Shown here in pieces: positions 1 to 64,000 of a stretch of DNA of 64,000 nt. Every line of letters starts with the position of its first letter. The stretch's first letter is position 1. A program made the translations under genes and the position numbers. The notes beneath the pieces were generated by a model that saw only the letters and a list, made by a program, of their open reading frames with translations, had not been told where the DNA came from and did no database searches. The stretch is from an uncultured Paracoccaceae bacterium (GTDB lineage: Bacteria > Pseudomonadota > Alphaproteobacteria > Rhodobacterales > Rhodobacteraceae): assembly GCA_947501555.1 (NCBI GenBank), contig CANMWG010000003.1, positions 62,001 through 126,000 of the forward strand, in the 5' to 3' direction.

Positions 1-809
1 ACCGTCCCATCCGACGCAATCCGCTCACCGGGGCGAATGACAACGGTGTCACCGACGCGCACCTCGGCTATCGGTATTTCGACCTCTGCCCCGTCACGCA
101 GGACCCGTGCCGTCGTTGGACGCAGGCCCATCAACCGCTTAATCGCGGCACCGGTCTGACCTTTCGCGCGGGCCTCAAACCAGCGCCCCAACAAGATAAG
201 GGTGACGATCACCGCTGCGGCCTCAAAATAGACCACGCGCGTGCCTGCAGGCAGCAGATCAGGCAGGAACAATGCGACCGTGGAAAACAACCAAGCGGCC
301 CCCGCGCCCAATACAACAAGGGCATTCATATCAGGGGCGCGGCGCAAAAGCGCGGGCACGCCCATGGTAAAGAACACCTGACCGGGCCACGCAAGAACGA
401 CCGTTGTCAGCAAGAATTGCACCGTCCAGCTTACCTGAAACCCGATGGTCCGCGCGATCAGATGATGCAGTGCCGGGAAGATATGCCCGCCCATTTCCAA
501 AATAAAAACCGGAAGCGTCAGGACAGCCGCCCAGAAGAACCGGTGCCGCGCCTGGCGGATCTCAAGCGCTTGTTCCGCCGTTTTATCCTGCACGGTTTGC
601 GTGACCGACGCGGCATAGCCGATCTCTGACATGGCTCTTAGGGCAGGTGCTTCGCCTGATAAGGTGGTGACAGTGGCCACCCCGTTGGCCAAGTTCACAT
701 TGGCCGCCAAGACGCCACTTGTTTTCAGCAAAGCCGCCTCAACCCGGCCCACGCAGGACCCGCAGTTCATCCCCTGAACGTCAAACTTGATTTCGATTGG
801 TTGCGCCAT
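1..809 (-). CDS. copA: Copper-type P1B ATPase, N-terminal part (cut by window edge)
   Basis: This is the first 269 codons of a heavy-metal translocating P-type ATPase; the rest lies beyond the left edge. The start is the ATG whose complement is at 807-809. Residues 1 to about 67 form a heavy-metal-associated domain with the metal-binding motif GMNCGSC (Cys16 and Cys19). Hydrophobic membrane segments follow from about residue 95, and the last residues enter the actuator domain (a VRVGDTVVIRPGERIASDG-type stretch). The CPC membrane motif and the DKTGT phosphorylation site are not in view, so metal specificity is inferred from the N-terminal domain. Such enzymes export Cu(I) from the cytoplasm or supply cytochrome oxidase assembly. 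No metal-responsive regulator is visible beside it. Confidence 0.85.
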   Translation of the reverse strand, partial: MAQPIEIKFDVQGMNCGSCVGRVEAALLKTSGVLAANVNLANGVATVTTLSGEAPALRAMSEIGYAASVTQTVQDKTAEQALEIRQARHRFFWAAVLTLPVFILEMGGHIFPALHHLIARTIGFQVSWTVQFLLTTVVLAWPGQVFFTMGVPALLRRAPDMNALVVLGAGAAWLFSTVALFLPDLLPAGTRVVYFEAAAVIVTLILLGRWFEARAKGQTGAAIKRLMGLRPTTARVLRDGAEVEIPIAEVRVGDTVVIRPGERIASDGT

Positions 810-875
810 GCTGCACCTTCATTGCCGTCGCACCACACATAGGGGTTCCAGCGATGGGAAGGTCAAGCATTTCTC

Positions 876-913
876 CAAAGAAAAAGGCGAAAGATCCAAG
901 ACCCTCCGCCTTT
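876..913 (-). terminator. Rho-independent terminator after tauC
   Basis: The seven-base arms AAAGGCG (883-889) and CGCCTTT (907-913) can pair. Read on the minus strand, the hairpin is followed by a T-rich run. It lies just downstream of the tauC stop codon and probably ends the tauABC transcript. Confidence 0.5.
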
Positions 914-936
914 CTCAAACCCCCCTGAGGAGAAGG

Positions 937-2271
937 TCAGCCTTTGCCTTTCCACGGCACCAGCCACTTTTCGGCTTGGCGCATGAGCATATCGATGGTG
1001 AAACCGATGATTCCGATCAGGATGATCCCCATCAACACGATATCCGTACTTTGGAACTTGGACGCGACCATGATCATCATGCCCGCCCCTTTTTCAGCCG
1101 CAACCAGTTCGGCGGCCACAACCGTGCCCCAGCAGACCCCCATGGCGACGCGGGCGCCAGTGAAAATCTCGGGCAGTGAGTTTGGCACGATGACATGACG
1201 CATGATCTGCCATTTTGAAGCACCCAAACTATAGGCCGCATGCACCTTGGAAATCCGCACGCCGGACACGCCCGACCGGGCGGCAATGGCCATGATCCAA
1301 AGAGCTGCTAGGAACAGCAGGATGATCTTTCCGACCTCACCAATCCCCGCCCAAATGATCACCAGCGGGATCAAGGCCAGTGGCGGTACCGGACGCATGA
1401 ATTCAACAATCGGATCAAACCACCCCCGGAACCAGTCAGACAGGCCCATCGCATAGCCCAGCGGAATACCGACCAAAGCCCCGAGGACAAATCCCACGAT
1501 GACGCGGAACAAGGAATAGCCCAGATGTTCCGCCAAAGTAGAGTTGCGGTAACCCACTGTCGCGATTTCGGTCACGCGGGCCCAGACGGCCTCGGGCGCA
1601 GGAAGCCAAATAGGCTCCATCTGCACACCGGCTGCGGGCATGATGTTCAGTGTGCCCTTGTCAGACATCGCAACTGTGCCAAAGGCCACGCCGACGGACC
1701 CACCCGGTGCGATCGGCTGACCGTCAACGGCAGTGATAAATGTCTCTTGATCGCGACCCATTTCATCGTTGTTATCCACACGCAAAAGCGCACTGCGATA
1801 GCTGGCGATGGCTGTTGCATCGTCCTTTGCGATACCATCACCCGGGGCCACTTCAGGCACGTCGGTCTCTTGGGTAGCAGGATGCACAAGTACGGTGACC
1901 GTCGCGTCATCCGTCTCACCAGCGGGCGTTGTGATCGTGTAGGTGAACGTGCCTGTGCCTTCGAACGGGCCAGGTGCATGCAGAAACTCCGGCAGCAGTT
2001 TGGATCCGGTAAACGCGCCCCAAAACACGAAGATCAGAATGATGGACACAATCGATGCCACGGAATTGGACTTGACCGCGCTTTCATCACCAAAGGTAAC
2101 CGTCTTAAGTGATCCGTAGTCTTTTCTGGGGCTCAAAAGTTTTTTGATTGCGCTCCAGATCATCATGGTGAGCAGGATCAAAAGGACATAGCCGATGACA
2201 TAGGGTGCCGCAGCAAAGAGCGTGCTAAGCACAGCGACCAATTCGCCCCACAGGTTTCCAAGCAACTCCAT
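937..2271 (-). CDS. tauC: Taurine ABC transporter permease TauC, with large periplasmic insertion
   Basis: This is the membrane permease of an aliphatic sulfonate/taurine ABC importer and the third gene of a tauABC operon. Its start overlaps the tauB stop as TAATG. The C-terminal half (about residues 245-440) is a standard binding-protein-dependent permease domain, with the ATPase-contact loop around AAYSLGASKWQIMRHV. The protein is 444 residues against roughly 250-290 for a usual TauC or SsuC. The excess lies between two N-terminal membrane segments (about residues 20-45 and 68-90) and the core. About 140 polar residues, including FTYTITTPAGETDDATVTV, are predicted to face the periplasm. Assignment to taurine rests on the neighbouring tpa, xsc and tauR genes. 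Confidence 0.88.
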   Translation of the reverse strand: MELLGNLWGELVAVLSTLFAAAPYVIGYVLLILLTMMIWSAIKKLLSPRKDYGSLKTVTFGDESAVKSNSVASIVSIILIFVFWGAFTGSKLLPEFLHAPGPFEGTGTFTYTITTPAGETDDATVTVLVHPATQETDVPEVAPGDGIAKDDATAIASYRSALLRVDNNDEMGRDQETFITAVDGQPIAPGGSVGVAFGTVAMSDKGTLNIMPAAGVQMEPIWLPAPEAVWARVTEIATVGYRNSTLAEHLGYSLFRVIVGFVLGALVGIPLGYAMGLSDWFRGWFDPIVEFMRPVPPLALIPLVIIWAGIGEVGKIILLFLAALWIMAIAARSGVSGVRISKVHAAYSLGASKWQIMRHVIVPNSLPEIFTGARVAMGVCWGTVVAAELVAAEKGAGMMIMVASKFQSTDIVLMGIILIGIIGFTIDMLMRQAEKWLVPWKGKG

Positions 2272-3074
2272 TACGCGCCCTCCGCCCGGCCCATGATTTC
2301 TTCTTCCATATTCCAGATCATCCCTAGGATTTCTTCGCGGATTTCTCCGAATTTGGGATGTTTCTTCACCTCGCGCAGGTCTTGACCGACGCCCATTTCT
2401 GCAAATGGCAGACGGTACTCCGTGTGGATACGACCAGGACGCGGGGCCATAACAAGCAGGCGCTCACCCAGCAGCAATGCTTCCTCAACCGAGTGGGTAA
2501 TCAAGATGATTGTCTTGCCCGTCTCTTTCCAGAGTTTGAGCACAAGGCTTTGCATCTTTTCACGGGTCAGCGCGTCCAGCGCGCCCAGAGGTTCATCCAT
2601 CAAGATCACGTCGGGTTCATTGGCCAAACAACGGGCCAAGGCCACACGTTGTTGCATGCCACCAGACAGCTCATAGACTGCCTTTTCCTTAAAATCCTGT
2701 AGGCCAACAACATCCAGCAAGTGATCAACGATCTGGGCCTTTTCTTTGCGCGGCATCTTTTTCATCGACGGACCAAAGCCCACGTTTTCACGCACGCTCA
2801 TCCATTCGAACAAAGCACCTTGCTGAAACACCATGCCGCGTTCCGGGCCGGGGCCCTCAACCTTTTTGTTCTTCAGGACGATCTGGCCTTCAGTCGGGGC
2901 CAGAAAACCTGCAACGATGTTCAAAAGTGTCGTCTTGCCGCACCCTGATGGACCCAGCACGGACAAGAGCTCGCCCGCCTCAAGGTTCAACGACACATCC
3001 TTTAGCGCTTGGACCGATGATCCGTTCGGCAAATCGAACCGCATCGAAAGTCTGTCTAAAATTAGTCCTGGCAT
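2271..3074 (-). CDS. tauB: Taurine ABC transporter ATP-binding protein TauB
   Basis: This is the cytoplasmic ATPase that powers the taurine importer. At 267 residues it is of usual TauB/SsuB length. The Walker A motif is GPSGCGKTTLLN near residue 42, the ABC signature is ELSGGMQQRVALARCLAN near residue 137, and Walker B with the catalytic glutamate is VILMDEPLGALD near residue 158. The switch histidine lies in LITHSVEEAL. It follows tauA after a 109-base gap that contains a stable stem-loop, and it is translationally coupled to tauC by overlapping stop and start codons. NitT/TauT-family ATPases are similar, so substrate is inferred from context. Confidence 0.93.
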   Translation of the reverse strand: MPGLILDRLSMRFDLPNGSSVQALKDVSLNLEAGELLSVLGPSGCGKTTLLNIVAGFLAPTEGQIVLKNKKVEGPGPERGMVFQQGALFEWMSVRENVGFGPSMKKMPRKEKAQIVDHLLDVVGLQDFKEKAVYELSGGMQQRVALARCLANEPDVILMDEPLGALDALTREKMQSLVLKLWKETGKTIILITHSVEEALLLGERLLVMAPRPGRIHTEYRLPFAEMGVGQDLREVKKHPKFGEIREEILGMIWNMEEEIMGRAEGA

Positions 3075-3143
3075 ATTCTGTCCCGTTCTTGTCCCAGAGA
3101 ATCCTTGCTCAAGTCTGGCGCAAGGATCGTCAGGGGCAAAAGG

Positions 3144-3174
3144 AAACTGGCGCGAACCCTGCCCGCGCCAGTTT
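3144..3174 (-). other. Intercistronic stem-loop between tauA and tauB
   Basis: The ten-base arms at 3144-3153 (AAACTGGCGC) and 3165-3174 pair perfectly around an 11-base loop. The hairpin lies between the tauA stop and the tauB start. Such hairpins often stabilise the binding-protein message or partly terminate it, so that the binding protein is made in excess. A T-run flanks it on the plus strand, but no plus-strand gene precedes it. Confidence 0.6.
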
Positions 3175-3183
3175 TTTAATCAC

Positions 3184-4191
3184 TTAGTTCGCACCAGCGG
3201 CTGCCAATGGACCAGTGTTGATATTGCTTTCGTAGCTGCTGAGCGCTGAATCGATTGATCCAGATTCAACGAACACGTCTGCAACACCCTTCATAAAGGA
3301 AGGTGCCGCACCACCCAACCAAGCCGCGGACAGCTGGGTTTCCACGGATGGGAACACGAATGTGGCCATTGTTTCAGCCGTTGCTTCTTCATCCATACCC
3401 GCATCGTTCGCGATGACTGGCAGCATTTCTTCTACGCCGGACCCGTCATTCCAAGCCGCGTTTGCTTCGGCGGTAACCGCTAGGAAGTTCGCAACGAGCT
3501 CTGGATTTTCAGCGACAAAACCGGATGGCGCGGATGTCACGTCAAAAACCAAGATGCCCAGCTCTTCTTTTTCAGCGCCTGTCAGCAAGACGTTGCCATG
3601 CTCTAGCATGCGACGCAGCGAACCGCCCCAGCCGCAGGCCATATCAACGGCACCCTGGGCGATTGCGGCGGCGCCATCAGGTGGGGCCATGTCAACAACG
3701 TCCAATGACGCAAGATCAACACCGAAGTGGTCCATCTGACGAAGGAAACCATAGTGGGCTGCGGTGCCGAGTGGGACAGCAACCTTCTTGCCTTCCAGCT
3801 CAGACGCGCTGGATTGGTCGATTTCCAGCCCAGACGCAACAACACAGTTGTCGTTTTCAGCATAGGACACAGCAACATCGAGGATCTGAAGATCCTGACC
3901 TGCAGATGTCGCCACAACGAATGGTGGAACACCCTGGCTCACGGAAATTTGCACGTCGCCCGATGCCATTGCGGCGGACATTGCTGTACCGCTGTCAAAG
4001 CTAACCCAGTTCACTGTGACGCCAAGTGCTTCATCATAAGTGCCGTTCACTTTGGCAAACTGAAACGGCATAGGCCATTCGAGGAAGTAGCCCACTGTGA
4101 TTTCGCCATGGCCGTCGGCAACGGCTTGCTGCGTGCTGCCAAGCATGGCGATACCAGCCGCTGCACCCATCAAAGCATTCTTGAGTTTCAT
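3184..4191 (-). CDS. tauA: Taurine ABC transporter periplasmic binding protein TauA
   Basis: This is the periplasmic receptor that captures taurine and delivers it to TauBC. The 335-residue protein begins with a Sec signal peptide (MKLKNALMGAAAGIAMLGST, cleavage probably after AVADG). It then has the fold typical of the NMT1/TauA family, with the early segment TVGYFLEWPMPFQFAKVNGT and a GVPPFVVATSAGQDLQILDV block. It is the first gene of the minus-strand tauABC operon and is divergent from tpa, with 478 bases between the two starts. Related proteins bind nitrate, sulfonates or pyrimidine precursors. Taurine is favoured because the adjacent genes encode the whole taurine breakdown route. Confidence 0.92.
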   Translation of the reverse strand: MKLKNALMGAAAGIAMLGSTQQAVADGHGEITVGYFLEWPMPFQFAKVNGTYDEALGVTVNWVSFDSGTAMSAAMASGDVQISVSQGVPPFVVATSAGQDLQILDVAVSYAENDNCVVASGLEIDQSSASELEGKKVAVPLGTAAHYGFLRQMDHFGVDLASLDVVDMAPPDGAAAIAQGAVDMACGWGGSLRRMLEHGNVLLTGAEKEELGILVFDVTSAPSGFVAENPELVANFLAVTAEANAAWNDGSGVEEMLPVIANDAGMDEEATAETMATFVFPSVETQLSAAWLGGAAPSFMKGVADVFVESGSIDSALSSYESNINTGPLAAAGAN

Positions 4192-4669
4192 TTCATATTC
4201 TCCCGTGTTGTGAGCCCTGTTGGAGCTCGAGATCGGACAAGGTTGGCCTCGCCTTTATTGCGCTAGCTGACCATGAATGCAGGGCGGTTCCTAGCCCCAA
4301 TCATGGCCTGCGATGAAAGTTGGCCAAGTATGACCACATGTCCTGCAAGACGTCGCATCCCCGGACGCCTGCAAGTCGTTTCGTAGCGAAGGAAATTCGT
4401 GCTTCAACGTCAATCACTAGAAATCGAGGGCAGACCGATGTTTTTGACGCATTCAAGCCCCCTCACCGATTGGAAAACTGTTACAAATCAGAATGATAAT
4501 GGGAAGGCATGCCCCTTACAAACCAGGGCAGTCACTCCTTTTGGCTATATGCATGCGCGGAAACTGGCCCTATTGAGATTGCTCGACAACCAGCCAAACT
4601 GCAAATTATCAGGGCATCGCGAAACTGGATTCGCGATGCCTTCCCCTTTTTTTTGACGGAGCATCCATC
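4192..4669. promoter_or_regulatory. Divergent tauA/tpa control region with possible TauR half-sites
   Basis: This 478-base stretch separates divergent tauA and tpa and holds no convincing gene. It should carry both promoters. A CTGGCCCTAT sequence at 4564-4573 and a weaker TTGGCTATAT at 4541-4550 are spaced 23 bases apart. They resemble the CTGGACYTAA direct repeats known for TauR and point toward tpa. The match is weaker than the sites before xsc, so this is a candidate only. I found no clear -35/-10 pair. Confidence 0.4.
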
Positions 4670-6052
4670 ATGGATACGCAGCACCTCGCAAATGATCCCG
4701 ACGTTATTGTCGAAGCCGATCGCGCACATGTTTGGCATCATCTGAGCCAGCACAAGCCCTATGAAACGATTGATCCACGCATTATTGTCGAAGGCCGCGG
4801 GATGCGTGTCTGGGACATTAAGGGCAAAGAACATATCGATGCAGTCTCAGGCGGCGTTTGGACCGTCAACGTCGGCTACGGTCGGGAACGGATCGGCAAG
4901 GCGATCGCCGAACAAGTGACTAAGATGTGCTTTTTCGGCGGCACCGCTGGCACAATCCCGGGTGCGCAATTCGCTGATATGCTGACTGCAAAGATGCCCG
5001 GGCTCGACCGGGTCTATTACGCCAACTCGGGCTCTGAGGCGAATGAGAAGGCCTTTAAGATGGTCCGTCAGATCAGCCACAAGCATCACGGCGGCAAGAA
5101 GTACAAAATTCTGTACCGCGAACGCGATTACCACGGCACCACAATCGCGGCCCTTTCCGCCGGTGGACAGGATGAACGTAACGCGCAATACGGCCCCTTC
5201 GCCCCCGGGTTTGTCCGCGTACCTCACTGTTTGGAATACCGGTCCCAAGACGGGACGTTGGGCGAAGAATACGGCGCCAAGGCGGCCCAGGCCATCGAAG
5301 ATGTGATCATCGCCGAAGGACCCGAAACCATCGGCGCACTTTGCCTCGAACCGATCACGGCAGGCGGCGGGATTATCGTACCTCCCAAAGGGTATTGGGA
5401 GCGCGTGCAAGAGCTTTGCAAGAAATACGATATTCTGCTGCATATCGATGAGGTCGTTTGCGGATTAGGCCGAACCGGCACGTGGTTTGGTTATCAGCAG
5501 TTCGGCGTGCAGCCGGATATCGTGACAATGGCAAAGGGTGTGGCATCGGGCTACGCCGCGATTTCATGTTGCGTCACCACCAACCGCGTCTTTGAAATGT
5601 TCAAGGACGACACGGATCGGCTCAGCTATTTTCGCGATATCTCAACCTTCGGTGGCTGCACGGCAGGGCCCGCCGCGGCCATTGAGAATATGAAGATCAT
5701 TGAAGAGGAAGACCTGCTTGGAAATTCCGCTGCGATGGGCACACATCTGATGGACAGGCTGTCCGAGATGATGGAAAAACACAGCTGGATTGGCGATATC
5801 CGCGGCAAGGGCTTGTTTGCAGGGGCTGAGTTGGTCAAAGACCGCGAGACCAAAGAACCTGTGGATGAAAAGCACGTGATGGCCATTGTCGCGGATTGCA
5901 TGGCGCAAGGGGTCATCATCGGAGCAACCAATCGGTCGCTACCGGCCATGAATAACACCTTGCTATTTGCCCCTGCCCTGATCGCGACCAAAGATGATTT
6001 GGATCAGGTAACTGAAGCCGTCGATAAGGCGATTGGCCGCGTATTGGGATAA
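4670..6052 (+). CDS. tpa: Taurine-pyruvate aminotransferase
   Basis: This cytoplasmic PLP enzyme transfers the amino group of taurine to pyruvate, giving sulfoacetaldehyde and alanine. That is the first intracellular step of taurine dissimilation. The 460-residue product is a class III (omega) aminotransferase. Recognisable segments are YYANSGSEANEKAFKM for cofactor phosphate binding, HIDEVVCGLGRTG for the PLP-ring aspartate, and TMAKGVASGYA with the PLP lysine. It is transcribed away from tauA and is followed at once by a strong terminator, so it is probably a single-gene unit. Other omega-aminotransferases look similar; the tauABC, tauR and xsc neighbours decide the assignment. Confidence 0.93.
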   Translation: MDTQHLANDPDVIVEADRAHVWHHLSQHKPYETIDPRIIVEGRGMRVWDIKGKEHIDAVSGGVWTVNVGYGRERIGKAIAEQVTKMCFFGGTAGTIPGAQFADMLTAKMPGLDRVYYANSGSEANEKAFKMVRQISHKHHGGKKYKILYRERDYHGTTIAALSAGGQDERNAQYGPFAPGFVRVPHCLEYRSQDGTLGEEYGAKAAQAIEDVIIAEGPETIGALCLEPITAGGGIIVPPKGYWERVQELCKKYDILLHIDEVVCGLGRTGTWFGYQQFGVQPDIVTMAKGVASGYAAISCCVTTNRVFEMFKDDTDRLSYFRDISTFGGCTAGPAAAIENMKIIEEEDLLGNSAAMGTHLMDRLSEMMEKHSWIGDIRGKGLFAGAELVKDRETKEPVDEKHVMAIVADCMAQGVIIGATNRSLPAMNNTLLFAPALIATKDDLDQVTEAVDKAIGRVLG

Positions 6053-6057
6053 AATAA

Positions 6058-6087
6058 AAGGCCCGGAAGGGGTAACCTCCGGGCCTT
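6058..6087 (+). terminator. Terminator after tpa
   Basis: Perfect ten-base arms AAGGCCCGGA (6058-6067) and TCCGGGCCTT (6078-6087) enclose a ten-base loop, five bases after the tpa stop codon. The T-run is short. It may work in both directions, since a minus-strand gene ends at 6135. Confidence 0.75.
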
Positions 6088-6134
6088 AACCGCGCCGCGC
6101 GAGTACAAGACTCCGTGAGTGGCCGAACCGGGTA

Positions 6135-6452
6135 CTATCCGCGGTTAGGTGGGGCTGGACGGTATTTTTCCATCACTTCACCAATCAGCTCGGCGGTGAC
6201 AGAGGGGTTGGTATCAGACAAGCAGTCTGCCAGCGTTGTCAGCCGGGCTTCGTGCTCTTCGCGGGTCGGACGTTCGCCGGGTTCCGGACGATCACCTGAT
6301 GTGCAGGTCTCAAACGCAGCAGCGGAAACACCAAGATCAGCGGCCATTTCCTCGATGGGAGGACCTTCCTGGTTCATTGTCTGGGATGTCGCAATCGTCG
6401 CAGTAGAAAGGCCGATCATCGCGATTAATAAGGTCTTAGCAAGCGTCTTCAT
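6135..6452 (-). CDS. Small secreted protein, function unknown
   Basis: This is a 105-residue protein if the ATG beginning MKTLAKTLLIAMIGL is used; a longer in-frame reading exists but would bury the signal peptide. The first 23 or so residues form a Sec signal peptide. The mature part is acidic, with two cysteines (FETCTSGDRPEPGERPT and TTLADCLSDTNP) that could form one disulfide. The order of the segments, with a predicted helix around the first cysteine, is seen in small uncharacterised Rhodobacteraceae proteins. It is convergent with tpa and divergent from tauR, and the tauR-side repeats lie in its upstream region, so it might respond to taurine. I do not recognise a function. Confidence 0.6.
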   Translation of the reverse strand: MKTLAKTLLIAMIGLSTATIATSQTMNQEGPPIEEMAADLGVSAAAFETCTSGDRPEPGERPTREEHEARLTTLADCLSDTNPSVTAELIGEVMEKYRPAPPNRG

Positions 6453-6598
6453 TGGTTTCTCCAATTCGTTGTGCGCGTTCAACGAACCCATCCTTGGTTT
6501 CCGTCGCAAAAATTTTAACTTTTATTCTTAACCCTGCGTCACACCCTAAATGATCGGGTCGACACGACCGCAGTAATTCCTCTTGAAACTTCATTTTG

Positions 6599-6630
6599 TT
6601 AGGGCCAGTCTGCCGGTACCTTAAGGCCAG
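6599..6630. promoter_or_regulatory. Paired TauR-box-like direct repeats before tauR
   Basis: TTAGGGCCAG (6599-6608) and TTAAGGCCAG (6621-6630) are direct repeats 22 bases apart, about two helical turns. Read on the minus strand they are CTGGCCCTAA and CTGGCCTTAA, close to the CTGGACYTAA box described for TauR. The second copy ends three bases before the tauR ATG. That suggests autoregulation by occlusion, or control of the leftward gene ending at 6135. Confidence 0.55.
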
Positions 6631-6633
6631 ATA

Positions 6634-8100
6634 ATGTCTATATCCGTTGAAACCTTCTTTCTGGACCATTCGGCCGAAGGGACCTTGCAGGCCCGCATTC
6701 AGCAAATGGTCGCACAAGGCATCTTGGCCGGGCGGTTTCGCCCGGGCGAGCGCCTGCCCTCATCGCGTAAAATGGCTCTGCATCTCGGGGTCAGCCGGAT
6801 TACAGTCACGTTGGCCTATACCGAACTGGTCGCCGACGACTATCTGACTTCACGTGGGCGGTCCGGCTATTTCGTGTCCGAGAACGCCCCCGAACCTCCA
6901 GCCTTTCCAGCACAGCGGTTCGCAACCGGTACGGTGGATTGGACCCGTGCGATTGGGCAGCGGTTCACCCCCGGACTGAGCCTGACCAAACCCGCTGATT
7001 GGGCGAGCTTTCGATACCCTTTCATCTACGGTCAGGCAGATCGTGCGCTGTTTGATAGTGCCAATTGGCGGCTTTGCGCATTGCGCGCGCTGGGAATGCG
7101 GGATTTCTCGGCGCTGACGTCTGATTACTTCGATGGGGATGATCCCAAATTGGTTGAGTTCATCGCTCGGCACACACTGCCCCGGCGTGGTATTCTGGCC
7201 AATACCGACGAGATATTGGTGACCATGGGCGCGCAAAATGCACTTTGGTTATCCGCACAGGTTTTGCTCAACAGCCGCAGGCGGGCCGCCATCGAAGACC
7301 CTTGTTATCCGGCGCTGCGCAATATCCTGGTGCAGTCGCGCTGCCAGCTGCGGGTCGTTCCGGTCGATCAAGGCGGATTGCCACCAGATGATTTGCCCGA
7401 AAACACCGACGTTGTGTTCACGACGCCAAGCCATCAATGCCCGACGGCGGCGACGATGCCCCTGTCTCGTAGGAAAGACCTGCTGGAGAAAGCCGAGAAA
7501 GAAGACTTTCTGATCGTCGAAGATGACTACGAGTTTGAGATGTCCTTTCTAAAATCACCCTCACCTTCGCTCAAATCGCTCGATCAAAATGGGCGGGTGA
7601 TTTATGTCGGTTCGTTTTCCAAGTCACTCTTTCCCGGGCTGCGACTAGGGTATCTGGTGGGCCCGGCCCCGTTCATCCGCGAAGCCCGGGCTTTACGCGC
7701 AACCGTTCTGCGTCATCCTCCCGGACATATCCAGCGGACAGTCAGTTACTATCTTTCACTTGGCCATTACGACGCATTGGTCAAACGGATGAGCAAAGCC
7801 TACCACGAACGTCGCCAAGTGATGGAAGAGTCTCTGCGCAACCACGGCCTGACGGTCGCAGGGCAAGGCACCTACGGTGGCTCGTCAGTTTGGCTGCAGG
7901 CACCCAAAGGCATCGATACAAGCATTTTGGCCCAAAAGCTGCATCATGCCAGCGTTCTTGTTGAGCCAGGTGCACCCTTCTTCGCAAGTGATGACCCACC
8001 TTCAGAATTCTTACGTTTGGCTTATTCATCCATTCCAGCGTCACGCATTCCAGAAGGTGTCCGCCTGATTGCCAATGCCATCCGATATGCTGATTTTTGA
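6634..8100 (+). CDS. tauR: MocR-family PLP-dependent transcription regulator TauR
   Basis: This is the likely taurine-responsive activator of the region. The 488-residue protein has an N-terminal GntR-type winged helix (about residues 12-75, with RPGERLPSSRKMALHLGVSR). It is joined to a class I aminotransferase-like domain (about residues 125-485). The PLP-binding lysine is in VGSFSKSLFPGLRLGY, and the IVEDDYEFEM block is also typical. In Rhodobacter capsulatus the homologue activates taurine genes and binds paired CTGGAC-type repeats. It lies between tpa and xsc on the same strand, and matching repeats occur before both tauR and xsc. Its own Shine-Dalgarno region overlaps one repeat, consistent with autoregulation. 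Confidence 0.92.
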   Translation: MSISVETFFLDHSAEGTLQARIQQMVAQGILAGRFRPGERLPSSRKMALHLGVSRITVTLAYTELVADDYLTSRGRSGYFVSENAPEPPAFPAQRFATGTVDWTRAIGQRFTPGLSLTKPADWASFRYPFIYGQADRALFDSANWRLCALRALGMRDFSALTSDYFDGDDPKLVEFIARHTLPRRGILANTDEILVTMGAQNALWLSAQVLLNSRRRAAIEDPCYPALRNILVQSRCQLRVVPVDQGGLPPDDLPENTDVVFTTPSHQCPTAATMPLSRRKDLLEKAEKEDFLIVEDDYEFEMSFLKSPSPSLKSLDQNGRVIYVGSFSKSLFPGLRLGYLVGPAPFIREARALRATVLRHPPGHIQRTVSYYLSLGHYDALVKRMSKAYHERRQVMEESLRNHGLTVAGQGTYGGSSVWLQAPKGIDTSILAQKLHHASVLVEPGAPFFASDDPPSEFLRLAYSSIPASRIPEGVRLIANAIRYADF

Positions 8101-8126
8101 GACTTAATGTCTCAATTTAATTCACA

Positions 8127-8159
8127 CTGGCCTTAGGAACGGAATGCAACTGGACCTAA
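8127..8159 (+). promoter_or_regulatory. Paired TauR-box direct repeats upstream of xsc
   Basis: CTGGCCTTAG (8127-8136) and CTGGACCTAA (8150-8159) lie 23 bases apart in the same orientation, about 90-120 bases before the xsc start. The second matches the reported TauR consensus CTGGACYTAA exactly. The orientation points toward xsc, so TauR probably activates the xsc operon from here. Confidence 0.7.
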
Positions 8160-8249
8160 CTTAAGCCCCCTGATATTCCTAATGTCCGCGCAACGAAACG
8201 AGGCGCCGGGCCACGTGATCGACTGCTGCAAACTGGAAGGACCAGATCC

Positions 8250-10022
8250 ATGAAAATGACCACCGAAGAAGCCTTTGTGAAGACGCTGCAAGCGCATGGC
8301 ATCCGCAACGCCTTTGGCATCATCGGGTCGGCCATGATGCCGATTTCTGACATCTTCCCTGCGGCAGGCATTACCTTTTGGGACTGCGCCCATGAGATGA
8401 CCGCTGGCATGATGGCAGATGGCTACACCCGCGCCACCGGCGAGATGTCGATGATGATCGCCCAGAATGGCCCCGGCATCACTAACTTTGTGACCTCGGT
8501 GAAGACCGCGTATTGGAACCATACCCCATGCCTGCTGGTCACACCTCAAGCGGCCAACAAGACCATCGGTCAAGGCGGTTTTCAGGAAATGGAACAGATG
8601 AACCTGTTCAAGGATTGTGTGGCATACCAAGAAGAGGTCCGCGACCCATCCCGCATTTGCGAAGTGCTGGCCCGCGTGATCTCCAAAGCCAAGCGTCTGT
8701 CTGGCCCGGCCCAGATCAACATTCCACGCGATTTCTGGACTCAGGTTGTTGATATCGACCTGCCAGAGCCCATCGAATTTGAAGTCTCTCCAGGTGGTAC
8801 CGACAGCATCGCTAAAGCAGCCGAGCTTTTGTCGACAGCGAAGTTCCCTGTCATCCTGAACGGTGCTGGCGTTGTTCTGGCTGAAGGCGGTATTGAGGCC
8901 TCTCGTATCTTGGCAGAGAAACTGGACGCGCCTGTTTGTGTTGGCTACCAGCACAATGATGCGTTCCCAGGCAACCACCCGCTGTTTGCAGGACCATTGG
9001 GCTACAATGGATCAAAAGCCGGGATGGAATTGATCAGCAAAGCAGATGTCGTGCTGGCACTTGGTACCCGGTTGAACCCATTCTCGACATTGCCGGGCTA
9101 CGGCATCGATTATTGGCCCACGGATGCGAAGGTCATTCAGGTTGATATCAACCCCGACCGCATTGGTCTGACCAAGAAAGTCACGGTCGGCATCGTGGGT
9201 GACGCCACCAAAGTTGCCTCTGGAATCACCGCCGCTTTGGCTGACACCGCAGGCGACGCAGGCCGCGCAGATCGCAAGAACCTGATCGCGACCACAAAGT
9301 CAGCCTGGGCGCAGGAGCTGACATCGCTGGATCACGAGCAAGACGATCCCGGCACCACATGGAACGAACGTGCACGGGCAGCCCGCCCTGACTGGATGTC
9401 GCCGCGCATGGCCTGGCGTGCTATTCAATCCGCCATGCCTGAGGATGCGATCATCTCATCCGACATCGGCAACAACTGTGCCATCGGCAACGCCTACCCA
9501 TCCTTTCCAACGGGCCGCAAGTATCTGGCACCCGGTCTGTTCGGCCCGTGTGGATACGGTCTGCCATCCATCATCGGGGCCAAGATCGGCCAACGCGACG
9601 TACCTGTGATCGGTTTCGCGGGTGATGGTGCATTTGGGATTTCGGTCAACGAACTGACTGCGATTGGCCGCGACGAATGGCCAGCCATTACACAGATTGT
9701 GTTCCGGAACTACCAGTGGGGGGCTGAAAAGCGCAATTCGACTTTGTGGTTTGATGACAACTTCGTCGGCACCGAGCTGGATATGAAGGTGTCTTACGCC
9801 GGGATCGCTGCGGCCTGTGGCCTGAAGGGCGTCCAGACACGCACGATGGAAGAAACCACCGCCGCGTTGAAGGAAGCGATCAAGGATCAGATGGAAAACA
9901 ACACCACAACCCTGATCGAGGTTATCCTGAACCAAGAACTGGGCGAGCCCTTCCGTCGTGACGCCATGAAAAAACCCGTCAAAGTTGCCGGTATCGATGC
10001 CTCTGATATGGCAGCCGAGTAG
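8250..10022 (+). CDS. xsc: Sulfoacetaldehyde acetyltransferase
   Basis: This thiamine-diphosphate enzyme splits sulfoacetaldehyde with phosphate into acetyl phosphate and sulfite. It is the desulfonating step of C2-sulfonate breakdown. The 590-residue product has the three-domain fold of acetolactate-synthase relatives. It has an N-terminal pyrimidine-binding domain (AFGIIGSAMMPISDIFPAAG and CAHEMTAGMMADGYTRATGE with the conserved glutamate) and a C-terminal pyrophosphate-binding motif, GFAGDGAFGISVNELTAI, about 30 residues before NYQWGAEK. The start at 8250 follows a GGAAGG ribosome site. It heads a tight series of genes (tauE, pta, ackA, a second tauE-like gene, soe genes), with TauR-like repeats upstream. 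Confidence 0.96.
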   Translation: MKMTTEEAFVKTLQAHGIRNAFGIIGSAMMPISDIFPAAGITFWDCAHEMTAGMMADGYTRATGEMSMMIAQNGPGITNFVTSVKTAYWNHTPCLLVTPQAANKTIGQGGFQEMEQMNLFKDCVAYQEEVRDPSRICEVLARVISKAKRLSGPAQINIPRDFWTQVVDIDLPEPIEFEVSPGGTDSIAKAAELLSTAKFPVILNGAGVVLAEGGIEASRILAEKLDAPVCVGYQHNDAFPGNHPLFAGPLGYNGSKAGMELISKADVVLALGTRLNPFSTLPGYGIDYWPTDAKVIQVDINPDRIGLTKKVTVGIVGDATKVASGITAALADTAGDAGRADRKNLIATTKSAWAQELTSLDHEQDDPGTTWNERARAARPDWMSPRMAWRAIQSAMPEDAIISSDIGNNCAIGNAYPSFPTGRKYLAPGLFGPCGYGLPSIIGAKIGQRDVPVIGFAGDGAFGISVNELTAIGRDEWPAITQIVFRNYQWGAEKRNSTLWFDDNFVGTELDMKVSYAGIAAACGLKGVQTRTMEETTAALKEAIKDQMENNTTTLIEVILNQELGEPFRRDAMKKPVKVAGIDASDMAAE

Positions 10023-10024
10023 GT

Positions 10025-10771
10025 TTGCTTTTTGATCTTGGCCCCGGCACGACGGCTCTCATTGCAATTGCTTTGGTGGTGGCTGCTTTCGTCCGGGGCT
10101 ATTCAGGGTTTGGGTTCTCGGCGATTTTTATCGCCTGTGCGGCCTTGCTGACAAACCCACTTCCTTTGATCCCGGTGGTCTTTGCATGCGAAATGTCGAT
10201 GACAGTCTTTCAGGCCCGCGAAATTCGCGGACACGTGGAGTGGCGTCGGTTTTTTTGGATGCTCTTGGGGGCAGCCATCGCGCTGCCCTTCTCAGTTTCG
10301 GTCATTCTGTCTGTCGGCGAGGGAACGGCGCGTATCCTAATCTCTGGGATCATATTTGTGATGTCAGTCATACTTTTATCTGGCTGGACACTGCAGCGCC
10401 AGATCGGGCCCGCAGGCCATGGCAGCGTCGGGATTATGTCAGGCGTATGCAACAGCGCGGGTATCGGCGGATTGCCCGTTGCTGCGTTCATGTCAGCGCA
10501 ACCTCTGGAAGCGAAAAAGTTTCGGGCAACAATGATCGCCTATCTCACCGGTTTGGATCTGATCACGATGCCCCTGCTTTGGGCCGGCGGCTTGATCACA
10601 TGGGACACCGCCAAAGGCTTGGCGCTTGCGCTTCCACTCCTCGCATTGGGCGTCTGGCTGGGCGGTCGGCAATTTCTTGCAGCTTCCCCTTCGACATTCA
10701 GGCGTTTTGCGGTGATGCTGCTTCTGGCGCTCTCAGTGCTAGGATTGCTGCGCGCATTAATAAGGATTTGA
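10025..10771 (+). CDS. tauE: TauE/SafE-family (DUF81) permease, probable sulfite exporter
   Basis: This is an inner-membrane protein of 248 residues, with a TTG start two bases after the xsc stop. It has about seven or eight hydrophobic segments and the family hallmark VRGYSGFGFSAIFIA near the N terminus, with the second repeat around GVCNSAGIGGLPVAAFM. TauE of Cupriavidus necator is a sulfite exporter in C2-sulfonate metabolism, and a similar role fits here, directly after the sulfite-producing enzyme. A second member of the family sits at 12773-13534, so the two may export different anions, such as sulfite, sulfate or acetate. The substrate is inferred from position only. Confidence 0.8.
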   Translation: MLFDLGPGTTALIAIALVVAAFVRGYSGFGFSAIFIACAALLTNPLPLIPVVFACEMSMTVFQAREIRGHVEWRRFFWMLLGAAIALPFSVSVILSVGEGTARILISGIIFVMSVILLSGWTLQRQIGPAGHGSVGIMSGVCNSAGIGGLPVAAFMSAQPLEAKKFRATMIAYLTGLDLITMPLLWAGGLITWDTAKGLALALPLLALGVWLGGRQFLAASPSTFRRFAVMLLLALSVLGLLRALIRI

Positions 10772-10772
10772 G

Positions 10773-11708
10773 ATGACTTCACCCTTCCTCTCCACCCGTG
10801 AGGCCGTTACTCCGAAAGACCTGATCGATCGCGCCAAGAAGTTCGGGGCACCCCGCGTTGCGATCGCCCGCGCGGGATCACCTTTGCCAATGGAGGCTGC
10901 GGAAGACGCAACCAAGGCCGGTATTATGACACCCGTTTTTGTGGGTGAGGCGGACATGATCCGGAATGAGGCGAAAAAGCTGAATTGGGACATTTCCGGC
11001 TACGCATTGCATGACACCACAGGCGAGGAAGAAGCCGGGCGCACCGCCGCTGCATTGTGCGGCGCAGGTGAGGCTGATGTCTTGATGAAGGGGCAACTTC
11101 ATACCGATGTTTTCATGAAGTCAGCCGTCAGCCGCGATGCGGGTCTACGGACCGGCCAGCGTTTCGTGCATATCTTTCACATCACGCACCCAGATGGCGG
11201 AAAACCGATCCTGATATCGGATGCTGCGGTGAACGTGACCCCCGATCTGACGACCCGGCAATCCTCGATCATCGAGGTGAAAAAACTGCTCAACAAACTC
11301 GGCAACGATCGCCCTAAAATCGCGATCTTATCCGCCACCGAGAGCCCTATTCCAGCTGTGCCATCCTCTATGGACGGGCGCGCCCTGGCGGATTGGGCTG
11401 CAGAAAACGTCGAAGGGATCGATGTCTCTGGCCCACTGGCATTTGATCTGATCATGTCCCCCAGCGCCGTTGCCACCAAAAAGCTGACCGCTGATCCTGT
11501 TGCTGGCAAAGCGGATGCGATCATCGTGCCAGATATCGTTTCGGGCAACGCGTTGTTCAAATCCTTTGTATATCTGACCGGTGGCTGCGCCGCAGGCATC
11601 GTGACCGGGGCCAAAGTGCCTATTTTACTGACCTCACGCGCTGATCCACCGGCCGCCCGCATCGCTTCTGCTGCATTGGCCGCTATCAGCTGTGGGTTAC
11701 CAAAATGA
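10773..11708 (+). CDS. pta: Phosphate acetyltransferase (short form)
   Basis: This cytoplasmic enzyme converts acetyl phosphate made by Xsc into acetyl-CoA, which links taurine carbon to central metabolism. The 311-residue product belongs to the short phosphate acetyl/butyryltransferase family, which lacks the N-terminal regulatory domains of enteric Pta. Typical blocks are ADVLMKGQLHTDVFMKSAV, FHITHPDGGKPILISDAAVN, and the C-terminal VPDIVSGNALFKSFVYLTGG. It starts one base after the preceding gene stops and overlaps ackA by four bases, so all are probably co-translated. A Pta beside Xsc is usual in sulfonate clusters. Confidence 0.94.
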   Translation: MTSPFLSTREAVTPKDLIDRAKKFGAPRVAIARAGSPLPMEAAEDATKAGIMTPVFVGEADMIRNEAKKLNWDISGYALHDTTGEEEAGRTAAALCGAGEADVLMKGQLHTDVFMKSAVSRDAGLRTGQRFVHIFHITHPDGGKPILISDAAVNVTPDLTTRQSSIIEVKKLLNKLGNDRPKIAILSATESPIPAVPSSMDGRALADWAAENVEGIDVSGPLAFDLIMSPSAVATKKLTADPVAGKADAIIVPDIVSGNALFKSFVYLTGGCAAGIVTGAKVPILLTSRADPPAARIASAALAAISCGLPK

Positions 11709-12769
11709 TCCTTGTGCTGAACGCAGGCTCTTCTTCGCTGAAGATTGAAGTGTTTGACGAGACGCTGACCTCACAGATATCAGGCAGCGTGACGAACCTT
11801 GGCACAGCAGGGCAAATCAAGCTTGGTGATACGTCGCAAGATGTCGACACCCGCGATCACGCCCATGCGCTAGAGCTGATGCTTGTAGCACTCGACACTG
11901 CCGGGTTTCCACTGACCGCATTCACTGCGGCTGCACACCGCGTTGTGCATGGCGGTGCGATCCTGACCCAGCCCGCCCGGCTGACGCCGCCTGTGATCAA
12001 AGCCATTGAAAGCGTCATTCCTTTGGCGCCGCTGCACAATCCAAACAACCTTGCAGGCATCTATGCGTTGCAGGCGCTGGCCCCCGACATGCCACAATAT
12101 TGCAGCTTTGGTACAGCCTTTCACGCCACCAACTCAGATGTCGCCGTGCGCTACGCGATCCCACAAACTCATCATGATGCAGGGATCAGACGGTATGGGT
12201 TTCATGGCTTATCTTACGCAAATATGGTCGCCGACTTTGGGGATGATCTGCCCGCCCGCCTTCTAGCGCTCCACTTGGGCAACGGCACCAGCCTTTGCGC
12301 CATTCAGAATGGCAAGTCAGTGGCAACATCGATGGGATATTCGCCCCTGTCAGGTCTGACAATGGGCACTCGCTCCGGCGATATCGACGGGGCAGCGGTG
12401 CTGCGTATATCCAAATCGCTCGGCGAAGACGAAACAGACCGGATGCTCAACAAAAACAGCGGGTTGAAAGCACTGGCGGGCGACAACAACATGAAGACCT
12501 TGCTGGAACGGGACGATGACGAGGCGCGGTTCGCTGTCGAACACTTCTGCTATTGGGCCGCGCGCCACGCCGGGTCGGCCATTGTGGCCATGGGGGGTGT
12601 GGATGCGGTGGCCTTTACCGGAGGTATCGGCGAAAACGCGGGCCCCATCCGGGATCGGATCATGGAACTCTTGGCTTGTTTCGGCGACGTGCCCGTGCAC
12701 ATCATCGCCGCCGACGAAGAAAAACAAATCGCACGCGGCGCGCTGACCGTGATAGCCGAGGGCCGCTGA
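11705..12769 (+). CDS. ackA: Acetate kinase
   Basis: This enzyme interconverts acetyl phosphate plus ADP with acetate plus ATP. The 354-residue protein shows the acetate/butyrate kinase pattern. It has the N-terminal MILVLNAGSSSLKIEVFDE phosphate-binding segment, AAHRVVHGG, RRYGFHGLSY with the catalytic-site residues, HLGNGTSLCAI, TMGTRSGDIDG and the C-terminal FTGGIGENAG loop. It is somewhat shorter than the usual roughly 400 residues. Its start overlaps pta as ATGA. Most taurine clusters stop at Pta, so AckA here would allow substrate-level ATP formation with acetate overflow, or acetate uptake via Pta. That flux is inference. Confidence 0.93.
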   Translation: MILVLNAGSSSLKIEVFDETLTSQISGSVTNLGTAGQIKLGDTSQDVDTRDHAHALELMLVALDTAGFPLTAFTAAAHRVVHGGAILTQPARLTPPVIKAIESVIPLAPLHNPNNLAGIYALQALAPDMPQYCSFGTAFHATNSDVAVRYAIPQTHHDAGIRRYGFHGLSYANMVADFGDDLPARLLALHLGNGTSLCAIQNGKSVATSMGYSPLSGLTMGTRSGDIDGAAVLRISKSLGEDETDRMLNKNSGLKALAGDNNMKTLLERDDDEARFAVEHFCYWAARHAGSAIVAMGGVDAVAFTGGIGENAGPIRDRIMELLACFGDVPVHIIAADEEKQIARGALTVIAEGR

Positions 12770-12772
12770 TTT

Positions 12773-13534
12773 ATGGATTACTTGCTGACACTCACCGATC
12801 TGACGTTGCAGGAATTTCTGATCCTGACAGTGATTGTGCTGTTGGCGGGGGTTGTGCGGGGGTTTTCGGGGTTCGCTCTGTCAGCGCTTGTGATGGCAAC
12901 CGGCGTCATTATCCTGCCTCCCATCGCCCTGATCCCGATGCTATGGTGGATGGAAATGGCCGCATCACTATTGATGATGAAGGGCGGCTTTGCAGATGCA
13001 GACAAGCCGACCGCATTTGGGTTGGTGATCGGATCATCGCTTGGCTGGCCCGTCGGCCTGGCTTTGACCACAACTTTGCCAGTCGAAACCTCAAAGATCA
13101 TCGCCCTCAGCATTATCGTCACCTTGGCCCTGACCCAATTGGCCAAGATAAAACTGTCGTTTCTTGCAACTAAGCCGGGGCTTTATGGGACCGGCATTCT
13201 GGCCGGCATTGTCAGTGGCTTGGCACATGTTGGCGCAATGGTTGTTGCTCTTTATGTGCTGGCCAGCGATGCGCCAGCGCGCAGCATGCGCGGGTCACTA
13301 GTGGTGTTTTTGTTTCTGGGTTCACTTGTGTCGTTCTTTGTACAACTGGCCTTTGGTGTTATGGACCTCAGCGGTGTGACACGCGGTCTGGTGTTCGCGG
13401 TGCCCACAGCCATCGGCGTGATGTTGGGCCTAAAGCTGTTCATACCCGCGTTGGAACGCTTTTATCGCCCTGTTTGCCTTGGCCTCTTAGTAGGCTTGGC
13501 AGCACTAAGCCTGATCAGGACGACGATCACATGA
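12773..13534 (+). CDS. Second TauE/SafE-family (DUF81) permease
   Basis: This 253-residue integral membrane protein starts three bases after the ackA stop. It has the same family signature as the earlier permease (LAGVVRGFSGFALSALVMAT) and a hydrophobic second half with GIVSGLAHVGAMVVALYVLA. The two permeases differ clearly in sequence, so this is not a recent local duplication. Its position between ackA and soeA suggests export of sulfite, sulfate or another small anion made by the pathway. It could equally be a general sulfonate permease. Membrane topology suggests eight segments; no soluble domain is visible. Confidence 0.78.
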   Translation: MDYLLTLTDLTLQEFLILTVIVLLAGVVRGFSGFALSALVMATGVIILPPIALIPMLWWMEMAASLLMMKGGFADADKPTAFGLVIGSSLGWPVGLALTTTLPVETSKIIALSIIVTLALTQLAKIKLSFLATKPGLYGTGILAGIVSGLAHVGAMVVALYVLASDAPARSMRGSLVVFLFLGSLVSFFVQLAFGVMDLSGVTRGLVFAVPTAIGVMLGLKLFIPALERFYRPVCLGLLVGLAALSLIRTTIT

Positions 13535-13598
13535 CCCGGACTTGTGCAAAAGCCGTTATTGTTTCACTATTGATATACCACCTTGAGGAGGGGCGGCC

Positions 13599-16424
13599 AT
13601 GATCCCACAGCCTACACTAGATACCTCACCGAAGGTTTCTGACGAAGTGCGGAAAACGACCTGCTACATGTGTGCCTGCCGCTGCGGGATCAACGTGCAC
13701 ATGAAGGACGGCAAGGTTGCGTATATTGAAGGAAATAAAGACCACCCAGTGAACCAGGGGGTGCTTTGTGCCAAGGGATCTGCCGGGATCATGCAACACA
13801 ACGCGCCATCGCGGTTGCGCGCACCACTGCGCCGGGTCGGCCCGCGTGGATCAGGTGAGTTTGAAGAAATTTCCTGGGAAGAGGCGCTGACCCAAGCCGT
13901 GGATTGGCTCAAACCGATCCGCGAAAAACACCCCGAGAAACTCGCGTTTTTCACAGGGCGCGATCAATCACAGTCTTTCACCGGGTTCTGGGCACAGGGC
14001 TTTGGCACCCCGAATTTTGCCGCGCATGGGGGCTTCTGCTCGGTCAATATGGCCGCTGCCGGTATCTACACCATGGGCGGTGCATTTTGGGAATTCGGTC
14101 AACCCGACTGGGACCGGACCAAACTTTTCATGCTGTTTGGCGTCGCCGAGGACCACGACAGTAATCCCATCAAGATGGGTATTGGTCGTTTGAAGCAAAA
14201 CGGTGGGCGGATGATTGGGGTGAACCCGATCCGCACCGGCTATAACGCGGTAGCTGATGATTGGGTCGGGATCACACCGGGCACGGACGGCCTGTTCATT
14301 CTGGCAATGGTCCATTGCCTGATGAAGGCAGGAAAGATCGATCTGGACTATCTGGCCCGTTTCACCAACGCCTCGGTTTTGGTGAATGAAGACCCAGATA
14401 GTGACCAGTTTGGTCTGTTCCTACGCGACGCTGATGGACAACCGCAGGTCATTGACCGCAACACCGGGCAACTGGCACCATGGAACGGCAAAGGGGTGGA
14501 ACCTGATCTAGCCGCAACCCATCGCGCCAGGGGCGTCACCCACCGCCCGGTTTTCCATCAAATGGCGGACCGCTACCTATCCGCAGATTATGCCCCCGAA
14601 GCTGTCGCCGACCGCTGCGGTATTCCCGCCGAACGCATTCGGGCAATCGCCGCAGATCTCGCGCGTGTGGCCTTTGACGAAGAAATCACGCTCGACCGCC
14701 CCTGGACGGACTTTCGCGGCAAGAAACACGGCAAAATGGTAGGGCGCCCCGTGTCCTTCCACGCCATGCGCGGGATTTCGGCCCATTCCAACGGGTTCCA
14801 GACCTGCCGCGCGCTGCATACGCTCCAAATCATCCTTGGTTCGGTCGAAGTGCCCGGTGGGATGCGGTTCAAACCGCCCTACCCCAAGCCTGCAACAGCT
14901 CACCCCAAACCACATGGCAAGGTCACCCCAGGTCACGCGTTGGATGGGCCCCACTTGGGCTATACACATGGCCCCGAGGACCTTTTGCTGGACGATGAGG
15001 GCAACCCCAAACGGATCGACAAGGCCTATTCCTGGGAAAACCCCATGTCCGCGCATGGGTTGATGCACATGGTCATTTCGAACGCCCATGCGGGCGTGCC
15101 TTACAAGATCGACACGCTTTTCATGTATATGGCGAACATGTCATGGAATTCGTCGATGAACGTGGGCGGCGTGCATAAGATGCTGACGGACAAGGATGAT
15201 AACGGAGATTATGTGATCCCGCATATCATTTACTCTGACGCCTATTCCTCTGAAATGGTCGCCTATGCGGACCTGATCCTCCCCGACACAACCTATCTGG
15301 AACGGCATGATTGCATCAGCCTGCTGGACCGCCCGATCTGCGAGGCCGACGGGGTTGCCGACGCGATCCGCTGGCCTGTCGTAGAACCAGACCGCGATGT
15401 GCGCGGTTTTCAATCGGTGCTCTGTGATCTGGGTGCGCGGTTGGACATGCCCGGCTTCGTGAACGAGGATGGCAGCGCCAAATACAAAGACTACGCCGAC
15501 TACATCACCAACCACATCCGCAGGCCCGGCGTTGGACCACTGGCGGGGTTTCGCAAAGGCGAGGACGGCCCGCAGGGCGGACGAGGCGATGTGAATCCAG
15601 ATCAAATTCAGGACTACATCGATAATGGCGGTTTCTGGATCGAACATGTTCCGGAAAATGCCGCCTACTACAAGCCGTTCAGCATGGACTACCAAGACTG
15701 GGCAGTGAAGATGGGATTTTTTGATGTGGTCCAACCCTATATCTTCCAGCTCTACGTCGAACCACTGCGCAAGTTTCAGGCCGCCGCCGAAGGCATCGGC
15801 GAACGGCAACCACCTGAACATTTGCGCGCCCGGCTGAAACACACAATGGACCCGCTACCGATCTGGTATGAACCGTTCGAGGATACAGCCGTCGACGTGG
15901 ATGAATACCCTGTCCACGCACTGACCCAACGGCCTATGGCCATGTATCATTCATGGGGGACGCAGAACGCATGGCTACGCCAAATTCACGGGCATAACCC
16001 GCTTTATGTGCCCACCAAGATCTGGGAGGCCAACAGCTTTGCTGAGGGCGACTGGGCCAAAGTGTCCTCCGTGCACGGGTCCATCGTGGTGCCAGTGGCG
16101 CATCAAGCGTCCCTGAACGAAAACACCGTCTGGACGTGGAACGCCATCGGCAAACGCAAAGGGGCCTGGGCGCTGGGTGAGGATGCATCCGAGGCCAACA
16201 AAGGTTTCCTGCTCAACCACCTGATCCACGAATTGATGCCGCCCAAAGGCGACGGGCTACGCTGGGCAAACTCTGACCCGGTCACAGGGCAAGCCGCTTG
16301 GTTCGACCTGCGGGTAAAGATCGAAAAATCCGACGTGCCGAACGAGACACAACCCGCCATGCCCGCAATCAAATCACCTGTTGGCAAGGGGCCAGCCGAA
16401 TTGGACTGGAAGGTGGGGAAATGA
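13599..16424 (+). CDS. soeA: Sulfite dehydrogenase (quinone), molybdopterin subunit SoeA
   Basis: This is the catalytic subunit of a membrane-bound, cytoplasm-facing SoeABC complex that oxidises sulfite to sulfate and passes electrons to quinone. The 941-residue protein belongs to the DMSO reductase family. A [4Fe-4S] site of the CxxCxxxC...C type is at residues 25-62 (CYMCACRCG then GVLCAKG). It is followed by the molybdopterin domains (FFTGRDQSQSFTGFW, AHGGFCSVNMAAAG) and the C-terminal dinucleotide-binding domain near YHSWGTQNAWLRQIHGHNP. No twin-arginine signal is present, as expected for SoeA. A GAGGAGG ribosome site precedes the ATG. The soeB and soeC partners lie just downstream; polysulfide reductase relatives are excluded mainly by context. 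Confidence 0.88.
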   Translation: MIPQPTLDTSPKVSDEVRKTTCYMCACRCGINVHMKDGKVAYIEGNKDHPVNQGVLCAKGSAGIMQHNAPSRLRAPLRRVGPRGSGEFEEISWEEALTQAVDWLKPIREKHPEKLAFFTGRDQSQSFTGFWAQGFGTPNFAAHGGFCSVNMAAAGIYTMGGAFWEFGQPDWDRTKLFMLFGVAEDHDSNPIKMGIGRLKQNGGRMIGVNPIRTGYNAVADDWVGITPGTDGLFILAMVHCLMKAGKIDLDYLARFTNASVLVNEDPDSDQFGLFLRDADGQPQVIDRNTGQLAPWNGKGVEPDLAATHRARGVTHRPVFHQMADRYLSADYAPEAVADRCGIPAERIRAIAADLARVAFDEEITLDRPWTDFRGKKHGKMVGRPVSFHAMRGISAHSNGFQTCRALHTLQIILGSVEVPGGMRFKPPYPKPATAHPKPHGKVTPGHALDGPHLGYTHGPEDLLLDDEGNPKRIDKAYSWENPMSAHGLMHMVISNAHAGVPYKIDTLFMYMANMSWNSSMNVGGVHKMLTDKDDNGDYVIPHIIYSDAYSSEMVAYADLILPDTTYLERHDCISLLDRPICEADGVADAIRWPVVEPDRDVRGFQSVLCDLGARLDMPGFVNEDGSAKYKDYADYITNHIRRPGVGPLAGFRKGEDGPQGGRGDVNPDQIQDYIDNGGFWIEHVPENAAYYKPFSMDYQDWAVKMGFFDVVQPYIFQLYVEPLRKFQAAAEGIGERQPPEHLRARLKHTMDPLPIWYEPFEDTAVDVDEYPVHALTQRPMAMYHSWGTQNAWLRQIHGHNPLYVPTKIWEANSFAEGDWAKVSSVHGSIVVPVAHQASLNENTVWTWNAIGKRKGAWALGEDASEANKGFLLNHLIHELMPPKGDGLRWANSDPVTGQAAWFDLRVKIEKSDVPNETQPAMPAIKSPVGKGPAELDWKVGK

Positions 16425-16936
16425 TCCGCGCATCCATCTTATTGTTGCTGGCCGCAACGCCTACGCTTGCAGCGGGAGAAGAGGATTACCTTGCGGCCCT
16501 GGAAGTGGCTGCGCGTGAAGCACAAGCCGAACATGACAGACTTGCACCCGTCTACACGGGTTTGCCTTCTCACGAGGAAGGCGGCAGTAAAACGGTTACT
16601 TTTTATCGCGAAGGACCCAGTGGTAGCGAGAAGATCGAAGACGTCACTGCTGAGATTGTCGCGATCTTTGACGATACGGCCAGCATCTGCACCTGGGGAT
16701 ATGACACAGACATCATGCCCACATTACCACGCACAGCTGCCTTGGCCGTTAAGGCGCATGCTGAAACCCATATGTGGCCTGCGACTGCCACGGACCAATG
16801 GTCAAGTACGATGGACGCTTGCATCGGCCGCACCAATCTTGCGACCTCAATCGGTGATTTGATGTATATCACGCGGCTCGCGGTAGGGCCGCATATCATC
16901 TTTTTCGGCATCTCACCGGCAGCACCGTCATCATGA
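16421..16936 (+). CDS. Secreted protein inside the soe operon, function unknown
   Basis: The ATG at 16421 overlaps the soeA stop as ATGA and opens a 171-residue protein with a clear signal peptide (MIRASILLLLAATPTLAAGE). An upstream in-frame ATG at 16298 would bury this signal inside the soeA reading frame, so it is rejected. The mature part is rich in alanine and contains two cysteines (ASICTWGYDTD and MDACIGRTN). A conserved-looking tryptophan stretch and a hydrophobic C-terminal segment (IIFFGISPA) are also present. I do not recognise the family. Its end overlaps the next small gene by four bases. The chain of overlaps ties its expression to the sulfite dehydrogenase, but the product should be periplasmic while SoeAB is cytoplasmic. 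Confidence 0.7.
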   Translation: MIRASILLLLAATPTLAAGEEDYLAALEVAAREAQAEHDRLAPVYTGLPSHEEGGSKTVTFYREGPSGSEKIEDVTAEIVAIFDDTASICTWGYDTDIMPTLPRTAALAVKAHAETHMWPATATDQWSSTMDACIGRTNLATSIGDLMYITRLAVGPHIIFFGISPAAPSS

Positions 16937-17082
16937 AAAGATCACATATTCTCTTGCTGATTGCGGGCTTTTTGACACTGATTATCGGTAGTTTCGTTTG
17001 GTTCATCATCACATGGGACGCCGACAATGAACAACCGATTGGCCAGCTGACGCCAGCACACATCGAAAGGGCCACAACATGA
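16933..17082 (+). CDS. 49-residue membrane protein inside the soe operon
   Basis: This small gene starts with an ATGA overlap on the upstream gene and ends with an ATGA overlap on soeB. The product has one hydrophobic segment (residues 6-27, ILLLIAGFLTLIIGSFVWFI) followed by a polar tail (TWDADNEQPIGQLTPAHIER). It should be a single-pass inner-membrane protein with the tail probably in the periplasm. It resembles the small accessory membrane subunits seen beside respiratory complexes. Perfect coupling on both sides argues that it is real. Whether it is an assembly factor or a subunit of SoeABC is unknown. Confidence 0.65.
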   Translation: MKRSHILLLIAGFLTLIIGSFVWFIITWDADNEQPIGQLTPAHIERATT

Positions 17083-17840
17083 CCCAACTCCCCCCGCCAT
17101 CCGCCAAAAAACTTGGGCTGGTCATTGATCTGGATACCTGCGTGGGCTGTCATGCCTGCGTGGTGTCCTGCAAAGGCTGGAATACCGAAAACTATGGCGC
17201 GCCGCTATCCGATCAAAACGCCTATTCCGGCGCAGCCTCGGGCACATTCCTCAACCGGGTCCATTCGTACGAGGTGCAACCAGACGAAGGTGCCGCCCAG
17301 CTGATCCACTTCCCTAAATCCTGCCTGCATTGCGAAGACGCACCCTGCGTCACCGTCTGCCCCACTGGGGCTAGCTATAAGCGGGCTGAAGATGGGATCG
17401 TCCTCGTCAATGAAAGCGATTGCATCGGTTGCGGATTATGTGCATGGGCCTGCCCTTACGGGGCAAGGGAACTTGATGCCAAAGAAGGGGTCATGAAGAA
17501 ATGCACCCTCTGCGTCGACCGGATCTATAACGAAAACTTGCCCGAAGAAGACCGCCAACCCGCTTGCGTGCGGACCTGCCCCGCAGGCGCACGGCACTTT
17601 GGCGATTTGGGCGACGAAGACAGCGATGTATCCAAACTGGTCGCCGAACGCGGCGGCTTTGATCTGATGCCCGAACAAGGCACGAAGCCTGTCAACAAAT
17701 ACTTGCCCCCACGCCCCAAGGACGAAATGCCCGAATTTGACGTCCTAGCCCCCTATCTGGAACCCATCGCCCAAGACGGCAAAGGCTTTGTCGGATGGCT
17801 GGACAAGGCCCTCTCGGCCCTTCCCGGAGGAGCGAAGTAA
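17079..17840 (+). CDS. soeB: Sulfite dehydrogenase iron-sulfur subunit SoeB
   Basis: This is the electron-transfer subunit of SoeABC. It carries electrons from the molybdenum centre of SoeA to the membrane subunit SoeC. The 253-residue protein has four ferredoxin-like cysteine clusters: CVGCHACVVSCKGW near residue 19, CLHCEDAPCVTVCPTGA near residue 79, CIGCGLCAWACPYGA near residue 113, and KCTLCVDRIYNE with CVRTCPAGARHFGD further on. This spacing is typical of DmsB/PsrB/SoeB proteins, which hold four [4Fe-4S] clusters. It overlaps both neighbours (ATGA upstream, TAATG downstream), so the operon is tightly coupled. Confidence 0.93.
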   Translation: MTQLPPPSAKKLGLVIDLDTCVGCHACVVSCKGWNTENYGAPLSDQNAYSGAASGTFLNRVHSYEVQPDEGAAQLIHFPKSCLHCEDAPCVTVCPTGASYKRAEDGIVLVNESDCIGCGLCAWACPYGARELDAKEGVMKKCTLCVDRIYNENLPEEDRQPACVRTCPAGARHFGDLGDEDSDVSKLVAERGGFDLMPEQGTKPVNKYLPPRPKDEMPEFDVLAPYLEPIAQDGKGFVGWLDKALSALPGGAK

Positions 17841-18712
17841 TGCATCCCGCATCAAGCGTCATCATCTTCAACACGTTTTCAGGTCTGGGCTTTGGCTTGT
17901 TGTTTTGGCTTGGCTTGGGGGCACTGGTCCCCACCGGTCTGAGCGCATTCATCTGGTTTGCGATTGCGTATTTGTTCGCAGTTGGCGGGCTGATCGCGTC
18001 AACCTTCCACCTAGGGCACCCCGAGCGCGCAATTAAAGCCTTCAGCCAATGGAAAACCAGCTGGTTGAGCCGGGAAGGCGTCTGTGCTGTCTTCGCACTG
18101 GTTGTGATGGCGATTTATGGCGCAGGACTGGTCTTTACGAATACCCGCCTCGGCCTCATTGGTTGGATCGGCGGGCTTGCCTCGCTTGGCGTCGTGTTCA
18201 CGACATCGATGATTTACACCCAGATGAAGACCGTGCCCCGTTGGCGGCATTGGACCACACCGGCAATGTATCTGATCCTTGCTCTAGGGGGCGGCGCCTT
18301 ACTGGGTGGGCAGGTCAAGATCGCATCGGTCCTTTTCATCATTGCAGGCATCCTACAGATGTATGCTTGGGGGACAGGCGACACGCGGCTGGCCGCATCG
18401 GGCACTTCCATGGCCACAGCGACTGGGCTGGGCCACATCGGGCAGGTGCGCGCGTTTGAGCCGCCCCACACCGGCACCAACTATCTGATGCGCGAGTTCA
18501 TCCATGTGGTCGGGCGCAAACACGCGGACCAATTGCGGATCATCGTAATAGGACTGGCCTTTATTTTACCCATCATATTGCTGCTCTTACCGCATCACCA
18601 CGTCTTTGCAGCACTTGCCGTGCTGAGCCATATCGCAGGGGTCCTAACCCTGCGCTGGTTGTTCTTTGCCCAGGCCGAGCATGTCGTCGGGCTCTACTAC
18701 GGAAAGCGGTAA
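17840..18712 (+). CDS. soeC: Sulfite dehydrogenase membrane anchor SoeC
   Basis: This is the quinone-facing membrane anchor of SoeABC, of the DmsC family. I start it at the ATG at 17840, which overlaps the soeB stop and follows a GGAGGAG ribosome site. The reading from 17795 adds 15 polar residues from the soeB frame. The 290-residue product has about eight hydrophobic segments. It includes the family block ASTFHLGHPERAIKAFSQWKT... (split here at about residues 53-75), with LSREG just after, and YLILALGGGALLGG. It ends in LRWLFFAQAEHVVGLYY. It completes the sulfite oxidation module and converges on the capA-like gene, with only four bases between them. Confidence 0.92.
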   Translation: MHPASSVIIFNTFSGLGFGLLFWLGLGALVPTGLSAFIWFAIAYLFAVGGLIASTFHLGHPERAIKAFSQWKTSWLSREGVCAVFALVVMAIYGAGLVFTNTRLGLIGWIGGLASLGVVFTTSMIYTQMKTVPRWRHWTTPAMYLILALGGGALLGGQVKIASVLFIIAGILQMYAWGTGDTRLAASGTSMATATGLGHIGQVRAFEPPHTGTNYLMREFIHVVGRKHADQLRIIVIGLAFILPIILLLLPHHHVFAALAVLSHIAGVLTLRWLFFAQAEHVVGLYYGKR

Positions 18713-18716
18713 CGCC

Positions 18717-19949
18717 CTAAACGGGAATGACCTTTTGGATCACCTTGCCGTCCAACTCTTCAGCCTGCCACCGCACAGGTGTTGCCTTGAGATGTGAAAC
18801 CACCGTCTTTTCCGGCGACTTGCATATATCGACCTGCAGGATCGTACTGGTCGCGATTTTCTCATGGGCAAACCCCCACAAAAGGCTTCCCAAGGAATAG
18901 GCAATCGGGACCGTCCGGTGCCCGTCCTTGGTCTGATAAATCTGGATCGGTTGCGCCACATGTGGGTGATGGCACACGATGATATCAGCCCCAAATTCAG
19001 CCAGTTCTTCTGCCGCCAATTGCTGTGCACGGCGGGGAAAGAGCTCAAATTCATGCCCCCAATGCACCACGGCAACGATCAGATCGCAGCCCGCCTCTTG
19101 CGCGTTGGTCACTTGGGACTTGAGCAATGCAAGATCGGGCGCTTGCAGCTTTGACGTCAGCTTGGCCAGGTTCACGCCACGCTTTTCGCCTTCGGGTAAG
19201 CTGTGACCATTTGTGCCGAAGGTACAACTGGCAAATCCCAGCTTAATCCCGTTCTTCTCCAACACCGTGGCAATCTTAGATTGGGCGGGATCATCATAAA
19301 CCCCAAGCGGCTGTATTTTGTGTTTTTTCAAGGCCGCAAGCGTGGTATCCATCCCCTCCACACCCATGTCAAACACATGGTTATTGGCCAGGTTCAACAC
19401 ATCAATGTATTTGCCATCATGGCTGGTCAACGCCTCGAAATGCACCTCCGAGGCGCATTCCGTGGGTGGACCAGCATCGCCTATCACTTCATCGACCAAG
19501 GGCTGCGTGGTGACGGGGGATTCGTAATTGGCAATTGACACGTCTGAATCAAAAAGCAGGTCCTTGATCTGCGCATAGACCACGTCTTTTGCCGGCTCAG
19601 CCCTGTGGGTTCTGATAATGTCCCCCGCAAAGCTAAGCGATAGCTGCGAAGTCGCCATATTTTTGGCATCAGGCGCAAGCTCTGCTTTGGCTGTCGTCAT
19701 GAATCCGGACTGATCAAGCTCAGGATCTGGGGCAGTGACAAGGTTCTTGGATTTGTAGACCCAGTAAAGGTTATCCAGCAGTCCCATTTCAGGCATATCG
19801 CCAGCGGCCCCTTTTCGGGGCGTTTGCCAAAACCCAAAGGTATCGGCCGCTTTTAAAACAGCAGACATGATACCCTTCAGCGCAGGGCTCGACACACTCA
19901 GCGTTTCATACGGGAGACGGGGAAGCAGGGACATGAACACAACCTTCAT
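18717..19949 (-). CDS. CapA-family metallophosphoesterase-like protein
   Basis: This 410-residue protein belongs to the CapA/PgsA family of calcineurin-like metallophosphoesterases, known from poly-gamma-glutamate capsule synthesis but widespread as orphan genes. Visible motifs are LSFAGDIIRTHR near residue 104, SIANYESPVT, VLNLANNHVFDMGVEG, VVHWGHEFELFP, VCHHPHVAQPIQIY and IAYSLGSLLWGF. These give the metal-binding Asp, Asn and His set. No signal peptide is evident; the first 95 residues are an uncharacterised extension. It stands alone, with no capB/capC homologues nearby, so a capsule role is doubtful. It may act on an extracellular or cell-wall substrate, but this cannot be told from sequence. 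Confidence 0.75.
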   Translation of the reverse strand: MKVVFMSLLPRLPYETLSVSSPALKGIMSAVLKAADTFGFWQTPRKGAAGDMPEMGLLDNLYWVYKSKNLVTAPDPELDQSGFMTTAKAELAPDAKNMATSQLSLSFAGDIIRTHRAEPAKDVVYAQIKDLLFDSDVSIANYESPVTTQPLVDEVIGDAGPPTECASEVHFEALTSHDGKYIDVLNLANNHVFDMGVEGMDTTLAALKKHKIQPLGVYDDPAQSKIATVLEKNGIKLGFASCTFGTNGHSLPEGEKRGVNLAKLTSKLQAPDLALLKSQVTNAQEAGCDLIVAVVHWGHEFELFPRRAQQLAAEELAEFGADIIVCHHPHVAQPIQIYQTKDGHRTVPIAYSLGSLLWGFAHEKIATSTILQVDICKSPEKTVVSHLKATPVRWQAEELDGKVIQKVIPV

Positions 19950-20084
19950 TGTTAAGGCGTCCTAAGACGCAAGATGAAACAACCATGCGTTTCTCTACAC
20001 AGCGACGCCTCGCGGGACGATCTATCGTTGTCTATGTCTGACAAAGGGTGAACAAGCTGTCAACGCAACCACTGGATGCGCCCA

Positions 20085-21146
20085 TCAATGTCGAATGCGG
20101 TCTTCTGTTTTCGGATCGAACAAGAATATCCGGGATGGATCAATACTTAGCCCGACCCGCGTCCCTGCGACTGACCGGTGATCGCCACGTTCTTCGGCCA
20201 CGATACGTTCGCCGGTGTCTGATACCAGATAGACATAAGACACCCCGCCCAGACTTTCGGTCAGATCAACCACATGAGTATCCCCATCAGGGTCAATCGT
20301 CAGATACTCAGGACGCATGCCGACCGTGACGTTCTGCCCGTTGTACGCCACCCCAATCGCCCCTTCAAAACTAGCATTTGCGCCTGGCACCGTGACAGTG
20401 CCCCCGTTGGCGACACCTTCTAGGAAATTCATCGCAGGCGAACCGATAAACCCGGCCACGAATTTATTGTCCGGATCACGATAAAGATCCATTGGCGCGC
20501 CGACCTGTTCAATTTTGCCCTTGCGAAGCACGACGATCTTGTCGGCCAAGGTCATTGCTTCAACCTGATCGTGGGTCACATAAATCATGGTCGCGCCGAT
20601 TTCTTTGTGCAACCGGGCGATTTCAACCCGCATCTCAACCCGCAATTCCGCATCAAGGTTCGACAAGGGTTCATCGAATAAAAACACCTCGGGACCACGT
20701 ACAATCGCACGACCGATGGACACCCGTTGCCTTTGCCCACCTGACAAGGCAGCGGGTTTGCGGGATAGGTATTCCTCAAGCTTCAAAATGCGTGTGGCTT
20801 CTGCAACCTTCTTTTCAATCTCGGCTTTCGGATGGCCGTTCATCTTCAGACCAAAGCCCATGTTATCCTTCACGGTCATATGCGGATAAAGAGCGTAGGT
20901 CTGGAACACCATGGCCACGCCACGCTCGGATGGATCCATGCGGGTCACATCGCGGGTGCCAATCTGCATCGACCCTTCGGTTGTTTCCTCAAGACCCGCA
21001 ACCATACGCAGCAGCGTGGATTTACCGCAGCCCGAAGGGCCCACAAAGACGCAGAATTCACCATCCTCGATTTGCAGATCGATCCCGTGGATCACCTGGA
21101 CATCGCCATAGCGCTTAATCACTTTGTTCAGCGTAACACCTGACAT
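20085..21146 (-). CDS. Sugar ABC transporter ATP-binding protein (UgpC/MalK type)
   Basis: This is the ATPase that probably energises the galactoside importer whose other parts are encoded divergently at 22132-25291. The 353-residue protein has Walker A GPSGCGKSTLLRMVAGLE near residue 38. The signature is [17 protein letters not shown] near residue 135, and Walker B is VFLFDEPLSNLDAELRVEM. A C-terminal TOBE-like regulatory domain (about residues 235-350) is typical of MalK/UgpC subunits of CUT1 systems. It starts three bases after the IclR gene stop, so the two form an operon. Separation of the ATPase from its permeases across a divergent promoter is a little unusual; it might serve other importers too. 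Confidence 0.88.
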   Translation of the reverse strand: MSGVTLNKVIKRYGDVQVIHGIDLQIEDGEFCVFVGPSGCGKSTLLRMVAGLEETTEGSMQIGTRDVTRMDPSERGVAMVFQTYALYPHMTVKDNMGFGLKMNGHPKAEIEKKVAEATRILKLEEYLSRKPAALSGGQRQRVSIGRAIVRGPEVFLFDEPLSNLDAELRVEMRVEIARLHKEIGATMIYVTHDQVEAMTLADKIVVLRKGKIEQVGAPMDLYRDPDNKFVAGFIGSPAMNFLEGVANGGTVTVPGANASFEGAIGVAYNGQNVTVGMRPEYLTIDPDGDTHVVDLTESLGGVSYVYLVSDTGERIVAEERGDHRSVAGTRVGLSIDPSRIFLFDPKTEDRIRH

Positions 21147-21149
21147 GGG

Positions 21150-21953
21150 CTAAATCCTTGTTGTTTCTTTTGTGTCGTAGTCGGGAAAGCTCCAGTTTTG
21201 GGCGTCCCGCGCAATTTTTGCGGCTGTGTCTTGCAGGATGGGCACATAGGTCTCAAGCCCGGCTAGATTGGTCCGGCGCGTTGTGCTGGTGACGGATAGG
21301 GCACCTAGCACGCGACCGGTCTCTGACAGGATGGGCATCGCCACACAGATGATGCCCGGCTCATGTTCTTCGCGGTCAAACCCGTAACCATTGGACCGGA
21401 TATCAGCCAGTTCGTCATGCAAGGCTTCGGGTGTGGACAGCGTGTGCGGGGTAAAGGCGTGGAAGGATTGTTGGGCGATAACCGGATCAGCGGCCGCGGG
21501 ATCGGTGAAGGCAAGCATCACCTTCCCCACACCCGTGCAATAGGCCGGGCCAACCTTACCCGCTTGGCTGTACATCTCAACAGGTTGGCCCGCATTGCGC
21601 TTATCGATGTAGAGGACCTGCGCATGATCAAGCTGTGCGAGATGGACGGTTTCGCCAACGGCTGCACTGAGCGCGTTGACATGCGGGCGGGCAATCGGGG
21701 CCAGGGTTGATTGTTCCCATGCCGCATGGGCCAACCGGACCAACCGGACACCCGGGGCATAGGTCTGACGGTCAGGATCGTAGGACAGCATTTGCTGATT
21801 GGTCAGGGTCTGCAGGAACCGGTAAAGCGTGGGTTTGGGAAAGGCCGACTGCGCCAAAAGCTCGCTGAACCGCACGGGACGGCCAAAAGATGCCACCTGA
21901 TCAAGCACCTCAAGTGCCTTACCAACAGTGCCGTCACCGGTTCCGCGTGCCAT
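21150..21953 (-). CDS. IclR-family transcription regulator of the galactoside genes
   Basis: This is a regulator with an N-terminal winged helix (GKALEVLDQVASFGRPVRFS, then FPKPTLYRFLQTLTNQQMLS) and a C-terminal IclR effector domain of about 170 residues. I start it at the ATG at 21953 because AGGGGAGG lies just upstream; the upstream reading to 21989 adds 12 residues with no ribosome site. The product has 267 residues. It is divergent from the sugar-binding protein gene, and an inverted repeat, GTTTCA-5-TGAAAC, lies between them. By family habit it is a repressor relieved by a sugar or sugar acid, possibly galactonate or a KDG-type metabolite. The effector is inferred, not seen. Confidence 0.88.
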   Translation of the reverse strand: MARGTGDGTVGKALEVLDQVASFGRPVRFSELLAQSAFPKPTLYRFLQTLTNQQMLSYDPDRQTYAPGVRLVRLAHAAWEQSTLAPIARPHVNALSAAVGETVHLAQLDHAQVLYIDKRNAGQPVEMYSQAGKVGPAYCTGVGKVMLAFTDPAAADPVIAQQSFHAFTPHTLSTPEALHDELADIRSNGYGFDREEHEPGIICVAMPILSETGRVLGALSVTSTTRRTNLAGLETYVPILQDTAAKIARDAQNWSFPDYDTKETTRI

Positions 21954-22019
21954 TGTTCCTCCCCTTACGTCCATAAGCCGCTTTGCCACCGATATGCTCG
22001 GCGGTAGCGCCTTGGACTG

Positions 22020-22103
22020 TTGACAAGACTAGCCTGTTCGCGGTTTAGTATCAACATTCAAAACCAAGTTTCAAATAATGAAACCATTTGCGAAATTTGG
22101 TTT
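22020..22103. promoter_or_regulatory. Divergent promoter region with IclR-type operator
   Basis: The inverted repeat GTTTCAAATAATGAAAC lies at 22068-22084, with a second, looser one (AAACCA at 22081-22086, TGGTTT at 22098-22103). A plus-strand TTGACA at 22020-22025 with TTTAGT at 22044-22049 (18-base spacer) could drive the sugar operon, with the operator just downstream. On the minus strand, TTGAAA (22069-22074) and GATACT (22047-22052) are 16 bases apart and could drive the iclR gene; the operator covers this -35 box. The layout suits repression in both directions. Confidence 0.5.
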
Positions 22104-22131
22104 ACATATGGGAGCACCTAGGGAGGACACT

Positions 22132-23391
22132 ATGCATTCCATTTTCAAGACGTCGCTGGCGGCGTTGGTCGCTGCTGGCGTATCAGCATCTTCTGCAATT
22201 GCAGACGGGCACGCGCTTACAGGCGATCTTGTCATCTTTTCGGATATGTCCAACCCTGCGCCGCGCGCAGTGATGGAAGGCATGGTCGAACGTTTCGGCG
22301 AAATGCACCCGGACCTGAACATTGAGCTGACGGTCATCGACCGCGAGGCCTACAAAACCCAAATCCGCAATTTTCTGACCGCCAATGCGCCAGACGTTGC
22401 CAACTGGTACGCCGCTAACCGGATGCTGCCTTATGTGGAAGCAGGCCTGTTCGAGGACGTCTCAGACGTTTGGGAAGGTCAAATCTCAGAGGAACTGGCA
22501 TCCACCAAAGGGGCGCTGACAATCGGTGACGCGCAATATGGCGTGCCCTACACATACTACCAGTGGGGTGTGTACTACCGCAAAGACATCTTTGAAGAAT
22601 ACGGCCTGACCGAACCTACCACTTGGGCAGAAGAGCTGGCCAACTGCCAAACGCTTCTCGACAATGGCGTCAAATGCTACACCATCGGGACAAAGTTCCT
22701 TTGGACCGCAGGTGGCTGGTTCGACTACATGAACATGCGTACAAATGGTTATGATTTCCATGCGCGCCTGACCAATGGTGAAGAAAGCTGGACCTCCGAT
22801 GAGGTGCGCGCGACCTTCGCAAACTGGCAGCAATTGATCGACATGGGTGCGTTTGTTGACGACCACCAGACCTATAGCTGGCAAGAAGCCCTGCCCTTCA
22901 TGGCCAACGGCGAAGCTGCAAGCTATCTGATGGGGAATTTTGCGGTCGCACCTCTGCGTGAAGCAGGCCTTGATGATGATAAACTGGACTTCTACCAATT
23001 CCCTGAAATCACCGCAGGCATCCCACGGGGCGAAGACGCGCCCACGGATACCTTCCACATCCCGGCAAATGCCACGAACAAGGACAATGCGCGCGCATTC
23101 CTGAAATTTGTTGTCTCTGCTGAAAACCAGACGTTGATCAACAACGGTGAAAATCTGGGCCAACTGCCGGTGAATGCGCTGTCATCCGTGGATGACGACA
23201 AATTCCTGAACCAAGGCTTTGACATGCTGTCAAACAAAGCGCCCGGCGGGATCGCCCAGTTCTTTGATCGGGACGCACCTGCTGAGATGGCCGCCGTTGC
23301 CATGGAAGGGTTCCAGGAGTTCATGGTGTTCCCAGATAACCTTGAGGATATCCTTGAGCGTTTGGAAGCGGCACGCGAAGACATCTATTAA
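22132..23391 (+). CDS. Galactoside ABC transporter periplasmic binding protein
   Basis: This is the extracellular solute-binding protein (family 1) of a CUT1 sugar importer. The ATG at 22132 follows a GGGAGGAC ribosome site and opens a signal peptide (MHSIFKTSLAALVAAGVSAS), so the upstream reading to 22078 is not used. The 419-residue product shows the usual binding-protein pattern, with PDVANWYAANRMLPYVEAGL and a YGVPYTYYQWGVYYRKDIFE segment in the hinge region. A strong stem-loop follows the gene. Downstream permeases and two galactosidases suggest that it binds alpha- or beta-galactosides, such as galactose-containing oligosaccharides from algae. The exact ligand is unknown. Confidence 0.88.
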   Translation: MHSIFKTSLAALVAAGVSASSAIADGHALTGDLVIFSDMSNPAPRAVMEGMVERFGEMHPDLNIELTVIDREAYKTQIRNFLTANAPDVANWYAANRMLPYVEAGLFEDVSDVWEGQISEELASTKGALTIGDAQYGVPYTYYQWGVYYRKDIFEEYGLTEPTTWAEELANCQTLLDNGVKCYTIGTKFLWTAGGWFDYMNMRTNGYDFHARLTNGEESWTSDEVRATFANWQQLIDMGAFVDDHQTYSWQEALPFMANGEAASYLMGNFAVAPLREAGLDDDKLDFYQFPEITAGIPRGEDAPTDTFHIPANATNKDNARAFLKFVVSAENQTLINNGENLGQLPVNALSSVDDDKFLNQGFDMLSNKAPGGIAQFFDRDAPAEMAAVAMEGFQEFMVFPDNLEDILERLEAAREDIY

Positions 23392-23397
23392 GAAATC

Positions 23398-23424
23398 AGG
23401 GGTGCGCAACCGTTGCGCACCCCT
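23398..23424 (+). other. Intercistronic stem-loop after the binding-protein gene
   Basis: AGGGGTGCGCAAC (23398-23410) is followed by its exact reverse complement (23412-23424), seven bases after the stop codon. No T-run follows. The position is typical of hairpins that protect the upstream message and lower permease expression in ABC sugar operons. Confidence 0.75.
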
Positions 23425-23486
23425 GCTCATTTGCAAGCGCCACGCACAGACGCTTCCACATGCGCCCACCGGAATGAGGAACAGAC

Positions 23487-24443
23487 ATGGCCATCTCATC
23501 CAACACCACCCCTCCGCCAACCCGCGGCTGGTACAAGCGCAATGAGATCGCGATCACACCTTGGCTGTTTCTGGCACCAGGTGTGTTGTTCTTTTTCGTC
23601 TACGTCATCGCACCAATCTACCAAAGTTTCAGCCTGTCGCTTTATGACTGGAACGGTTTGGGGGATATCGCAACCAACGGCACCTATGTTGGGATGGAGA
23701 ACTACAACAAGCTGTTCGGGCTCAACGGCGAGCGGGCCGACCGGAATTTCCAAATTTCGCTTTGGAACAACCTCAAATGGCTGTTGCTTTACCTGCTGGC
23801 CATACCAGGCGGGCTTTTCATCGCATTGTTCCTGAACCAGACCGTGCGTGGCATTCGGATTTATAAGTCGCTGTTCTTCTTCCCCTTCGTTATCTCTCAG
23901 GTCGTCGTGGGACTGGTCTTTTCATGGTTTTACCTACCGAACGACGGACTGTTCAGCATCATGCTCAGCTGGGTCGGGCTGGAAATCCGGGGTGGCGTGC
24001 TAGGCAACCCAACTGCAGCCACCTACGGCATCATCGCCGCAGGACTTTGGCCGCAGACGGCTTATTGCATGATCCTATACCTGACCGGTCTAAATTCGGT
24101 TGATCCCGAACAGGTCGAAGCCGCGCGTCTAGATGGGGCCAAAGGGCGGAAGATGTTATGGTATGTGATCATCCCGCAACTGAAGCCCGCGACTTTTATT
24201 GCCTTCGTGGTCACTATCATCGGTGCCCTGCGCAGCTTTGATCTTGTTTCGATCATGACCGGGGGTGGACCATTTGGATCAACCCGCGTCTTGTCTTTCT
24301 ACGTCTTCGAAAAATCGCTCAGCGAACGTGGGCTGCAATACGGGTATGCTGCGGCCATTGCCGTCGTGCTGTTCATGATCATGTTGGTTTTCATCTCATA
24401 CTTCCTTTGGTCGATGTACCAAGATGAAAAAGAGGCACGCTGA
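23487..24443 (+). CDS. Sugar ABC transporter permease 1 (CUT1, MalF/UgpA type)
   Basis: This is one of two inner-membrane permeases of the galactoside importer. The 318-residue protein has a short cytoplasmic N terminus (SNTTPPPTRGWYKRNEIA). It has about six membrane segments beginning ITPWLFLAPGVLFFFVYVIA, and the conserved ATPase-contact loop near EAARLDGAKGRKMLWYVIIP. It lies 95 bases after the binding-protein gene, beyond a stem-loop, and its stop overlaps the next permease start by one base. The pairing of two different permeases is the rule in CUT1 systems. Confidence 0.92.
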   Translation: MAISSNTTPPPTRGWYKRNEIAITPWLFLAPGVLFFFVYVIAPIYQSFSLSLYDWNGLGDIATNGTYVGMENYNKLFGLNGERADRNFQISLWNNLKWLLLYLLAIPGGLFIALFLNQTVRGIRIYKSLFFFPFVISQVVVGLVFSWFYLPNDGLFSIMLSWVGLEIRGGVLGNPTAATYGIIAAGLWPQTAYCMILYLTGLNSVDPEQVEAARLDGAKGRKMLWYVIIPQLKPATFIAFVVTIIGALRSFDLVSIMTGGGPFGSTRVLSFYVFEKSLSERGLQYGYAAAIAVVLFMIMLVFISYFLWSMYQDEKEAR

Positions 24444-25291
24444 TGTTCCCGACCCCCATCCAGAAAACCTCGCGCGGCGTCCAAGTTGGGTATCAAAGCT
24501 TGCTGCCTTTCGCGCTGGTCTTATGGCTGCTACCCTTAATCGCCGTTATGATTTTTTCCATCAAACCTGACGTGGACTTCACCAGCGGAAACTACTGGGG
24601 CATTCCTTCGTCCTTTGAAGGGTTCAACAACTACGGGCGGGTGTTCTTTGACAGCGACATGCCGCGCTATCTGTGGAATTCAGTCCTGATCACCGTGCCG
24701 ACGGTTATCGGCACCGTGGCCTTGGCCTGCATGACCGGCTTTGCGCTGGGCGTGTACAAATTCAAAGGCAACCTGCTGATCTTTTTCATGTTCATCGCAG
24801 GGAACTTTGTACCTTTCCAAATTCTGATGGTGCCTGTGCGCGACCTGACCGTGGACATGGGGCTCTACAACACCAAAACAGGCCTTGTACTGTTCCATAT
24901 CGCCTTCCAGACCGGGTTTGCCACGCTGTTCATGCGGAACTTTATCCGGGCATTGCCCTTCCCCTTGATCGAGGCCGCACGGGTCGAAGGCGTTGCCGAA
25001 TGGCGCATCTTCCTTTTCGTCGTCCTACCTTTGATGAAGCCCGCGATCGCCGCCATGGCCGTGCTGATATTCACCTTCATCTGGAACGATTACTTTTGGG
25101 CCGTCGTGCTGACCCAAGGTCCCGAAAGCCAACCCGTCACCGCTGGTATCACCAGTTTCAATGCGCAATACCGGGCCGCCTATCATCTGATGAGTGCGGG
25201 TTCGATTGTTGCGGCCCTTCCCCCCGTCGCGATGTTTTTTCTGATGCAAAAACACTTTATCGCAGGTCTCACCCTCGGCGCCGTAAAGTAA
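24443..25291 (+). CDS. Sugar ABC transporter permease 2 (CUT1, MalG/UgpE type)
   Basis: This is the second permease of the galactoside importer, 282 residues, starting at a TGATG overlap with permease 1. It has about six membrane segments. The contact loop is around EAARVEGVAEWRIFLFVVLP, with NDYFWAVVLTQGPE in the region where MalG-type proteins have a conserved aromatic-rich stretch. The alpha-galactosidase gene starts seven bases after the stop, so import and hydrolysis are co-transcribed. Confidence 0.92.
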   Translation: MFPTPIQKTSRGVQVGYQSLLPFALVLWLLPLIAVMIFSIKPDVDFTSGNYWGIPSSFEGFNNYGRVFFDSDMPRYLWNSVLITVPTVIGTVALACMTGFALGVYKFKGNLLIFFMFIAGNFVPFQILMVPVRDLTVDMGLYNTKTGLVLFHIAFQTGFATLFMRNFIRALPFPLIEAARVEGVAEWRIFLFVVLPLMKPAIAAMAVLIFTFIWNDYFWAVVLTQGPESQPVTAGITSFNAQYRAAYHLMSAGSIVAALPPVAMFFLMQKHFIAGLTLGAVK

Positions 25292-25297
25292 GAGCCT

Positions 25298-27382
25298 ATG
25301 AACAGAACCTATCGCATCGACGATGGTCGTCAGACACTTGTTTTGGCGGCGCGCAATGATCGGCTGCCAGAGGTCGTCTATTGGGGCGCCCGCTTGCCTG
25401 AAGAAGACGACCTTAACACAATCCATGCCGCACATGTGATTGATGTCACGGGCGGGATGTTGGACGAAAACCCCGATTTGTCGGTCTGCCCCGAAGCCTC
25501 GCGCAGCTTTCCAGGCCAACCCGGCCTGATTGTGCGCGACACTGATGGCACGCCCCTACTGCCGAAATTCCGCTTTGTGGATGCCGTTGAAACGACCCAC
25601 CTGCTCTATCTGTCCTATCGCGACGCCGAAAACCGACTTGATCTCAAATTCGGGTTCAAGTGCGATGCACAGACCCACGTGATCGAATGCCAGACCGAGT
25701 TGGAAGCAGACCGCCCTGTGCATCTGCATTGGCTGGCCGCGCCTGTGCTGCCAGGCCCGCAGCACTCGGATGAGATGATCGATGTCTCCGGCCGCTGGTG
25801 TGGTGAATTCCAGTTGTCGCGCACCGCTTGGGCCCCCGGCATGCGCTATCGCGAAAACCGCACTGGGCGGACAGGACACGAACATTTCCCCGGTCTGATC
25901 GTGCCCTGTCGCGGTGCAACCAATACGCAGGGCGAGGCTTATGCCTTTCACTACGGCTGGTCCGGCGGGCACAAGATGATAGCGGAAGAGCTGCAAGACG
26001 GGCGTCGCCAAATCCAATGGGGGCACGCCGCCCGGATGGAAACCGAACCGGCGACACAGTTCAAGACGGCCCCGCTTTACATCGTTTATTCAAACACCGG
26101 GCTGAACGGCTGCGCCACGGCCTTCCAGCGGCACCTGCGCGACAGGGTTGTCACTTGGCCCAAACCGGACGCCCCACGCCCTGTGCATTACAACTGCTGG
26201 GAAGCCGTCTATTTCGACCACAAACTTCCCGTCCTGCAAGATATTGCAGACCGAGCAGCCGCCTTGGGGGCCGAACGCTTTGTGCTGGATGACGGCTGGT
26301 TCGGGAACCGCGATGATGACACGCGCAGCCTTTCGGATTGGAAAGTTGACCCACGCAAATACCCCGACGGGCTGCATCCACTGATCGAACATGTGCACGG
26401 GCTCGGTATGACCTTCGGTATCTGGTTCGAACCCGAGATGATCAACGAAGACAGCGATATCCACAGGGCGCATCCGGACTGGGTTCTGGGCAGCGAGGAT
26501 CAGACGCTTGGGCGGCAACAAAAGGCGCTGAATATGGCGCTGCCAGCCGTGCGGGACTATCTCTATGACCGGATGTCAGCGATCCTGCGGGATCACCAGA
26601 TCGACTATATCAAATGGGATCATAACCGTGTGTTGCCGATGCCTGATGCCTCCCAGACGCGGGGATCCTATGCGCTGATCGATAGGCTGCGGGCCACATT
26701 CCCGCAGGTCGAAATCGAAAGCTGCGCCTCGGGCGGCGGGCGTATCGACTTTGGGATCCTGCAACGGACACAGCGGGTGTGGTTGTCCGACAGTAACGAC
26801 GCGCTCGAACGGCTGCGCATTCAACATGATGCGGCCTTGTTCCTGCCGCTTGCGGTCACAGGCAGCCATGTCGGACCACGGCATTGCCACACGTCAGGAC
26901 GCACGCATGACATCAGTTTTCGGGCTTGGGTTGCGGCGCAACGGCACATGGGGTTTGAAATGGACCCCCGTGAATTGGACGACACCGAAACCGCGGTGCT
27001 GACCGAGGTCACGCGTTGGTGGAAACACAACCGCCATTGGATGCAAACCGCCGATATCCTGCGATTGGACAGTGCCGATCCCGCCGTGCTGGCGGAACAA
27101 CAACTGTCACAGGATCAATCGCAATTTGTGGTCTTCGCAGGCAAAGCGGTCACCAGCGCCCAAATCGCACCACGGCCGCTACGGCTGACTAATCTGGACC
27201 CAGACGCCATGTATCAGATCGAATTAGTAAACCGAAACGCACTACATCACCTGTCACGCGGGACAACGGCCCTGAAATCGGGTCCGATTGACCTATCTGG
27301 CAGCTATCTGATGCACCACGGGATCACCTTGCCCTGGTCATTCCCAGACCGGATGTGGGTGCTTGAGGGGGCAAAACGATGA
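25298..27382 (+). CDS. Alpha-galactosidase, glycoside hydrolase family 36
   Basis: This enzyme removes terminal alpha-linked galactose from oligosaccharides. The 694-residue protein has no signal peptide, so it acts on imported substrates in the cytoplasm. The family pattern is clear: NCWEAVYFDHK, FVLDDGWFGNRDDDTR, FGIWFEPEMINEDSDIH, the nucleophile aspartate in DYIKWDHNRVLP (about residue 440), ESCASGGGRIDFGIL, and the acid/base aspartate in WLSDSNDALERLRIQ (about residue 500). The length is close to the 700-730 residues of related enzymes. Its ATGA-style overlap with the next gene places it in the main catabolic operon. Confidence 0.93.
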   Translation: MNRTYRIDDGRQTLVLAARNDRLPEVVYWGARLPEEDDLNTIHAAHVIDVTGGMLDENPDLSVCPEASRSFPGQPGLIVRDTDGTPLLPKFRFVDAVETTHLLYLSYRDAENRLDLKFGFKCDAQTHVIECQTELEADRPVHLHWLAAPVLPGPQHSDEMIDVSGRWCGEFQLSRTAWAPGMRYRENRTGRTGHEHFPGLIVPCRGATNTQGEAYAFHYGWSGGHKMIAEELQDGRRQIQWGHAARMETEPATQFKTAPLYIVYSNTGLNGCATAFQRHLRDRVVTWPKPDAPRPVHYNCWEAVYFDHKLPVLQDIADRAAALGAERFVLDDGWFGNRDDDTRSLSDWKVDPRKYPDGLHPLIEHVHGLGMTFGIWFEPEMINEDSDIHRAHPDWVLGSEDQTLGRQQKALNMALPAVRDYLYDRMSAILRDHQIDYIKWDHNRVLPMPDASQTRGSYALIDRLRATFPQVEIESCASGGGRIDFGILQRTQRVWLSDSNDALERLRIQHDAALFLPLAVTGSHVGPRHCHTSGRTHDISFRAWVAAQRHMGFEMDPRELDDTETAVLTEVTRWWKHNRHWMQTADILRLDSADPAVLAEQQLSQDQSQFVVFAGKAVTSAQIAPRPLRLTNLDPDAMYQIELVNRNALHHLSRGTTALKSGPIDLSGSYLMHHGITLPWSFPDRMWVLEGAKR

Positions 27383-28137
27383 CCGCCATTCACCCTGATC
27401 TGGAAAACGCATCCATCTTTATCACCGGGGGCGGCAGCGGCATCGGGGCCGCATTAACGGCCGGGTTTGCGGCCCAAGGGGCCAAAGTCGCCTTTGTGGA
27501 CCTGATCGATGCAACCGATTTGTCCCAGACCTTGGGGGCGACCTGCGTCCACAAACCGCTCGCACTGCAATGCGACGTCACCGAGACGGGCGCACTTCAT
27601 GCGGCCATGGATCAGGCATTTGAGGCACATGGACCCTTTAAGGCGGTTGTGAACAATGCAGCCAATGATCAGCGTTACGCGTTGGACGACATCACCCCCG
27701 CCGTTTGGGACACAATGCAGGCGGTGAACCTAAAATCCTATTTCTTCAGCTGCCAGAAAGCCGTCGATTGCATGGCACCCAAAGGGGCAATCGTGAACTA
27801 CGCGTCAATTTCCTACATGGTCGGAACAGCCGCGCTGATCCCCTATGCCACCGCAAACGCTGGCATTTCCGGGCTAACGCGGTCTTTGGCGCGTGAATTG
27901 GGTCCACGCGGGCTGCGCGTGAACGCCATCGCACCGGGTTGGGTGATGACCGAAAAACAAGAACGGCTCTGGGCCACACCTGAAGCCAAAGCGGCATTTC
28001 TGACAAAACAATGCCTGCCGGATCATCTGATGCCAAATGACCTTGTAGGACCCACCCTGTTTCTGGCATCTGACGCCTCGGCAATGATGACCGGACAAAC
28101 CGTGGTGGTCGACGCAGGCGTGGTGACGACAGGATGA
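27379..28137 (+). CDS. SDR-family oxidoreductase, candidate galactose dehydrogenase, catalytic Lys replaced
   Basis: The context (between alpha-galactosidase and DgoK) suggests oxidation of galactose to galactonolactone. The 252-residue protein has the short-chain dehydrogenase fold, with the cofactor motif FITGGGSGIGAALTAGF, NNAAND for the NNAG motif, and a C-terminal SDASAMMTGQTVVVDAGVV segment. The active-site region reads IVNYASISYMVGTAALIPYA followed by TANAGISGLTRSL. The tyrosine of YxxxK is present, but the lysine position is asparagine (codon AAC). This departs from the classic Ser-Tyr-Lys triad. Either another residue substitutes or the activity is altered. L-fucose or arabinose dehydrogenase roles are alternatives. 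Confidence 0.78.
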   Translation: MTAIHPDLENASIFITGGGSGIGAALTAGFAAQGAKVAFVDLIDATDLSQTLGATCVHKPLALQCDVTETGALHAAMDQAFEAHGPFKAVVNNAANDQRYALDDITPAVWDTMQAVNLKSYFFSCQKAVDCMAPKGAIVNYASISYMVGTAALIPYATANAGISGLTRSLARELGPRGLRVNAIAPGWVMTEKQERLWATPEAKAAFLTKQCLPDHLMPNDLVGPTLFLASDASAMMTGQTVVVDAGVVTTG

Positions 28138-29033
28138 CAGACGTGCAAGTAGATTGGATCGCGGTTGATTGGGGCACAAGCAATATGCGGGGATGGGCAA
28201 TGTCGGCATCCGGCTCAGTTCTGGCGGAAGCATCATCCGATCAAGGCATGAGCAAGCTGTCACAAGACGGTTTTGAAGGCGCATTGCTTGACCTTGCTGG
28301 CGACTGGATCAGCGGGCCAACCACAGTGATCGCCTGCGGCATGATCGGATCGCGCCAAGGCTGGGTTGAGGCCCCCTATTCGACCGCGCCCTGCCCTACT
28401 TTGCCCGAAGGGTTTGTAAGAGCGGCAACAAAAAACCAGGACCTGCAGGTCCATGTCATACCCGGCATCAAACAAACCGACCCAGCAGACGTGATGCGCG
28501 GCGAAGAAACCCAAATCGCGGGATTTCTGGCGCGCAACGCCAATTGGGACGGGGTGATCTGCTTGCCGGGCACGCATACCAAATGGGTGCATGTGAGCGC
28601 CGATGAAGTGGTCAGTTTCCAAACCTTCATGACGGGCGAGTTATTCGACACAATCGCCAGCCAAACGATCTTGCGCCATGCGATGAACAGTCCCGATTGG
28701 GACAATGATGCATTCCAGACAGGCCTCAGCGATGGTATGGCCCGCCCTGAAAGACTGGCCGCGCGGTTGTTTTCGCTGCGCGCCGAAAGCCTGCTGAATG
28801 ACATGGCTTCTGGCGTGGCGCGCGCGCGCCTGTCGGGGCTGTTGATCGGCGCGGAACTGACCGCGGCAAAACCCTATTGGCTCGGCCAGCAAATCGCTGT
28901 GATTGGTGAGGGCAGTCTTTCCAAGCTATACGTCGCGGCGCTTGCCACCCAATCCGTACCTGCGACCCAAGTGCAGGCCGCCCCTATCACCATTGCGGGG
29001 CTCACTGCCGCCTACCGCCGCCTGAAAGGATAA
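28134..29033 (+). CDS. dgoK: 2-dehydro-3-deoxygalactonokinase
   Basis: This cytoplasmic kinase phosphorylates 2-keto-3-deoxygalactonate at C6 using ATP. It is the third step of the DeLey-Doudoroff route for galactose. The 299-residue product begins with the family phosphate-binding segment IAVDWGTSNMRGWAMS. It contains GMIGSRQGWVEAPYS, the block VICLPGTHTKWVHVS, and FMTGELFDTIASQTILR, all typical of DgoK. The start overlaps the SDR gene as ATGA and the aldolase gene follows by three bases. The substrate assignment rests on this family match and on the aldolase partner. Confidence 0.93.
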   Translation: MTDVQVDWIAVDWGTSNMRGWAMSASGSVLAEASSDQGMSKLSQDGFEGALLDLAGDWISGPTTVIACGMIGSRQGWVEAPYSTAPCPTLPEGFVRAATKNQDLQVHVIPGIKQTDPADVMRGEETQIAGFLARNANWDGVICLPGTHTKWVHVSADEVVSFQTFMTGELFDTIASQTILRHAMNSPDWDNDAFQTGLSDGMARPERLAARLFSLRAESLLNDMASGVARARLSGLLIGAELTAAKPYWLGQQIAVIGEGSLSKLYVAALATQSVPATQVQAAPITIAGLTAAYRRLKG

Positions 29034-29036
29034 CCC

Positions 29037-29642
29037 ATGTCCCGCCCTTTGATCGCCATTTTGCGCGGCATCACACCTGCTGAGGCCGCCCCCATAGCCG
29101 CCGCCTTGATCGACGCTGGGATCACGCGGATCGAGGTTCCGTTAAACTCACCTGATCCTTTCGACAGCATCAAACGTATGGCGGATGCGCATGGGGATAA
29201 CGCTTTAATCGGCGCAGGCACAGTCTTGTCGGTCGAAAACGTGGGCCGGGTCGCGCAAGCCGGTGGGAAACTGGTCGTATCGCCCAACTGTGACCAGCGG
29301 GTGATCGTCGCCACCAAGACGGCAGGCATGCAAAGCTGGCCCGGTGTAATGACACCAACCGAATGTTTCATGGCGCTGAAAGCCGGAGCGGACGGTTTGA
29401 AAATCTTCCCCGCCAGCCTGATCGGGCCAGAGGGGATCAAGGCCATCCGGGCGATTCTGCCTGTCGGCACCCAAGTCTTCGCTGTGGGCGGTGCGGGTGC
29501 TGACAATTTTGCCGAATGGATGGCCGCTAGTGCAGATGGGTTCGGCATTGGATCGGCCCTGTTCAAACCCGGCTTTTCCGTCGCTGATGTCGCCGCACGG
29601 GCGCGCGACATGGTCGCGGCCTATGATGAGGCAGCAGGATGA
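29037..29642 (+). CDS. dgoA: 2-dehydro-3-deoxy-6-phosphogalactonate aldolase
   Basis: This class I aldolase splits KDPGal into pyruvate and glyceraldehyde 3-phosphate, the last dedicated step of galactonate breakdown. The 201-residue protein is a KDPG/KDPGal aldolase barrel. It has the proton-handling glutamate in [18 protein letters not shown] near residue 35, and [20 protein letters not shown]. The Schiff-base lysine is in [17 protein letters not shown] near residue 122. PLNSP and the FPAS tetrad favour the galactonate form over the gluconate (Eda) form. It lies between dgoK and the lactonase gene, with tight spacing. Confidence 0.93.
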
Positions 29643-30460
29643 TCTTTGATGACACACAATGTCAGCTGGGCGAAGGTCCGCTCTGGCACCCCCTCCGCAA
29701 GCAACTTTTTTGGTTCGATATTCTTGGGCATCGGCTACACACCAAGGGCCACCACTGGCAATTCGACACCTTCGTCAGCGCAGCCGGTTGGGTGGATGAA
29801 AACACGCTGCTGGTGGCCTCCGCCCGCGCGCTGCTGCGCTTTGACATCACAACAGGGGCACATACAGAAATCTGCGCGCTTGAGGCCGATAACAGCGTCA
29901 CCCGGTCCAATGACGGGCGGGCCGACCCGCACGGGGGGTTCTGGATCGGGACCATGGGGATCAATCTGGAAGACAAAGCAGGCGCAATCTACCGGTACTA
30001 CAAAGGCGAATTACGTCAGCTTTTCGAGCAGATCACCGTCACAAACGCGATCTGCTTCGCGCCCGACGGCAAAACGGCCTATTTCACCGATACACCGACC
30101 CATCAAATCATGCGGGTCAGCCTTGATCCCGATGGTTGGCCCACGGGCGAGCCGACTTGCCACATCGACCTGACCGGCACGACCTTCCGACCTGACGGCG
30201 CGGTTGTCGATGCCCAAGGCAACCTGTGGAGCGCGCAATGGGGCGCTGGCCGCGTGGCAGGCTATGCGCCTGACGGCACCTTCATTGAAAGCTTCAACTT
30301 TCCCGCCGATCAAACATCCTGCCCGGCGTTTGGCGGCGACGACCTGACCACGCTTTTCTGCACCAGTGCGGGCGTCGGCCTGAAGGGCCCAGACCAAGGG
30401 AAAACCTTCGCGACCCCAACCCGGCACACCGGTCAGGCAGAACATCAAGTTCTTCTCTAA
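29639..30460 (+). CDS. SMP-30/gluconolactonase family lactonase, probable galactonolactonase
   Basis: This enzyme probably hydrolyses galactono-lactone to galactonate after the dehydrogenase step. The 273-residue product is a six-bladed beta-propeller of the SMP-30/regucalcin family. It has the metal-ligand glutamate in [20 protein letters not shown], and [18 protein letters not shown]. The conserved C-terminal block [19 protein letters not shown] is followed by [10 protein letters not shown]. The start overlaps dgoA as ATGA. Similar proteins in Rhodobacteraceae act on arabinono- or xylonolactone; the dgo neighbours favour galactose here. Confidence 0.88.
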
Positions 30461-30479
30461 ATTCGCCAAAGGGCACATC

Positions 30480-32384
30480 ATGAAACGCAAGCTTGGCGTC
30501 TGCTATTATCCCGAACACTGGCCCGAAGACCAATGGGCTACCGACGCCGCCCAAATGGTGGAGACCGGCCTGTCTTGGGTGCGCATCGGCGAGTTTGGGT
30601 GGAGCCGGATGGAACCCTCGCCGGGCACATTCACGTGGGACTGGTTGGACAAGGCAATTGAGGTGCTCGGCAATACAGGGCTGAAAATCACCCTCGGCAC
30701 CCCAACAGCTACGCCACCGCGCTGGATGCTCGATAAACACCCCGACATGTTAGCCGTTGATGCCGAAGGACGGCCCCGTAAATTCGGCTCACGCAGGCAC
30801 TACGACTTCAGTCACCAAGGCTACCGCGATGAATGTCGTCGGATTGCACGGGCCATGGGCGAACGCTACGGGCAGAACCCACATATCGCGGCCTGGCAGA
30901 TCGACAATGAATACGACTGCCACGACACGACGCTCAGCTACTCCGACACCGCGCGACGGGGCTTTCAAGATTGGCTCGCCCAGCGCTACCAATCCACCGA
31001 CGCGTTGAACCGGGCTTGGGGCAACGTGTTTTGGTCTATGGAGTATGACACATTCGACCAGATCGACCTGCCAAACCTGACGGTGACCGAACCAAACCAC
31101 CCGCATGTGTTGGCTTTCCGGCGCTACAGTTCCGACCAGGTTGTGGCCTTCAACAAGGTGCAGGCGGATGAGCTGCGCAATCATACCACTGCACCTTTGA
31201 TCCATAACTATATGGGGCGCATCACAAGTTTCGACCATTGGAAAGTCGGGGCAGACCTCGATATCGCGTCATGGGATAGTTACCCGATTGGCTTCCTATC
31301 AGACCGGTTGGAAGGCAACGCGAATTTCAAGAAAAACTACCTGCGGCAAGGTCACCCCGACATGCAGGCCTTTCATCACGACCTCTATCGGGCCGTCGGC
31401 AAAGGCCGGATGTGGGTGATGGAACAGCAGCCGGGGCCGGTGAACTGGGCCCCCTACAACCCGGCCCCCCTCCCTGGCATGGTAAGACTTTGGACATGGG
31501 AAGCCTTTGCGCACGGGGCAGAAACCGTCTGCTACTTCCGCTGGCGGCAGGCCCCCTTTGCACAAGAGCAAATGCATGCAGGCCTCCTAAGACCTGACAG
31601 CGCACCAGCACCCGCACGCGCCGAGGCGCGCCAAGTCGCAGATGAATTGGATAATCTGCCAGAGGTTGGAACAGCCAAGGCACAAGCGGCGTTGATCTTC
31701 GATTACGAAAGCGCCTGGGCCTGGGACGCCCAGCCCCAAGGGGCAGATTTTGAGATGTTCCGGCTCGCCTTCGCCACCTATTGCGCGCTGCGGCGGGCGG
31801 GGCTGAACATCGACATCCTGCCTCCCGACACCAGTGACCTGTCAGACTACAAACTTGTGCTTGCGCCGGGATTGATGACGCTTTCGGACAATCTGCGCCA
31901 GGCCTTGGCCAACTTCAAAGGCATCGCCCTGATCGGCCCCCGGACGGACACAAAAACCCACGAATTGGCCATTCCCACCCCCATGGGACCGAACCTACCG
32001 AGCACTGATCTAACCGTCGCCATGACCGAAAGCATCCCGCCAAACGACAAAATCAATCTGCAAGGCGGGGGGCGGTTCAAACACTGGTTCGAGCACCTCG
32101 AAGGAACCGCGCCGACCCACCTCAGCACCACGTCCGGGCAACCTGCAATCATGGGCGGCGACCACATCCGCTATCTGGCAGGCTGGCCGGATGAAGCGAC
32201 ATTCGATGGCATCATCGCCGGGCTCTGCGAGGCACTCGAACTGCCTACCCTGCAATTGCCCGACGGTCTGCGGGTGCGTGACACAGACACGCACCGGTTC
32301 ATCTTCAACTACGCGCCCCAGGCCCAGGCCTGGAAGGGGACCAGCATCCCTGCCGCCGGGGTCCATTGGGAGCCACGCGGATGA
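30480..32384 (+). CDS. Beta-galactosidase, glycoside hydrolase family 42
   Basis: This enzyme hydrolyses beta-galactosides. The 634-residue protein begins KLGVCYYPEHWPEDQWATDA, the usual GH42 opening. The acid/base glutamate is in AAWQIDNEYDCHDT (about residue 145), and the nucleophile is in MWVMEQQPGPVNWAPYNP (about residue 310). After the barrel comes a trimerisation-type domain with LIFDYESAWAWDAQPQGAD. There is no signal peptide, so it is cytoplasmic. It is close to the usual 640-690 residues. It lies 19 bases after the lactonase and overlaps galM by four bases. With the GH36 enzyme it lets one importer feed both alpha- and beta-linked galactosides into the same pathway. Confidence 0.94.
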   Translation: MKRKLGVCYYPEHWPEDQWATDAAQMVETGLSWVRIGEFGWSRMEPSPGTFTWDWLDKAIEVLGNTGLKITLGTPTATPPRWMLDKHPDMLAVDAEGRPRKFGSRRHYDFSHQGYRDECRRIARAMGERYGQNPHIAAWQIDNEYDCHDTTLSYSDTARRGFQDWLAQRYQSTDALNRAWGNVFWSMEYDTFDQIDLPNLTVTEPNHPHVLAFRRYSSDQVVAFNKVQADELRNHTTAPLIHNYMGRITSFDHWKVGADLDIASWDSYPIGFLSDRLEGNANFKKNYLRQGHPDMQAFHHDLYRAVGKGRMWVMEQQPGPVNWAPYNPAPLPGMVRLWTWEAFAHGAETVCYFRWRQAPFAQEQMHAGLLRPDSAPAPARAEARQVADELDNLPEVGTAKAQAALIFDYESAWAWDAQPQGADFEMFRLAFATYCALRRAGLNIDILPPDTSDLSDYKLVLAPGLMTLSDNLRQALANFKGIALIGPRTDTKTHELAIPTPMGPNLPSTDLTVAMTESIPPNDKINLQGGGRFKHWFEHLEGTAPTHLSTTSGQPAIMGGDHIRYLAGWPDEATFDGIIAGLCEALELPTLQLPDGLRVRDTDTHRFIFNYAPQAQAWKGTSIPAAGVHWEPRG

Positions 32385-33325
32385 TCCCTTTCGGCACCAC
32401 GCAAAGCGGCCAAGAGGTGCACAGGATCACGCTCTGCTCAGGTGATCTGACGGTCAATTTGCTGACGTGGGGGGCGGTCGTACAAGATGTGCGGCTGAAA
32501 GGCATCGATCGGTCGCTGACCCTGGGGTCCGACACTCTGGCTGATTACGAAAGGCACATGCGTCACCACGGCGCGCTGATCGGCCCCGTCGCCAATCGGA
32601 TCAGCACCGCGCGGGTCAGGCTGGATGGGATGATGTATGAGCTTGAGCGCAATCAAGACGGGCGCATCCACCTGCATTCCGGAGCGCAAGCAACCCACCT
32701 CCAAATTTGGCAGATTACAGAGGTGACGGACAGCAGCGCAACTCTCACGCTCAACCTGCCTGACGGGGCCTGCGGACTGCCAGGTAACAGACACATCACG
32801 GTCACCTATCAGGTGACAGCACCCGCCACGCTCACCATGCAAATCACAGGCACGACGGACAGTAAAACCTGCATGAATTTTGCGAACCACAGCTATTGGA
32901 ACCTTGATAGCAGCCAGCGCTATGATGGACACTGGCTGCAGATCGATGCAGACCGCTATCTGCCCTGCACAGAGGACGCCTGCCCCACTGGGGAGGTGAC
33001 GGACGTCAGCGGAACGGATATGGATTTCCGGCGAGGCCGGCCCGTCAGGGCGAACGAGCCAGCTCTCGACAACAACTTTTGTCTCTCGGATGCACAAATG
33101 GCTCTGCGCAAGGTCCTTACGCTCACAGGCACATCCGGTGTGAAAATGACCGTCGCAACCACGGAACCCGGCGTCCAAATCTATGACGGGCGCGAAACCT
33201 ACGCAGGGCTGGCGATCGAGGCACAGGGCTGGCCAGACGCGCCCAATAACCCGCGCTTTCCGTCAATCATCGTCACACCGGATCGACCTTACAGCCAAAC
33301 GACTTCTTGGTCCTTTAAGGCTTAG
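32381..33325 (+). CDS. galM: Aldose 1-epimerase (mutarotase)
   Basis: This enzyme interconverts the alpha and beta forms of galactose or glucose, so that sugars released by both galactosidases can reach one dehydrogenase. I start it at 32381, where the ATG overlaps the beta-galactosidase stop; the upstream reading adds five residues. The 314-residue product has GALIGPVANRISTARVRLDG, the catalytic histidine in NFANHSYWNLD (about residue 172), and the catalytic glutamate in YAGLAIEAQGWPDAPNNP near residue 290. It is the last gene of the operon and its end overlaps the convergent uraH gene by four bases. Confidence 0.92.
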   Translation: MIPFGTTQSGQEVHRITLCSGDLTVNLLTWGAVVQDVRLKGIDRSLTLGSDTLADYERHMRHHGALIGPVANRISTARVRLDGMMYELERNQDGRIHLHSGAQATHLQIWQITEVTDSSATLTLNLPDGACGLPGNRHITVTYQVTAPATLTMQITGTTDSKTCMNFANHSYWNLDSSQRYDGHWLQIDADRYLPCTEDACPTGEVTDVSGTDMDFRRGRPVRANEPALDNNFCLSDAQMALRKVLTLTGTSGVKMTVATTEPGVQIYDGRETYAGLAIEAQGWPDAPNNPRFPSIIVTPDRPYSQTTSWSFKA

Positions 33326-33666
33326 CTTCCGCGATATGTCGAAAAGCTGAAGGGCGAAACAAGCAGTGGGACATGGTAATGTGACGTCGGATCATTGATG
33401 CCAAAGCGGATCGGGATTTCGTCCAGAAAGGCAGGGGCTTCGGACCGGCCAAAATAGTCACCCACCTGAAACAACAGCTCATAGCGGCCAACGGCAAAGT
33501 CGGGGGCTGGCAAGATGGGGGTATCCGTACGCCCATCGTCATTGGTGACCATCGTGACAACGTGTTCGCGGACGTCATCGTCAAAACGGTAAAGATCAAC
33601 TTTCATGCCAGCGGCAGGCAAGCCGCTTGCGGTATCCAGCACATGGGTTGTCAAAAATCCAGCCAT
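33322..33666 (-). CDS. uraH: 5-hydroxyisourate hydrolase
   Basis: This transthyretin-like enzyme hydrolyses 5-hydroxyisourate, the product of uric acid oxidation, to OHCU on the way to allantoin. The 114-residue protein has the N-terminal GFLTTHVLDTASGLPA with the catalytic histidine, DGRTDTPIL with a conserved arginine, SHYHVPLLVSPFSFSTY, and the diagnostic C-terminal YRGS. It has no signal peptide. No other urate gene is in the window, so it is isolated from the rest of the pathway. It converges on galM with a four-base overlap, and its own promoter must lie in 33667-33860, which it shares divergently with cydA. Confidence 0.94.
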   Translation of the reverse strand: MAGFLTTHVLDTASGLPAAGMKVDLYRFDDDVREHVVTMVTNDDGRTDTPILPAPDFAVGRYELLFQVGDYFGRSEAPAFLDEIPIRFGINDPTSHYHVPLLVSPFSFSTYRGS

Positions 33667-33860
33667 TCCGGGTCCTTTCGGTTGACTTACGTCTTTCGGA
33701 AATTGCGTAGAATGTCACGCGGGTTTTGATAATTTCTTGGGCGCGTGGCTATGCTTATCAGCCCGCGATGTGCTGTCGCACCCCCCTGACCAGCGACGAC
33801 AGACACCCATATAAGGCTTAGGAAAGCCAAGCATGGCGAAATGAAAGGCGAGGCGTATCA

Positions 33861-35249
33861 ATGGAAACCCTGCTTCTGTCGCGAATACAATTTGCAGCCA
33901 ACATCTCATTCCACATTCTGTTCCCAACGATTACAATCGCATTGGGCTGGGTGCTGCTGTTTTTTAAGCTGCGCTATAGCCGTTCAGGCGAAGAACGCTG
34001 GATGGAAGCCTACAGGTTCTGGGTCAAAATCTTTGCACTTTCTTTTGCAATGGGGGTGGTCTCGGGGATCACCATGTCCTTCCAATTTGGCACCAACTGG
34101 CCCGGCTTTATGGAAACAGTCGGCAATATCGCAGGGCCTCTTCTTGCCTATGAAATCATGACGGCCTTCTTTCTTGAGGCGGTGTTCCTGGGGATCATGC
34201 TGTTTGGGTTCAGCCGTGTGCCTAACTGGCTGCATACAACAGCCACCTTCCTTGTGGCCTTCGGCACGCTCATGTCCGCCTTCTGGATCATTGTGCTGAA
34301 TTCCTGGATGCACACACCGCAAGGGTACGAGATGATTGATGGGGTCGCACATGCTACCGACTGGTCCGCTATTATTTTCAACCCCTCCATGCCCTACCGG
34401 CTTGCCCATATGGTGCTGGCGAGCTTCCTGACTGTCAGCTTCCTAATCGCAGGCGTCAGCGCCTTCCGCTGGCTGATCGGCGGGCGCACAGAAGGGGTGC
34501 GGGTAGCCCTGCGAACGGCTGTGTTTGGGGCGGCCTTGCTGATCCCGGTGCAGATCTATGTTGGTGACATGCATGGATTGAATACAAAGGAATATCAGCC
34601 CGCCAAAGTGGCCGCGATGGAAGGGAATTGGGAAACGCACTCTGGCGTGCCGCTGGTCCTATTCGCGATCCCAGACGAAGAAGCGCGCGAAAACCGGTTT
34701 GAAATCGGGATCCCGAAATTGGCGTCCTTTATTCTGACCCATGACTGGAACGGCGAGGTCAAAGGGCTGAACGACTTCGTCACCGAAGACGGAGAAGTAC
34801 TACATCCAAGGGCCTCACCGGTCTTTTGGTCGTTCCGTGTCATGGTTGGCACGGGGATGTTAATGCTGTTGGTAAGCTGGACCGCCAGCGCCCTGATCCT
34901 GCGCAAAAAACGCGGGGTAGAGGGGCTGCCCAAGCCGATGCTGTACCTTTTAGTTGGGATGAGCTTTAGCGGCTGGCTTGCGACACTCGCAGGCTGGTAC
35001 ACAACCGAAATCGGGCGGCAACCTTGGCTGGTCCATGGGGTCATGACCACAAAAGAGGCCGTGGCCGATGTACCTGCATCGCTGGTCTTGTCATCACTCA
35101 TTGCCTACCTCTTGGTCTATGCAGTGTTATTGATCGCCTATATCTACGTGATTTTCTTTCTTGCGCGGCGGATGTCGCGCGGCGAAGCGATTGAACCGAA
35201 GATCTCACCCTCACACGCGGCTAATCCCCGCACAATGCCTGCGGAGTAA
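33861..35249 (+). CDS. cydA: Cytochrome bd-type quinol oxidase subunit I (CioA-like)
   Basis: This is the heme-bearing subunit of a bd-type terminal oxidase. It oxidises quinol and reduces oxygen without pumping protons. The 462-residue membrane protein has the N-terminal LSRIQFAANISFHILFPTIT with the heme-ligand histidine, FWVKIFALSFAMGVVSGITM, the quinol-loop start GDMHGLNTKEYQPAKVAAME, and WYTTEIGRQPWLVHGVMTT near the C terminus. The short length points to the short Q-loop form, often called cyanide-insensitive oxidase (CioA), rather than enteric CydA. Five bases separate it from subunit II. No cydCD or cydX gene is visible beside it. Confidence 0.93.
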   Translation: METLLLSRIQFAANISFHILFPTITIALGWVLLFFKLRYSRSGEERWMEAYRFWVKIFALSFAMGVVSGITMSFQFGTNWPGFMETVGNIAGPLLAYEIMTAFFLEAVFLGIMLFGFSRVPNWLHTTATFLVAFGTLMSAFWIIVLNSWMHTPQGYEMIDGVAHATDWSAIIFNPSMPYRLAHMVLASFLTVSFLIAGVSAFRWLIGGRTEGVRVALRTAVFGAALLIPVQIYVGDMHGLNTKEYQPAKVAAMEGNWETHSGVPLVLFAIPDEEARENRFEIGIPKLASFILTHDWNGEVKGLNDFVTEDGEVLHPRASPVFWSFRVMVGTGMLMLLVSWTASALILRKKRGVEGLPKPMLYLLVGMSFSGWLATLAGWYTTEIGRQPWLVHGVMTTKEAVADVPASLVLSSLIAYLLVYAVLLIAYIYVIFFLARRMSRGEAIEPKISPSHAANPRTMPAE

Positions 35250-35254
35250 GACTG

Positions 35255-36265
35255 ATGCATACATTTGGTGATCCAACTGTCTGGCTGCCTTTCGTTTTCG
35301 CAGCACTCATGGGCGTTTCGATTCTGATCTATGTGGTGCTAGACGGATTCGACCTTGGGGTTGGTGTGCTGTTTCCATTCGCCGAAGCCGACGAAAAAGA
35401 TCGGATGATCGCGTCCATCGGACCATTCTGGGACGCAAATGAAACTTGGCTGGTACTGGCCATCGGGCTGATGCTGGTGGCCTTTCCAGCTGCACATGGA
35501 ACCATCCTGACAGCACTTTACTTGCCGGTGACAATCATGCTGATTGGGCTGATCTTGCGGGGAGTGGCGTTTGAATTCCGGGCCAAGGCGCCCGCCCCGC
35601 AAAAACGCACCTGGAACAACGCGTTCTTTGCGGGATCGCTCATGACGTCACTCAGCCAGGGGTTCATGTTGGGAATGTATGTGATGGGTCTGGAGTGGTC
35701 ATGGATCAACGCCGGGTTTGGGCTGTTGACAGCGGTATTCCTGACGGTCGGCTACAGTTTTATCGGAGCAACCTGGGTGATCCATAAGACGGATGAACAT
35801 CTGCAACGCAAAGCGGTCGATTGGGCCAAAGGTGGAATTTGGGGGCTCATCTTGGGAATCGGTGCGATTTCATTGGCAACTCCATTCGTCAGCACACGCA
35901 TTTTCGACAAGTGGTTTAGCTGGCCCGAGGCCGCTTACTTGGCGCCTCTGCCGATCCTGTCCGGGCTGATCGTAGTCTGGCTTTGGTCGATGCTGCGCCA
36001 GATGCCATTCGCCAACGACAAATGGTCATGGCTTCCGTTTGTGGCGGCGACAGCGCTTTGGATCATGGCGTTTGGGGGGATGGCCTATAGTTTCTACCCC
36101 TATGTGGTCCCAGAGCAGCTGACAATCTATGAAGCGGCCAGCGCACCCGAAAGCCTGTTCATTATCCTGATGGGAACCTGCATCGTGCTGCCTACGATCC
36201 TGGGATATACAGTGCTAGCCTACACAATCTTCCGGGGCAAGGCGACAGAGCTGCGCTACGATTAA
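35255..36265 (+). CDS. cydB: Cytochrome bd-type quinol oxidase subunit II (CioB-like)
   Basis: This is the second subunit of the bd-type oxidase, needed for assembly and heme d/b placement with subunit I. The 336-residue membrane protein has LIYVVLDGFDLGVGVLFPFA near the start, FWDANETWLVLAIGLMLVAF, RGVAFEFRAKA, and a C-terminal LPTILGYTVLAYTIF segment. These are all standard CydB features. It immediately follows cydA. Four bases after its stop begins a long perfect palindrome that probably ends the transcript. Confidence 0.94.
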   Translation: MHTFGDPTVWLPFVFAALMGVSILIYVVLDGFDLGVGVLFPFAEADEKDRMIASIGPFWDANETWLVLAIGLMLVAFPAAHGTILTALYLPVTIMLIGLILRGVAFEFRAKAPAPQKRTWNNAFFAGSLMTSLSQGFMLGMYVMGLEWSWINAGFGLLTAVFLTVGYSFIGATWVIHKTDEHLQRKAVDWAKGGIWGLILGIGAISLATPFVSTRIFDKWFSWPEAAYLAPLPILSGLIVVWLWSMLRQMPFANDKWSWLPFVAATALWIMAFGGMAYSFYPYVVPEQLTIYEAASAPESLFIILMGTCIVLPTILGYTVLAYTIFRGKATELRYD

Positions 36266-36268
36266 CCC

Positions 36269-36296
36269 CGTAAGATGGGTTTAAACCCATCTTACG
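36269..36296. repeat. Perfect 28-base palindrome after cydB, copy 1
   Basis: CGTAAGATGGGTTT is followed directly by its exact reverse complement. The central GTTTAAAC leaves no unpaired loop. The inner 26 bases recur identically at 63804-63829 after rsgA. A gene-end position suggests a bidirectional terminator or a dispersed palindromic repeat. Confidence 0.85.
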
Positions 36297-36329
36297 CAAC
36301 ACCGATAGCATGAATTCCTTAGAAACGGT

Positions 36330-36358
36330 TTGACACCCCATCGGGCTTTGCGTAATCG
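36330..36358 (+). promoter_or_regulatory. Promoter of the tRNA gene
   Basis: TTGACA (36330-36335) and TAATCG (36353-36358) are 17 bases apart, an almost ideal housekeeping promoter. Transcription would begin about eight bases before the mature tRNA 5' end at 36373. Confidence 0.65.
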
Positions 36359-36372
36359 GTGCGCTGTGGTGC

Positions 36373-36449
36373 GGCGCGGTAGCTCAGCTGGTTAGAGCGC
36401 GCGACTCATAATCGCGAGGTCGGGAGTTCAAGTCTCCCCCGCGCCACCA
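36373..36449 (+). tRNA. tRNA with CAU anticodon (tRNA-Met, or tRNA-Ile2 if modified)
   Basis: The 77 bases fold into a complete cloverleaf. The acceptor arm is GGCGCGG with CCGCGCC, the D arm is GCTC/GAGC, the anticodon stem is CGCGA/TCGCG around CTCATAA, the variable loop is AGGTC, and the T arm is GGGAG/CTCCC around TTCAAGT. The CCA end is encoded. The CAU anticodon fits elongator methionine tRNA. The isoleucine tRNA whose C34 becomes lysidine also has CAU and a similar anticodon region, so I leave that open. A good promoter lies upstream. Confidence 0.93.
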
Positions 36450-37234
36450 CCCTATAACGCCACTGCATCCCAGCAAATGAGCACCAAACCGACGGCCCGA
36501 CTTCCGGGCGTCTGGCAAGGTCTAGCCACCCTGAGTGCGAGAGCTCAAGTCTGGCCCGAGACAAGCTCAATGAGTTTGGCGCTGCCAGCAATTACTCATT
36601 TAAGGCTGGGCTCAGAACTCACGAATCAAATTTCGGAAAAAATTAACCTTTTGTTTGCTCTTCTGCCCTTGTCGCGCCCAACGTTTACCTTAATTCCACC
36701 ATGAGGATAATACAAATGCGGTCAAACAATATGAAAATAGGCCCTAAACCTACCCGAAAGCGTTAAAGACTGTACCAAAGAGCAGGTTCACAGAATTTAC
36801 ACCGATTGATAGGTATACAGCTGAAGGTTGCAATTTCAGAACACTGGATTGCAAGGTACGAAAATGAAAGAGATGTTACAGATGATTGACCTGGTTGTTA
36901 TTGGTTTGTTGGCCGTGAGCTTAATAGGTGGTGGCCAAAAGCTGCCGAGAGTTGAAGGATTGAAAGCCCTAAAATTGTTGCGCTTCGACCGGTTTCGCCA
37001 GCGGAACGTGTCACCAACTTAAGCCTGAAAATTTGTCTTCAGCAACCAATATGCTGAATTATTTTAGGTACTCCGCGAAGAATTTCACCTCGTACCACTG
37101 GTAAAATTTTATCGCTGGTATTCTTATAAATTTACGCCCGTAAAAGATACAACTCGTTTATAAATAAGCACTATTACTTGTTGCCTTAAGGGTATAGCTA
37201 ATACGTAAGACAATCAAATTAGCCAGTTTGTATC
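36450..37234. other. AT-rich gene-poor stretch downstream of the tRNA
   Basis: This 785-base stretch has no convincing gene and becomes clearly more AT-rich than its surroundings from about 36590. A possible small ORF runs from 36864 to 37022. It would encode 52 residues beginning MKEMLQMIDLVVIGLLAVSL, with one hydrophobic segment and an AAGG ten bases upstream, but nothing else supports it. No integrase, transposase or clear tRNA-end duplication is visible. The composition beside a tRNA suggests decayed foreign DNA, which is inference. Confidence 0.45.
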
Positions 37235-37597
37235 ATGAAATTTGTACCCTACGCAGCTTCGACACTAGCAGGCCTAATTCTATTCGGGCTTGGCATCATC
37301 GGCCAATACAGCATACCTGCGCAACCCATAGATGCGCTGACGGTCCTGCTGGAACCGACTTCATTTGGTGTCAAATTTGATGACTTCTATTATTTTGTAT
37401 TGAGCGCCGTTGGCATTTGGCTTGTCTTGTACGTTTTTCCACGGGCGGCGTCTGGGATAGCACTGGTCCTCGTTCTATCAAAGATGGCCTTGATAAAAGG
37501 ATGGATTCCTGTTGGCACGACGGTTGTACTTTGCCTGCTACTAACCCTCATAATTAGTCTCCACCGCACCCCGAGACGCACAGCACCACAGAAATGA
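37235..37597 (+). CDS. Small membrane protein, function unknown
   Basis: This is a 120-residue ORF with three or four hydrophobic segments: YAASTLAGLILFGLGIIG, FYYFVLSAVGIWLVLYVFP, and two adjoining ones from SGIALVLVLSKMAL to VVLCLLLTLIIS. It ends in a basic tail (HRTPRRTAPQK), which should be cytoplasmic. No clear Shine-Dalgarno site precedes the ATG. It sits in the AT-rich stretch after the tRNA and has no partner genes, so it may be a recent arrival. I do not recognise a family. Confidence 0.5.
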   Translation: MKFVPYAASTLAGLILFGLGIIGQYSIPAQPIDALTVLLEPTSFGVKFDDFYYFVLSAVGIWLVLYVFPRAASGIALVLVLSKMALIKGWIPVGTTVVLCLLLTLIISLHRTPRRTAPQK

Positions 37598-37794
37598 CCA
37601 AACTGTCTCGCTCAGAGGCAATGTTCGCATTTGAGACCGGCCAGCATTGCTTTAAACAGTCGCTTGCTGACTCAACAGATATGGCAACCAACATTTTGGG
37701 TTCAGTCTATTAGGGTCACAAATCTCGTGTAAAACAGGCTTTCGTTCACGCTCATTTGGCATTAGCGTTGGGCACTGACTTCGGGGGGAACACG

Positions 37795-39210
37795 ATGGAT
37801 GAACTGACCCAAATCGCCCAAGCCATTGGCCAAGATCGCATCCTGACCGGCCAGGACGCCGCACCCTACTGCAAAGACTGGACGGGTGCTTATGTCTCGA
37901 CGCCTCTGGCCGTCTTACGGCCTGTGAATACACAAGAAGTGTCGGCCATTCTCAAGATCGCAAATGAGACCGGAACAGCAGTGGTGCCGGCCTCTGGGCG
38001 GACAGGGCTCACCGGGGCCACGTTGGCGCAAGACGCATTGCTGCTCTCCGTCGAACGGCTCAACACGATATCGGATATCAACACAGAAGCCCGGACTGCG
38101 ACGGTCGGGGCGGGTGTCATCCTATCGCATCTTCACGACGCCGCCGAGGCGCATGACCTGATCTTTCCCCTGACCCTCGGGGCGCGGGGTTCGGCCATGA
38201 TCGGCGGGCTCTTGTCAACGAACGCAGGCGGATCAAACGTCGTGCGTTATGGCAGCACCCGGGGGCTTTGCTTGGGGCTTGAGGTGGTCATGGCGGACGG
38301 GCGGATCATGAATTTGATGAATGCGTTACACAAAGATAACTCCGGTCTGGATCTACGCAATCTGATCATCGGGGCAGAGGGCACATTAGGGATCATCACC
38401 GCCGCCGTATTGTCTTTGCGACCCAAACCGCAAGCCTACGCGACCGCGATGGTGGCTGTGCCTTCACTGCCCGTTGCCTTGCAACTATTGCATCAATTGC
38501 AAAGCGAAACCGGCGGCGGGGTTGAGGCTTTTGAGTACATGCCGCGCAGTTACATTGACCACCACCGCAAGTTTTTCCCCGATATGTCGGCCCCATTCGA
38601 TCAGAACTATGACATCAACATCATGATCGAGGTGGCCGCGACCACACGCGCAGACGCCTTGCCGGATGAGGATGGCAGCATCCCTGTCGTCTCTAAGCTG
38701 GAAGGTGTTCTGGGGCAAATGCTGGAAAACGGCACCGTCTTGGATGCCGTCATCGCACAAAACGAAACCCAACGGCGCGAAATCTGGAAACGGCGGGAAG
38801 ACGCAGGCGAAGTGGCTTTTTTTGGGGGCGTCTTTGTGAATACCGATATCGCCCTTCCGCTGGACAAGATCGCTGCGTTTGAAGCGGCCGTAACCCCCCG
38901 GATCAAGGACATTGATCCCGGGGCGCATGAGGTGCTTGTGGCCCATCTCGGCGACGGCAATATCCACCACACCAGCTATGTCAGCCGGAATGACCCAAAG
39001 ATCATGGATGCGATGGTTGAGGCGGTAGAGGATGTCGTTCAGGAACTCGGAGGGTCTTTTAGTGCAGAGCACGGGATTGGTGTCTCAAAGCTCGCAACAA
39101 TGAAACGGCGCAAAGATCCAGTGGCGCTTGACGCCATGCGGGCGATCAAGGCTGCATTGGATCCCAAGGGCATCTTGAACCCCGGAAAAGTTATCCCGGC
39201 GGCGGATTGA
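37795..39210 (+). CDS. FAD-linked oxidoreductase of the GlcD/D-2-hydroxyacid dehydrogenase family
   Basis: This flavoprotein probably oxidises a D-2-hydroxyacid such as D-lactate, glycolate or D-2-hydroxyglutarate to the keto acid. I start it at 37795, because a GGGGGGAA site lies upstream and the earlier reading adds 13 residues without support. The 471-residue product has the FAD-binding (PCMH-type) domain with PASGRTGLTGATLAQDALLL, RGSAMIGGLLSTNAGGSNVV and IIGAEGTLGIITAAVLSLRP. The C-terminal substrate domain has VLVAHLGDGNIHHTSY and GGSFSAEHGIGVSK, where the histidines bind metal. It is a single gene ended by a perfect palindrome. No glcE/glcF genes accompany it. Confidence 0.88.
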   Translation: MDELTQIAQAIGQDRILTGQDAAPYCKDWTGAYVSTPLAVLRPVNTQEVSAILKIANETGTAVVPASGRTGLTGATLAQDALLLSVERLNTISDINTEARTATVGAGVILSHLHDAAEAHDLIFPLTLGARGSAMIGGLLSTNAGGSNVVRYGSTRGLCLGLEVVMADGRIMNLMNALHKDNSGLDLRNLIIGAEGTLGIITAAVLSLRPKPQAYATAMVAVPSLPVALQLLHQLQSETGGGVEAFEYMPRSYIDHHRKFFPDMSAPFDQNYDINIMIEVAATTRADALPDEDGSIPVVSKLEGVLGQMLENGTVLDAVIAQNETQRREIWKRREDAGEVAFFGGVFVNTDIALPLDKIAAFEAAVTPRIKDIDPGAHEVLVAHLGDGNIHHTSYVSRNDPKIMDAMVEAVEDVVQELGGSFSAEHGIGVSKLATMKRRKDPVALDAMRAIKAALDPKGILNPGKVIPAAD

Positions 39211-39240
39211 GACATCCAAAATTCTAGAATTTTGGATGTC
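39211..39240. terminator. Perfect 30-base palindrome between convergent genes
   Basis: GACATCCAAAATTCT is followed directly by its reverse complement, starting right after the GlcD-type gene stop and ending 12 bases before the hemC stop. It can form a hairpin on both strands, so it probably serves as a shared bidirectional terminator. No long T-run flanks it. Confidence 0.7.
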
Positions 39241-39252
39241 AGCCGCCCTGTT

Positions 39253-40188
39253 TCAGAGAAAATCTGGTCCGGCCTGCGCAAGAAGTTTCTCTGCCATCAC
39301 GCGCCCCATTTCGGCGCCGTCTTCAACCGGGCCGCTGGCCGCATCAGCATAGACTTGCGTGCCATCGGTCCGCAATATTTCACCGCGCAGCCGGAGACGG
39401 CCGCCGTCCAATTCAGCCAATCCCCCAATCGGGGTTTCGCATGAACCATCAAGATGCGCCAGAAAACTGCGTTCTGCTGCCAATCGCTGGCCAGTTGGGC
39501 CATCATGAATTGCTGCTAACATCTCTGCTGCACGGGTATCATCGACCCGGCGTTCAAGCCCAATCGCACCCTGTGCCACCGCAGGCAACATATCGTCCGG
39601 TGAAACGGGCCAGCGGGGAACATCCGTCATAGCCAGTCGGTTCAGCCCGGCCATCGCCAAAAACGTGGCTTCTGCAACACCGTCTGCCAGCTTCTTCAAC
39701 CGGGTTTGCACATTGCCGCGAAATTCAACAATCTTCAGATCAGGGCGTTTGGCCAAAAGCTGCGATCTACGGCGCAAAGACGATGTGCCTACGGTCGCAC
39801 CTTCCGCCAAATCATCCAACCCTTTGGCACGTAAGGACACAAACGCATCGCGCACATCCTCGCGGGGCAAATAGGTATCCAGCAACAGGCCCGCAGGCTG
39901 TTCTACTGGCATATCTTTCATTGAATGCACCGCTATGTCGATGGCCCCATCCAACAGCGCCTCTTCAATTTCGCGGGTGAACAATCCCTTGCCGCCGATC
40001 TCTTTCAGCGGGCGGTCTTGAATGGCATCACCCGTCACCTTGATCACACAAATCTTGAAGGAATCTTCCGGCAAATCAAAGGCCGCCATCAACCGCGAAC
40101 GGGCCTCATGGGCTTGGGCCAAAGCCAGCGGTGACCCACGGGTGCCGATGTTGAAAGGCTGGGCGGAAGTGGGCAAATTCAAAGTCAT
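39253..40188 (-). CDS. hemC: Hydroxymethylbilane synthase (porphobilinogen deaminase)
   Basis: This enzyme joins four porphobilinogen units into hydroxymethylbilane in tetrapyrrole synthesis. I start it at 40188 ([20 protein letters not shown]); the longer reading to 40392 would run into hemE on the other strand. The 311-residue protein has the N-terminal [71 protein letters not shown] and [13 protein letters not shown]. The dipyrromethane-binding cysteine is in [20 protein letters not shown] near residue 245. It is divergent from hemE, with 94 bases between the starts. Confidence 0.96.
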
Positions 40189-40195
40189 ATCTCGA

Positions 40196-40224
40196 TTTTT
40201 AGACCTGTCAATCCGGCCTGACAA
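40196..40224 (-). promoter_or_regulatory. Candidate hemC promoter
   Basis: On the minus strand TTGTCA (complement of 40219-40224) and TAAAAA (complement of 40196-40201) are 17 bases apart. Transcription would begin at or next to the hemC ATG at 40188, giving a leaderless or nearly leaderless message. No clear -10 partner was found for the plus-strand TTGACA at 40230-40235 facing hemE. Confidence 0.4.
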
Positions 40225-40282
40225 CTGCCTTGACATCATCTTCTGCAATTGGGACCACCACACCGACATAAAAGGACATTCC

Positions 40283-41317
40283 ATGGCGCAGCAAAAGACC
40301 ATCCTTCGGGCCCTCGCGGGTGAAACCCTTGATACCCCCCCTATCTGGATGATGCGGCAAGCCGGGCGGTACCTGCCCGAATACAAAGCCACCCGCGCAC
40401 AAGCGGGCGACTTTTTGTCGCTGTGCTACAACCCCGAACTCGCCGCTGAGGTGACGCTGCAGCCAATCAGGCGCTACGGCTTCGACGCAGCGATCCTTTT
40501 TGCCGATATTCTACTTCTGCCCCAAGCACTGGGGGCGGATCTGTGGTTTGTCACCGGCGAGGGCCCGCGCCTGTCCACGATCACCTCAGCCGATGAACTC
40601 AGCAAACTAAAGCCGACAGATGCGATCCATGACACGCTAAGCCCGGTCTATGAGACGGTGAAAATCCTGTCTGAAGAACTGCCAAAGGAAACCACCTTGA
40701 TCGGTTTCGCAGGCGCGCCTTGGACCGTCGCCACCTATATGATCGCGGGTCAAGGCACGCCCGACCAAGGCCCCGCCCACGCGTTGAAAGCCGAAAACCG
40801 GCCTGTGTTCGAAGGGATCATCGACCGGATCACCGAAGGCACCATCGCCTATCTGTCCAAACAGATCGAGGCCGGGGCCGAATGCGTCAAACTTTTCGAC
40901 AGCTGGGCCGGGTCGCTGCAGGGTGACGACTTCAAGGATTTCTCAGTCAAACCTATGCAACAGATCACGGCGGCTTTGAAGGAAAAACACCCCGACATCC
41001 CCGTGATCGCCTTTCCGCGCGGGGCCGGCACAAAATACACAGGCATGCATGCGGCCATTGGGGCGGATTGCGTGGCTATCGACGACAGGGTGGATGCGGC
41101 CTGGGCGGCAAAGCATGTGCAGATAGATGGCTGCGTGCAAGGCAATCTGAAGTCGTCGCATATGGTCACGGGCGGCGATGCCCTGGTCAGTGAGACGCGG
41201 CGGATTTGCGACGCGCTTGGCAAAGGGCCGCATATCTTTAACCTTGGGCACGGGATCACACCAGATGCCGACCCGGCCAATGTGCAATTGATGATTGATA
41301 CCGTGCGCGGCGGCTGA
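40283..41317 (+). CDS. hemE: Uroporphyrinogen decarboxylase
   Basis: This enzyme removes four carboxyl groups from uroporphyrinogen III to give coproporphyrinogen III. The start at 40283 follows an AAGGA site; the reading from 40022 would overlap hemC and is rejected. The 344-residue product begins [20 protein letters not shown] and has the hallmark [18 protein letters not shown]. Further blocks are [16 protein letters not shown] with the catalytic aspartate, [24 protein letters not shown], and the C-terminal [18 protein letters not shown]. It lies in a heme gene group with hemC and hemF. Confidence 0.97.
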
Positions 41318-41366
41318 TTTTGCGGTATAGACTGGTCGTTACCTGCCTGTATCAACGGAAACACAC

Positions 41367-41732
41367 ATGCCATTGACCTTTCGGCTGATCTTTCACGGAC
41401 TGCGCAGCATCTGGATCGCTGTCTTTCTTGCAATCGCCGCTTGGTTGATATTTGTCCCTGCCACACAGGCCGAGCGGGCAGCCCTAGGCAACGCCACATT
41501 GGCAGACTCATCAATGGCACTTGCACAAATGCGCGTGGCGCGGGTCGTTGTGCACTTCGCACCCGAACGGGCAGCTAAGATGCTCAGCCGGGCAAGTGGC
41601 GGGGAATACTCAGAAGAGTTTGCGGGCATGGTCTTGCGTCAATTGGCAAATGGACCACAGGTGCAATCCACCCCAGAGCCGCTTCCTGAAGATCGCTCAG
41701 CAGGTGGGGCAAAATTTGTGACGGTGGACTAG
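41367..41732 (+). CDS. Small membrane-anchored or secreted protein, function unknown
   Basis: This 121-residue protein begins 49 bases after hemE. Residues 8-35 form a hydrophobic segment (LIFHGLRSIWIAVFLAIAAW) ending in VPATQA, which could be a signal peptide or an N-terminal anchor. The rest is alanine- and arginine-rich, with short amphipathic helices (SMALAQMRVARVVVHFAPER), and ends in a proline-rich tail. There are no cysteines or known motifs. It may be co-transcribed with hemE. I do not recognise its function. Confidence 0.6.
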   Translation: MPLTFRLIFHGLRSIWIAVFLAIAAWLIFVPATQAERAALGNATLADSSMALAQMRVARVVVHFAPERAAKMLSRASGGEYSEEFAGMVLRQLANGPQVQSTPEPLPEDRSAGGAKFVTVD

Positions 41733-41760
41733 AGCGTTCGACGACATCGCGCACCACGTT

Positions 41761-41821
41761 ACGCTTAGAAATCTTTGATTTCAGGCAGCGTTAGGTGATT
41801 GCGGGTTTTCCGCATAACGCT
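41761..41821. repeat. Stem-loop and intergenic repeat element, copy A
   Basis: ACGCT (41761-41765) and AGCGT (41787-41791) enclose an inner perfect hairpin, GAAATC-TTT-GATTTC (41768-41782). From 41787, AGCGTTA pairs with TAACGCT ending at 41821. Bases 41796-41821 match 43217-43242 with three differences in 26. The element lies between two convergent genes and may terminate both. Confidence 0.5.
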
Positions 41822-41828
41822 ATATGCG

Positions 41829-42707
41829 CTAGATCCATTTGGCCAAGGGCGGCAGGCTCATCAGCACGGCGTTCGCATCATGACCCGTTGCCAAACCAAA
41901 TTTTGTGCCGCGATCATAGACCAGATTATATTCCGCATAGAGCCCGCGGTGGACCAGCTGTGTATCCTTATCTGCATCGTCCCATGGCGCATTGCGACGC
42001 TTTTCAACCAAAGGCACATAGGCGGGCAAAAACGCACGACCGATATCCTGGGTCAGCTTGAAATCCGCCTCCCAATCGCCGGTGCAATAGTCATCCATAA
42101 AGATACCACCGACACCACGGGCGCGATTGCGGTGGGGAATATAGAAATATTCATCCGCCCAGGCCTTTAGCTTGGGATAATGCGCCGCGTCATGTGGGTC
42201 TAGATGGGCTTTTTGGGTGCCATGGAAGTGAGCAGTATCCTCATCATATTCAATGCAGGGGTTCAAATCTGACCCACCACCGAACCACCATGCATGAGGG
42301 GTCCAGAACATGCGGGTGTTCATGTGAACCGCAGGGGCGTGAGGGTTTTGCATATGGGCAACCAGTGAAATGCCCGACGCCCAAAACCGGGGATCATCAG
42401 CCATGCCCGGGACACCTCGGGCGGCCATCGCTTTTTGGGCCGCATCACCCAGCTGGCCAAAGACGGTTGAGACATTCACACCCACCTTTTCAAACACACG
42501 ACCACCGCGCATCACGGACATCAGCCCACCACCAGCGTCAGATCCATCGTCTGCATGACGCGTGGTTTCAGTCACCTCAAAACGGCCCGCTGGGGCATCG
42601 TCCGTTGCGGTGTCTTCCAGGTCCTCAAAAGCCGCTACGATTTCATCGCGTAACGCGCGAAACCACGCCGATGCCTTGCTCTTTTCCGCTTCAAACCCGT
42701 CCGACAT
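41829..42707 (-). CDS. hemF: Oxygen-dependent coproporphyrinogen III oxidase
   Basis: This enzyme oxidatively decarboxylates coproporphyrinogen III to protoporphyrinogen IX using oxygen. I start it at 42707 (MSDGFEAEKSKASAWFRALR), the usual N terminus. The longer reading to 42938 would cover the divergent lipoprotein gene. The 292-residue product has GGGLMSVMRGGRVFEKVGVN, the substrate-site histidine region NPHAPAVHMNTRMFWT, AWWFGGGSDLNPCIEYDEDT and RNRARGVGGIFMDDYCTGDW. It ends with VYDRGTKFGLATGHDANAV. No oxygen-independent hemN is in the window. It converges on the small gene at 41367. Confidence 0.97.
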   Translation of the reverse strand: MSDGFEAEKSKASAWFRALRDEIVAAFEDLEDTATDDAPAGRFEVTETTRHADDGSDAGGGLMSVMRGGRVFEKVGVNVSTVFGQLGDAAQKAMAARGVPGMADDPRFWASGISLVAHMQNPHAPAVHMNTRMFWTPHAWWFGGGSDLNPCIEYDEDTAHFHGTQKAHLDPHDAAHYPKLKAWADEYFYIPHRNRARGVGGIFMDDYCTGDWEADFKLTQDIGRAFLPAYVPLVEKRRNAPWDDADKDTQLVHRGLYAEYNLVYDRGTKFGLATGHDANAVLMSLPPLAKWI

Positions 42708-42807
42708 GAATTTCGCTCGCTCTTGATATTGAATAACACTTCGTATTCGCTTTTTTTGCACCATACCGATCATGTAACTATGATCCAGATCAAACCCGGA
42801 GAGTTTC

Positions 42808-43194
42808 ATGCGCCCTACCCTCATCATTCTGCCCCTCGTGGCGCTTACTGCCTGTGCAACACCACGGGAACAATGCATCGGCGATGCAACACGCGACACA
42901 CGCGTCCTCAGCAGCCTTATCAATGAAACACAAGGCAACCTTGCACGGGGCTACGCCCTGGAAGAACGCCAAGAAGTACGGACGTTAAAACGCCGGTGCC
43001 GTGGCAGAAACGACGATGGCACGGTTTTCACCTATGAATGCAACGAAACCGAGACCTACACAACATCAATACCCGTCGCTATTGATTTGAACGCCGAGCG
43101 GGCAAAGCTGCAATCGCTCGAAGAACAATTTGCGGTGACACAGGCCAGCTCAAACCAAGCTGTGGCACAGTGCATCGCGATCCATCCTGAATAA
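42808..43194 (+). CDS. Small lipoprotein, function unknown
   Basis: This 128-residue protein begins with a lipoprotein signal peptide, MRPTLIILPLVALTACATPR, with a good lipobox (LTAC, Cys16 as the lipid site). The mature part has three or more further cysteines (REQCIGDATRD, RRCRGRNDDG, FTYECNETE, AVAQCIAIHPE) and a predicted coiled helix (ERAKLQSLEEQFAVTQASSN) near the C terminus. It is divergent from hemF, and a GGAGAG-type ribosome site precedes the ATG. It is anchored in the outer or inner membrane; the function is unknown. Confidence 0.75.
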   Translation: MRPTLIILPLVALTACATPREQCIGDATRDTRVLSSLINETQGNLARGYALEERQEVRTLKRRCRGRNDDGTVFTYECNETETYTTSIPVAIDLNAERAKLQSLEEQFAVTQASSNQAVAQCIAIHPE

Positions 43195-43198
43195 TTAT

Positions 43199-43242
43199 AG
43201 CGTTTGGCGAAATACCTGATTGCGGGTTTTTCGCATGGCGCT
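43199..43242. repeat. Intergenic repeat element, copy B
   Basis: This is an imperfect hairpin sequence exactly filling the gap between two convergent genes. It starts AGCG, ends CGCT, and shares its last 26 bases (43217-43242) with copy A at 41796-41821, with three differences, two of which are adjacent. It probably acts as a terminator; a small dispersed repeat family is possible. Confidence 0.5.
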
Positions 43243-44049
43243 TTAGTGGGCAGAAACGGCGGCTGGATCAATCAAAGTGCGGCCGCCATCGACAGTAATG
43301 ATCTGCCCCGTGACAAAAGCGGCGGCATCAGATGCCAGATATTGCACAGCATCCGAAACCTCACCTGGGCTCGCGATCCGGTGCAGCGGCGTATTTTCCA
43401 CAATGGTCTCGCGCATTTCATCTTGATCTTTTAGCGACACTTGCAGGCTGGCGCTCATGACACTGCCAAAGGCAACCGCATTCACCCGGATCCGGTTGGG
43501 GGCCAAGGCAACGGCCATCGAGCGGGTCATCTGATCAAGTGCTGCCGAGCTGACCGAATAAGCCAGCAAGTCAGGATGGGTGCGACGGGCCGCAATTGAG
43601 CTGAGATTAACAATCGATCCCAAGGGGCCGTCTGTCGAACTGTCTTCGGCCTGTTTGATCATGCGCCGTGCGACAGCCTGGCTCATCCGCATGGCGGTCA
43701 TTGTGTTTTGTTGCAGCAGTTCCTCAACACTGTTGTCATCGGGATCCAACGGATCAGTGGTCATCACCTGCCGAGAGGCATTGACCAGAATATCAACACG
43801 CTCGAAGGCATCGATGGTTGTAGAAAGTAAGTTCGCGATGGTCAGCTTCTTGCGCAGATCACCTGCAAAAACACGAATGCTCTCTTCTTTTTCGGCGTCA
43901 TCGCCAATTTCATGACAAAGCGCCTTTTCGTCCATATCCGCAAAAACGACATTCGCGCCCATCTGCATGAAATGACGGCCAATCGCTAGGCCCACACCAT
44001 TTGCGGCCCCCGTCACAATCGCAGTCTTGCCAGCAATGGAAAATGACAT
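43243..44049 (-). CDS. SDR-family protein with serine at the catalytic lysine position
   Basis: This 268-residue protein has a clear short-chain dehydrogenase fold. It has the cofactor loop TAIVTGAANGVGLAIGRHF, ILVNASRQVMTT in place of NNAG, SIVNLSSIAARRTHPDLLAY with the catalytic serine and tyrosine, and the C-terminal DAAAFVTGQIITVDGG. After the tyrosine the sequence runs SVSSAALDQ, so YxxxK becomes YxxxS and the conserved lysine is missing. It may still bind nucleotide, but classic dehydrogenase chemistry is doubtful. It lies 37 bases after the RsmC-like gene on the same strand. Function is not assigned. Confidence 0.8.
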   Translation of the reverse strand: MSFSIAGKTAIVTGAANGVGLAIGRHFMQMGANVVFADMDEKALCHEIGDDAEKEESIRVFAGDLRKKLTIANLLSTTIDAFERVDILVNASRQVMTTDPLDPDDNSVEELLQQNTMTAMRMSQAVARRMIKQAEDSSTDGPLGSIVNLSSIAARRTHPDLLAYSVSSAALDQMTRSMAVALAPNRIRVNAVAFGSVMSASLQVSLKDQDEMRETIVENTPLHRIASPGEVSDAVQYLASDAAAFVTGQIITVDGGRTLIDPAAVSAH

Positions 44050-44086
44050 CAGGTCTCTCCTTTTGCCCAGCTAACGTTGTACCCGG

Positions 44087-45058
44087 TCAACGTTGCGGGC
44101 GGGTCGCGTGAAAAATCTTAAACGCACCATTGCCACCAATGATGTCCACATTGCGGAAACACTCTGACACTGTTGCCTCATACGGCAAATGACGGTTCGC
44201 GACCATCCATAGCTTGCCATGCGGGGCCAACAGGCGGGCAGCAGCCTGAATAAACGCGCGACCCAACCCGGGATCAGAGGCACGGGACGCATGAAACGGC
44301 GGGTTCATGACAATTCCATCATAAGGGGTGGTGGCGGTAAATTGGGTGGCGTCGCCCCAATGAAACGTCACGCGCGGGTCCGAGACATTTAATTTCGCAC
44401 AGTTCACCGACACCATCTCAGCCTCAATCAAATCAAGGGACGCGACACCGGTGCGCGCCAGCACAGGCGCGGCAAGATAGCCCCAACCAGCACCAAGGTC
44501 TGCCATCCGGGCGGGTAACTTCTGCGGCAAGGCCTCCGCCAACAAGGCAGAGCCTGCATCAACAGCGCCATCCGAAAACACACCGGGGGTGGTGAAATAC
44601 CCATGCGCGCCTTGCGCCGGCGGTGGGGCAGCCCAGTCGGCAAAGGCATCCGTTGCCGCAAACCAGAAAATGCGCCCATGCCCCTTGGTGATCGACGGTA
44701 GATCGCCCAATGACTTGCGGCACGCTTTAAACAGACTATCGACACCATCGGTCTTTTGACCATCGATAATGATCAGATCAGCCTGGGCACAGGCGGCTGC
44801 AACCATGGCACGGGCCAGCGCCTTGGCACGTGGGACGACCACAATCGCAACGGACACCTTGCGCAAATCTTGGGTAACCGGATAACCAGCACCCGACCAG
44901 GCAGCACATTCGGGATAAAACCCATGCACAATGGTCAGATGTTCACGCGGAAGATCCGCGACATCATAGGTCACAGGGGGGCGCATGACGGCAATGGTGC
45001 CTTGAGGCAACACTAATAGGCCTTCACCGAGGGCCGTTGATAAGCGGGATTGGGACAT
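44087..45058 (-). CDS. RsmC/RlmG-like rRNA guanine-N2 methyltransferase
   Basis: This SAM-dependent enzyme probably methylates a guanine of ribosomal RNA at N2. The 323-residue protein has the two-domain layout of RsmC/RlmG. There is a degenerate N-terminal domain (about residues 1-150) and a catalytic C-terminal domain with the SAM motif MADLGAGWGYLAAPVLA, IEAEMVSVNCAKLN for the ribose contacts, and the amino-methylase motif DGIVMNPPFHASRASDPGLG. The C-terminal block KLWMVANRHLPYE is typical. Which guanine is targeted cannot be read from sequence. It precedes the SDR gene and is followed upstream by clpS on the same strand. Confidence 0.87.
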   Translation of the reverse strand: MSQSRLSTALGEGLLVLPQGTIAVMRPPVTYDVADLPREHLTIVHGFYPECAAWSGAGYPVTQDLRKVSVAIVVVPRAKALARAMVAAACAQADLIIIDGQKTDGVDSLFKACRKSLGDLPSITKGHGRIFWFAATDAFADWAAPPPAQGAHGYFTTPGVFSDGAVDAGSALLAEALPQKLPARMADLGAGWGYLAAPVLARTGVASLDLIEAEMVSVNCAKLNVSDPRVTFHWGDATQFTATTPYDGIVMNPPFHASRASDPGLGRAFIQAAARLLAPHGKLWMVANRHLPYEATVSECFRNVDIIGGNGAFKIFHATRPQR

Positions 45059-45082
45059 AATTCGGGGAACAACGGCGAACCG

Positions 45083-45424
45083 CTATTCTTTCTCCATCGT
45101 GCATTGCAGTGGATGCTGGTGACGTTGTGCAAAATCCATCACTTGGGCCACTTTGGTTTCTGCAATCTCATGGCTAAAGACGCCAACCACAGCAAGGCCT
45201 TTCTTGTGAACCGTCAGCATCAACTCAAACGCTTGGGCATGTGTCAGGCCAAAAAAGCGCTCCAAGACGTGCACAACAAATTCCATCGGCGTGAAATCAT
45301 CGTTCAGGATCAATACCTTATACATAGGCGGGCGTTTTGTCTTTGGCTTGGTGTCAAGTGCAACACCAATGTCACCGTCGTCGGTGTCATCTTTTTCTGC
45401 CATCAAATGAACTGTCGGTTTCAT
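45083..45424 (-). CDS. clpS: ClpS adaptor for the ClpAP protease
   Basis: ClpS binds N-end-rule substrates and delivers them to ClpA in the cytoplasm. The 113-residue protein has a flexible acidic N-terminal tail, then the ClpS core [20 protein letters not shown], which holds the substrate-pocket residues. It continues [39 protein letters not shown] and a helix to VMDFAQ. A second possible start seven codons later lacks a ribosome site, so the first is preferred. It is divergent from a D,D-carboxypeptidase gene, as is common in Roseobacters. clpA is not seen here. Confidence 0.95.
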
Positions 45425-45707
45425 GCTTTCGCCCTGACTTCACTGGCGTAGTATATAAGGCACAGATCGCTGGTGAAAACCCCAAGGTTGCAAGTTGCCT
45501 ACAATCAGAAAAACCACAAGAAATTGACAATCTATGGGTTCAAGCATGGCAAAACCACAACATCTGGACTTGCAACGTGATGAACGACCCCAAAGTCTTT
45601 GAATTTAGGGTATTTTCTGAAAATCCAACTTATGCTAGCGTCACGTCATAACAATAAGACCACCGAAAAAATTCGGGGTCACTGAGGCAGAAAAAGAGGC
45701 AAGCGAC

Positions 45708-47231
45708 GTGGCAAGTCGTCCGGGACAATTGGCCCTCAATGGGCTGTATCTATTCGCATTCTTGATCGTAATTTTGCTTGCGCCGATCCGCGCAACAGCA
45801 GCGCCCTATGCGGCCATGGTGATGGATGCGCGAACGGGCGAAGTCCTGCATTCGCGCAACGCGGACACGCGTCTGCATCCGGCATCGCTGACCAAAATGA
45901 TGACCATGTATATCGCGTTCCAAGCGATCCAACGGGGCGAGATCACACTTGATACCCCCGTGACGATCAGCCGAAACGCAGCGTCTGAGCCGCCCTCGAA
46001 ACTCGGCCTACAAACAGGGCAAACGATCCGGCTCCGGTATCTGTTGCGCGCAGCAGCGGTGAAATCGGCCAATGATGCGGCCACGGCGATAGGTGAAGCG
46101 ATTTCTGGCTCTGAAGAGGCATTTGCCACACGGATGAACCGGACAGCCCAAGCCATGGGCATGCGTAACACAACCTTCCGGAACGCACATGGGCTGACCC
46201 AGTCGGGCCATATGTCCACAGCACGCGACATGTCGGTCCTCGGGCGGCACGTGATTTACGATTTTCCTCAGTATTATAACCTCTTTTCGCGGCGCACGGC
46301 GGATGCTGGCGTCGCACAGGTGCGGCACACAAACCGGCGGTGGCTGGACAGCTACGAAGGCGGCGATGGGATCAAAACCGGCTACACCAACGCCGCTGGG
46401 TTCAACCTGGTCGCATCAGCACAACGTGGTCAGGAACGGATCATCGCAACTGTCTTTGGCGGGTCTTCCACAACGGCACGGAACGCGCGGATCACTGAAC
46501 TGATGGATATGGGCTTCAACCGGGCACCGTCTCGGGCCACGATCCGGCAGCCAAACCCGCCAGCGGCAATGGTTTCAAGTTCATCACGCACAACACAGCC
46601 CCCCAGCGGTGGCGGTGATCCAGGGAAAATCGTGCGGGTCAACGGACTTGTTTCCAGCAGCTTGCGACCTATTCTGCGCCCCGCGCCGACAGCACCCGAT
46701 CCAGCGCCAGAGGCACTGGTGGCGTCCGTTGATAACGATGCGATCAACGCAGCACTGACAAGTGCAGTGGATGCAGCCCTTGCCGAAGCCTTGGGCGTCG
46801 ACATACCTGAACAGGAAGCAGAACCAGCAGCGGTCCAAGTGGCCGCAGCCACGCCACCCCCAGCAGTTACGCCCCCAGCGCGACCTGCCGCACCTGAGAC
46901 CGCAATCACAGTCGCGGCGGCAGTGCCCGCAACACCGGCACCCGAGGTCAACGCAGAGCCCGAAGTCGTCACCCGGATTTCCACATCAGGCGGACGGCAT
47001 TGGGGGGTGAACGTAGGACGGTACGACACACGCTACGACGCCGAAAGGGTCCTGCTGCGCGTCGCTTTAAACGAAATGAGCTCATTAGACGGGTCACTGC
47101 GGCGGGTCGTGCAACGGGCCGGAGGGTTTGATGCGAACTTCATGGGGCTCACCCGCGAAGGAGCTGATCTGGCCTGCCGCAGGCTGCAAGCACGCGGGAC
47201 AACATGCTTTATGATCGGGTCAGAGGGGTGA
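45708..47231 (+). CDS. D-alanyl-D-alanine carboxypeptidase with C-terminal SPOR-like region
   Basis: This serine peptidase trims the terminal D-alanine of peptidoglycan in the periplasm. The GTG start at 45708 follows a GAGG site and is followed by a signal peptide (LYLFAFLIVILLAPIRATAA). The penicillin-binding domain has the catalytic SLTK near residue 60, SAN near residue 119, and KTG in GGDGIKTGYTNAAGFNLVAS. A long Pro/Ala-rich linker (about residues 285-425) follows. It ends in an SPOR-like C-terminal stretch, HWGVNVGRYDTRYDAERVLL to GTTCFMIGS. SPOR domains bind denuded glycan at division sites. At 507 residues it is longer than typical DacA (about 390) because of this tail. Confidence 0.9.
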   Translation: MASRPGQLALNGLYLFAFLIVILLAPIRATAAPYAAMVMDARTGEVLHSRNADTRLHPASLTKMMTMYIAFQAIQRGEITLDTPVTISRNAASEPPSKLGLQTGQTIRLRYLLRAAAVKSANDAATAIGEAISGSEEAFATRMNRTAQAMGMRNTTFRNAHGLTQSGHMSTARDMSVLGRHVIYDFPQYYNLFSRRTADAGVAQVRHTNRRWLDSYEGGDGIKTGYTNAAGFNLVASAQRGQERIIATVFGGSSTTARNARITELMDMGFNRAPSRATIRQPNPPAAMVSSSSRTTQPPSGGGDPGKIVRVNGLVSSSLRPILRPAPTAPDPAPEALVASVDNDAINAALTSAVDAALAEALGVDIPEQEAEPAAVQVAAATPPPAVTPPARPAAPETAITVAAAVPATPAPEVNAEPEVVTRISTSGGRHWGVNVGRYDTRYDAERVLLRVALNEMSSLDGSLRRVVQRAGGFDANFMGLTREGADLACRRLQARGTTCFMIGSEG

Positions 47232-47327
47232 CTTTGCGGTAAGTCTGCTTCGAGCCCGTTTACCGGAGTTCTGCCGTGCAGCCAACGTCGGCCAATGCCG
47301 TTTCTCCAAAATTGTAGCGCTGATCAA

Positions 47328-48308
47328 TTATCGTGTTTCTGAGTTCGGAAAAATACGGACCAAACGAAAGCCGACAAAGCTACGACGGTAGTCGTCATAC
47401 GGCCCAATGCGGAAAGATGGGCGCAAAGCGTCCATGGCCCAGTTGTAAGATCCCCCCTTTGCCACATATCTGTCACAGCCTTGGGCAGCATGATCCAGAT
47501 AAGCGCTGTTTGTGGGCAGGCCTAGGTGTGGTTTTACGAAGCATGATATTGTAATTTCATTCACATTGCCTGACATGTGCCGCAGGCCCCAAGGGTTGGC
47601 AGCATCTAATTCATCAACAGGCACTGGAACCGCACGACTGAGTAAGTTCGGAAATGGGCGGCCGCGATTGTGCGCTGTTGTATCACCGGAAAAATTTGCC
47701 TGATCCGACGTCAGCACATCCCCTTGCGCGAAGCGTGTTGTTGTACCCGCACGCGCGGCATATTCCCACTCGGCCTCTGTCGGTAGACGGTAAGCCTCAA
47801 CACCAACACGGGCGTTTAGCCAGGCCACGTATTCCTGAATATCCAGCAAAGAGACATCGATGGCCGGGTGATCGGGCCCCAGTGCGACATCGCCGCGTCG
47901 AAAGACCAAAGCAGAGTGATCTGGGTTATGTGAGCATCCGCCACCCCGCACACAGGCCATCCATTCAGCATGGGTCACTTCGTTCACACCCATGGCGTAG
48001 GGTGTATCCATCAGCACTTCGTGCTGCGGTCCTTCATGCGGTATGTTATAAAGGCCATCGGGCCCCTCATATGCAACCGGACCCTTCCCCTCAACATCCC
48101 AAATTGACGACCAAGATTCCCCGTCGCTGGCCCCCATCATGAACGATCCAAGCGGCATAACCGCCATTTCGGGACAAACGCCACATTCTTGAAAGATATC
48201 TAGCGGCACCACGATGCTGCCATTCGCAACTACATAACTTTCTTCTGCTGCCAGCGGCGTAGACAAAAGCAAAAGCGAAAGAGTGAATTTCGAGATATCT
48301 TTTATCAC
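47328..48308 (-). CDS. Secreted FGE-sulfatase (SUMF1) domain protein, paralogue 1
   Basis: This is a 326-residue protein with a GTG start and a signal peptide (ISKFTLSLLLLSTPLAAEES). It has the formylglycine-generating-enzyme fold: AVMPLGSFMMGASDGESWSS, GVNEVTHAEWMACV, the hallmark YRLPTEAEWEYAARAGTTTR, NPWGLRHMSGNVNEITISCF, and a C-terminal RRSFVGFRLVR. The two active-site cysteines of true FGE, just before GFR, are absent, so sulfatase activation is unlikely. Instead it has other cysteines, such as CGVC in IFQECGVCPEM. It closely resembles the protein at 59757-60779. It stands alone and converges on the carboxypeptidase gene; the function is unknown. Confidence 0.83.
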   Translation of the reverse strand: MIKDISKFTLSLLLLSTPLAAEESYVVANGSIVVPLDIFQECGVCPEMAVMPLGSFMMGASDGESWSSIWDVEGKGPVAYEGPDGLYNIPHEGPQHEVLMDTPYAMGVNEVTHAEWMACVRGGGCSHNPDHSALVFRRGDVALGPDHPAIDVSLLDIQEYVAWLNARVGVEAYRLPTEAEWEYAARAGTTTRFAQGDVLTSDQANFSGDTTAHNRGRPFPNLLSRAVPVPVDELDAANPWGLRHMSGNVNEITISCFVKPHLGLPTNSAYLDHAAQGCDRYVAKGGSYNWAMDALRPSFRIGPYDDYRRSFVGFRLVRIFPNSETR

Positions 48309-48411
48309 CTAGCAATCCCCAAAATCGATCACATGGGTTACCCAAAATCAGCCGTTGGTTCAAACACAGCGAATGTCTGAAAGTCCGCCTAGCGGACCTC
48401 GACGGATTACC

Positions 48412-50013
48412 TCAGGCGACCTTACCCTCAAACGCCGCCGCCATCAGCGCGCGGGTGTATTCAGTTTTCGGATTATCAAAGATCGCATCCGCATCCCCTG
48501 CCTCAACCACATCGCCCTGCTTCATGACCATCACCTTATGGGACAACGCGCGCACGACTTTCAAATCATGGCTGATAAACAGATAGGCCAGCCCGTATTT
48601 CTGCTGCAGCTCGCGCAGCAAATGCACGATCTGGACCTGTACAGTCATATCCAGGGCACTGGTTGGCTCATCCAAAATCAGCAGCTTGGGCCGCAAGATC
48701 ATGGCCCGGGCAATGGCAATACGCTGGCGCTGACCGCCTGAAAATTCATGCGGATAACGGTCCATCAGATCAGGCGGCAACCCAACCTCTTGCATGATCT
48801 CACCCACCATATCGCGGCGGTCGCGGCCCGGTTCGACACCGTGCACACCAAGGCCCTCGGAAATGATCTCGGCCACGGTCATCCGGGGGCTCAGCGATCC
48901 GTAAGGGTCCTGAAATACAATCTGCATATCGCTGCGCAAAGGGCGCATCTGCCGTTGGTTCAGATGATGAATATCGGTGTCCTGAAAAGCGATCCGCCCC
49001 TCGGACCGGATCAAGCGCATCACAGCCAGTGCCAATGTCGTCTTGCCCGAGCCGCTCTCGCCAACAACGCCCAAGGTCTCGCCCGCGCGCACAGTCAGGG
49101 TCGCCTGATTGACGGCCTTTATATGGCCCACGGTGCGTTTCAGCAGACCGCGATAGATCGGAAACCAGATCCGGGCCTGATCGGTTTCCAGCACCACCGG
49201 CGCATCGGCGGGAACCGGCGCGGGTACACCTGTGGATTCCGCCGCCAGTAACGTCTGGGTATAGGGGTGTTGTGGGTTCGAAAAAATCTGCGCAGTCGGG
49301 CCCGTTTCAACCACCAAACCGTCTTTCATGACGCAGACACGATCCGCGATCTTGCGCACAATTGTCAGGTCATGGGTGATGAACAGCATCGACATGCCTT
49401 CGTCACGTTTCAGATCAGCCAGCAAATCCAAAATCTGCGCCTGGATCGTCACATCCAGCGCCGTGGTCGGCTCATCCGCGATCAACAGATCAGGCCCGTT
49501 AGCCAAAGCCATCGCGATCATGACACGTTGGCGCTGACCACCCGAGAGCTGATGAGGATAGGCGGTCAAACGGCTCTCGGCATCCCGGATGCCAACGCGT
49601 TCCAGCAATTGCACCACCCGGGCCCGCACCTTCGCACCGCGCAGCCCCTGATGCAGCTCAATGCTCTCGGCCAACTGCTTTTCGATGGTGTGCAGCGGGT
49701 TCAGCGAAGTCATCGGCTCCTGGAAGATAAAGCTGATGTCATTGCCGCGCACCCGGCGCAGTGCGGCATCATCGGCACCCACCATTTCGGTGCCTTCATA
49801 AGTGATCGATCCGGCCATAACGGCACTGTCACCCAGCAATTGCACTGTGGACAAAGCCGTGACCGATTTACCCGACCCGCTCTCGCCGACAATGGCAACC
49901 GTCTCGCCCTTGTGGACCTGAAACGACACGCCGCGGACGGCATGTGTGGTGTCCCCATCCTGCCGAAAGGCCACGCGTAGATCGCTTACATCCAAAACAA
50001 CCGGGGTATTCAT
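48412..50013 (-). CDS. yejF: Peptide ABC transporter ATPase with two ATP-binding domains (YejF type)
   Basis: This is the ATPase of a Yej-type importer for peptides and peptide-like compounds such as microcin C. The 533-residue protein is a fusion of two ABC domains. The first has [19 protein letters not shown], then [20 protein letters not shown] and [15 protein letters not shown]. The second has [19 protein letters not shown], then [19 protein letters not shown] and [15 protein letters not shown]. Each domain thus has full Walker and signature motifs. It is the last gene of a four-gene minus-strand operon and overlaps yejE by four bases. DppDF-type separate ATPases are the alternative layout. 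Confidence 0.92.
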
Positions 50014-51185
50014 TCTGCGGCCTTTTGTAAGGAAACAAGATCATCATCGACGCTGACATCTCCATCCGCGACAAAGGTCTTGCGCGGATCAAATGCATCT
50101 CGGACGCCTTCAAAGATAAATACCAGCAGGGACAACATGATCGCGAAGGTAAAGAAAGCGGTAAAGCCCAACCAAGGGGCCTGCAGGTTCTGCTTGGCCT
50201 GCAACGTCATCTCGCCCAATGACGGGGCAGATGAAGGTAATCCGAAGCCCAGGAAGTCCAGCGCAGCAAGGCCACCAATGGCACCAGTGACCAGGAATGG
50301 CAGCATGGTCAACGTGGCAACCATCGCGTTGGGCAGCATATGGCGGAACATGATAGTACGGTCACGCACGCCCAGCGCCTTGGCCGCACGGACATATTCC
50401 AAATTGCGGGCACGCAAGAACTCGGCCCGGACAACGCCCACAAGGGCAGGCCAACCAAACAGCACCGTCAAGCCCACCAGCAGCCAGTAACTTCGGCCCA
50501 GAATAGCGAAGACGATGATGATGACATAAAGCGAAGGCATGCCCGTCCAAATCTCAATGAAGCGTTGGAAAATCAGGTCGGTCCAACCGCCAAAATACCC
50601 CTGCACAGCGCCCGCCATGATCCCAATGATCGAAGACGCTACAGTGACAGTCAAAGCAAAGGTGACAGATAATCGAAAGCCGTAAATGACGCGAGCGACA
50701 ACATCGCGTTTGGTGTCATCCGTGCCCAACCAATTCTGCGCGCTTGGCGCGGCGGGGGCCACGCCCGCAACATCCACAATGGTGTTGTAGGAATAGGGAA
50801 TAACGGGCCACAGCATCCAGCCTTTGTGAAAATCGCCCTCCAGCGTCTCGCCTGCATCGACGGCGGCGATCAGCGCATCGGGTTCATCAAAACACTCTAG
50901 CAAGCCGCCCGTGACAATAAGGCAATCGACCTCAGCCTCGCCATAGCCTGCCTCGGTTGGGAAATCCCCGCCAAAGTCGCGTTCAGAATAGAAGTTAAAG
51001 ATGGGCATGCGGATTTCACCGCGATAGCTGACAGCGATGGGTTTGTCATTGGCGATGAACTCGGCAAACAGGGACAGGCCGAACAGGACACCAAAAATAG
51101 CCAGCGACCAAAACGCGCGGCGGTTACGGCGAAAATTGCGCAGACGGCGCTGGTTCAAAGGGGAAATCATCGCAGCACGGGCCAT
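50010..51185 (-). CDS. yejE: Peptide ABC transporter permease YejE
   Basis: This is an inner-membrane permease of the Yej importer, 391 residues. It begins with a basic cytoplasmic stretch (SPLNQRRLRNFRRNRRAFWS), then a membrane segment and a periplasmic region with FYSERDFGGDFPTEAGYGE. The latter is a feature of YejE and longer than in OppC. A five-segment permease core follows, with the contact loop RAAKALGVRDRTIMFRHMLP near residue 270. Its start overlaps the yejB stop by one base. It pairs with YejB to form the channel. Confidence 0.92.
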   Translation of the reverse strand: MARAAMISPLNQRRLRNFRRNRRAFWSLAIFGVLFGLSLFAEFIANDKPIAVSYRGEIRMPIFNFYSERDFGGDFPTEAGYGEAEVDCLIVTGGLLECFDEPDALIAAVDAGETLEGDFHKGWMLWPVIPYSYNTIVDVAGVAPAAPSAQNWLGTDDTKRDVVARVIYGFRLSVTFALTVTVASSIIGIMAGAVQGYFGGWTDLIFQRFIEIWTGMPSLYVIIIVFAILGRSYWLLVGLTVLFGWPALVGVVRAEFLRARNLEYVRAAKALGVRDRTIMFRHMLPNAMVATLTMLPFLVTGAIGGLAALDFLGFGLPSSAPSLGEMTLQAKQNLQAPWLGFTAFFTFAIMLSLLVFIFEGVRDAFDPRKTFVADGDVSVDDDLVSLQKAAE

Positions 51186-52258
51186 CAGTTTCGCGCCTCA
51201 AAATCGATGCGCGGGTCAATCAGCACATAGGTCAAATCCGTAATGATCCCCACAATCAAACCAATCAATGAAAAGGCAAACAGCGTGCCAAAGACCACAG
51301 GATAGTCACGGGCCACTGCGGCCTCAAAACCCAAACGGCCCAAACCATCCAACGAAAACAGCGTCTCAATAATCAGCGAGCCACCAAAGAACACGCCAAT
51401 AAACAGGGCCGGAAAGCCCGAGATGACAATCAGCATCCCGTTGCGAAATACATGGCCGTAAAGCACGCGGTTTTCAGACAAACCCTTGGCGCGGGCGGTC
51501 ATGACGTATTGCTTCTTGATCTCATCGAGAAAGCTGTTCTTGGTCAGCAACGTCAACGTCGCAAAGGCGGATATGGTCGACGCCAGCACCGGCAGAGTAA
51601 TATGCCAGAAATAATCAAGCACTTTGCCGATCATGCTGAGGTCCTCAAAGTTGCTGGATGTCAAACCACGCAGTGGGAAAATACGCCAATAGGACCCACC
51701 CGCAAACAAGACGATCAACAAAATAGCAAACAGGAACCCGGGGATGGCATAGCCCACAATAATCGCGGCTGAGGTCCATGTATCAAAGGGTGACCCGTCC
51801 TTGATGGCCTTCTTAACACCCAGCGGGATCGACACCATATAGGCAATCAAAGTCGACCAAAGACCAAGCGTGATCGACACCGGCATCTTTTCCATGACCA
51901 AATCAAACACACTGATGGAACGGAAATAACTCTCGCCGAAGTCAAGGCGCATATAGTTCCACATCATGTTCAGGAAGCGTTCCAGCGGGGGTTTGTCAAA
52001 CCCAAACTCGCGCTCAAGATCGGCGATGAAATCCGCCGGCAGACCGCGGCTGCCAACATAATCGCTATTGCCACTTTCGACCAGCTCACTTCCACCGCCG
52101 GAAATGCCCTCAAACACATCTCCACCGCCCTCAAGCTCGGCAAGGATTTGTTCAATCGGGCCGCCGGGGACAAACTGGGTCAGCACGAAATTGATGATCA
52201 TGATCCCCACCAGTGTCGGAATCACGAGCAACAACCGCCTTAATATATAAGCTCCCAC
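51185..52258 (-). CDS. yejB: Peptide ABC transporter permease YejB
   Basis: This is the other inner-membrane permease of the Yej importer, 357 residues. The N terminus [20 protein letters not shown] is a membrane segment typical of OppB/DppB/YejB. A long periplasmic region of about 100 residues follows, with a Gly/Glu-rich stretch, ending in [20 protein letters not shown]. The permease core follows, with [20 protein letters not shown] as the contact loop. It starts nine bases after the yejA stop. The order yejA-yejB-yejE-yejF matches that in enteric bacteria and other Rhodobacteraceae. Confidence 0.92.
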
Positions 52259-52267
52259 TACGCGGCC

Positions 52268-54190
52268 CTACTGAAAGGCGCCTGCGGCGCGCAATGTCTC
52301 TTCGGCCTCTGCGTCAAACCACCAGTTATCAATAGGGGACAAGGCCAGCGGAGGTACCTCCTTAAAGCGATACATGTCGTAGTAGGCCACCGTGTGCACG
52401 CCCTTTTGCCACTGCGGTATCCAAAACCGCTCAGCACGCAAAATACGATCAAGCGCACGGGTGCTTATGGTCAATTCTTCCAAAGTCTCGGCCAGTACGA
52501 TTTGTTCAATCAAGCGATCAGCCGCAGGCAGTTTCAGGCGCATCGGGTTGCGCGAACTGTCCTCAGCGGCAGCGGAGCCAAAGAATTGGGCCAACTGTTG
52601 ACCCGGCTCAAACCCCTGCCCCAATGATGCATTGACGATATCAAACGTTCCCGCCCGGCGGCGTTCGATCCATTGTGCCGTGTCCACACGCTCAAGTGTG
52701 GCATCAACACCGAGACGTGTCAGGTTCTCAACAATCGGATTGATGATCCGGTCAAACTGGGGCGACCGCTCAAGGAAAGTAACCGATAGCACCTGGCCAT
52801 CCTTGCGGCGCAAACCGTCATCGCCCGCAACCCAACCTGCTTCATCCAGCAGGGCAGAGGCAGCACGCAGCTGACCGCGATCCAACGGGCGCTCGGACGT
52901 GCTGGAAATCGGCGGAATAACCGCCTCTTCTGTTAAGATGGACGCATCCAGCAGGCCATCATCGACAAGGGGTTGCAGCACAGCCAATTCTGCGTCCGAA
53001 GGGGCACCGACGGCCTTAAGATCAGAATTGTCCCAGAACGATTCCGGACGCTCGTAAAGCCCGTAAAATAGAGATTCATTCATCCATTCGAAATTAACCA
53101 TCATGCTCAGTGCCTGACGGACCAGTGGATCCTGAAACTTTTCTTGGTTCAGGTTAAACACAAAACCCTGGCCAGTGCCGATATTGCCGTCGGGCAGTTC
53201 TTCAACATTCACCCAACCGTTTTCGCGGGCTGGGAAATCATACCCAGTGGCCCATTGGATCGAACTATTTTCGCTACGATACGAATAAACACCCGACTTG
53301 AACCCTTCAAAAGCCGCACCACTGTCGGCGAAGTACTCCACGCGGATCGTTTCAAAATTATTGCGGCCTTGGTTAATCGGCAGATCGGCACCCCACCAGT
53401 TAGGGTCCTTACGGTAGATGATCTGACGGCCAATATCGACCTCATCCAGCCGGTAAGGGCCGGTTGCCATAAACGGGGCGTCCGAGGAATCGTCCAAACG
53501 GGTGCCTGTCTCTTCAAACCAAGCCTTGGAAAAAGCCGAAGTACCCCCAGCCCAAGTTACGACATCACGGCGCGGGGCCTCTTCTGTGAAGGTAAATTTG
53601 ATGCGATAATCGTCAAGAACCTCAACGCTGTCGATGAACTGTGAATAGACGTTGCGGTATTCGGTAATGCCTTGTTCAAGCGTCAACTCAAACGCGAATT
53701 TGAGATCTTCGGCAGTCAGGGCTGTGCCATCCCAAAATTTCACATCATCGCGGAGGTTAAAGATGACCCAATCACGGCTTTCTGGATACTCAAGTGTGGT
53801 GCAAAGATAGCAATAGCTGCCGTAAGGATCATCAGCGGTCGAGGTCATGATCGACTCGTATCCGATAGTTGAGAGAGCGGCAGGCACACCTTTTCGGGTG
53901 TAGAGATTAAAACTGTCGAACGTGCCTTGGGCCCATTGCGAAAACTCACCGCCTTGCGGGGCATCGGGGTTCACGTAATCAAGAACGCTATCCGGACCAT
54001 ATTTGAGCTCGCCAAAGTTTGTATAGCCATGGCTCTCGATGACGACTTCATGGGCCTCGGCCAGAAGCTCACCCGCGGCCCAAACAGCCGCAACGCCAAC
54101 CACCGAACCCAACAACCACTGCTTCAGCTGACCATCGCGGCGATCTTGCTGGATGGCTTTCACTTGGGCCTTGGGGCGATTTTGCATCAT
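52268..54190 (-). CDS. yejA: Peptide ABC transporter periplasmic binding protein YejA
   Basis: This is the periplasmic binding protein (family 5) of the Yej importer. I start it at 54190, next to a GGAGAGA site; the reading to 54298 adds 36 unlikely residues. The 640-residue product has a hydrophobic export segment (WLLGSVVGVAAVWAAGELLA) after a basic start. Next is HGYTNFGELKYGPDSVLDYV, characteristic of YejA, and the family-5 block VKFWDGTALTAEDLKFAFEL. Late segments are FDIVNASLGQGFEPGQQLAQ and RAERFWIPQWQKGVHTVAYY. It opens the operon. The ligand is probably oligopeptides; antibiotic uptake is known for homologues. Confidence 0.93.
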   Translation of the reverse strand: MMQNRPKAQVKAIQQDRRDGQLKQWLLGSVVGVAAVWAAGELLAEAHEVVIESHGYTNFGELKYGPDSVLDYVNPDAPQGGEFSQWAQGTFDSFNLYTRKGVPAALSTIGYESIMTSTADDPYGSYCYLCTTLEYPESRDWVIFNLRDDVKFWDGTALTAEDLKFAFELTLEQGITEYRNVYSQFIDSVEVLDDYRIKFTFTEEAPRRDVVTWAGGTSAFSKAWFEETGTRLDDSSDAPFMATGPYRLDEVDIGRQIIYRKDPNWWGADLPINQGRNNFETIRVEYFADSGAAFEGFKSGVYSYRSENSSIQWATGYDFPARENGWVNVEELPDGNIGTGQGFVFNLNQEKFQDPLVRQALSMMVNFEWMNESLFYGLYERPESFWDNSDLKAVGAPSDAELAVLQPLVDDGLLDASILTEEAVIPPISSTSERPLDRGQLRAASALLDEAGWVAGDDGLRRKDGQVLSVTFLERSPQFDRIINPIVENLTRLGVDATLERVDTAQWIERRRAGTFDIVNASLGQGFEPGQQLAQFFGSAAAEDSSRNPMRLKLPAADRLIEQIVLAETLEELTISTRALDRILRAERFWIPQWQKGVHTVAYYDMYRFKEVPPLALSPIDNWWFDAEAEETLRAAGAFQ

Positions 54191-54306
54191 TCTCTCCGGG
54201 TTGAAAAATCTCTGATAGGTATTACATGAAGTAAACGGGCAGATAATCAAACATTCAAGTTGAGTTTGCGTGATCACCCAGTGAACAAACCGGAACATCT
54301 ACAAAA

Positions 54307-54334
54307 AAAGGCCGCCCAACTCCGGACGGCCTTT
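54307..54334 (-). terminator. Terminator after the cytochrome c gene
   Basis: Arms AAAGGCCG (54307-54314) and CGGCCTTT (54327-54334) pair around a 12-base loop. On the minus strand the hairpin is followed by a run of seven Ts, a textbook intrinsic terminator. It lies 24 bases past the cytochrome c stop and before yejA. Confidence 0.88.
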
Positions 54335-54358
54335 CGTGTTTTGCGGGAATGAGGTTGG

Positions 54359-54880
54359 TTAACCGCCAATTGTTGCAAGATAAGCGATCAGATTTGCACG
54401 ATCTTCAGCATCACGCATACCGTTATAGCTCATTGCAGTGCCAGGTGCGTAGCTAGACGGTTTTTCCAAGAAAGCGTTCAACTCTTCTGGCGTCCAAACG
54501 TCGTTGACCTCAGCCAATGCGCCGGAATATCCGAAGTCATCATAAAATTGCACCGGGCGGCCGACAACGCCTGCAAGGGCGGGGCCTGTACCGTGCTGGC
54601 CAGGCTCGAGCGCGTGACACGAACGACAACCACGCCACAAACCTTCGCCATCCGCAGCAGAGGCTGCGGCGTAAAGCTCCGCGAAGGGCACTGCTTCGAC
54701 TTCTGCCCCGGCTTCACCGCCAGCATCAGCAACTTCGATCACATAGGCCTGGGCATGATCGCCATGTCCGTGTCCACCGCTATGGTAGATTTCTTCGGCC
54801 AGCCAGCCACCCAGCATATAAACCAAAAGCGTGCCGCAAAGGGCGCCGATCGCCTTGGTGGTTGTCATCGTATCGAACAT
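54359..54880 (-). CDS. Membrane-anchored cytochrome c (CycM/c552 type)
   Basis: This is a class I cytochrome c held in the inner membrane by an uncleaved N-terminal segment, with the heme domain in the periplasm. I start it at 54880 (MFDTMTTTKAIGALCGTLLV); a start at 54892 is possible. The 173-residue product has the anchor at about residues 8-27, a His/Gly linker (HSGGHGHGDHAQ), and then the heme site CRSCH near residue 87. The axial methionine is probably in SSYAPGTAMSYNGMRDAEDR. Such proteins carry electrons from the bc1 complex to terminal oxidases. It is divergent from pheA and is a single gene with a strong terminator. Confidence 0.92.
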   Translation of the reverse strand: MFDTMTTTKAIGALCGTLLVYMLGGWLAEEIYHSGGHGHGDHAQAYVIEVADAGGEAGAEVEAVPFAELYAAASAADGEGLWRGCRSCHALEPGQHGTGPALAGVVGRPVQFYDDFGYSGALAEVNDVWTPEELNAFLEKPSSYAPGTAMSYNGMRDAEDRANLIAYLATIGG

Positions 54881-55005
54881 GTCGCGATCCATCTCAAGTT
54901 TTGGTGCTTCGCGCGTATCTATCCGCTTCCCACACAAGGTTGCAAGGTGTACTGCCGCGACCTAATGGCTAATCTTTGTTATTTTCAAGTTAGGGAGACA
55001 AGGGC

Positions 55006-55854
55006 ATGGGACAAAAAATCGCATTCCAGGGCGAACTAGGGGCTTACGGGCACGAAGCCTGCGTTGCCGCACGTCCCGCTTTTGAGCCCCTCCCCTGTGC
55101 CAGCTTCGAGGACGCCATCGATGCTGTCCGGCAAGGCGGTGCCGATCTTGGTATGATCGCCGTAGAAAATTCGACCTACGGGCGGGTCGCCGATGTGCAT
55201 TCGCTGTTGCCCGAGAGCGGGTTGCATATTGTGGATGAGACATTTGTCCGTGTGCATGTAAATTTGCTCGGAACACCAAATGCACAGATCTCTGATGTGA
55301 AAGAGGCATTTGGCCACCCGGTGATTCTGCCGCAATGCGGGGTCTTCCTGCGTGAAAACGGGATCAGTGGGCGCACCAGCACCGATAACGCGCGGGCGGC
55401 CCGCGAAGTTGGCGAAAGCGGGGATGCCAGCGCGGCAGCACTTGCCTCAGAATTGGCGGCCGAGATTTACGGGCTCAAGGTCCTCGCGCGGCACATTGAG
55501 GATCACGACCGCAACACAACCCGGTTTTTGATCATGGCGCGAGAACCTGATTACAAGCGGCGCGGCGAAGTTGGGATGATGACCAGCTTTGTCTTCCGAG
55601 TACGCAACATTCCCGCAGCGCTCTATAAGGCGATGGGCGGGTTTGCGACAAACGGAGTCAATATGACCAAGCTGGAAAGCTACATGGTTGGCGGGGCCTT
55701 CACAGCGACGCAATTCTACGCCGAAATCGAAGGTCATCCGGACGACCGGAATGTGCAATTGGCACTGGAAGAGCTGGGATACTTCACCGACCACCTGCAT
55801 GTGATGGGGGTCTATCCTGCAGCAGCCCGCCGCCACGATGATGCAAGACCCTAA
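55006..55854 (+). CDS. pheA: Prephenate dehydratase
   Basis: This enzyme converts prephenate to phenylpyruvate, the committed step to phenylalanine. The 282-residue protein is the monofunctional form with no chorismate mutase domain. The catalytic part opens with IAFQGELGAYGHEACVAARP, then LGMIAVENSTYGRVADVHSL, and ends with the threonine motif NTTRFLIMA near residue 168. A C-terminal ACT regulatory domain (about residues 187-275), with NIPAALYKAMGGFATNGVNM and KLESYMVGG, gives feedback control by phenylalanine. A GGGAG site precedes the ATG. It is followed by two palindromes and divergent from the cytochrome c gene. Confidence 0.96.
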   Translation: MGQKIAFQGELGAYGHEACVAARPAFEPLPCASFEDAIDAVRQGGADLGMIAVENSTYGRVADVHSLLPESGLHIVDETFVRVHVNLLGTPNAQISDVKEAFGHPVILPQCGVFLRENGISGRTSTDNARAAREVGESGDASAAALASELAAEIYGLKVLARHIEDHDRNTTRFLIMAREPDYKRRGEVGMMTSFVFRVRNIPAALYKAMGGFATNGVNMTKLESYMVGGAFTATQFYAEIEGHPDDRNVQLALEELGYFTDHLHVMGVYPAAARRHDDARP

Positions 55855-55863
55855 ATCCACAGC

Positions 55864-55915
55864 GAAGGAATTTTGCAAATTCCTTCTGTCACCCATGATT
55901 TTCTAGAAAATCATG
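55864..55915. terminator. Two adjacent hairpins between convergent pheA and SRPBCC genes
   Basis: GAAGGAATTT (55864-55873) pairs with AAATTCCTTC (55877-55886) around TGC. Right after it, CATGATTTTCT and its reverse complement form a perfect 22-base palindrome (55894-55915) with a central CTAG. Both lie between converging gene ends and probably terminate the two messages. Confidence 0.65.
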
Positions 55916-55920
55916 CCGGG

Positions 55921-56385
55921 CTATCCGCTTTTGCGGTGCCTGTCCTCGATCTCTTCTGCGAATTCAAGCACACGTACTTTGAACCGTTTGGTCAGTTTGC
56001 CCTTGGCCAGCTTCATCGATTGGAGCAACAGCCTCGCCGTGAGCGTCTGGGCACGGACGTCAATCGTAAATGCCAACCGGGTCCGGCGGGGGGACAATGC
56101 CACAAGCGTCACCTCAGACAGTGCCGCCATACCGCCAGACGTCGTATCAACCTGATAGCCATAGGGTGGATCCATCTGGGGTATTCTGGCCTGCATGTCG
56201 CGCTGCCGCCCACGAAACTGAAAACCAACATGCCATTCGGCCCCCACAGCCGGTCCGCCGGCATGGATCTGTTTGATATCAGCCCCGAGCCGCAAAGCGC
56301 GACGGGTAAATGCGTCAAAGTCAGTGACTTGCGCGTAGACGTACGCAATCGGCGCTTCGATATCTTCTTTTGTGCTGAACTTCAT
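55921..56385 (-). CDS. SRPBCC (START-like) family protein
   Basis: This 154-residue cytoplasmic protein has the helix-grip fold of the polyketide cyclase/dehydrase (SRPBCC) superfamily. It opens with KFSTKEDIEAPIAYVYAQVT followed by DFDAFTRRALRLG, has strands around EWHVGFQFRGRQRDMQARI and TRLAFTIDVRAQTLTARLLL, and a long C-terminal helix (KLAKGKLTKRFKVRVLEFAE). Such proteins bind lipids or other hydrophobic ligands in a deep pocket. No catalytic residues can be assigned. It converges on pheA and lies 49 bases after the NudC stop on the same strand. Confidence 0.78.
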   Translation of the reverse strand: MKFSTKEDIEAPIAYVYAQVTDFDAFTRRALRLGADIKQIHAGGPAVGAEWHVGFQFRGRQRDMQARIPQMDPPYGYQVDTTSGGMAALSEVTLVALSPRRTRLAFTIDVRAQTLTARLLLQSMKLAKGKLTKRFKVRVLEFAEEIEDRHRKSG

Positions 56386-56433
56386 GCTTACCTTTCGCCT
56401 TCAACACCGCGTACCCTGCAAGATGGCGGGGCG

Positions 56434-57384
56434 CTAATCAAGCCTATCGGCCAGCCAGTTCTGCAGCAGAAAATGGGCAATTGCCCCTTTTCGCGCAGGA
56501 AGTATCTGAGGATGATCGCCGGCAAAAGCCTTGGCCATATCCTCGCGGCTGACCCATCGGGCGTCCTCAATTTCAATAGGATCGATCTGTAAATCCGTGG
56601 TTAATGCGGTCCCCGCACAGCCCAGCATCAATGATGCCGGAAAAGGCCAAGGCTGACTGGCCAAATAGCGGACAGGGCCAACACGCACGCCAGCTTCTTC
56701 AAAGACCTCACGGCGCACGGCTGCCTCAACTGTTTCACCGGGTTCAACAAACCCAGCCAACAAAGAATACATACCCTCAGGCCAATGGGGTGAGCGGCCC
56801 ACCAACACAGCATTTTCATGGGTGATCAACATGATAACAACCGGATCGGTCCGGGGGAAGTGATGCCGATTGCAGGCCGGGCAATCCCGCTGCCAGCCGC
56901 CCATGGCCATAACGCTCTCGGTACCACACCGGGCACAAAAACGATGCGATTGATGCCAATCCAACACCGCTTTGGCTGTCGCGGCCAGCTCTGCATCACG
57001 TGGGGTGAGCCGCGTCATCATGCTGCGCAATTCGGCAAAGACCATACTTTCTGGCAATGCAGGATGCTGCTGCTCGGTCTTGTCCAGAAAGCTATCCAAG
57101 ACAGTTGGGTCAACGTCCGCGGGTTGCCAGCCGGACATATTGGCGGCCAATACGGGCCCGTCATCATCGCGACCCAAAAAGATCATCGCGTCATTGGCAT
57201 CTGCAACAACCGGGTGATCCATGGGCACGCGGACCAAAGTATCGGCTTGGACCATTGGTTTGCCCTGCCACAACAAGATCAACCGCGCGGCGGGATCAGC
57301 ACGCAACGCGTCCATATCTCCGCGCAACGCCGCGGCACGGTCCAGACCAGACCCCCCAAACGTCACTGTTTCTGCAGCTTTCAT
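56434..57384 (-). CDS. nudC: NADH pyrophosphatase (Nudix family)
   Basis: This enzyme splits NAD(H) to NMN(H) and AMP; NudC is also known to remove NAD caps from RNA. I start it at 57384 (MKAAETVTFGGSGLDRAAAL), which is weakly supported; the ribosome site is poor and the reading extends to 57456. The 316-residue product has a zinc ribbon, CARCGTESVMAMGGWQRDC, with PACNRHHFPRTDPVVIMLI after it. The Nudix box is GFVEPGETVEAAVRREVFEE followed by AGVRVG, and the NudC tag ASQPWPFPASLM follows. It is divergent from the CpdB-like gene, with 91 bases between them. Confidence 0.94.
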   Translation of the reverse strand: MKAAETVTFGGSGLDRAAALRGDMDALRADPAARLILLWQGKPMVQADTLVRVPMDHPVVADANDAMIFLGRDDDGPVLAANMSGWQPADVDPTVLDSFLDKTEQQHPALPESMVFAELRSMMTRLTPRDAELAATAKAVLDWHQSHRFCARCGTESVMAMGGWQRDCPACNRHHFPRTDPVVIMLITHENAVLVGRSPHWPEGMYSLLAGFVEPGETVEAAVRREVFEEAGVRVGPVRYLASQPWPFPASLMLGCAGTALTTDLQIDPIEIEDARWVSREDMAKAFAGDHPQILPARKGAIAHFLLQNWLADRLD

Positions 57385-57475
57385 CAGCACCGCATGACAC
57401 GACGTCATGCCAAGATCAATTGGCATGGCTGCAGAAACCAATGGCCACGCCCTCATTTCGCGTTATGATTGCAGC

Positions 57476-59350
57476 ATGGCAAACAATTCCAGCCATGCTG
57501 GCTCAACAAAAATACCCTCGCAGATACCATCAGCGCGACTCTGTATATTGGAGACGACAGACCTGCATATGCAGTTGCTCGACTACGATTATTTTTCGGA
57601 TAAGACCGATCCAAACAGTGGATTGATCCGGCTTGTGGGGGGAATCGCCCGCGCACGGGCAGACTTAGGCGAGGCCTGCCTGCTTTTTGATAATGGGGAC
57701 GCAATCCAAGGAAACCCACTCGCCGACTTTCTGGCGACACAAGGGATGAACGGGCGGACACATCCTATCATCGCAGCGTTCAATACGCTGAAATACGATG
57801 GGATGGCGCTGGGAAATCACGAATTTAATTATGGGCTGGATTACCTGCGACAGGCACTGTCCGGGGCGGAATTTCCGATCATCTGCGCCAATCTATCGAT
57901 CAAAAACGAAGCCCCCATCAGCAGGCCGTTCTTGATCCTTGAACGGACGCTGACGTGCGACGACGGTCGGACCAGACCGGTCAAGATAGGGGTGACCGGG
58001 TTCGTAACACCGCAGATCACCCAATGGGATGAACCGGTCCTGAACAACGCGGTCACAACCCGCGATATCGTCGAAAGTGCCCAACAGGTCGTGCCGGACA
58101 TGAAAGCCGCAGGGGCGGATGTCATCATCGCGCTCTGCCATTCAGGCATTGGCGGGATCAAACACAAGCAGGGTATGGAAAACGCCGCTGTGCCACTGGC
58201 GGCGATCGATGGGATCGACGTGATCCTAACGGGGCACACGCATGAGATGTTCCCAGACAAGGAACGGGTGGCGAAAGATGTGATCGATCCGGTGGCAGGG
58301 ACGCTGCACGGAAAGCCTGCTGTGATGGCTGGGTTTTATGGGAACCGGCTCGGTGTCATTGATCTAAGGTTGTGCTGGAATGACGGCGTATGGCAGATCA
58401 TTCAGCAAAAGACATCGCTTGAAAAAGGGGAAGACGAGACGACCCAAACCAAAGCGGTACGCGCCCAGATCAGGGCCCATGTAGACGACGCACATATGCG
58501 AACATTGGCACACATCCGACAACCGATCGCTGTAACTCCGCACAGGATCCACAGCTTTTTCGCGACCCTTGGACCGGACCCAAGCCAGCAATTGCTCGCC
58601 AGAGCACAGCAAAATCATGTGCAGGATGTGCTGCAGGGCAGCGCATGGGAAAACCTGCCTCTGATTTCCAGTACAGCCCCCTTCCGCTGTGGCGACAGAG
58701 CGGGACCGGGGCATTACATCAACATTCCGGCAGGGCCAATCACACTACGGGACGCGGCTGCGATCTATCCATTTGCTAACACGCTGTGTGGGCTGCGGCA
58801 AAGCGGGGCAGACCTGCGGGATTGGCTGGAACGGTCGGCCTCACATTTCATGCAGATCACGCCGGATGAACACAACCAGCCACTAATCCACCCCCATAGC
58901 CCCGGTTACAATTTTGATACAATCTTCGGACTGGACTATGAAATCGACATCAGCAAACCGGCACGGTTTGACAGCGAAGGACGGATGATCAACCCAGACG
59001 CATCGCGGATCAAACACCTGCATTACGCAGGGCAGCGCGTGCAGGACACGGATCAGTTTGTGGTGGCAACAAACAGCTACCGGACTTTCGGCGGCGGCGG
59101 AATGCTGGCGATCAATCGGGACAACATCCTGTATAACTCCACGCAAAGCACGCGGGACATCCTGATTGACGACCTGCAGGCGCGGGGCACGGTCGAGCCG
59201 GACGGCACAATGCCGTGGCGGTTGACCGAGTTCAGCGATACCAGCGCCATCTTCGCATCATCGCCGCTGGCGCGGGAGCACCTGACCGACAAAATGGAAC
59301 GGCTCGGGCCCGGACGGGACGGATTTGACGAATATCGGCTTTATTTGTGA
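57476..59350 (+). CDS. cpdB: 2',3'-cyclic-nucleotide 2'-phosphodiesterase/3'-nucleotidase (CpdB-like)
   Basis: This is a two-metal phosphoesterase of the 5'-nucleotidase/CpdB family. The 624-residue product, started at 57476, shows the metal motifs CILETTDLHMQLLDYDYFSD near residue 23, FDNGDAIQGNPLADFLATQG, GMALGNHEFNYGLDYLRQAL, IIALCHSGIG and ILTGHTHEMFPDKE. The C-terminal substrate domain has IYPFANTLCGLRQSGADLRD and TNSYRTFGGGGMLAI. Unlike enteric CpdB it has no signal peptide that I can see, so it may act in the cytoplasm, for example on 2',3'-cyclic nucleotides from RNA decay. Location is uncertain. Confidence 0.9.
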   Translation: MANNSSHAGSTKIPSQIPSARLCILETTDLHMQLLDYDYFSDKTDPNSGLIRLVGGIARARADLGEACLLFDNGDAIQGNPLADFLATQGMNGRTHPIIAAFNTLKYDGMALGNHEFNYGLDYLRQALSGAEFPIICANLSIKNEAPISRPFLILERTLTCDDGRTRPVKIGVTGFVTPQITQWDEPVLNNAVTTRDIVESAQQVVPDMKAAGADVIIALCHSGIGGIKHKQGMENAAVPLAAIDGIDVILTGHTHEMFPDKERVAKDVIDPVAGTLHGKPAVMAGFYGNRLGVIDLRLCWNDGVWQIIQQKTSLEKGEDETTQTKAVRAQIRAHVDDAHMRTLAHIRQPIAVTPHRIHSFFATLGPDPSQQLLARAQQNHVQDVLQGSAWENLPLISSTAPFRCGDRAGPGHYINIPAGPITLRDAAAIYPFANTLCGLRQSGADLRDWLERSASHFMQITPDEHNQPLIHPHSPGYNFDTIFGLDYEIDISKPARFDSEGRMINPDASRIKHLHYAGQRVQDTDQFVVATNSYRTFGGGGMLAINRDNILYNSTQSTRDILIDDLQARGTVEPDGTMPWRLTEFSDTSAIFASSPLAREHLTDKMERLGPGRDGFDEYRLYL

Positions 59351-59354
59351 CACC

Positions 59355-59383
59355 TTGCACCCGGGCAGACGGCGGCCTATATG
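59355..59383 (+). promoter_or_regulatory. Promoter of the SRP RNA gene
   Basis: TTGCAC (59355-59360) and TATATG (59378-59383) are 17 bases apart. Transcription would begin around 59387-59390, matching the 5' end of the SRP RNA helix. This supports a separate transcript for ffs. Confidence 0.65.
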
Positions 59384-59386
59384 GAG

Positions 59387-59485
59387 GGTGAGAGGTTGGC
59401 GCGGGCGAGCGCCTCGCCAACCTGGTCAGGTCCGGAAGGAAGCAGCCATAACGAGCCCCGCTTGGGTCGTTGTCAGCCTCTCACC
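59387..59485 (+). ncRNA. ffs: Bacterial small signal recognition particle RNA (4.5S type)
   Basis: The sequence carries the universally conserved SRP RNA core, GGTCAGGTCCGGAAGGAAGC followed by AGCC, around 59420-59446. The ends GGTGAGAGG (59387-59395) and CCTCTCACC (59477-59485) close a long hairpin, giving about 99 bases, the usual length in alphaproteobacteria. This RNA binds Ffh and directs membrane-protein ribosomes to FtsY. It has its own promoter and is followed by two hairpins. Confidence 0.93.
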
Positions 59486-59491
59486 TCCGTG

Positions 59492-59546
59492 ATTTTGCCA
59501 AAGGCAAAATTGCGGACTAGGACAGAGTGAAACGGCAAAGCCGTTT
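59492..59546 (+). terminator. Two hairpins downstream of the SRP RNA
   Basis: ATTTTGCC-AAA-GGCAAAAT (59492-59510) and AAACGGC-AAA-GCCGTTT (59530-59546) are perfect small hairpins with the same AAA loop. The first lies six bases after the RNA and probably terminates it. Neither has a long T-run. Confidence 0.55.
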
Positions 59547-59756
59547 GGCGGAGTCCACCAAAGCTCAGGCAACTCCACCGTAACGTTGCGACCTAAAGCA
59601 ACTTCGTACGCATAAAACCCCGCGCCTGGGAAAAGCCATTCAAATCAATGCGATCAGTGAACGTCTCAGCATAAAACTTATTACCTCGAATGTTTTTATT
59701 TGTATTGAGGCTTTGCTATGCTGGTACCCAAAGCAATGTATAGGTTTAAGGCCGCG

Positions 59757-60779
59757 ATGAATTTGATTTTTAGAAAGCTTCGGTTCGTTATATCTTTGAC
59801 CACTATTCTGTTTCCATTTTGCGCGGACGCCCAAGATATCGAAACCTATCAACTGACCGACGGTCGCACAGTCGCCCCACTGGACCTATTCCGCGAATGC
59901 GATGACTGCCCTGAAATGATTGTGGTGCCGCTAGGGTCATTCATGATGGGGGCGAAACCAGAAGAATCCCGCAATCGGTTCGATATTTATGGACCTGGCC
60001 TTACCTTAGGCGTGCGTGGCCCAGACGAATTAAACATCATTCCCCAGGAACACCCGCGCCACCCGGTCCAGATGGACATACCTTACGCAATGGGGCGCAA
60101 CGAGGTGACCCATAGGGAATGGATGCGCTGCGTGGCCGATGGCGGTTGTTCCCATGATCCGGATCATTCCGCCTTGACCCCGCGTGGGTATGTTGAGCTA
60201 GGGCCCGATCACCCGGTGGTGAATGTATCCTATCTTGATACGTTGGAATTCGTGGCCTGGCTCAACGCCAAAGTGGGCGCTGATGTCTACAGGCTGCCAA
60301 CGGAAGCAGAATGGGAATATGCCGCACGGGCGGGAACAGAAACACGGTTCGCCCAAGGCGATGAACTGACCGCCAATCAGGCAAATTTCTCTCGTCAAGC
60401 CACCGAGCATGTCCAGCAACCGCGATCATTCCCAGCCCTTGTGAACCGATATGTGCCAGTGCCCGTGATGGAGCTGGACGCTGCAAACGGGTGGGGACTG
60501 CGGCATATGTCTGGGAATGTTTACGAGTTAACAATGTCTTGTTGGTCAGGTGAGCATTTGGGGTTGACTACAAGCAGCGATTATCTGGCGGATGCATTTG
60601 CACAGGAAAGCTGTGGCTGGCTTGGTTACTCTAACCGCCGCGTCGCAAAAGGGGGCGGGTACACTACAGCAATGGATGGGGTACGTCTTGCCGCACGTAT
60701 CCGACCCAAGGCCGAAAGGCGCCGTAGTTACTTAGGGTTCCGTGTTGTTCGAGAATTCGTCATTTTTGGAGAACCGTAA
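59757..60779 (+). CDS. Secreted FGE-sulfatase (SUMF1) domain protein, paralogue 2
   Basis: This is a paralogue of the protein at 47328-48308. I start it at 59757, which opens a signal peptide (MNLIFRKLRFVISLTTILFP, then FCADAQ); the ATG at 59718 is an alternative. The 340-residue product shares the DLFRECDDCPEMIVVPLGSF opening, GRNEVTHREWMRCVADGGCS, the fold hallmark YRLPTEAEWEYAARAGTETR, NGWGLRHMSGNVYELTMSCW and RRSYLGFRVVREF. As in the paralogue, the FGE catalytic cysteine pair before GFR is missing, while CxxC and other cysteines are conserved between the two. Its activity is unknown. A hairpin follows the stop, and no sulfatase gene is nearby. Confidence 0.83.
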   Translation: MNLIFRKLRFVISLTTILFPFCADAQDIETYQLTDGRTVAPLDLFRECDDCPEMIVVPLGSFMMGAKPEESRNRFDIYGPGLTLGVRGPDELNIIPQEHPRHPVQMDIPYAMGRNEVTHREWMRCVADGGCSHDPDHSALTPRGYVELGPDHPVVNVSYLDTLEFVAWLNAKVGADVYRLPTEAEWEYAARAGTETRFAQGDELTANQANFSRQATEHVQQPRSFPALVNRYVPVPVMELDAANGWGLRHMSGNVYELTMSCWSGEHLGLTTSSDYLADAFAQESCGWLGYSNRRVAKGGGYTTAMDGVRLAARIRPKAERRRSYLGFRVVREFVIFGEP

Positions 60780-60788
60780 TGGCTCTTC

Positions 60789-60807
60789 GGACGCGCATCT
60801 TGCGTCC
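60789..60807 (+). terminator. Hairpin after the FGE-like gene
   Basis: GGACGC (60789-60794) and GCGTCC (60802-60807) pair around a seven-base loop, nine bases past the stop codon. There is no T-run, so its strength is uncertain. Confidence 0.4.
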
Positions 60808-60915
60808 AGCACCAAGTCCCGCTGCCCTGTTCTAGGTCAGCTGACGACGCTAAGCGTTTTGTTCACAACACTGCTTGGGACTGTCAGCGTCTTCATCGAG
60901 AAACCCTCAAAAACA

Positions 60916-61008
60916 GGAGGACAAAGATGATTGCGTTTTATACCCTCCCGGCCCGGGTGCGCTGAAGCTGTTTTCCACTCCCTCGTCCGGTTCCTGCTGG
61001 TAGGCATG
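60916..61008 (+). ncRNA. Micropeptide-bearing structured RNA element, copy 1
   Basis: The block 60944-61008 matches 62602-62666 in 63 of 65 bases. It follows a micro-ORF start with the Shine-Dalgarno GGAGG at 60916-60920. CCTCC at 60944-60948, inside that ORF, can pair with this site. Near its end CTGG pairs with CCAG just past the block (about 60996-61016). No gene with a ribosome site follows on this strand, so copy 1 may be a stand-alone small RNA. The ends of the transcript are not known, and I found no convincing promoter. Confidence 0.45.
60927..60965 (+). CDS. Twelve-residue micropeptide ORF, copy 1
   Basis: ATG at 60927 follows CAGGAGGACAAAG, a near-perfect ribosome site with seven to eight bases of spacing, and runs to TGA at 60963-60965. 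The predicted peptide is MIAFYTLPARVR. The second copy at 62585-62623 has the same length and the same last six residues, LPARVR. Only the N-terminal half differs. There is no run of one amino acid's codons, so this is not a classical amino-acid attenuator. Whether the peptide or only the act of translation matters is unknown. Confidence 0.45.
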   Translation: MIAFYTLPARVR

Positions 61009-61101
61009 TATCGCCAGATGTAACGCCCTATGAAAATAGTGCTTCGGCATTACGACCAAACCGAATGCCTTGCTTTGAAACGACCCTTCGTTAACAGACA
61101 T

Positions 61102-61707
61102 TCATCCACCACCGCCTTTGCAAAAAACAGGCAAAGCATCACGCCACCAATACGGGCCAAACGGCGGGGCGGGGCGGATATCAAATGCGAATTCGGTGTC
61201 ATCAAACGGATCAGCAGTCCCCAAGTCAGCCACATAATCCATTTCACAATCGCGGGCGTTGCTGCCGCTAAGGACGTGATCAAGCACCCAGCCCCCATCA
61301 TCATGCCGCAGCGTCACGGCCAAATATGAAAGACTATCGTCGCCCGAGCTATAAAGAACCGGGCGCTGATAATCGGTCCCACCGCGACCACCGCTATAGC
61401 TGACCGAAAACAAAGCATTCGCAGCCCGTAACCCTTCGGCGGGTAATACAGACGCGATGACGTCCGCAGGGCGTAAACGCCCCGTCTGCGCATCTGAAAA
61501 GAAGGTAATAAGATCAACGGCATCACCCGCATCGTTTATCGCCAAGAGCAAACGGTCATTCAGACCATCCCCATTCCAGTCTTGGCCACTGGCGTGCGCC
61601 ACCAACCGGGTCAAATCAACCTGTACGGGCGGGCCGACACCATCTGCGTAGGATATACATGGGGCACATAAGGCGGCCAAAACAGCACAATGTCTGATCA
61701 TTTTCAT
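61102..61707 (-). CDS. Secreted protein with a calcium-loop-like motif, paralogue 1 of a tandem pair
   Basis: This is a 201-residue protein started at 61707 (MKMIRHCAVLAALCAPCISY, a signal peptide ending around ADG); starts six bases either side are possible. The mature part opens with GQDWNGDGLNDRLLLAINDA, an FG-GAP/dockerin-like DxNxDGxxD loop that usually binds calcium. The next part is GDAVDLITFFSDAQTGRLRP. It ends in YWWRDALPVFCKGGGG. Cysteines at ARDCEMDY and VFC could pair. The gene upstream at 61719-62321 has the same layout, so they are tandem paralogues in an operon. The function is unknown. Confidence 0.72.
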   Translation of the reverse strand: MKMIRHCAVLAALCAPCISYADGVGPPVQVDLTRLVAHASGQDWNGDGLNDRLLLAINDAGDAVDLITFFSDAQTGRLRPADVIASVLPAEGLRAANALFSVSYSGGRGGTDYQRPVLYSSGDDSLSYLAVTLRHDDGGWVLDHVLSGSNARDCEMDYVADLGTADPFDDTEFAFDIRPAPPFGPYWWRDALPVFCKGGGG

Positions 61708-61718
61708 CACTCTTTTTG

Positions 61719-62321
61719 TCATGGCAAACAAGGGGCCGGCAGATCACGCCAATGCCAAGTGGCCAACAAGGGGGCAGACCCCGGATCATATGTCAGCAGG
61801 CCGCCATCGGGGCCAATCACACGCGCTGTTCCAGGGGCGGTTGGCGCATAGGGATCAATGAAGAATATCTCACAAATGCGGTCTGCCAGCTGCCCATCAG
61901 CATCAAAGGCATAGGTACGCACACTCAATAAACCCGCATCTTGATCGCTTGGGTTGGTGGTCATCAACAATGCGCGGTCGCCGAACCTGTATTCAATTTC
62001 AGGCTCATAGGCTTCGTGGGCAGGACCCACCCGATAGCTGGCATGAACCCGATCAGGATCATAAGGCAGAATATCCCGGCCGACCTGTGTTACATGCAAT
62101 GCCCCCGTATCCGGGACAGACGTGGCCAAATAAAGATCAACAGCATCACCTACTTCTGAAATCGCCAGAACCGCCAAATCCGTATGATTATCACCGTTCC
62201 AGTCATTATCACCGTATTCATCGGCCGCGTAGACCCCTAAAATCCGATCTGCGTCAATCATCAGCGGTTCGGCCATTACTGGCCCAGCGGCAATCAACAA
62301 CAGCCCTAATGGAAAATGCAT
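61719..62321 (-). CDS. Secreted protein with a calcium-loop-like motif, paralogue 2 of a tandem pair
   Basis: This is a 200-residue protein started at the ATG at 62321, with AAGGG upstream. It has a signal peptide (MHFPLGLLLIAAGPVMAEPL). The mature part has NDWNGDNHTDLAVLAISEVG followed by DAVDLYLATS, matching the DWNGD...D loop of the next gene. It ends in ATWHWRDLPAPCLP, matching that gene's WWRDALPVFC. A conserved C-terminal cysteine can pair with the one in LADRICEIFF. Eleven bases separate it from its partner, so they are co-transcribed. The shared motifs recall FG-GAP repeats of surface proteins. I cannot name a function. Confidence 0.72.
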   Translation of the reverse strand: MHFPLGLLLIAAGPVMAEPLMIDADRILGVYAADEYGDNDWNGDNHTDLAVLAISEVGDAVDLYLATSVPDTGALHVTQVGRDILPYDPDRVHASYRVGPAHEAYEPEIEYRFGDRALLMTTNPSDQDAGLLSVRTYAFDADGQLADRICEIFFIDPYAPTAPGTARVIGPDGGLLTYDPGSAPLLATWHWRDLPAPCLP

Positions 62322-62573
62322 CAAATGGCCCTTCGTCTAATACTCTTGCGACCATAGCGAACAGGATGCACCCAGACCAATAACATTTTAACGCGTGGCA
62401 AAATACTGCGCCCCATCGCCACCGCCAGTAGCAAATAGGGCAATTCCCCATTGATTTGCTGACGAAGTACCCCTGCACCGCACAGGACAGACACCTTGAC
62501 AACAAGGGTCCTCATCAGTCATCCAACACGTATCAGAAGTAATTTGCGCAGATTTTTGGCGAACAACCAACAA

Positions 62574-62700
62574 GGAGGACACTTATGACTGTATCAAACA
62601 TCCTCCCGGCCCGGGTGCGCTGAAGCTGTTTTCCGTTCCCTCGTCCGGTTCCTGCTGGTAGGCATGGTCCACCAGCCAATTCTGATGCCTTTGACGAGGA
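62574..62700 (+). promoter_or_regulatory. Micropeptide-bearing RNA element, copy 2, in the rsgA leader
   Basis: This is the second copy of the 65-base block (62602-62666), directly before rsgA. GGAGGA at 62574-62579 is the micro-ORF ribosome site. TCCTCC at 62601-62606 can pair with it over six bases. The same tract can instead pair with GAGGA at 62696-62700, the rsgA ribosome site. GCTGGT and ACCAGC form a hairpin at about 62653-62675. These alternatives could make a translation-controlled switch for rsgA. The pairing is read by eye and not calculated. Confidence 0.5.
62585..62623 (+). CDS. Twelve-residue micropeptide ORF, copy 2, upstream of rsgA
   Basis: ATG at 62585 follows AAGGAGGACACTT, a strong ribosome site, and runs to TGA at 62621-62623. 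The predicted peptide is MTVSNILPARVR. It shares length, ribosome-site spacing and the last six residues with the ORF at 60927-60965, while the first half differs. It ends 84 bases before the rsgA TTG start, so it can act as a leader ORF. An alternative frame through the repeat is open but lacks a standard start. Confidence 0.5.
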   Translation: MTVSNILPARVR

Positions 62701-62707
62701 CACCCCA

Positions 62708-63739
62708 TTGACCAATCTGACACGCGACGCCCTTGGCTGGTCGCCCTTCTATATGTCTCAGCTTGATATCGACGAGCTGGAAACTCTTACCCCTGCCCGC
62801 ATTGCAACGGTCCACCGGGACCGGGTGAATGCGCTGTCCGAGATCGGCCCGCTTGAGCTGACGCTTGATCCCGGGATCACCACTGCCGCGGTTGCGGTAG
62901 GCGATTGGGTGCTGGCTGCCCCGAAGCAGCACCGCCTGACCCGAGTGCTTGAGCGCAAAACAGAGCTGTCGCGCAGCACCGAATATCATACAGGCGAAAA
63001 GCAACTGATCGCGGCCAATCTCGACACGCTTTTTATCACGTCATCATGCAACAATGACTTCAATCCCGCCCGGCTGGAACGTTATCTGGCCCTAGCCCAT
63101 GACGCGCTGATCGCCCCGGTGATCCTGTTGACCAAAGCCGATCAAACGGACGATCCGGACGGCTATGTCGATCAGGCGCGCGGGTTGGGCCGCGATCTTG
63201 AGGTGATCGCAATCAATGCCAAATCAGATGATGTGGCGGAAAAGCTCGGGCCTTGGTGCGGCAAAGGGCAAACCGTGGCGCTGACCGGATCCTCCGGGGT
63301 AGGCAAGACGACGGTGGCCAATGCGCTAACCGGCGGGCGAGCGCTGACCCAAGACATCCGCGAAGACGACGCGCGCGGGCGGCACACCACAACAGGGCGG
63401 TCGCTGCATCATCTGCCAACCGGCGGTTGGCTGATCGACACGCCGGGGATGCGCGGGCTTGGGGTGGCCGAGGTCGCTTTCGGGATCGATGCCACCTTCC
63501 CCGAGATTTCCGAGCTCGCCACCCAATGCAAATTTCGGGATTGCGACCATGAGAGCGAACCGGGATGTGCCGTGCAGGCCGCCATTGCAGCAGGCACAGT
63601 CGATCCGGACAGACTGAAACGGTTCAAGAAGCTCAAACGCGAAAACTTGCAGGCAACCGAGACTATTGCGCAGGCGCGCGATCGGAATCGCAAGTTTGGT
63701 AAGAAGGTGAAGGCGGCGATGAAGAAGAAGGGGCGTTAG
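62708..63739 (+). CDS. rsgA: Ribosome small subunit-dependent GTPase A
   Basis: RsgA is a circularly permuted GTPase that helps the last steps of 30S subunit maturation. The TTG start at 62708 follows GAGGA. The 343-residue product has an N-terminal OB-like domain (about residues 20-105). Its GTPase motifs come in permuted order: VILLTKADQTDD (G4) near residue 143, GSSGVGKTTVANALTG (G1) near residue 197, and LIDTPGMRGLG (G3) near residue 245. The C-terminal zinc site is CKFRDCDHESEPGCAV near residue 280. Its leader contains the repeated micropeptide element, which may couple expression to ribosome state. A perfect palindrome lies 64 bases after the stop. Confidence 0.95.
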   Translation: MTNLTRDALGWSPFYMSQLDIDELETLTPARIATVHRDRVNALSEIGPLELTLDPGITTAAVAVGDWVLAAPKQHRLTRVLERKTELSRSTEYHTGEKQLIAANLDTLFITSSCNNDFNPARLERYLALAHDALIAPVILLTKADQTDDPDGYVDQARGLGRDLEVIAINAKSDDVAEKLGPWCGKGQTVALTGSSGVGKTTVANALTGGRALTQDIREDDARGRHTTTGRSLHHLPTGGWLIDTPGMRGLGVAEVAFGIDATFPEISELATQCKFRDCDHESEPGCAVQAAIAAGTVDPDRLKRFKKLKRENLQATETIAQARDRNRKFGKKVKAAMKKKGR

Positions 63740-63803
63740 GAGCTGCCCCTTTGGGAATTGTATGTACAGGTTCTGTACGCCGTCTGTACGGGTATTTTAG
63801 ACT

Positions 63804-63829
63804 GTAAGATGGGTTTAAACCCATCTTAC
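63804..63829. repeat. Perfect 26-base palindrome, copy 2
   Basis: GTAAGATGGGTTT is followed by its exact reverse complement. All 26 bases are identical to 36270-36295 after cydB. It lies between the convergent ends of rsgA and the partial phosphatase gene, which fits a bidirectional terminator. Confidence 0.85.
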
Positions 63830-63861
63830 GTCTCAACATGCAAAGTCGCGAAGTAAGCAAC

Positions 63862-64000
63862 TTACCCCTGCCGCGCCCATGCCATTTGCGCATCCGTCTC
63901 AACCGCACATGGCCTGACCTGACGCAGCCGCGCCAATGCCGCGTAGGGTGCCTCACCCGCCGCAATCATCAAACGCAGGACCATCATGCCCGACCGGCCA
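63862..64000 (-). CDS. Probable protein phosphatase (tyrosine/dual-specificity type), C-terminal end
   Basis: Only the last 45 codons are in the window; the gene enters from the right edge and stops with the codon complementary to 63862-63864. The visible protein begins GRSGMMVLRLMIAAGEAPYA and continues ALARLRQVRPCAVETDAQMA, then WARQG. The GRSG with the following helix matches the end of the CxxGxGRSG phosphate loop of cysteine-based phosphatases, and the RPCAVETDAQ stretch fits their C-terminal helix. The catalytic cysteine itself lies outside. The assignment is therefore by partial motif only. Confidence 0.55.
   Translation of the reverse strand, partial: GRSGMMVLRLMIAAGEAPYAALARLRQVRPCAVETDAQMAWARQG

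Follow-up and report, generated by a model that had tools for sequence, protein, structure and literature searches.

A Conserved Upstream Open Reading Frame and Alternative Pairing in the rsgA Leader of Yoonia and Other Rhodobacteraceae: a Candidate Translational Attenuator

Organization of the rsgA Leader

The rsgA gene of an uncultured bacterium of the family Rhodobacteraceae is preceded by a 12-codon upstream open reading frame (uORF) that is conserved in its own genus and in other genera of the family. Across genera, a segment located just past the uORF stop codon (segment c) is complementary both to the Shine-Dalgarno (SD) region of rsgA (segment d) and to the 3' half of the uORF (segment b), while leaders without the uORF show no pairing of the c-d type. 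The leader probably represents a uORF-controlled translational attenuator of the ermC/toiL kind, with rsgA expression being low when ribosomes complete the uORF (probability about 0.6). RsgA is a GTPase of 30S subunit maturation, acting late in ribosome assembly. If this reading is true, a uORF and a pairing switch located before rsgA in many marine bacteria and their relatives would provide widespread cis-acting control of a late ribosome-assembly GTPase, reading ribosome performance directly.

The window, a 64,000-nucleotide stretch of contig CANMWG010000003.1, originates from a genome close to Yoonia/Loktanella records. The following features are relevant to the leader:

59389-59486, plus strand: SRP RNA gene (ffs; Rfam RF00169), the usual upstream neighbour of the leader in relatives
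59718-60779: FGE-sulfatase-like gene, next after ffs in the window
60858-61008, plus strand: copy 1, apparently a displaced ancestral-type rsgA leader without segment d (92.7% identical over 151 nt to that of genome G006)
60927-60965, plus strand: ORF of copy 1, 12 codons, peptide MIAFYTLPARVR followed by a stop codon, GGAGG at 60916-60920
61102-61731 and 61719-62324, minus strand: two ORFs between the copies, no Pfam match at E 0.01
62572-62579, plus strand: segment a, SD of the uORF, AAGGAGGA; GGAGG is present in 32 of 33 leaders from Yoonia and in 53 of 60 from other genera
62585-62623, plus strand: ORF of copy 2, the rsgA uORF, 12 codons, peptide MTVSNILPARVR followed by a stop codon
62602-62606, plus strand: CCTCC, stressed in the original prediction; possible partner of segment a (weak a-b signal among genera, z = -1.6)
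62611-62617, plus strand: CCGGGTG, core of segment b within the uORF 3' half, with the potential to pair with c
62639-62648, plus strand: segment c, CCTCGTCCGG, predicted anti-SD of rsgA; at least six pairs with d in all 33 Yoonia leaders; for other genera, c-d z = -4.6
62654-62676, plus strand: variable hairpin P2 between c and d, from the fold of leader L005; 30 different inner-pair sets among 33 leaders
62693-62700, plus strand: segment d, GACGAGGA, SD region of rsgA, from the sequence
62708-63739, plus strand: rsgA, TTG start, 343 aa (Pfam RsgA_GTPase, E 2.9e-44)

As originally predicted, the blocks 60944-61008 and 62602-62666 are near-identical, with 63 of 65 bases shared and mismatches at positions 60977 and 60978, and both begin within 12-codon ORFs with a strong GGAGG site starting 11 nt 5' of the ATG. 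The accompanying claim that a downstream hairpin is kept in both copies was partly wrong: what is conserved is the pairing of c with d over a variable hairpin, and the copy 1 match ends at 61008, inside that hairpin. No third copy was found in the same genome either with a 102-nt query or with a 21-nt pattern allowing up to two mismatches.

Search of the window and 20 related loci against the Rfam 15 covariance models revealed only tRNA and SRP RNA at gathering score, along with two chance-level matches away from the leader. The leader itself had no match in these loci, and its membership in an Rfam family was rejected. No paper describing an rsgA uORF was found in the literature searched, in which subscription papers are mostly outside coverage; the available part of PMC10502375 names RsgA only for (p)ppGpp, and that of PMC10117765 does not mention rsgA.

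Conservation of the uORF in Yoonia

A 104-nt query from copy 2 matched 31 of the 56 genomes of the genus, once in each save for the two matches in the genome studied here. In each of the 30 loci returned for the genus, among them copy 2 itself, rsgA is located directly downstream of the match; the gene itself was detected at 1e-60 in 54 of the 56 genomes. This conservation of the block is far beyond chance. Outside the genus, a pattern comprising the uORF end plus the following bases, with at most one mismatch, was present in one of 293 genomes (L035), and no rsgA was found at that locus.

Thirty-three Yoonia leaders were chosen for holding GTGCGCTGA; their shared uORF end therefore reflects this selection, whereas the shared frame back to the ATG does not. 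All 33 uORFs are in frame from ATG to TGA, 15 of them with 12 codons and 18 with 13, so that the length is only 39 or 42 nt, and GGAG invariably starts 11 nt before the ATG. The spacer 3' of the stop codon varies by single bases between 13 and 16 nt. Since the spacer varies in length while the uORF steps by whole codons, it is the frame, and not the sequence alone, that is kept. The peptide end LP[VA][RW]VR, followed by the stop codon, is common to 32 of the 33 uORFs; the exception, L086, has a different uORF interior and the end LRFGVR, with the frame intact. Judged from these sequences, frame conservation in Yoonia is good evidence for translation of the uORF and poor evidence for a sequence-specific peptide.

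The proposal of a micro-ORF in the rsgA leader, retained in frame and tied to structure over the rsgA ribosome site, is supported. No support was obtained for the proposed key role of the CCTCC tract, which is present in 26 of 33 Yoonia uORFs vs. 25 of 60 uORFs of other genera; CCTCC as a conserved core was rejected on the latter count, and the supported anti-SD sits 3' of the stop codon instead.

The uORF stop codon is located 77-84 nt before rsgA in Yoonia. In-frame stops occur between segment d and the TTG in, for example, L023 and L034, and conserved TTTGACGAGGA thus need not be coding. Reading of the genus leaders by eye revealed no such uORF in L055, L090, L092, L095, L097, L118, and L121, and a diverged one in L094, L096, L098, L099, L119, L120, L122, L126, L128, and L129. 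The start is unsure in L112, L114, and L130, the upstream DNA is too short in L067 and L087, and L117 is without a usable match. In genome G033 (L016), rsgA matches in two pieces. In the tool alignment of the 33 leaders, P2 and the two uORF length classes (12 and 13 codons) are misplaced, and structure was hence counted per sequence by script.

uORFs in Other Genera

At 1e-50, RsgA was found in 149 of 296 genomes of the family Rhodobacteraceae. Some of the genomes of this family carry a second RsgA type with about 44-47% identity, and in G061 (L134) rsgA is reported with an internal TAA. The 108 leaders analyzed are those fetched from the 149 matching genomes; nearly all belong to other genera, and one represents the second paralog of a genus member. 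An ATG uORF of exactly 12 codons with an SD match of at least 5 is present in 45 of the 108 leaders, compared to 0.1 in shuffled sequences and one on the reverse strand. Under the loosest criteria, an SD-bearing ORF of 11-14 codons, the count rises to 67 of 108, part of which is due to chance, as shuffles gave 6.6 and the reverse strand 13. The encoded peptides have the form M-(x)-IV-xx-LRA-xxx or similar, with ends that differ among genera (LRA.., LPAGAR, PSGQR). The codon preceding the first uORF valine ends in T in 43 of 44 cases in other genera, a UGU constraint. Leaders of the second RsgA type (LGWxPFF) are among those without a uORF.

Sixty of the 67 leaders were kept for pairing tests: L135 and L198 fell outside the narrower window, and L136, L147, L183, L216, and L225 were judged by eye to look like chance cases and discarded before any pairing score was computed. 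Redundancy removal left 58 leaders. Some starts in distant leaders, such as L248, were guessed from the alignment offset. The distance from the uORF stop to rsgA is 60-123 nt in the 60 family leaders.

Beyond the family, 28 loci were scanned, three of which proved to be family members; a similar M..IV..AG-like uORF was recognized by eye, without shuffle control, in 11 of the remaining 25. The pattern ATTGT..CTYCGGGC was found in 23 of 150 genomes; among the 25 places listed, five are at rsgA by coordinates and 20 elsewhere, and a reversed-pattern control gave five. Elements of this type may thus occur at sites besides rsgA.

Linkage to the SRP RNA Gene

SRP RNA is located 5' of the leader in 17 of the 20 related loci according to the Rfam scan. 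An SRP motif was detected upstream of 28 of 60 leaders in the family set and of 25 of 33 in Yoonia; some cases are missed because the motif is strict and upstream stretches are short. In 16 of the 28 family leaders with the motif, the 3' end of SRP RNA lies 18-33 nt before the uORF ATG; in Yoonia this distance is 52-106 nt. The gaps of 18-33 nt leave no room for a promoter, and therefore the rsgA mRNA is probably read through from ffs or starts within it. A further prediction of the attenuator reading is expression of rsgA from the SRP RNA transcript.

Complementarity Between Leader Segments

The segments were defined by position: a, the uORF SD; b, the last 27 nt of the uORF; c, the region past the stop codon; and d, the rsgA SD. 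Native segment pairs were compared with pairs re-dealt among the 58 leaders of other genera in 10000 permutations. Strong complementarity was found for b-c (z = -7.3) and c-d (z = -4.6), with 0 of 10000 permutations reaching the native value in either case; shuffling one or the other partner of these two pairs led to the same result (Stouffer -5.1 to -9.7). The control pairings a-c (z = -0.2) and b-d (z = +0.3) were null in the same 58 leaders; the latter value leaves the suggested pairing of CCTCC, located in the uORF 3' half, with the rsgA SD without a signal. Pairing of the uORF SD or 5' part with the uORF 3' half (a-b) is weak, with 522 of 10000 permutations at z = -1.6. The proposed pairing of CCTCC with the SD of its own ORF is thus weakly supported across genera; local support comes from L032, where a compensatory change at SD/CCTCC replaces one G-C pair by A-U. 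An unexplained within-leader complementarity was also observed between the uORF SD and the rsgA SD (a-d, z = -4.0).

Complementarity of the region -80..-35 to the SD was z = -3.58 in leaders with the uORF (n = 60) vs. z = +1.35 in those without it (n = 24), the latter being the leaders with a usable start among the 48 outside the 60 and including five of the dropped seven, which hold a loosely defined ORF.

In Yoonia, CCTCGTC of segment c pairs with GACGAGG of segment d, with at least six pairs in the excised c-to-d segment of all 33 leaders; TCTCGTC and CCTCGCC each occur as a variant of c in one leader. The inner pairs enclosed by c-d form 30 different sets among the 33 leaders. The Yoonia b core, CCGGGTG, is our own reading of the sequences, and its outer pairs are lost in some variants. 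In one group of leaders c is CTGCCTG, d is CAGGCAG, and b is CGGGCAG or CAGGCAG, so that b mimics d at the level of sequence. CTGCCT is present in c of 13 of the 60 family leaders. In 11 of these, and in L252 from another family, one and the same c core matches both the uORF and the rsgA SD more closely than shuffled c does (joint switch score, p <= 0.05). Taken singly, p 0.05 in the joint score is reached by 15 of 60 family leaders, 3 of 24 extra leaders, and 1 of 8 Yoonia leaders tested, and in several leaders the native c is outscored by its shuffled versions, with p as high as 1.0. Folded as single sequences, the elements gave five structures no better than those of shuffles (z = -0.07 to +1.30), and a stable single-sequence fold was rejected.

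Simulated Ribosome Positions and Proposed Mechanism

Ribosome positions were simulated by equilibrium folding with the ribosome footprint blocked. In the 60 leaders of other genera, pairing of the rsgA SD with c was 0.12 in the free leader, 0.14 with the ribosome at the start codon, 0.38 at codon 6, and 0.32 at the stop codon, the difference between start and stop having p 8.4e-6. Mean accessibility of the SD was 0.45 at start and 0.39 at stop; 34 of the 60 leaders went up and 16 down, the wrong way. In Yoonia, the corresponding pairing values were 0.66, 0.62, 0.69, and 0.71. In this model, the position of the uORF ribosome would affect rsgA expression; a switch is predicted for the other genera but only a weak one for Yoonia, where c-d dominates and b-c would have to win during transcription.

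In the proposed mechanism, pairing of c, located just 3' of the uORF stop codon, with d would turn rsgA off, while b, when free, would pair with c and compete it away from d. A ribosome completing the 12-codon uORF would cover b but not c, allowing c-d to form and keeping rsgA low. If the uORF is left uncompleted, because active ribosomes are scarce or because a ribosome or 30S subunit is held at the start codon, b-c would form first during transcription and rsgA would be translated. Since failure to complete the uORF would free rsgA, its expression would be raised when translation capacity falls. We infer this direction, in which completion of the uORF lowers rsgA, from the location of c outside and b under a terminating ribosome: the footprint of such a ribosome reaches about 10 nt beyond the stop codon, and CTCGTCC begins 14-17 nt past the uORF stop in Yoonia. 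Translation of the uORF in the cell and the signal to which the switch responds are likewise what we infer.

Through the leader, rsgA output may be tied to ribosome performance, and feedback on rsgA through 30S maturation is possible. A more specific version, in which the leader is a sensor of ribosome capacity, seems doubtful. Here an immature or idle 30S subunit, whose 16S 3' end still binds the strong uORF SD while elongation is impossible, would stay at the uORF start codon, leaving b free and thereby turning rsgA on, and protein targeting and 30S maturation would share one transcript via ffs read-through.

Comparison with Known Systems

The organization of the leader resembles that of a translational attenuator of the ermC/toiL kind. 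A short SD-bearing ORF, presumably translated, precedes the gene in the 33 Yoonia leaders and in 45 of the 108 other leaders; the rsgA SD is predicted from sequence and folding to be sequestered by leader segment c; and c can pair alternatively with the uORF (z = -7.3, 58 leaders), weakly in Yoonia (1 of 8). The ermC attenuator comprises four segments, with 1-2/3-4 pairing alternating with 2-3 pairing, a sequestered gene SD, and a leader ORF upstream. The rsgA leader resembles it in the four segments, alternative pairing, SD sequestration, and upstream ORF, but its segment 2 consists of the last uORF codons, and 1-2 pairing is poorly supported across genera. Unlike ermC, which arrests on macrolide, the uORF peptides contain no conserved arrest motif.

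The CUCCUCCC-motif sRNAs of Rhodobacter are stress-induced free RNAs with an anti-SD-like C-rich tract. The rsgA leader shares with them such a tract and the bacterial family, but it is a cis leader, and CCTCC is not its conserved part.

According to the available part of PMC12121999, the toiL uORF of the E. coli topAI-yjhQ operon is likewise combined with a structure occluding the downstream ribosome site, and ribosome position decides; toiL, however, controls a toxin-antitoxin operon and opens on antibiotic stalls. The product of the gene behind the rsgA leader is a GTPase of ribosome assembly, and it is c for which b and d compete. An alphaproteobacterial uORF was also proposed to report translation efficiency in the S. 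meliloti DUF1127 system, where impaired initiation leads to the ON state (PMC12218461); it differs in its length of 29 aa, a Rho-type attenuation element and a different gene, and SD sequestration is not mentioned in the available part of that source.

Alternative Explanations

The opposite direction of control, in which the leader is melted by a ribosome that is translating or departing from the uORF, coupling translation into rsgA, with the uORF acting as a ribosome-loading ramp, appears unlikely. It could account for the strength of the uORF SD and for the distance between the uORF stop and rsgA (60-123 nt in the family leaders, 77-84 nt in Yoonia), and an active opener may be needed in Yoonia, where c-d is largely formed in every simulated state. 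Against it, the reach of a stop-codon ribosome, about 10 nt, falls short of CTCGTCC, which lies 14-17 nt past the stop in Yoonia, and the simulated stop-codon ribosome raises, rather than lowers, mean pairing of the SD with c. Rho-dependent transcription attenuation, with uORF completion exposing or hiding RNA for Rho and the pairing only tuning the outcome, is rather unlikely. Its precedent is the S. meliloti DUF1127 uORF with a presumed Rho attenuation element (PMC12218461, available part); transcription of rsgA may continue from the SRP RNA gene, which is untranslated, and repression of translation would itself invite Rho, but the element supported here is the rsgA SD itself. Intrinsic termination was rejected, as no intrinsic-terminator-like site (GC hairpin plus U tract) was found on the plus strand at 60780-62760, a scan that says nothing on Rho. 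A stall peptide sensing a small molecule, such as an antibiotic or amino acid, through its residues is improbable. The common Yoonia peptide end would fit it, and its RVR resembles a macrolide-arrest motif. However, the ends differ from genus to genus (LRA.., LPAGAR, PSGQR), R to W changes occur, L086 is in frame and yet ends in LRFGVR, and the constant residues coincide with RNA segment b; with R to W changes and other ends, no conserved macrolide-arrest motif was found in the uORF peptides.

It is very improbable that the two blocks delimit a mobile element or form a pair of trans-acting RNAs, in spite of the direct repeat flanking two ORFs and the lack of a detected 61719-62324 homolog in G006. 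Copy 1 with its upstream flank (60858-61008) matches the G006 rsgA leader with 92.7% identity over 151 nt, including the pre-uORF sequence. The match breaks off at 61008, within the P2 hairpin region, and the rsgA ribosome site is missing. Only one of the 56 genus genomes, the one studied here, showed two copies. The suggestion that copy 1 acts in trans thus found no favour: it appears to be a leader that was displaced and truncated at 61008. Homologs of the minus-strand ORF 61719-62324 were detected in three of the 56 genus genomes, own included; in G051 they are located immediately 5' of the rsgA leader, divergently, in the same arrangement as at copy 2. The G006 match and the G051 homologs together point to recombination between leaders as the explanation of the repeat, which would account for the high identity of the copies without a trans function. 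Copy 1 looks like a leftover duplicate, the original front half of the leader severed from rsgA, and the simplest history, judged from three genomes, would be a within-leader recombination that inserted the gene pair plus a second leader. The two minus-strand ORFs at 61102-62324 are related to each other, about 200 aa each, and secreted-looking by eye.
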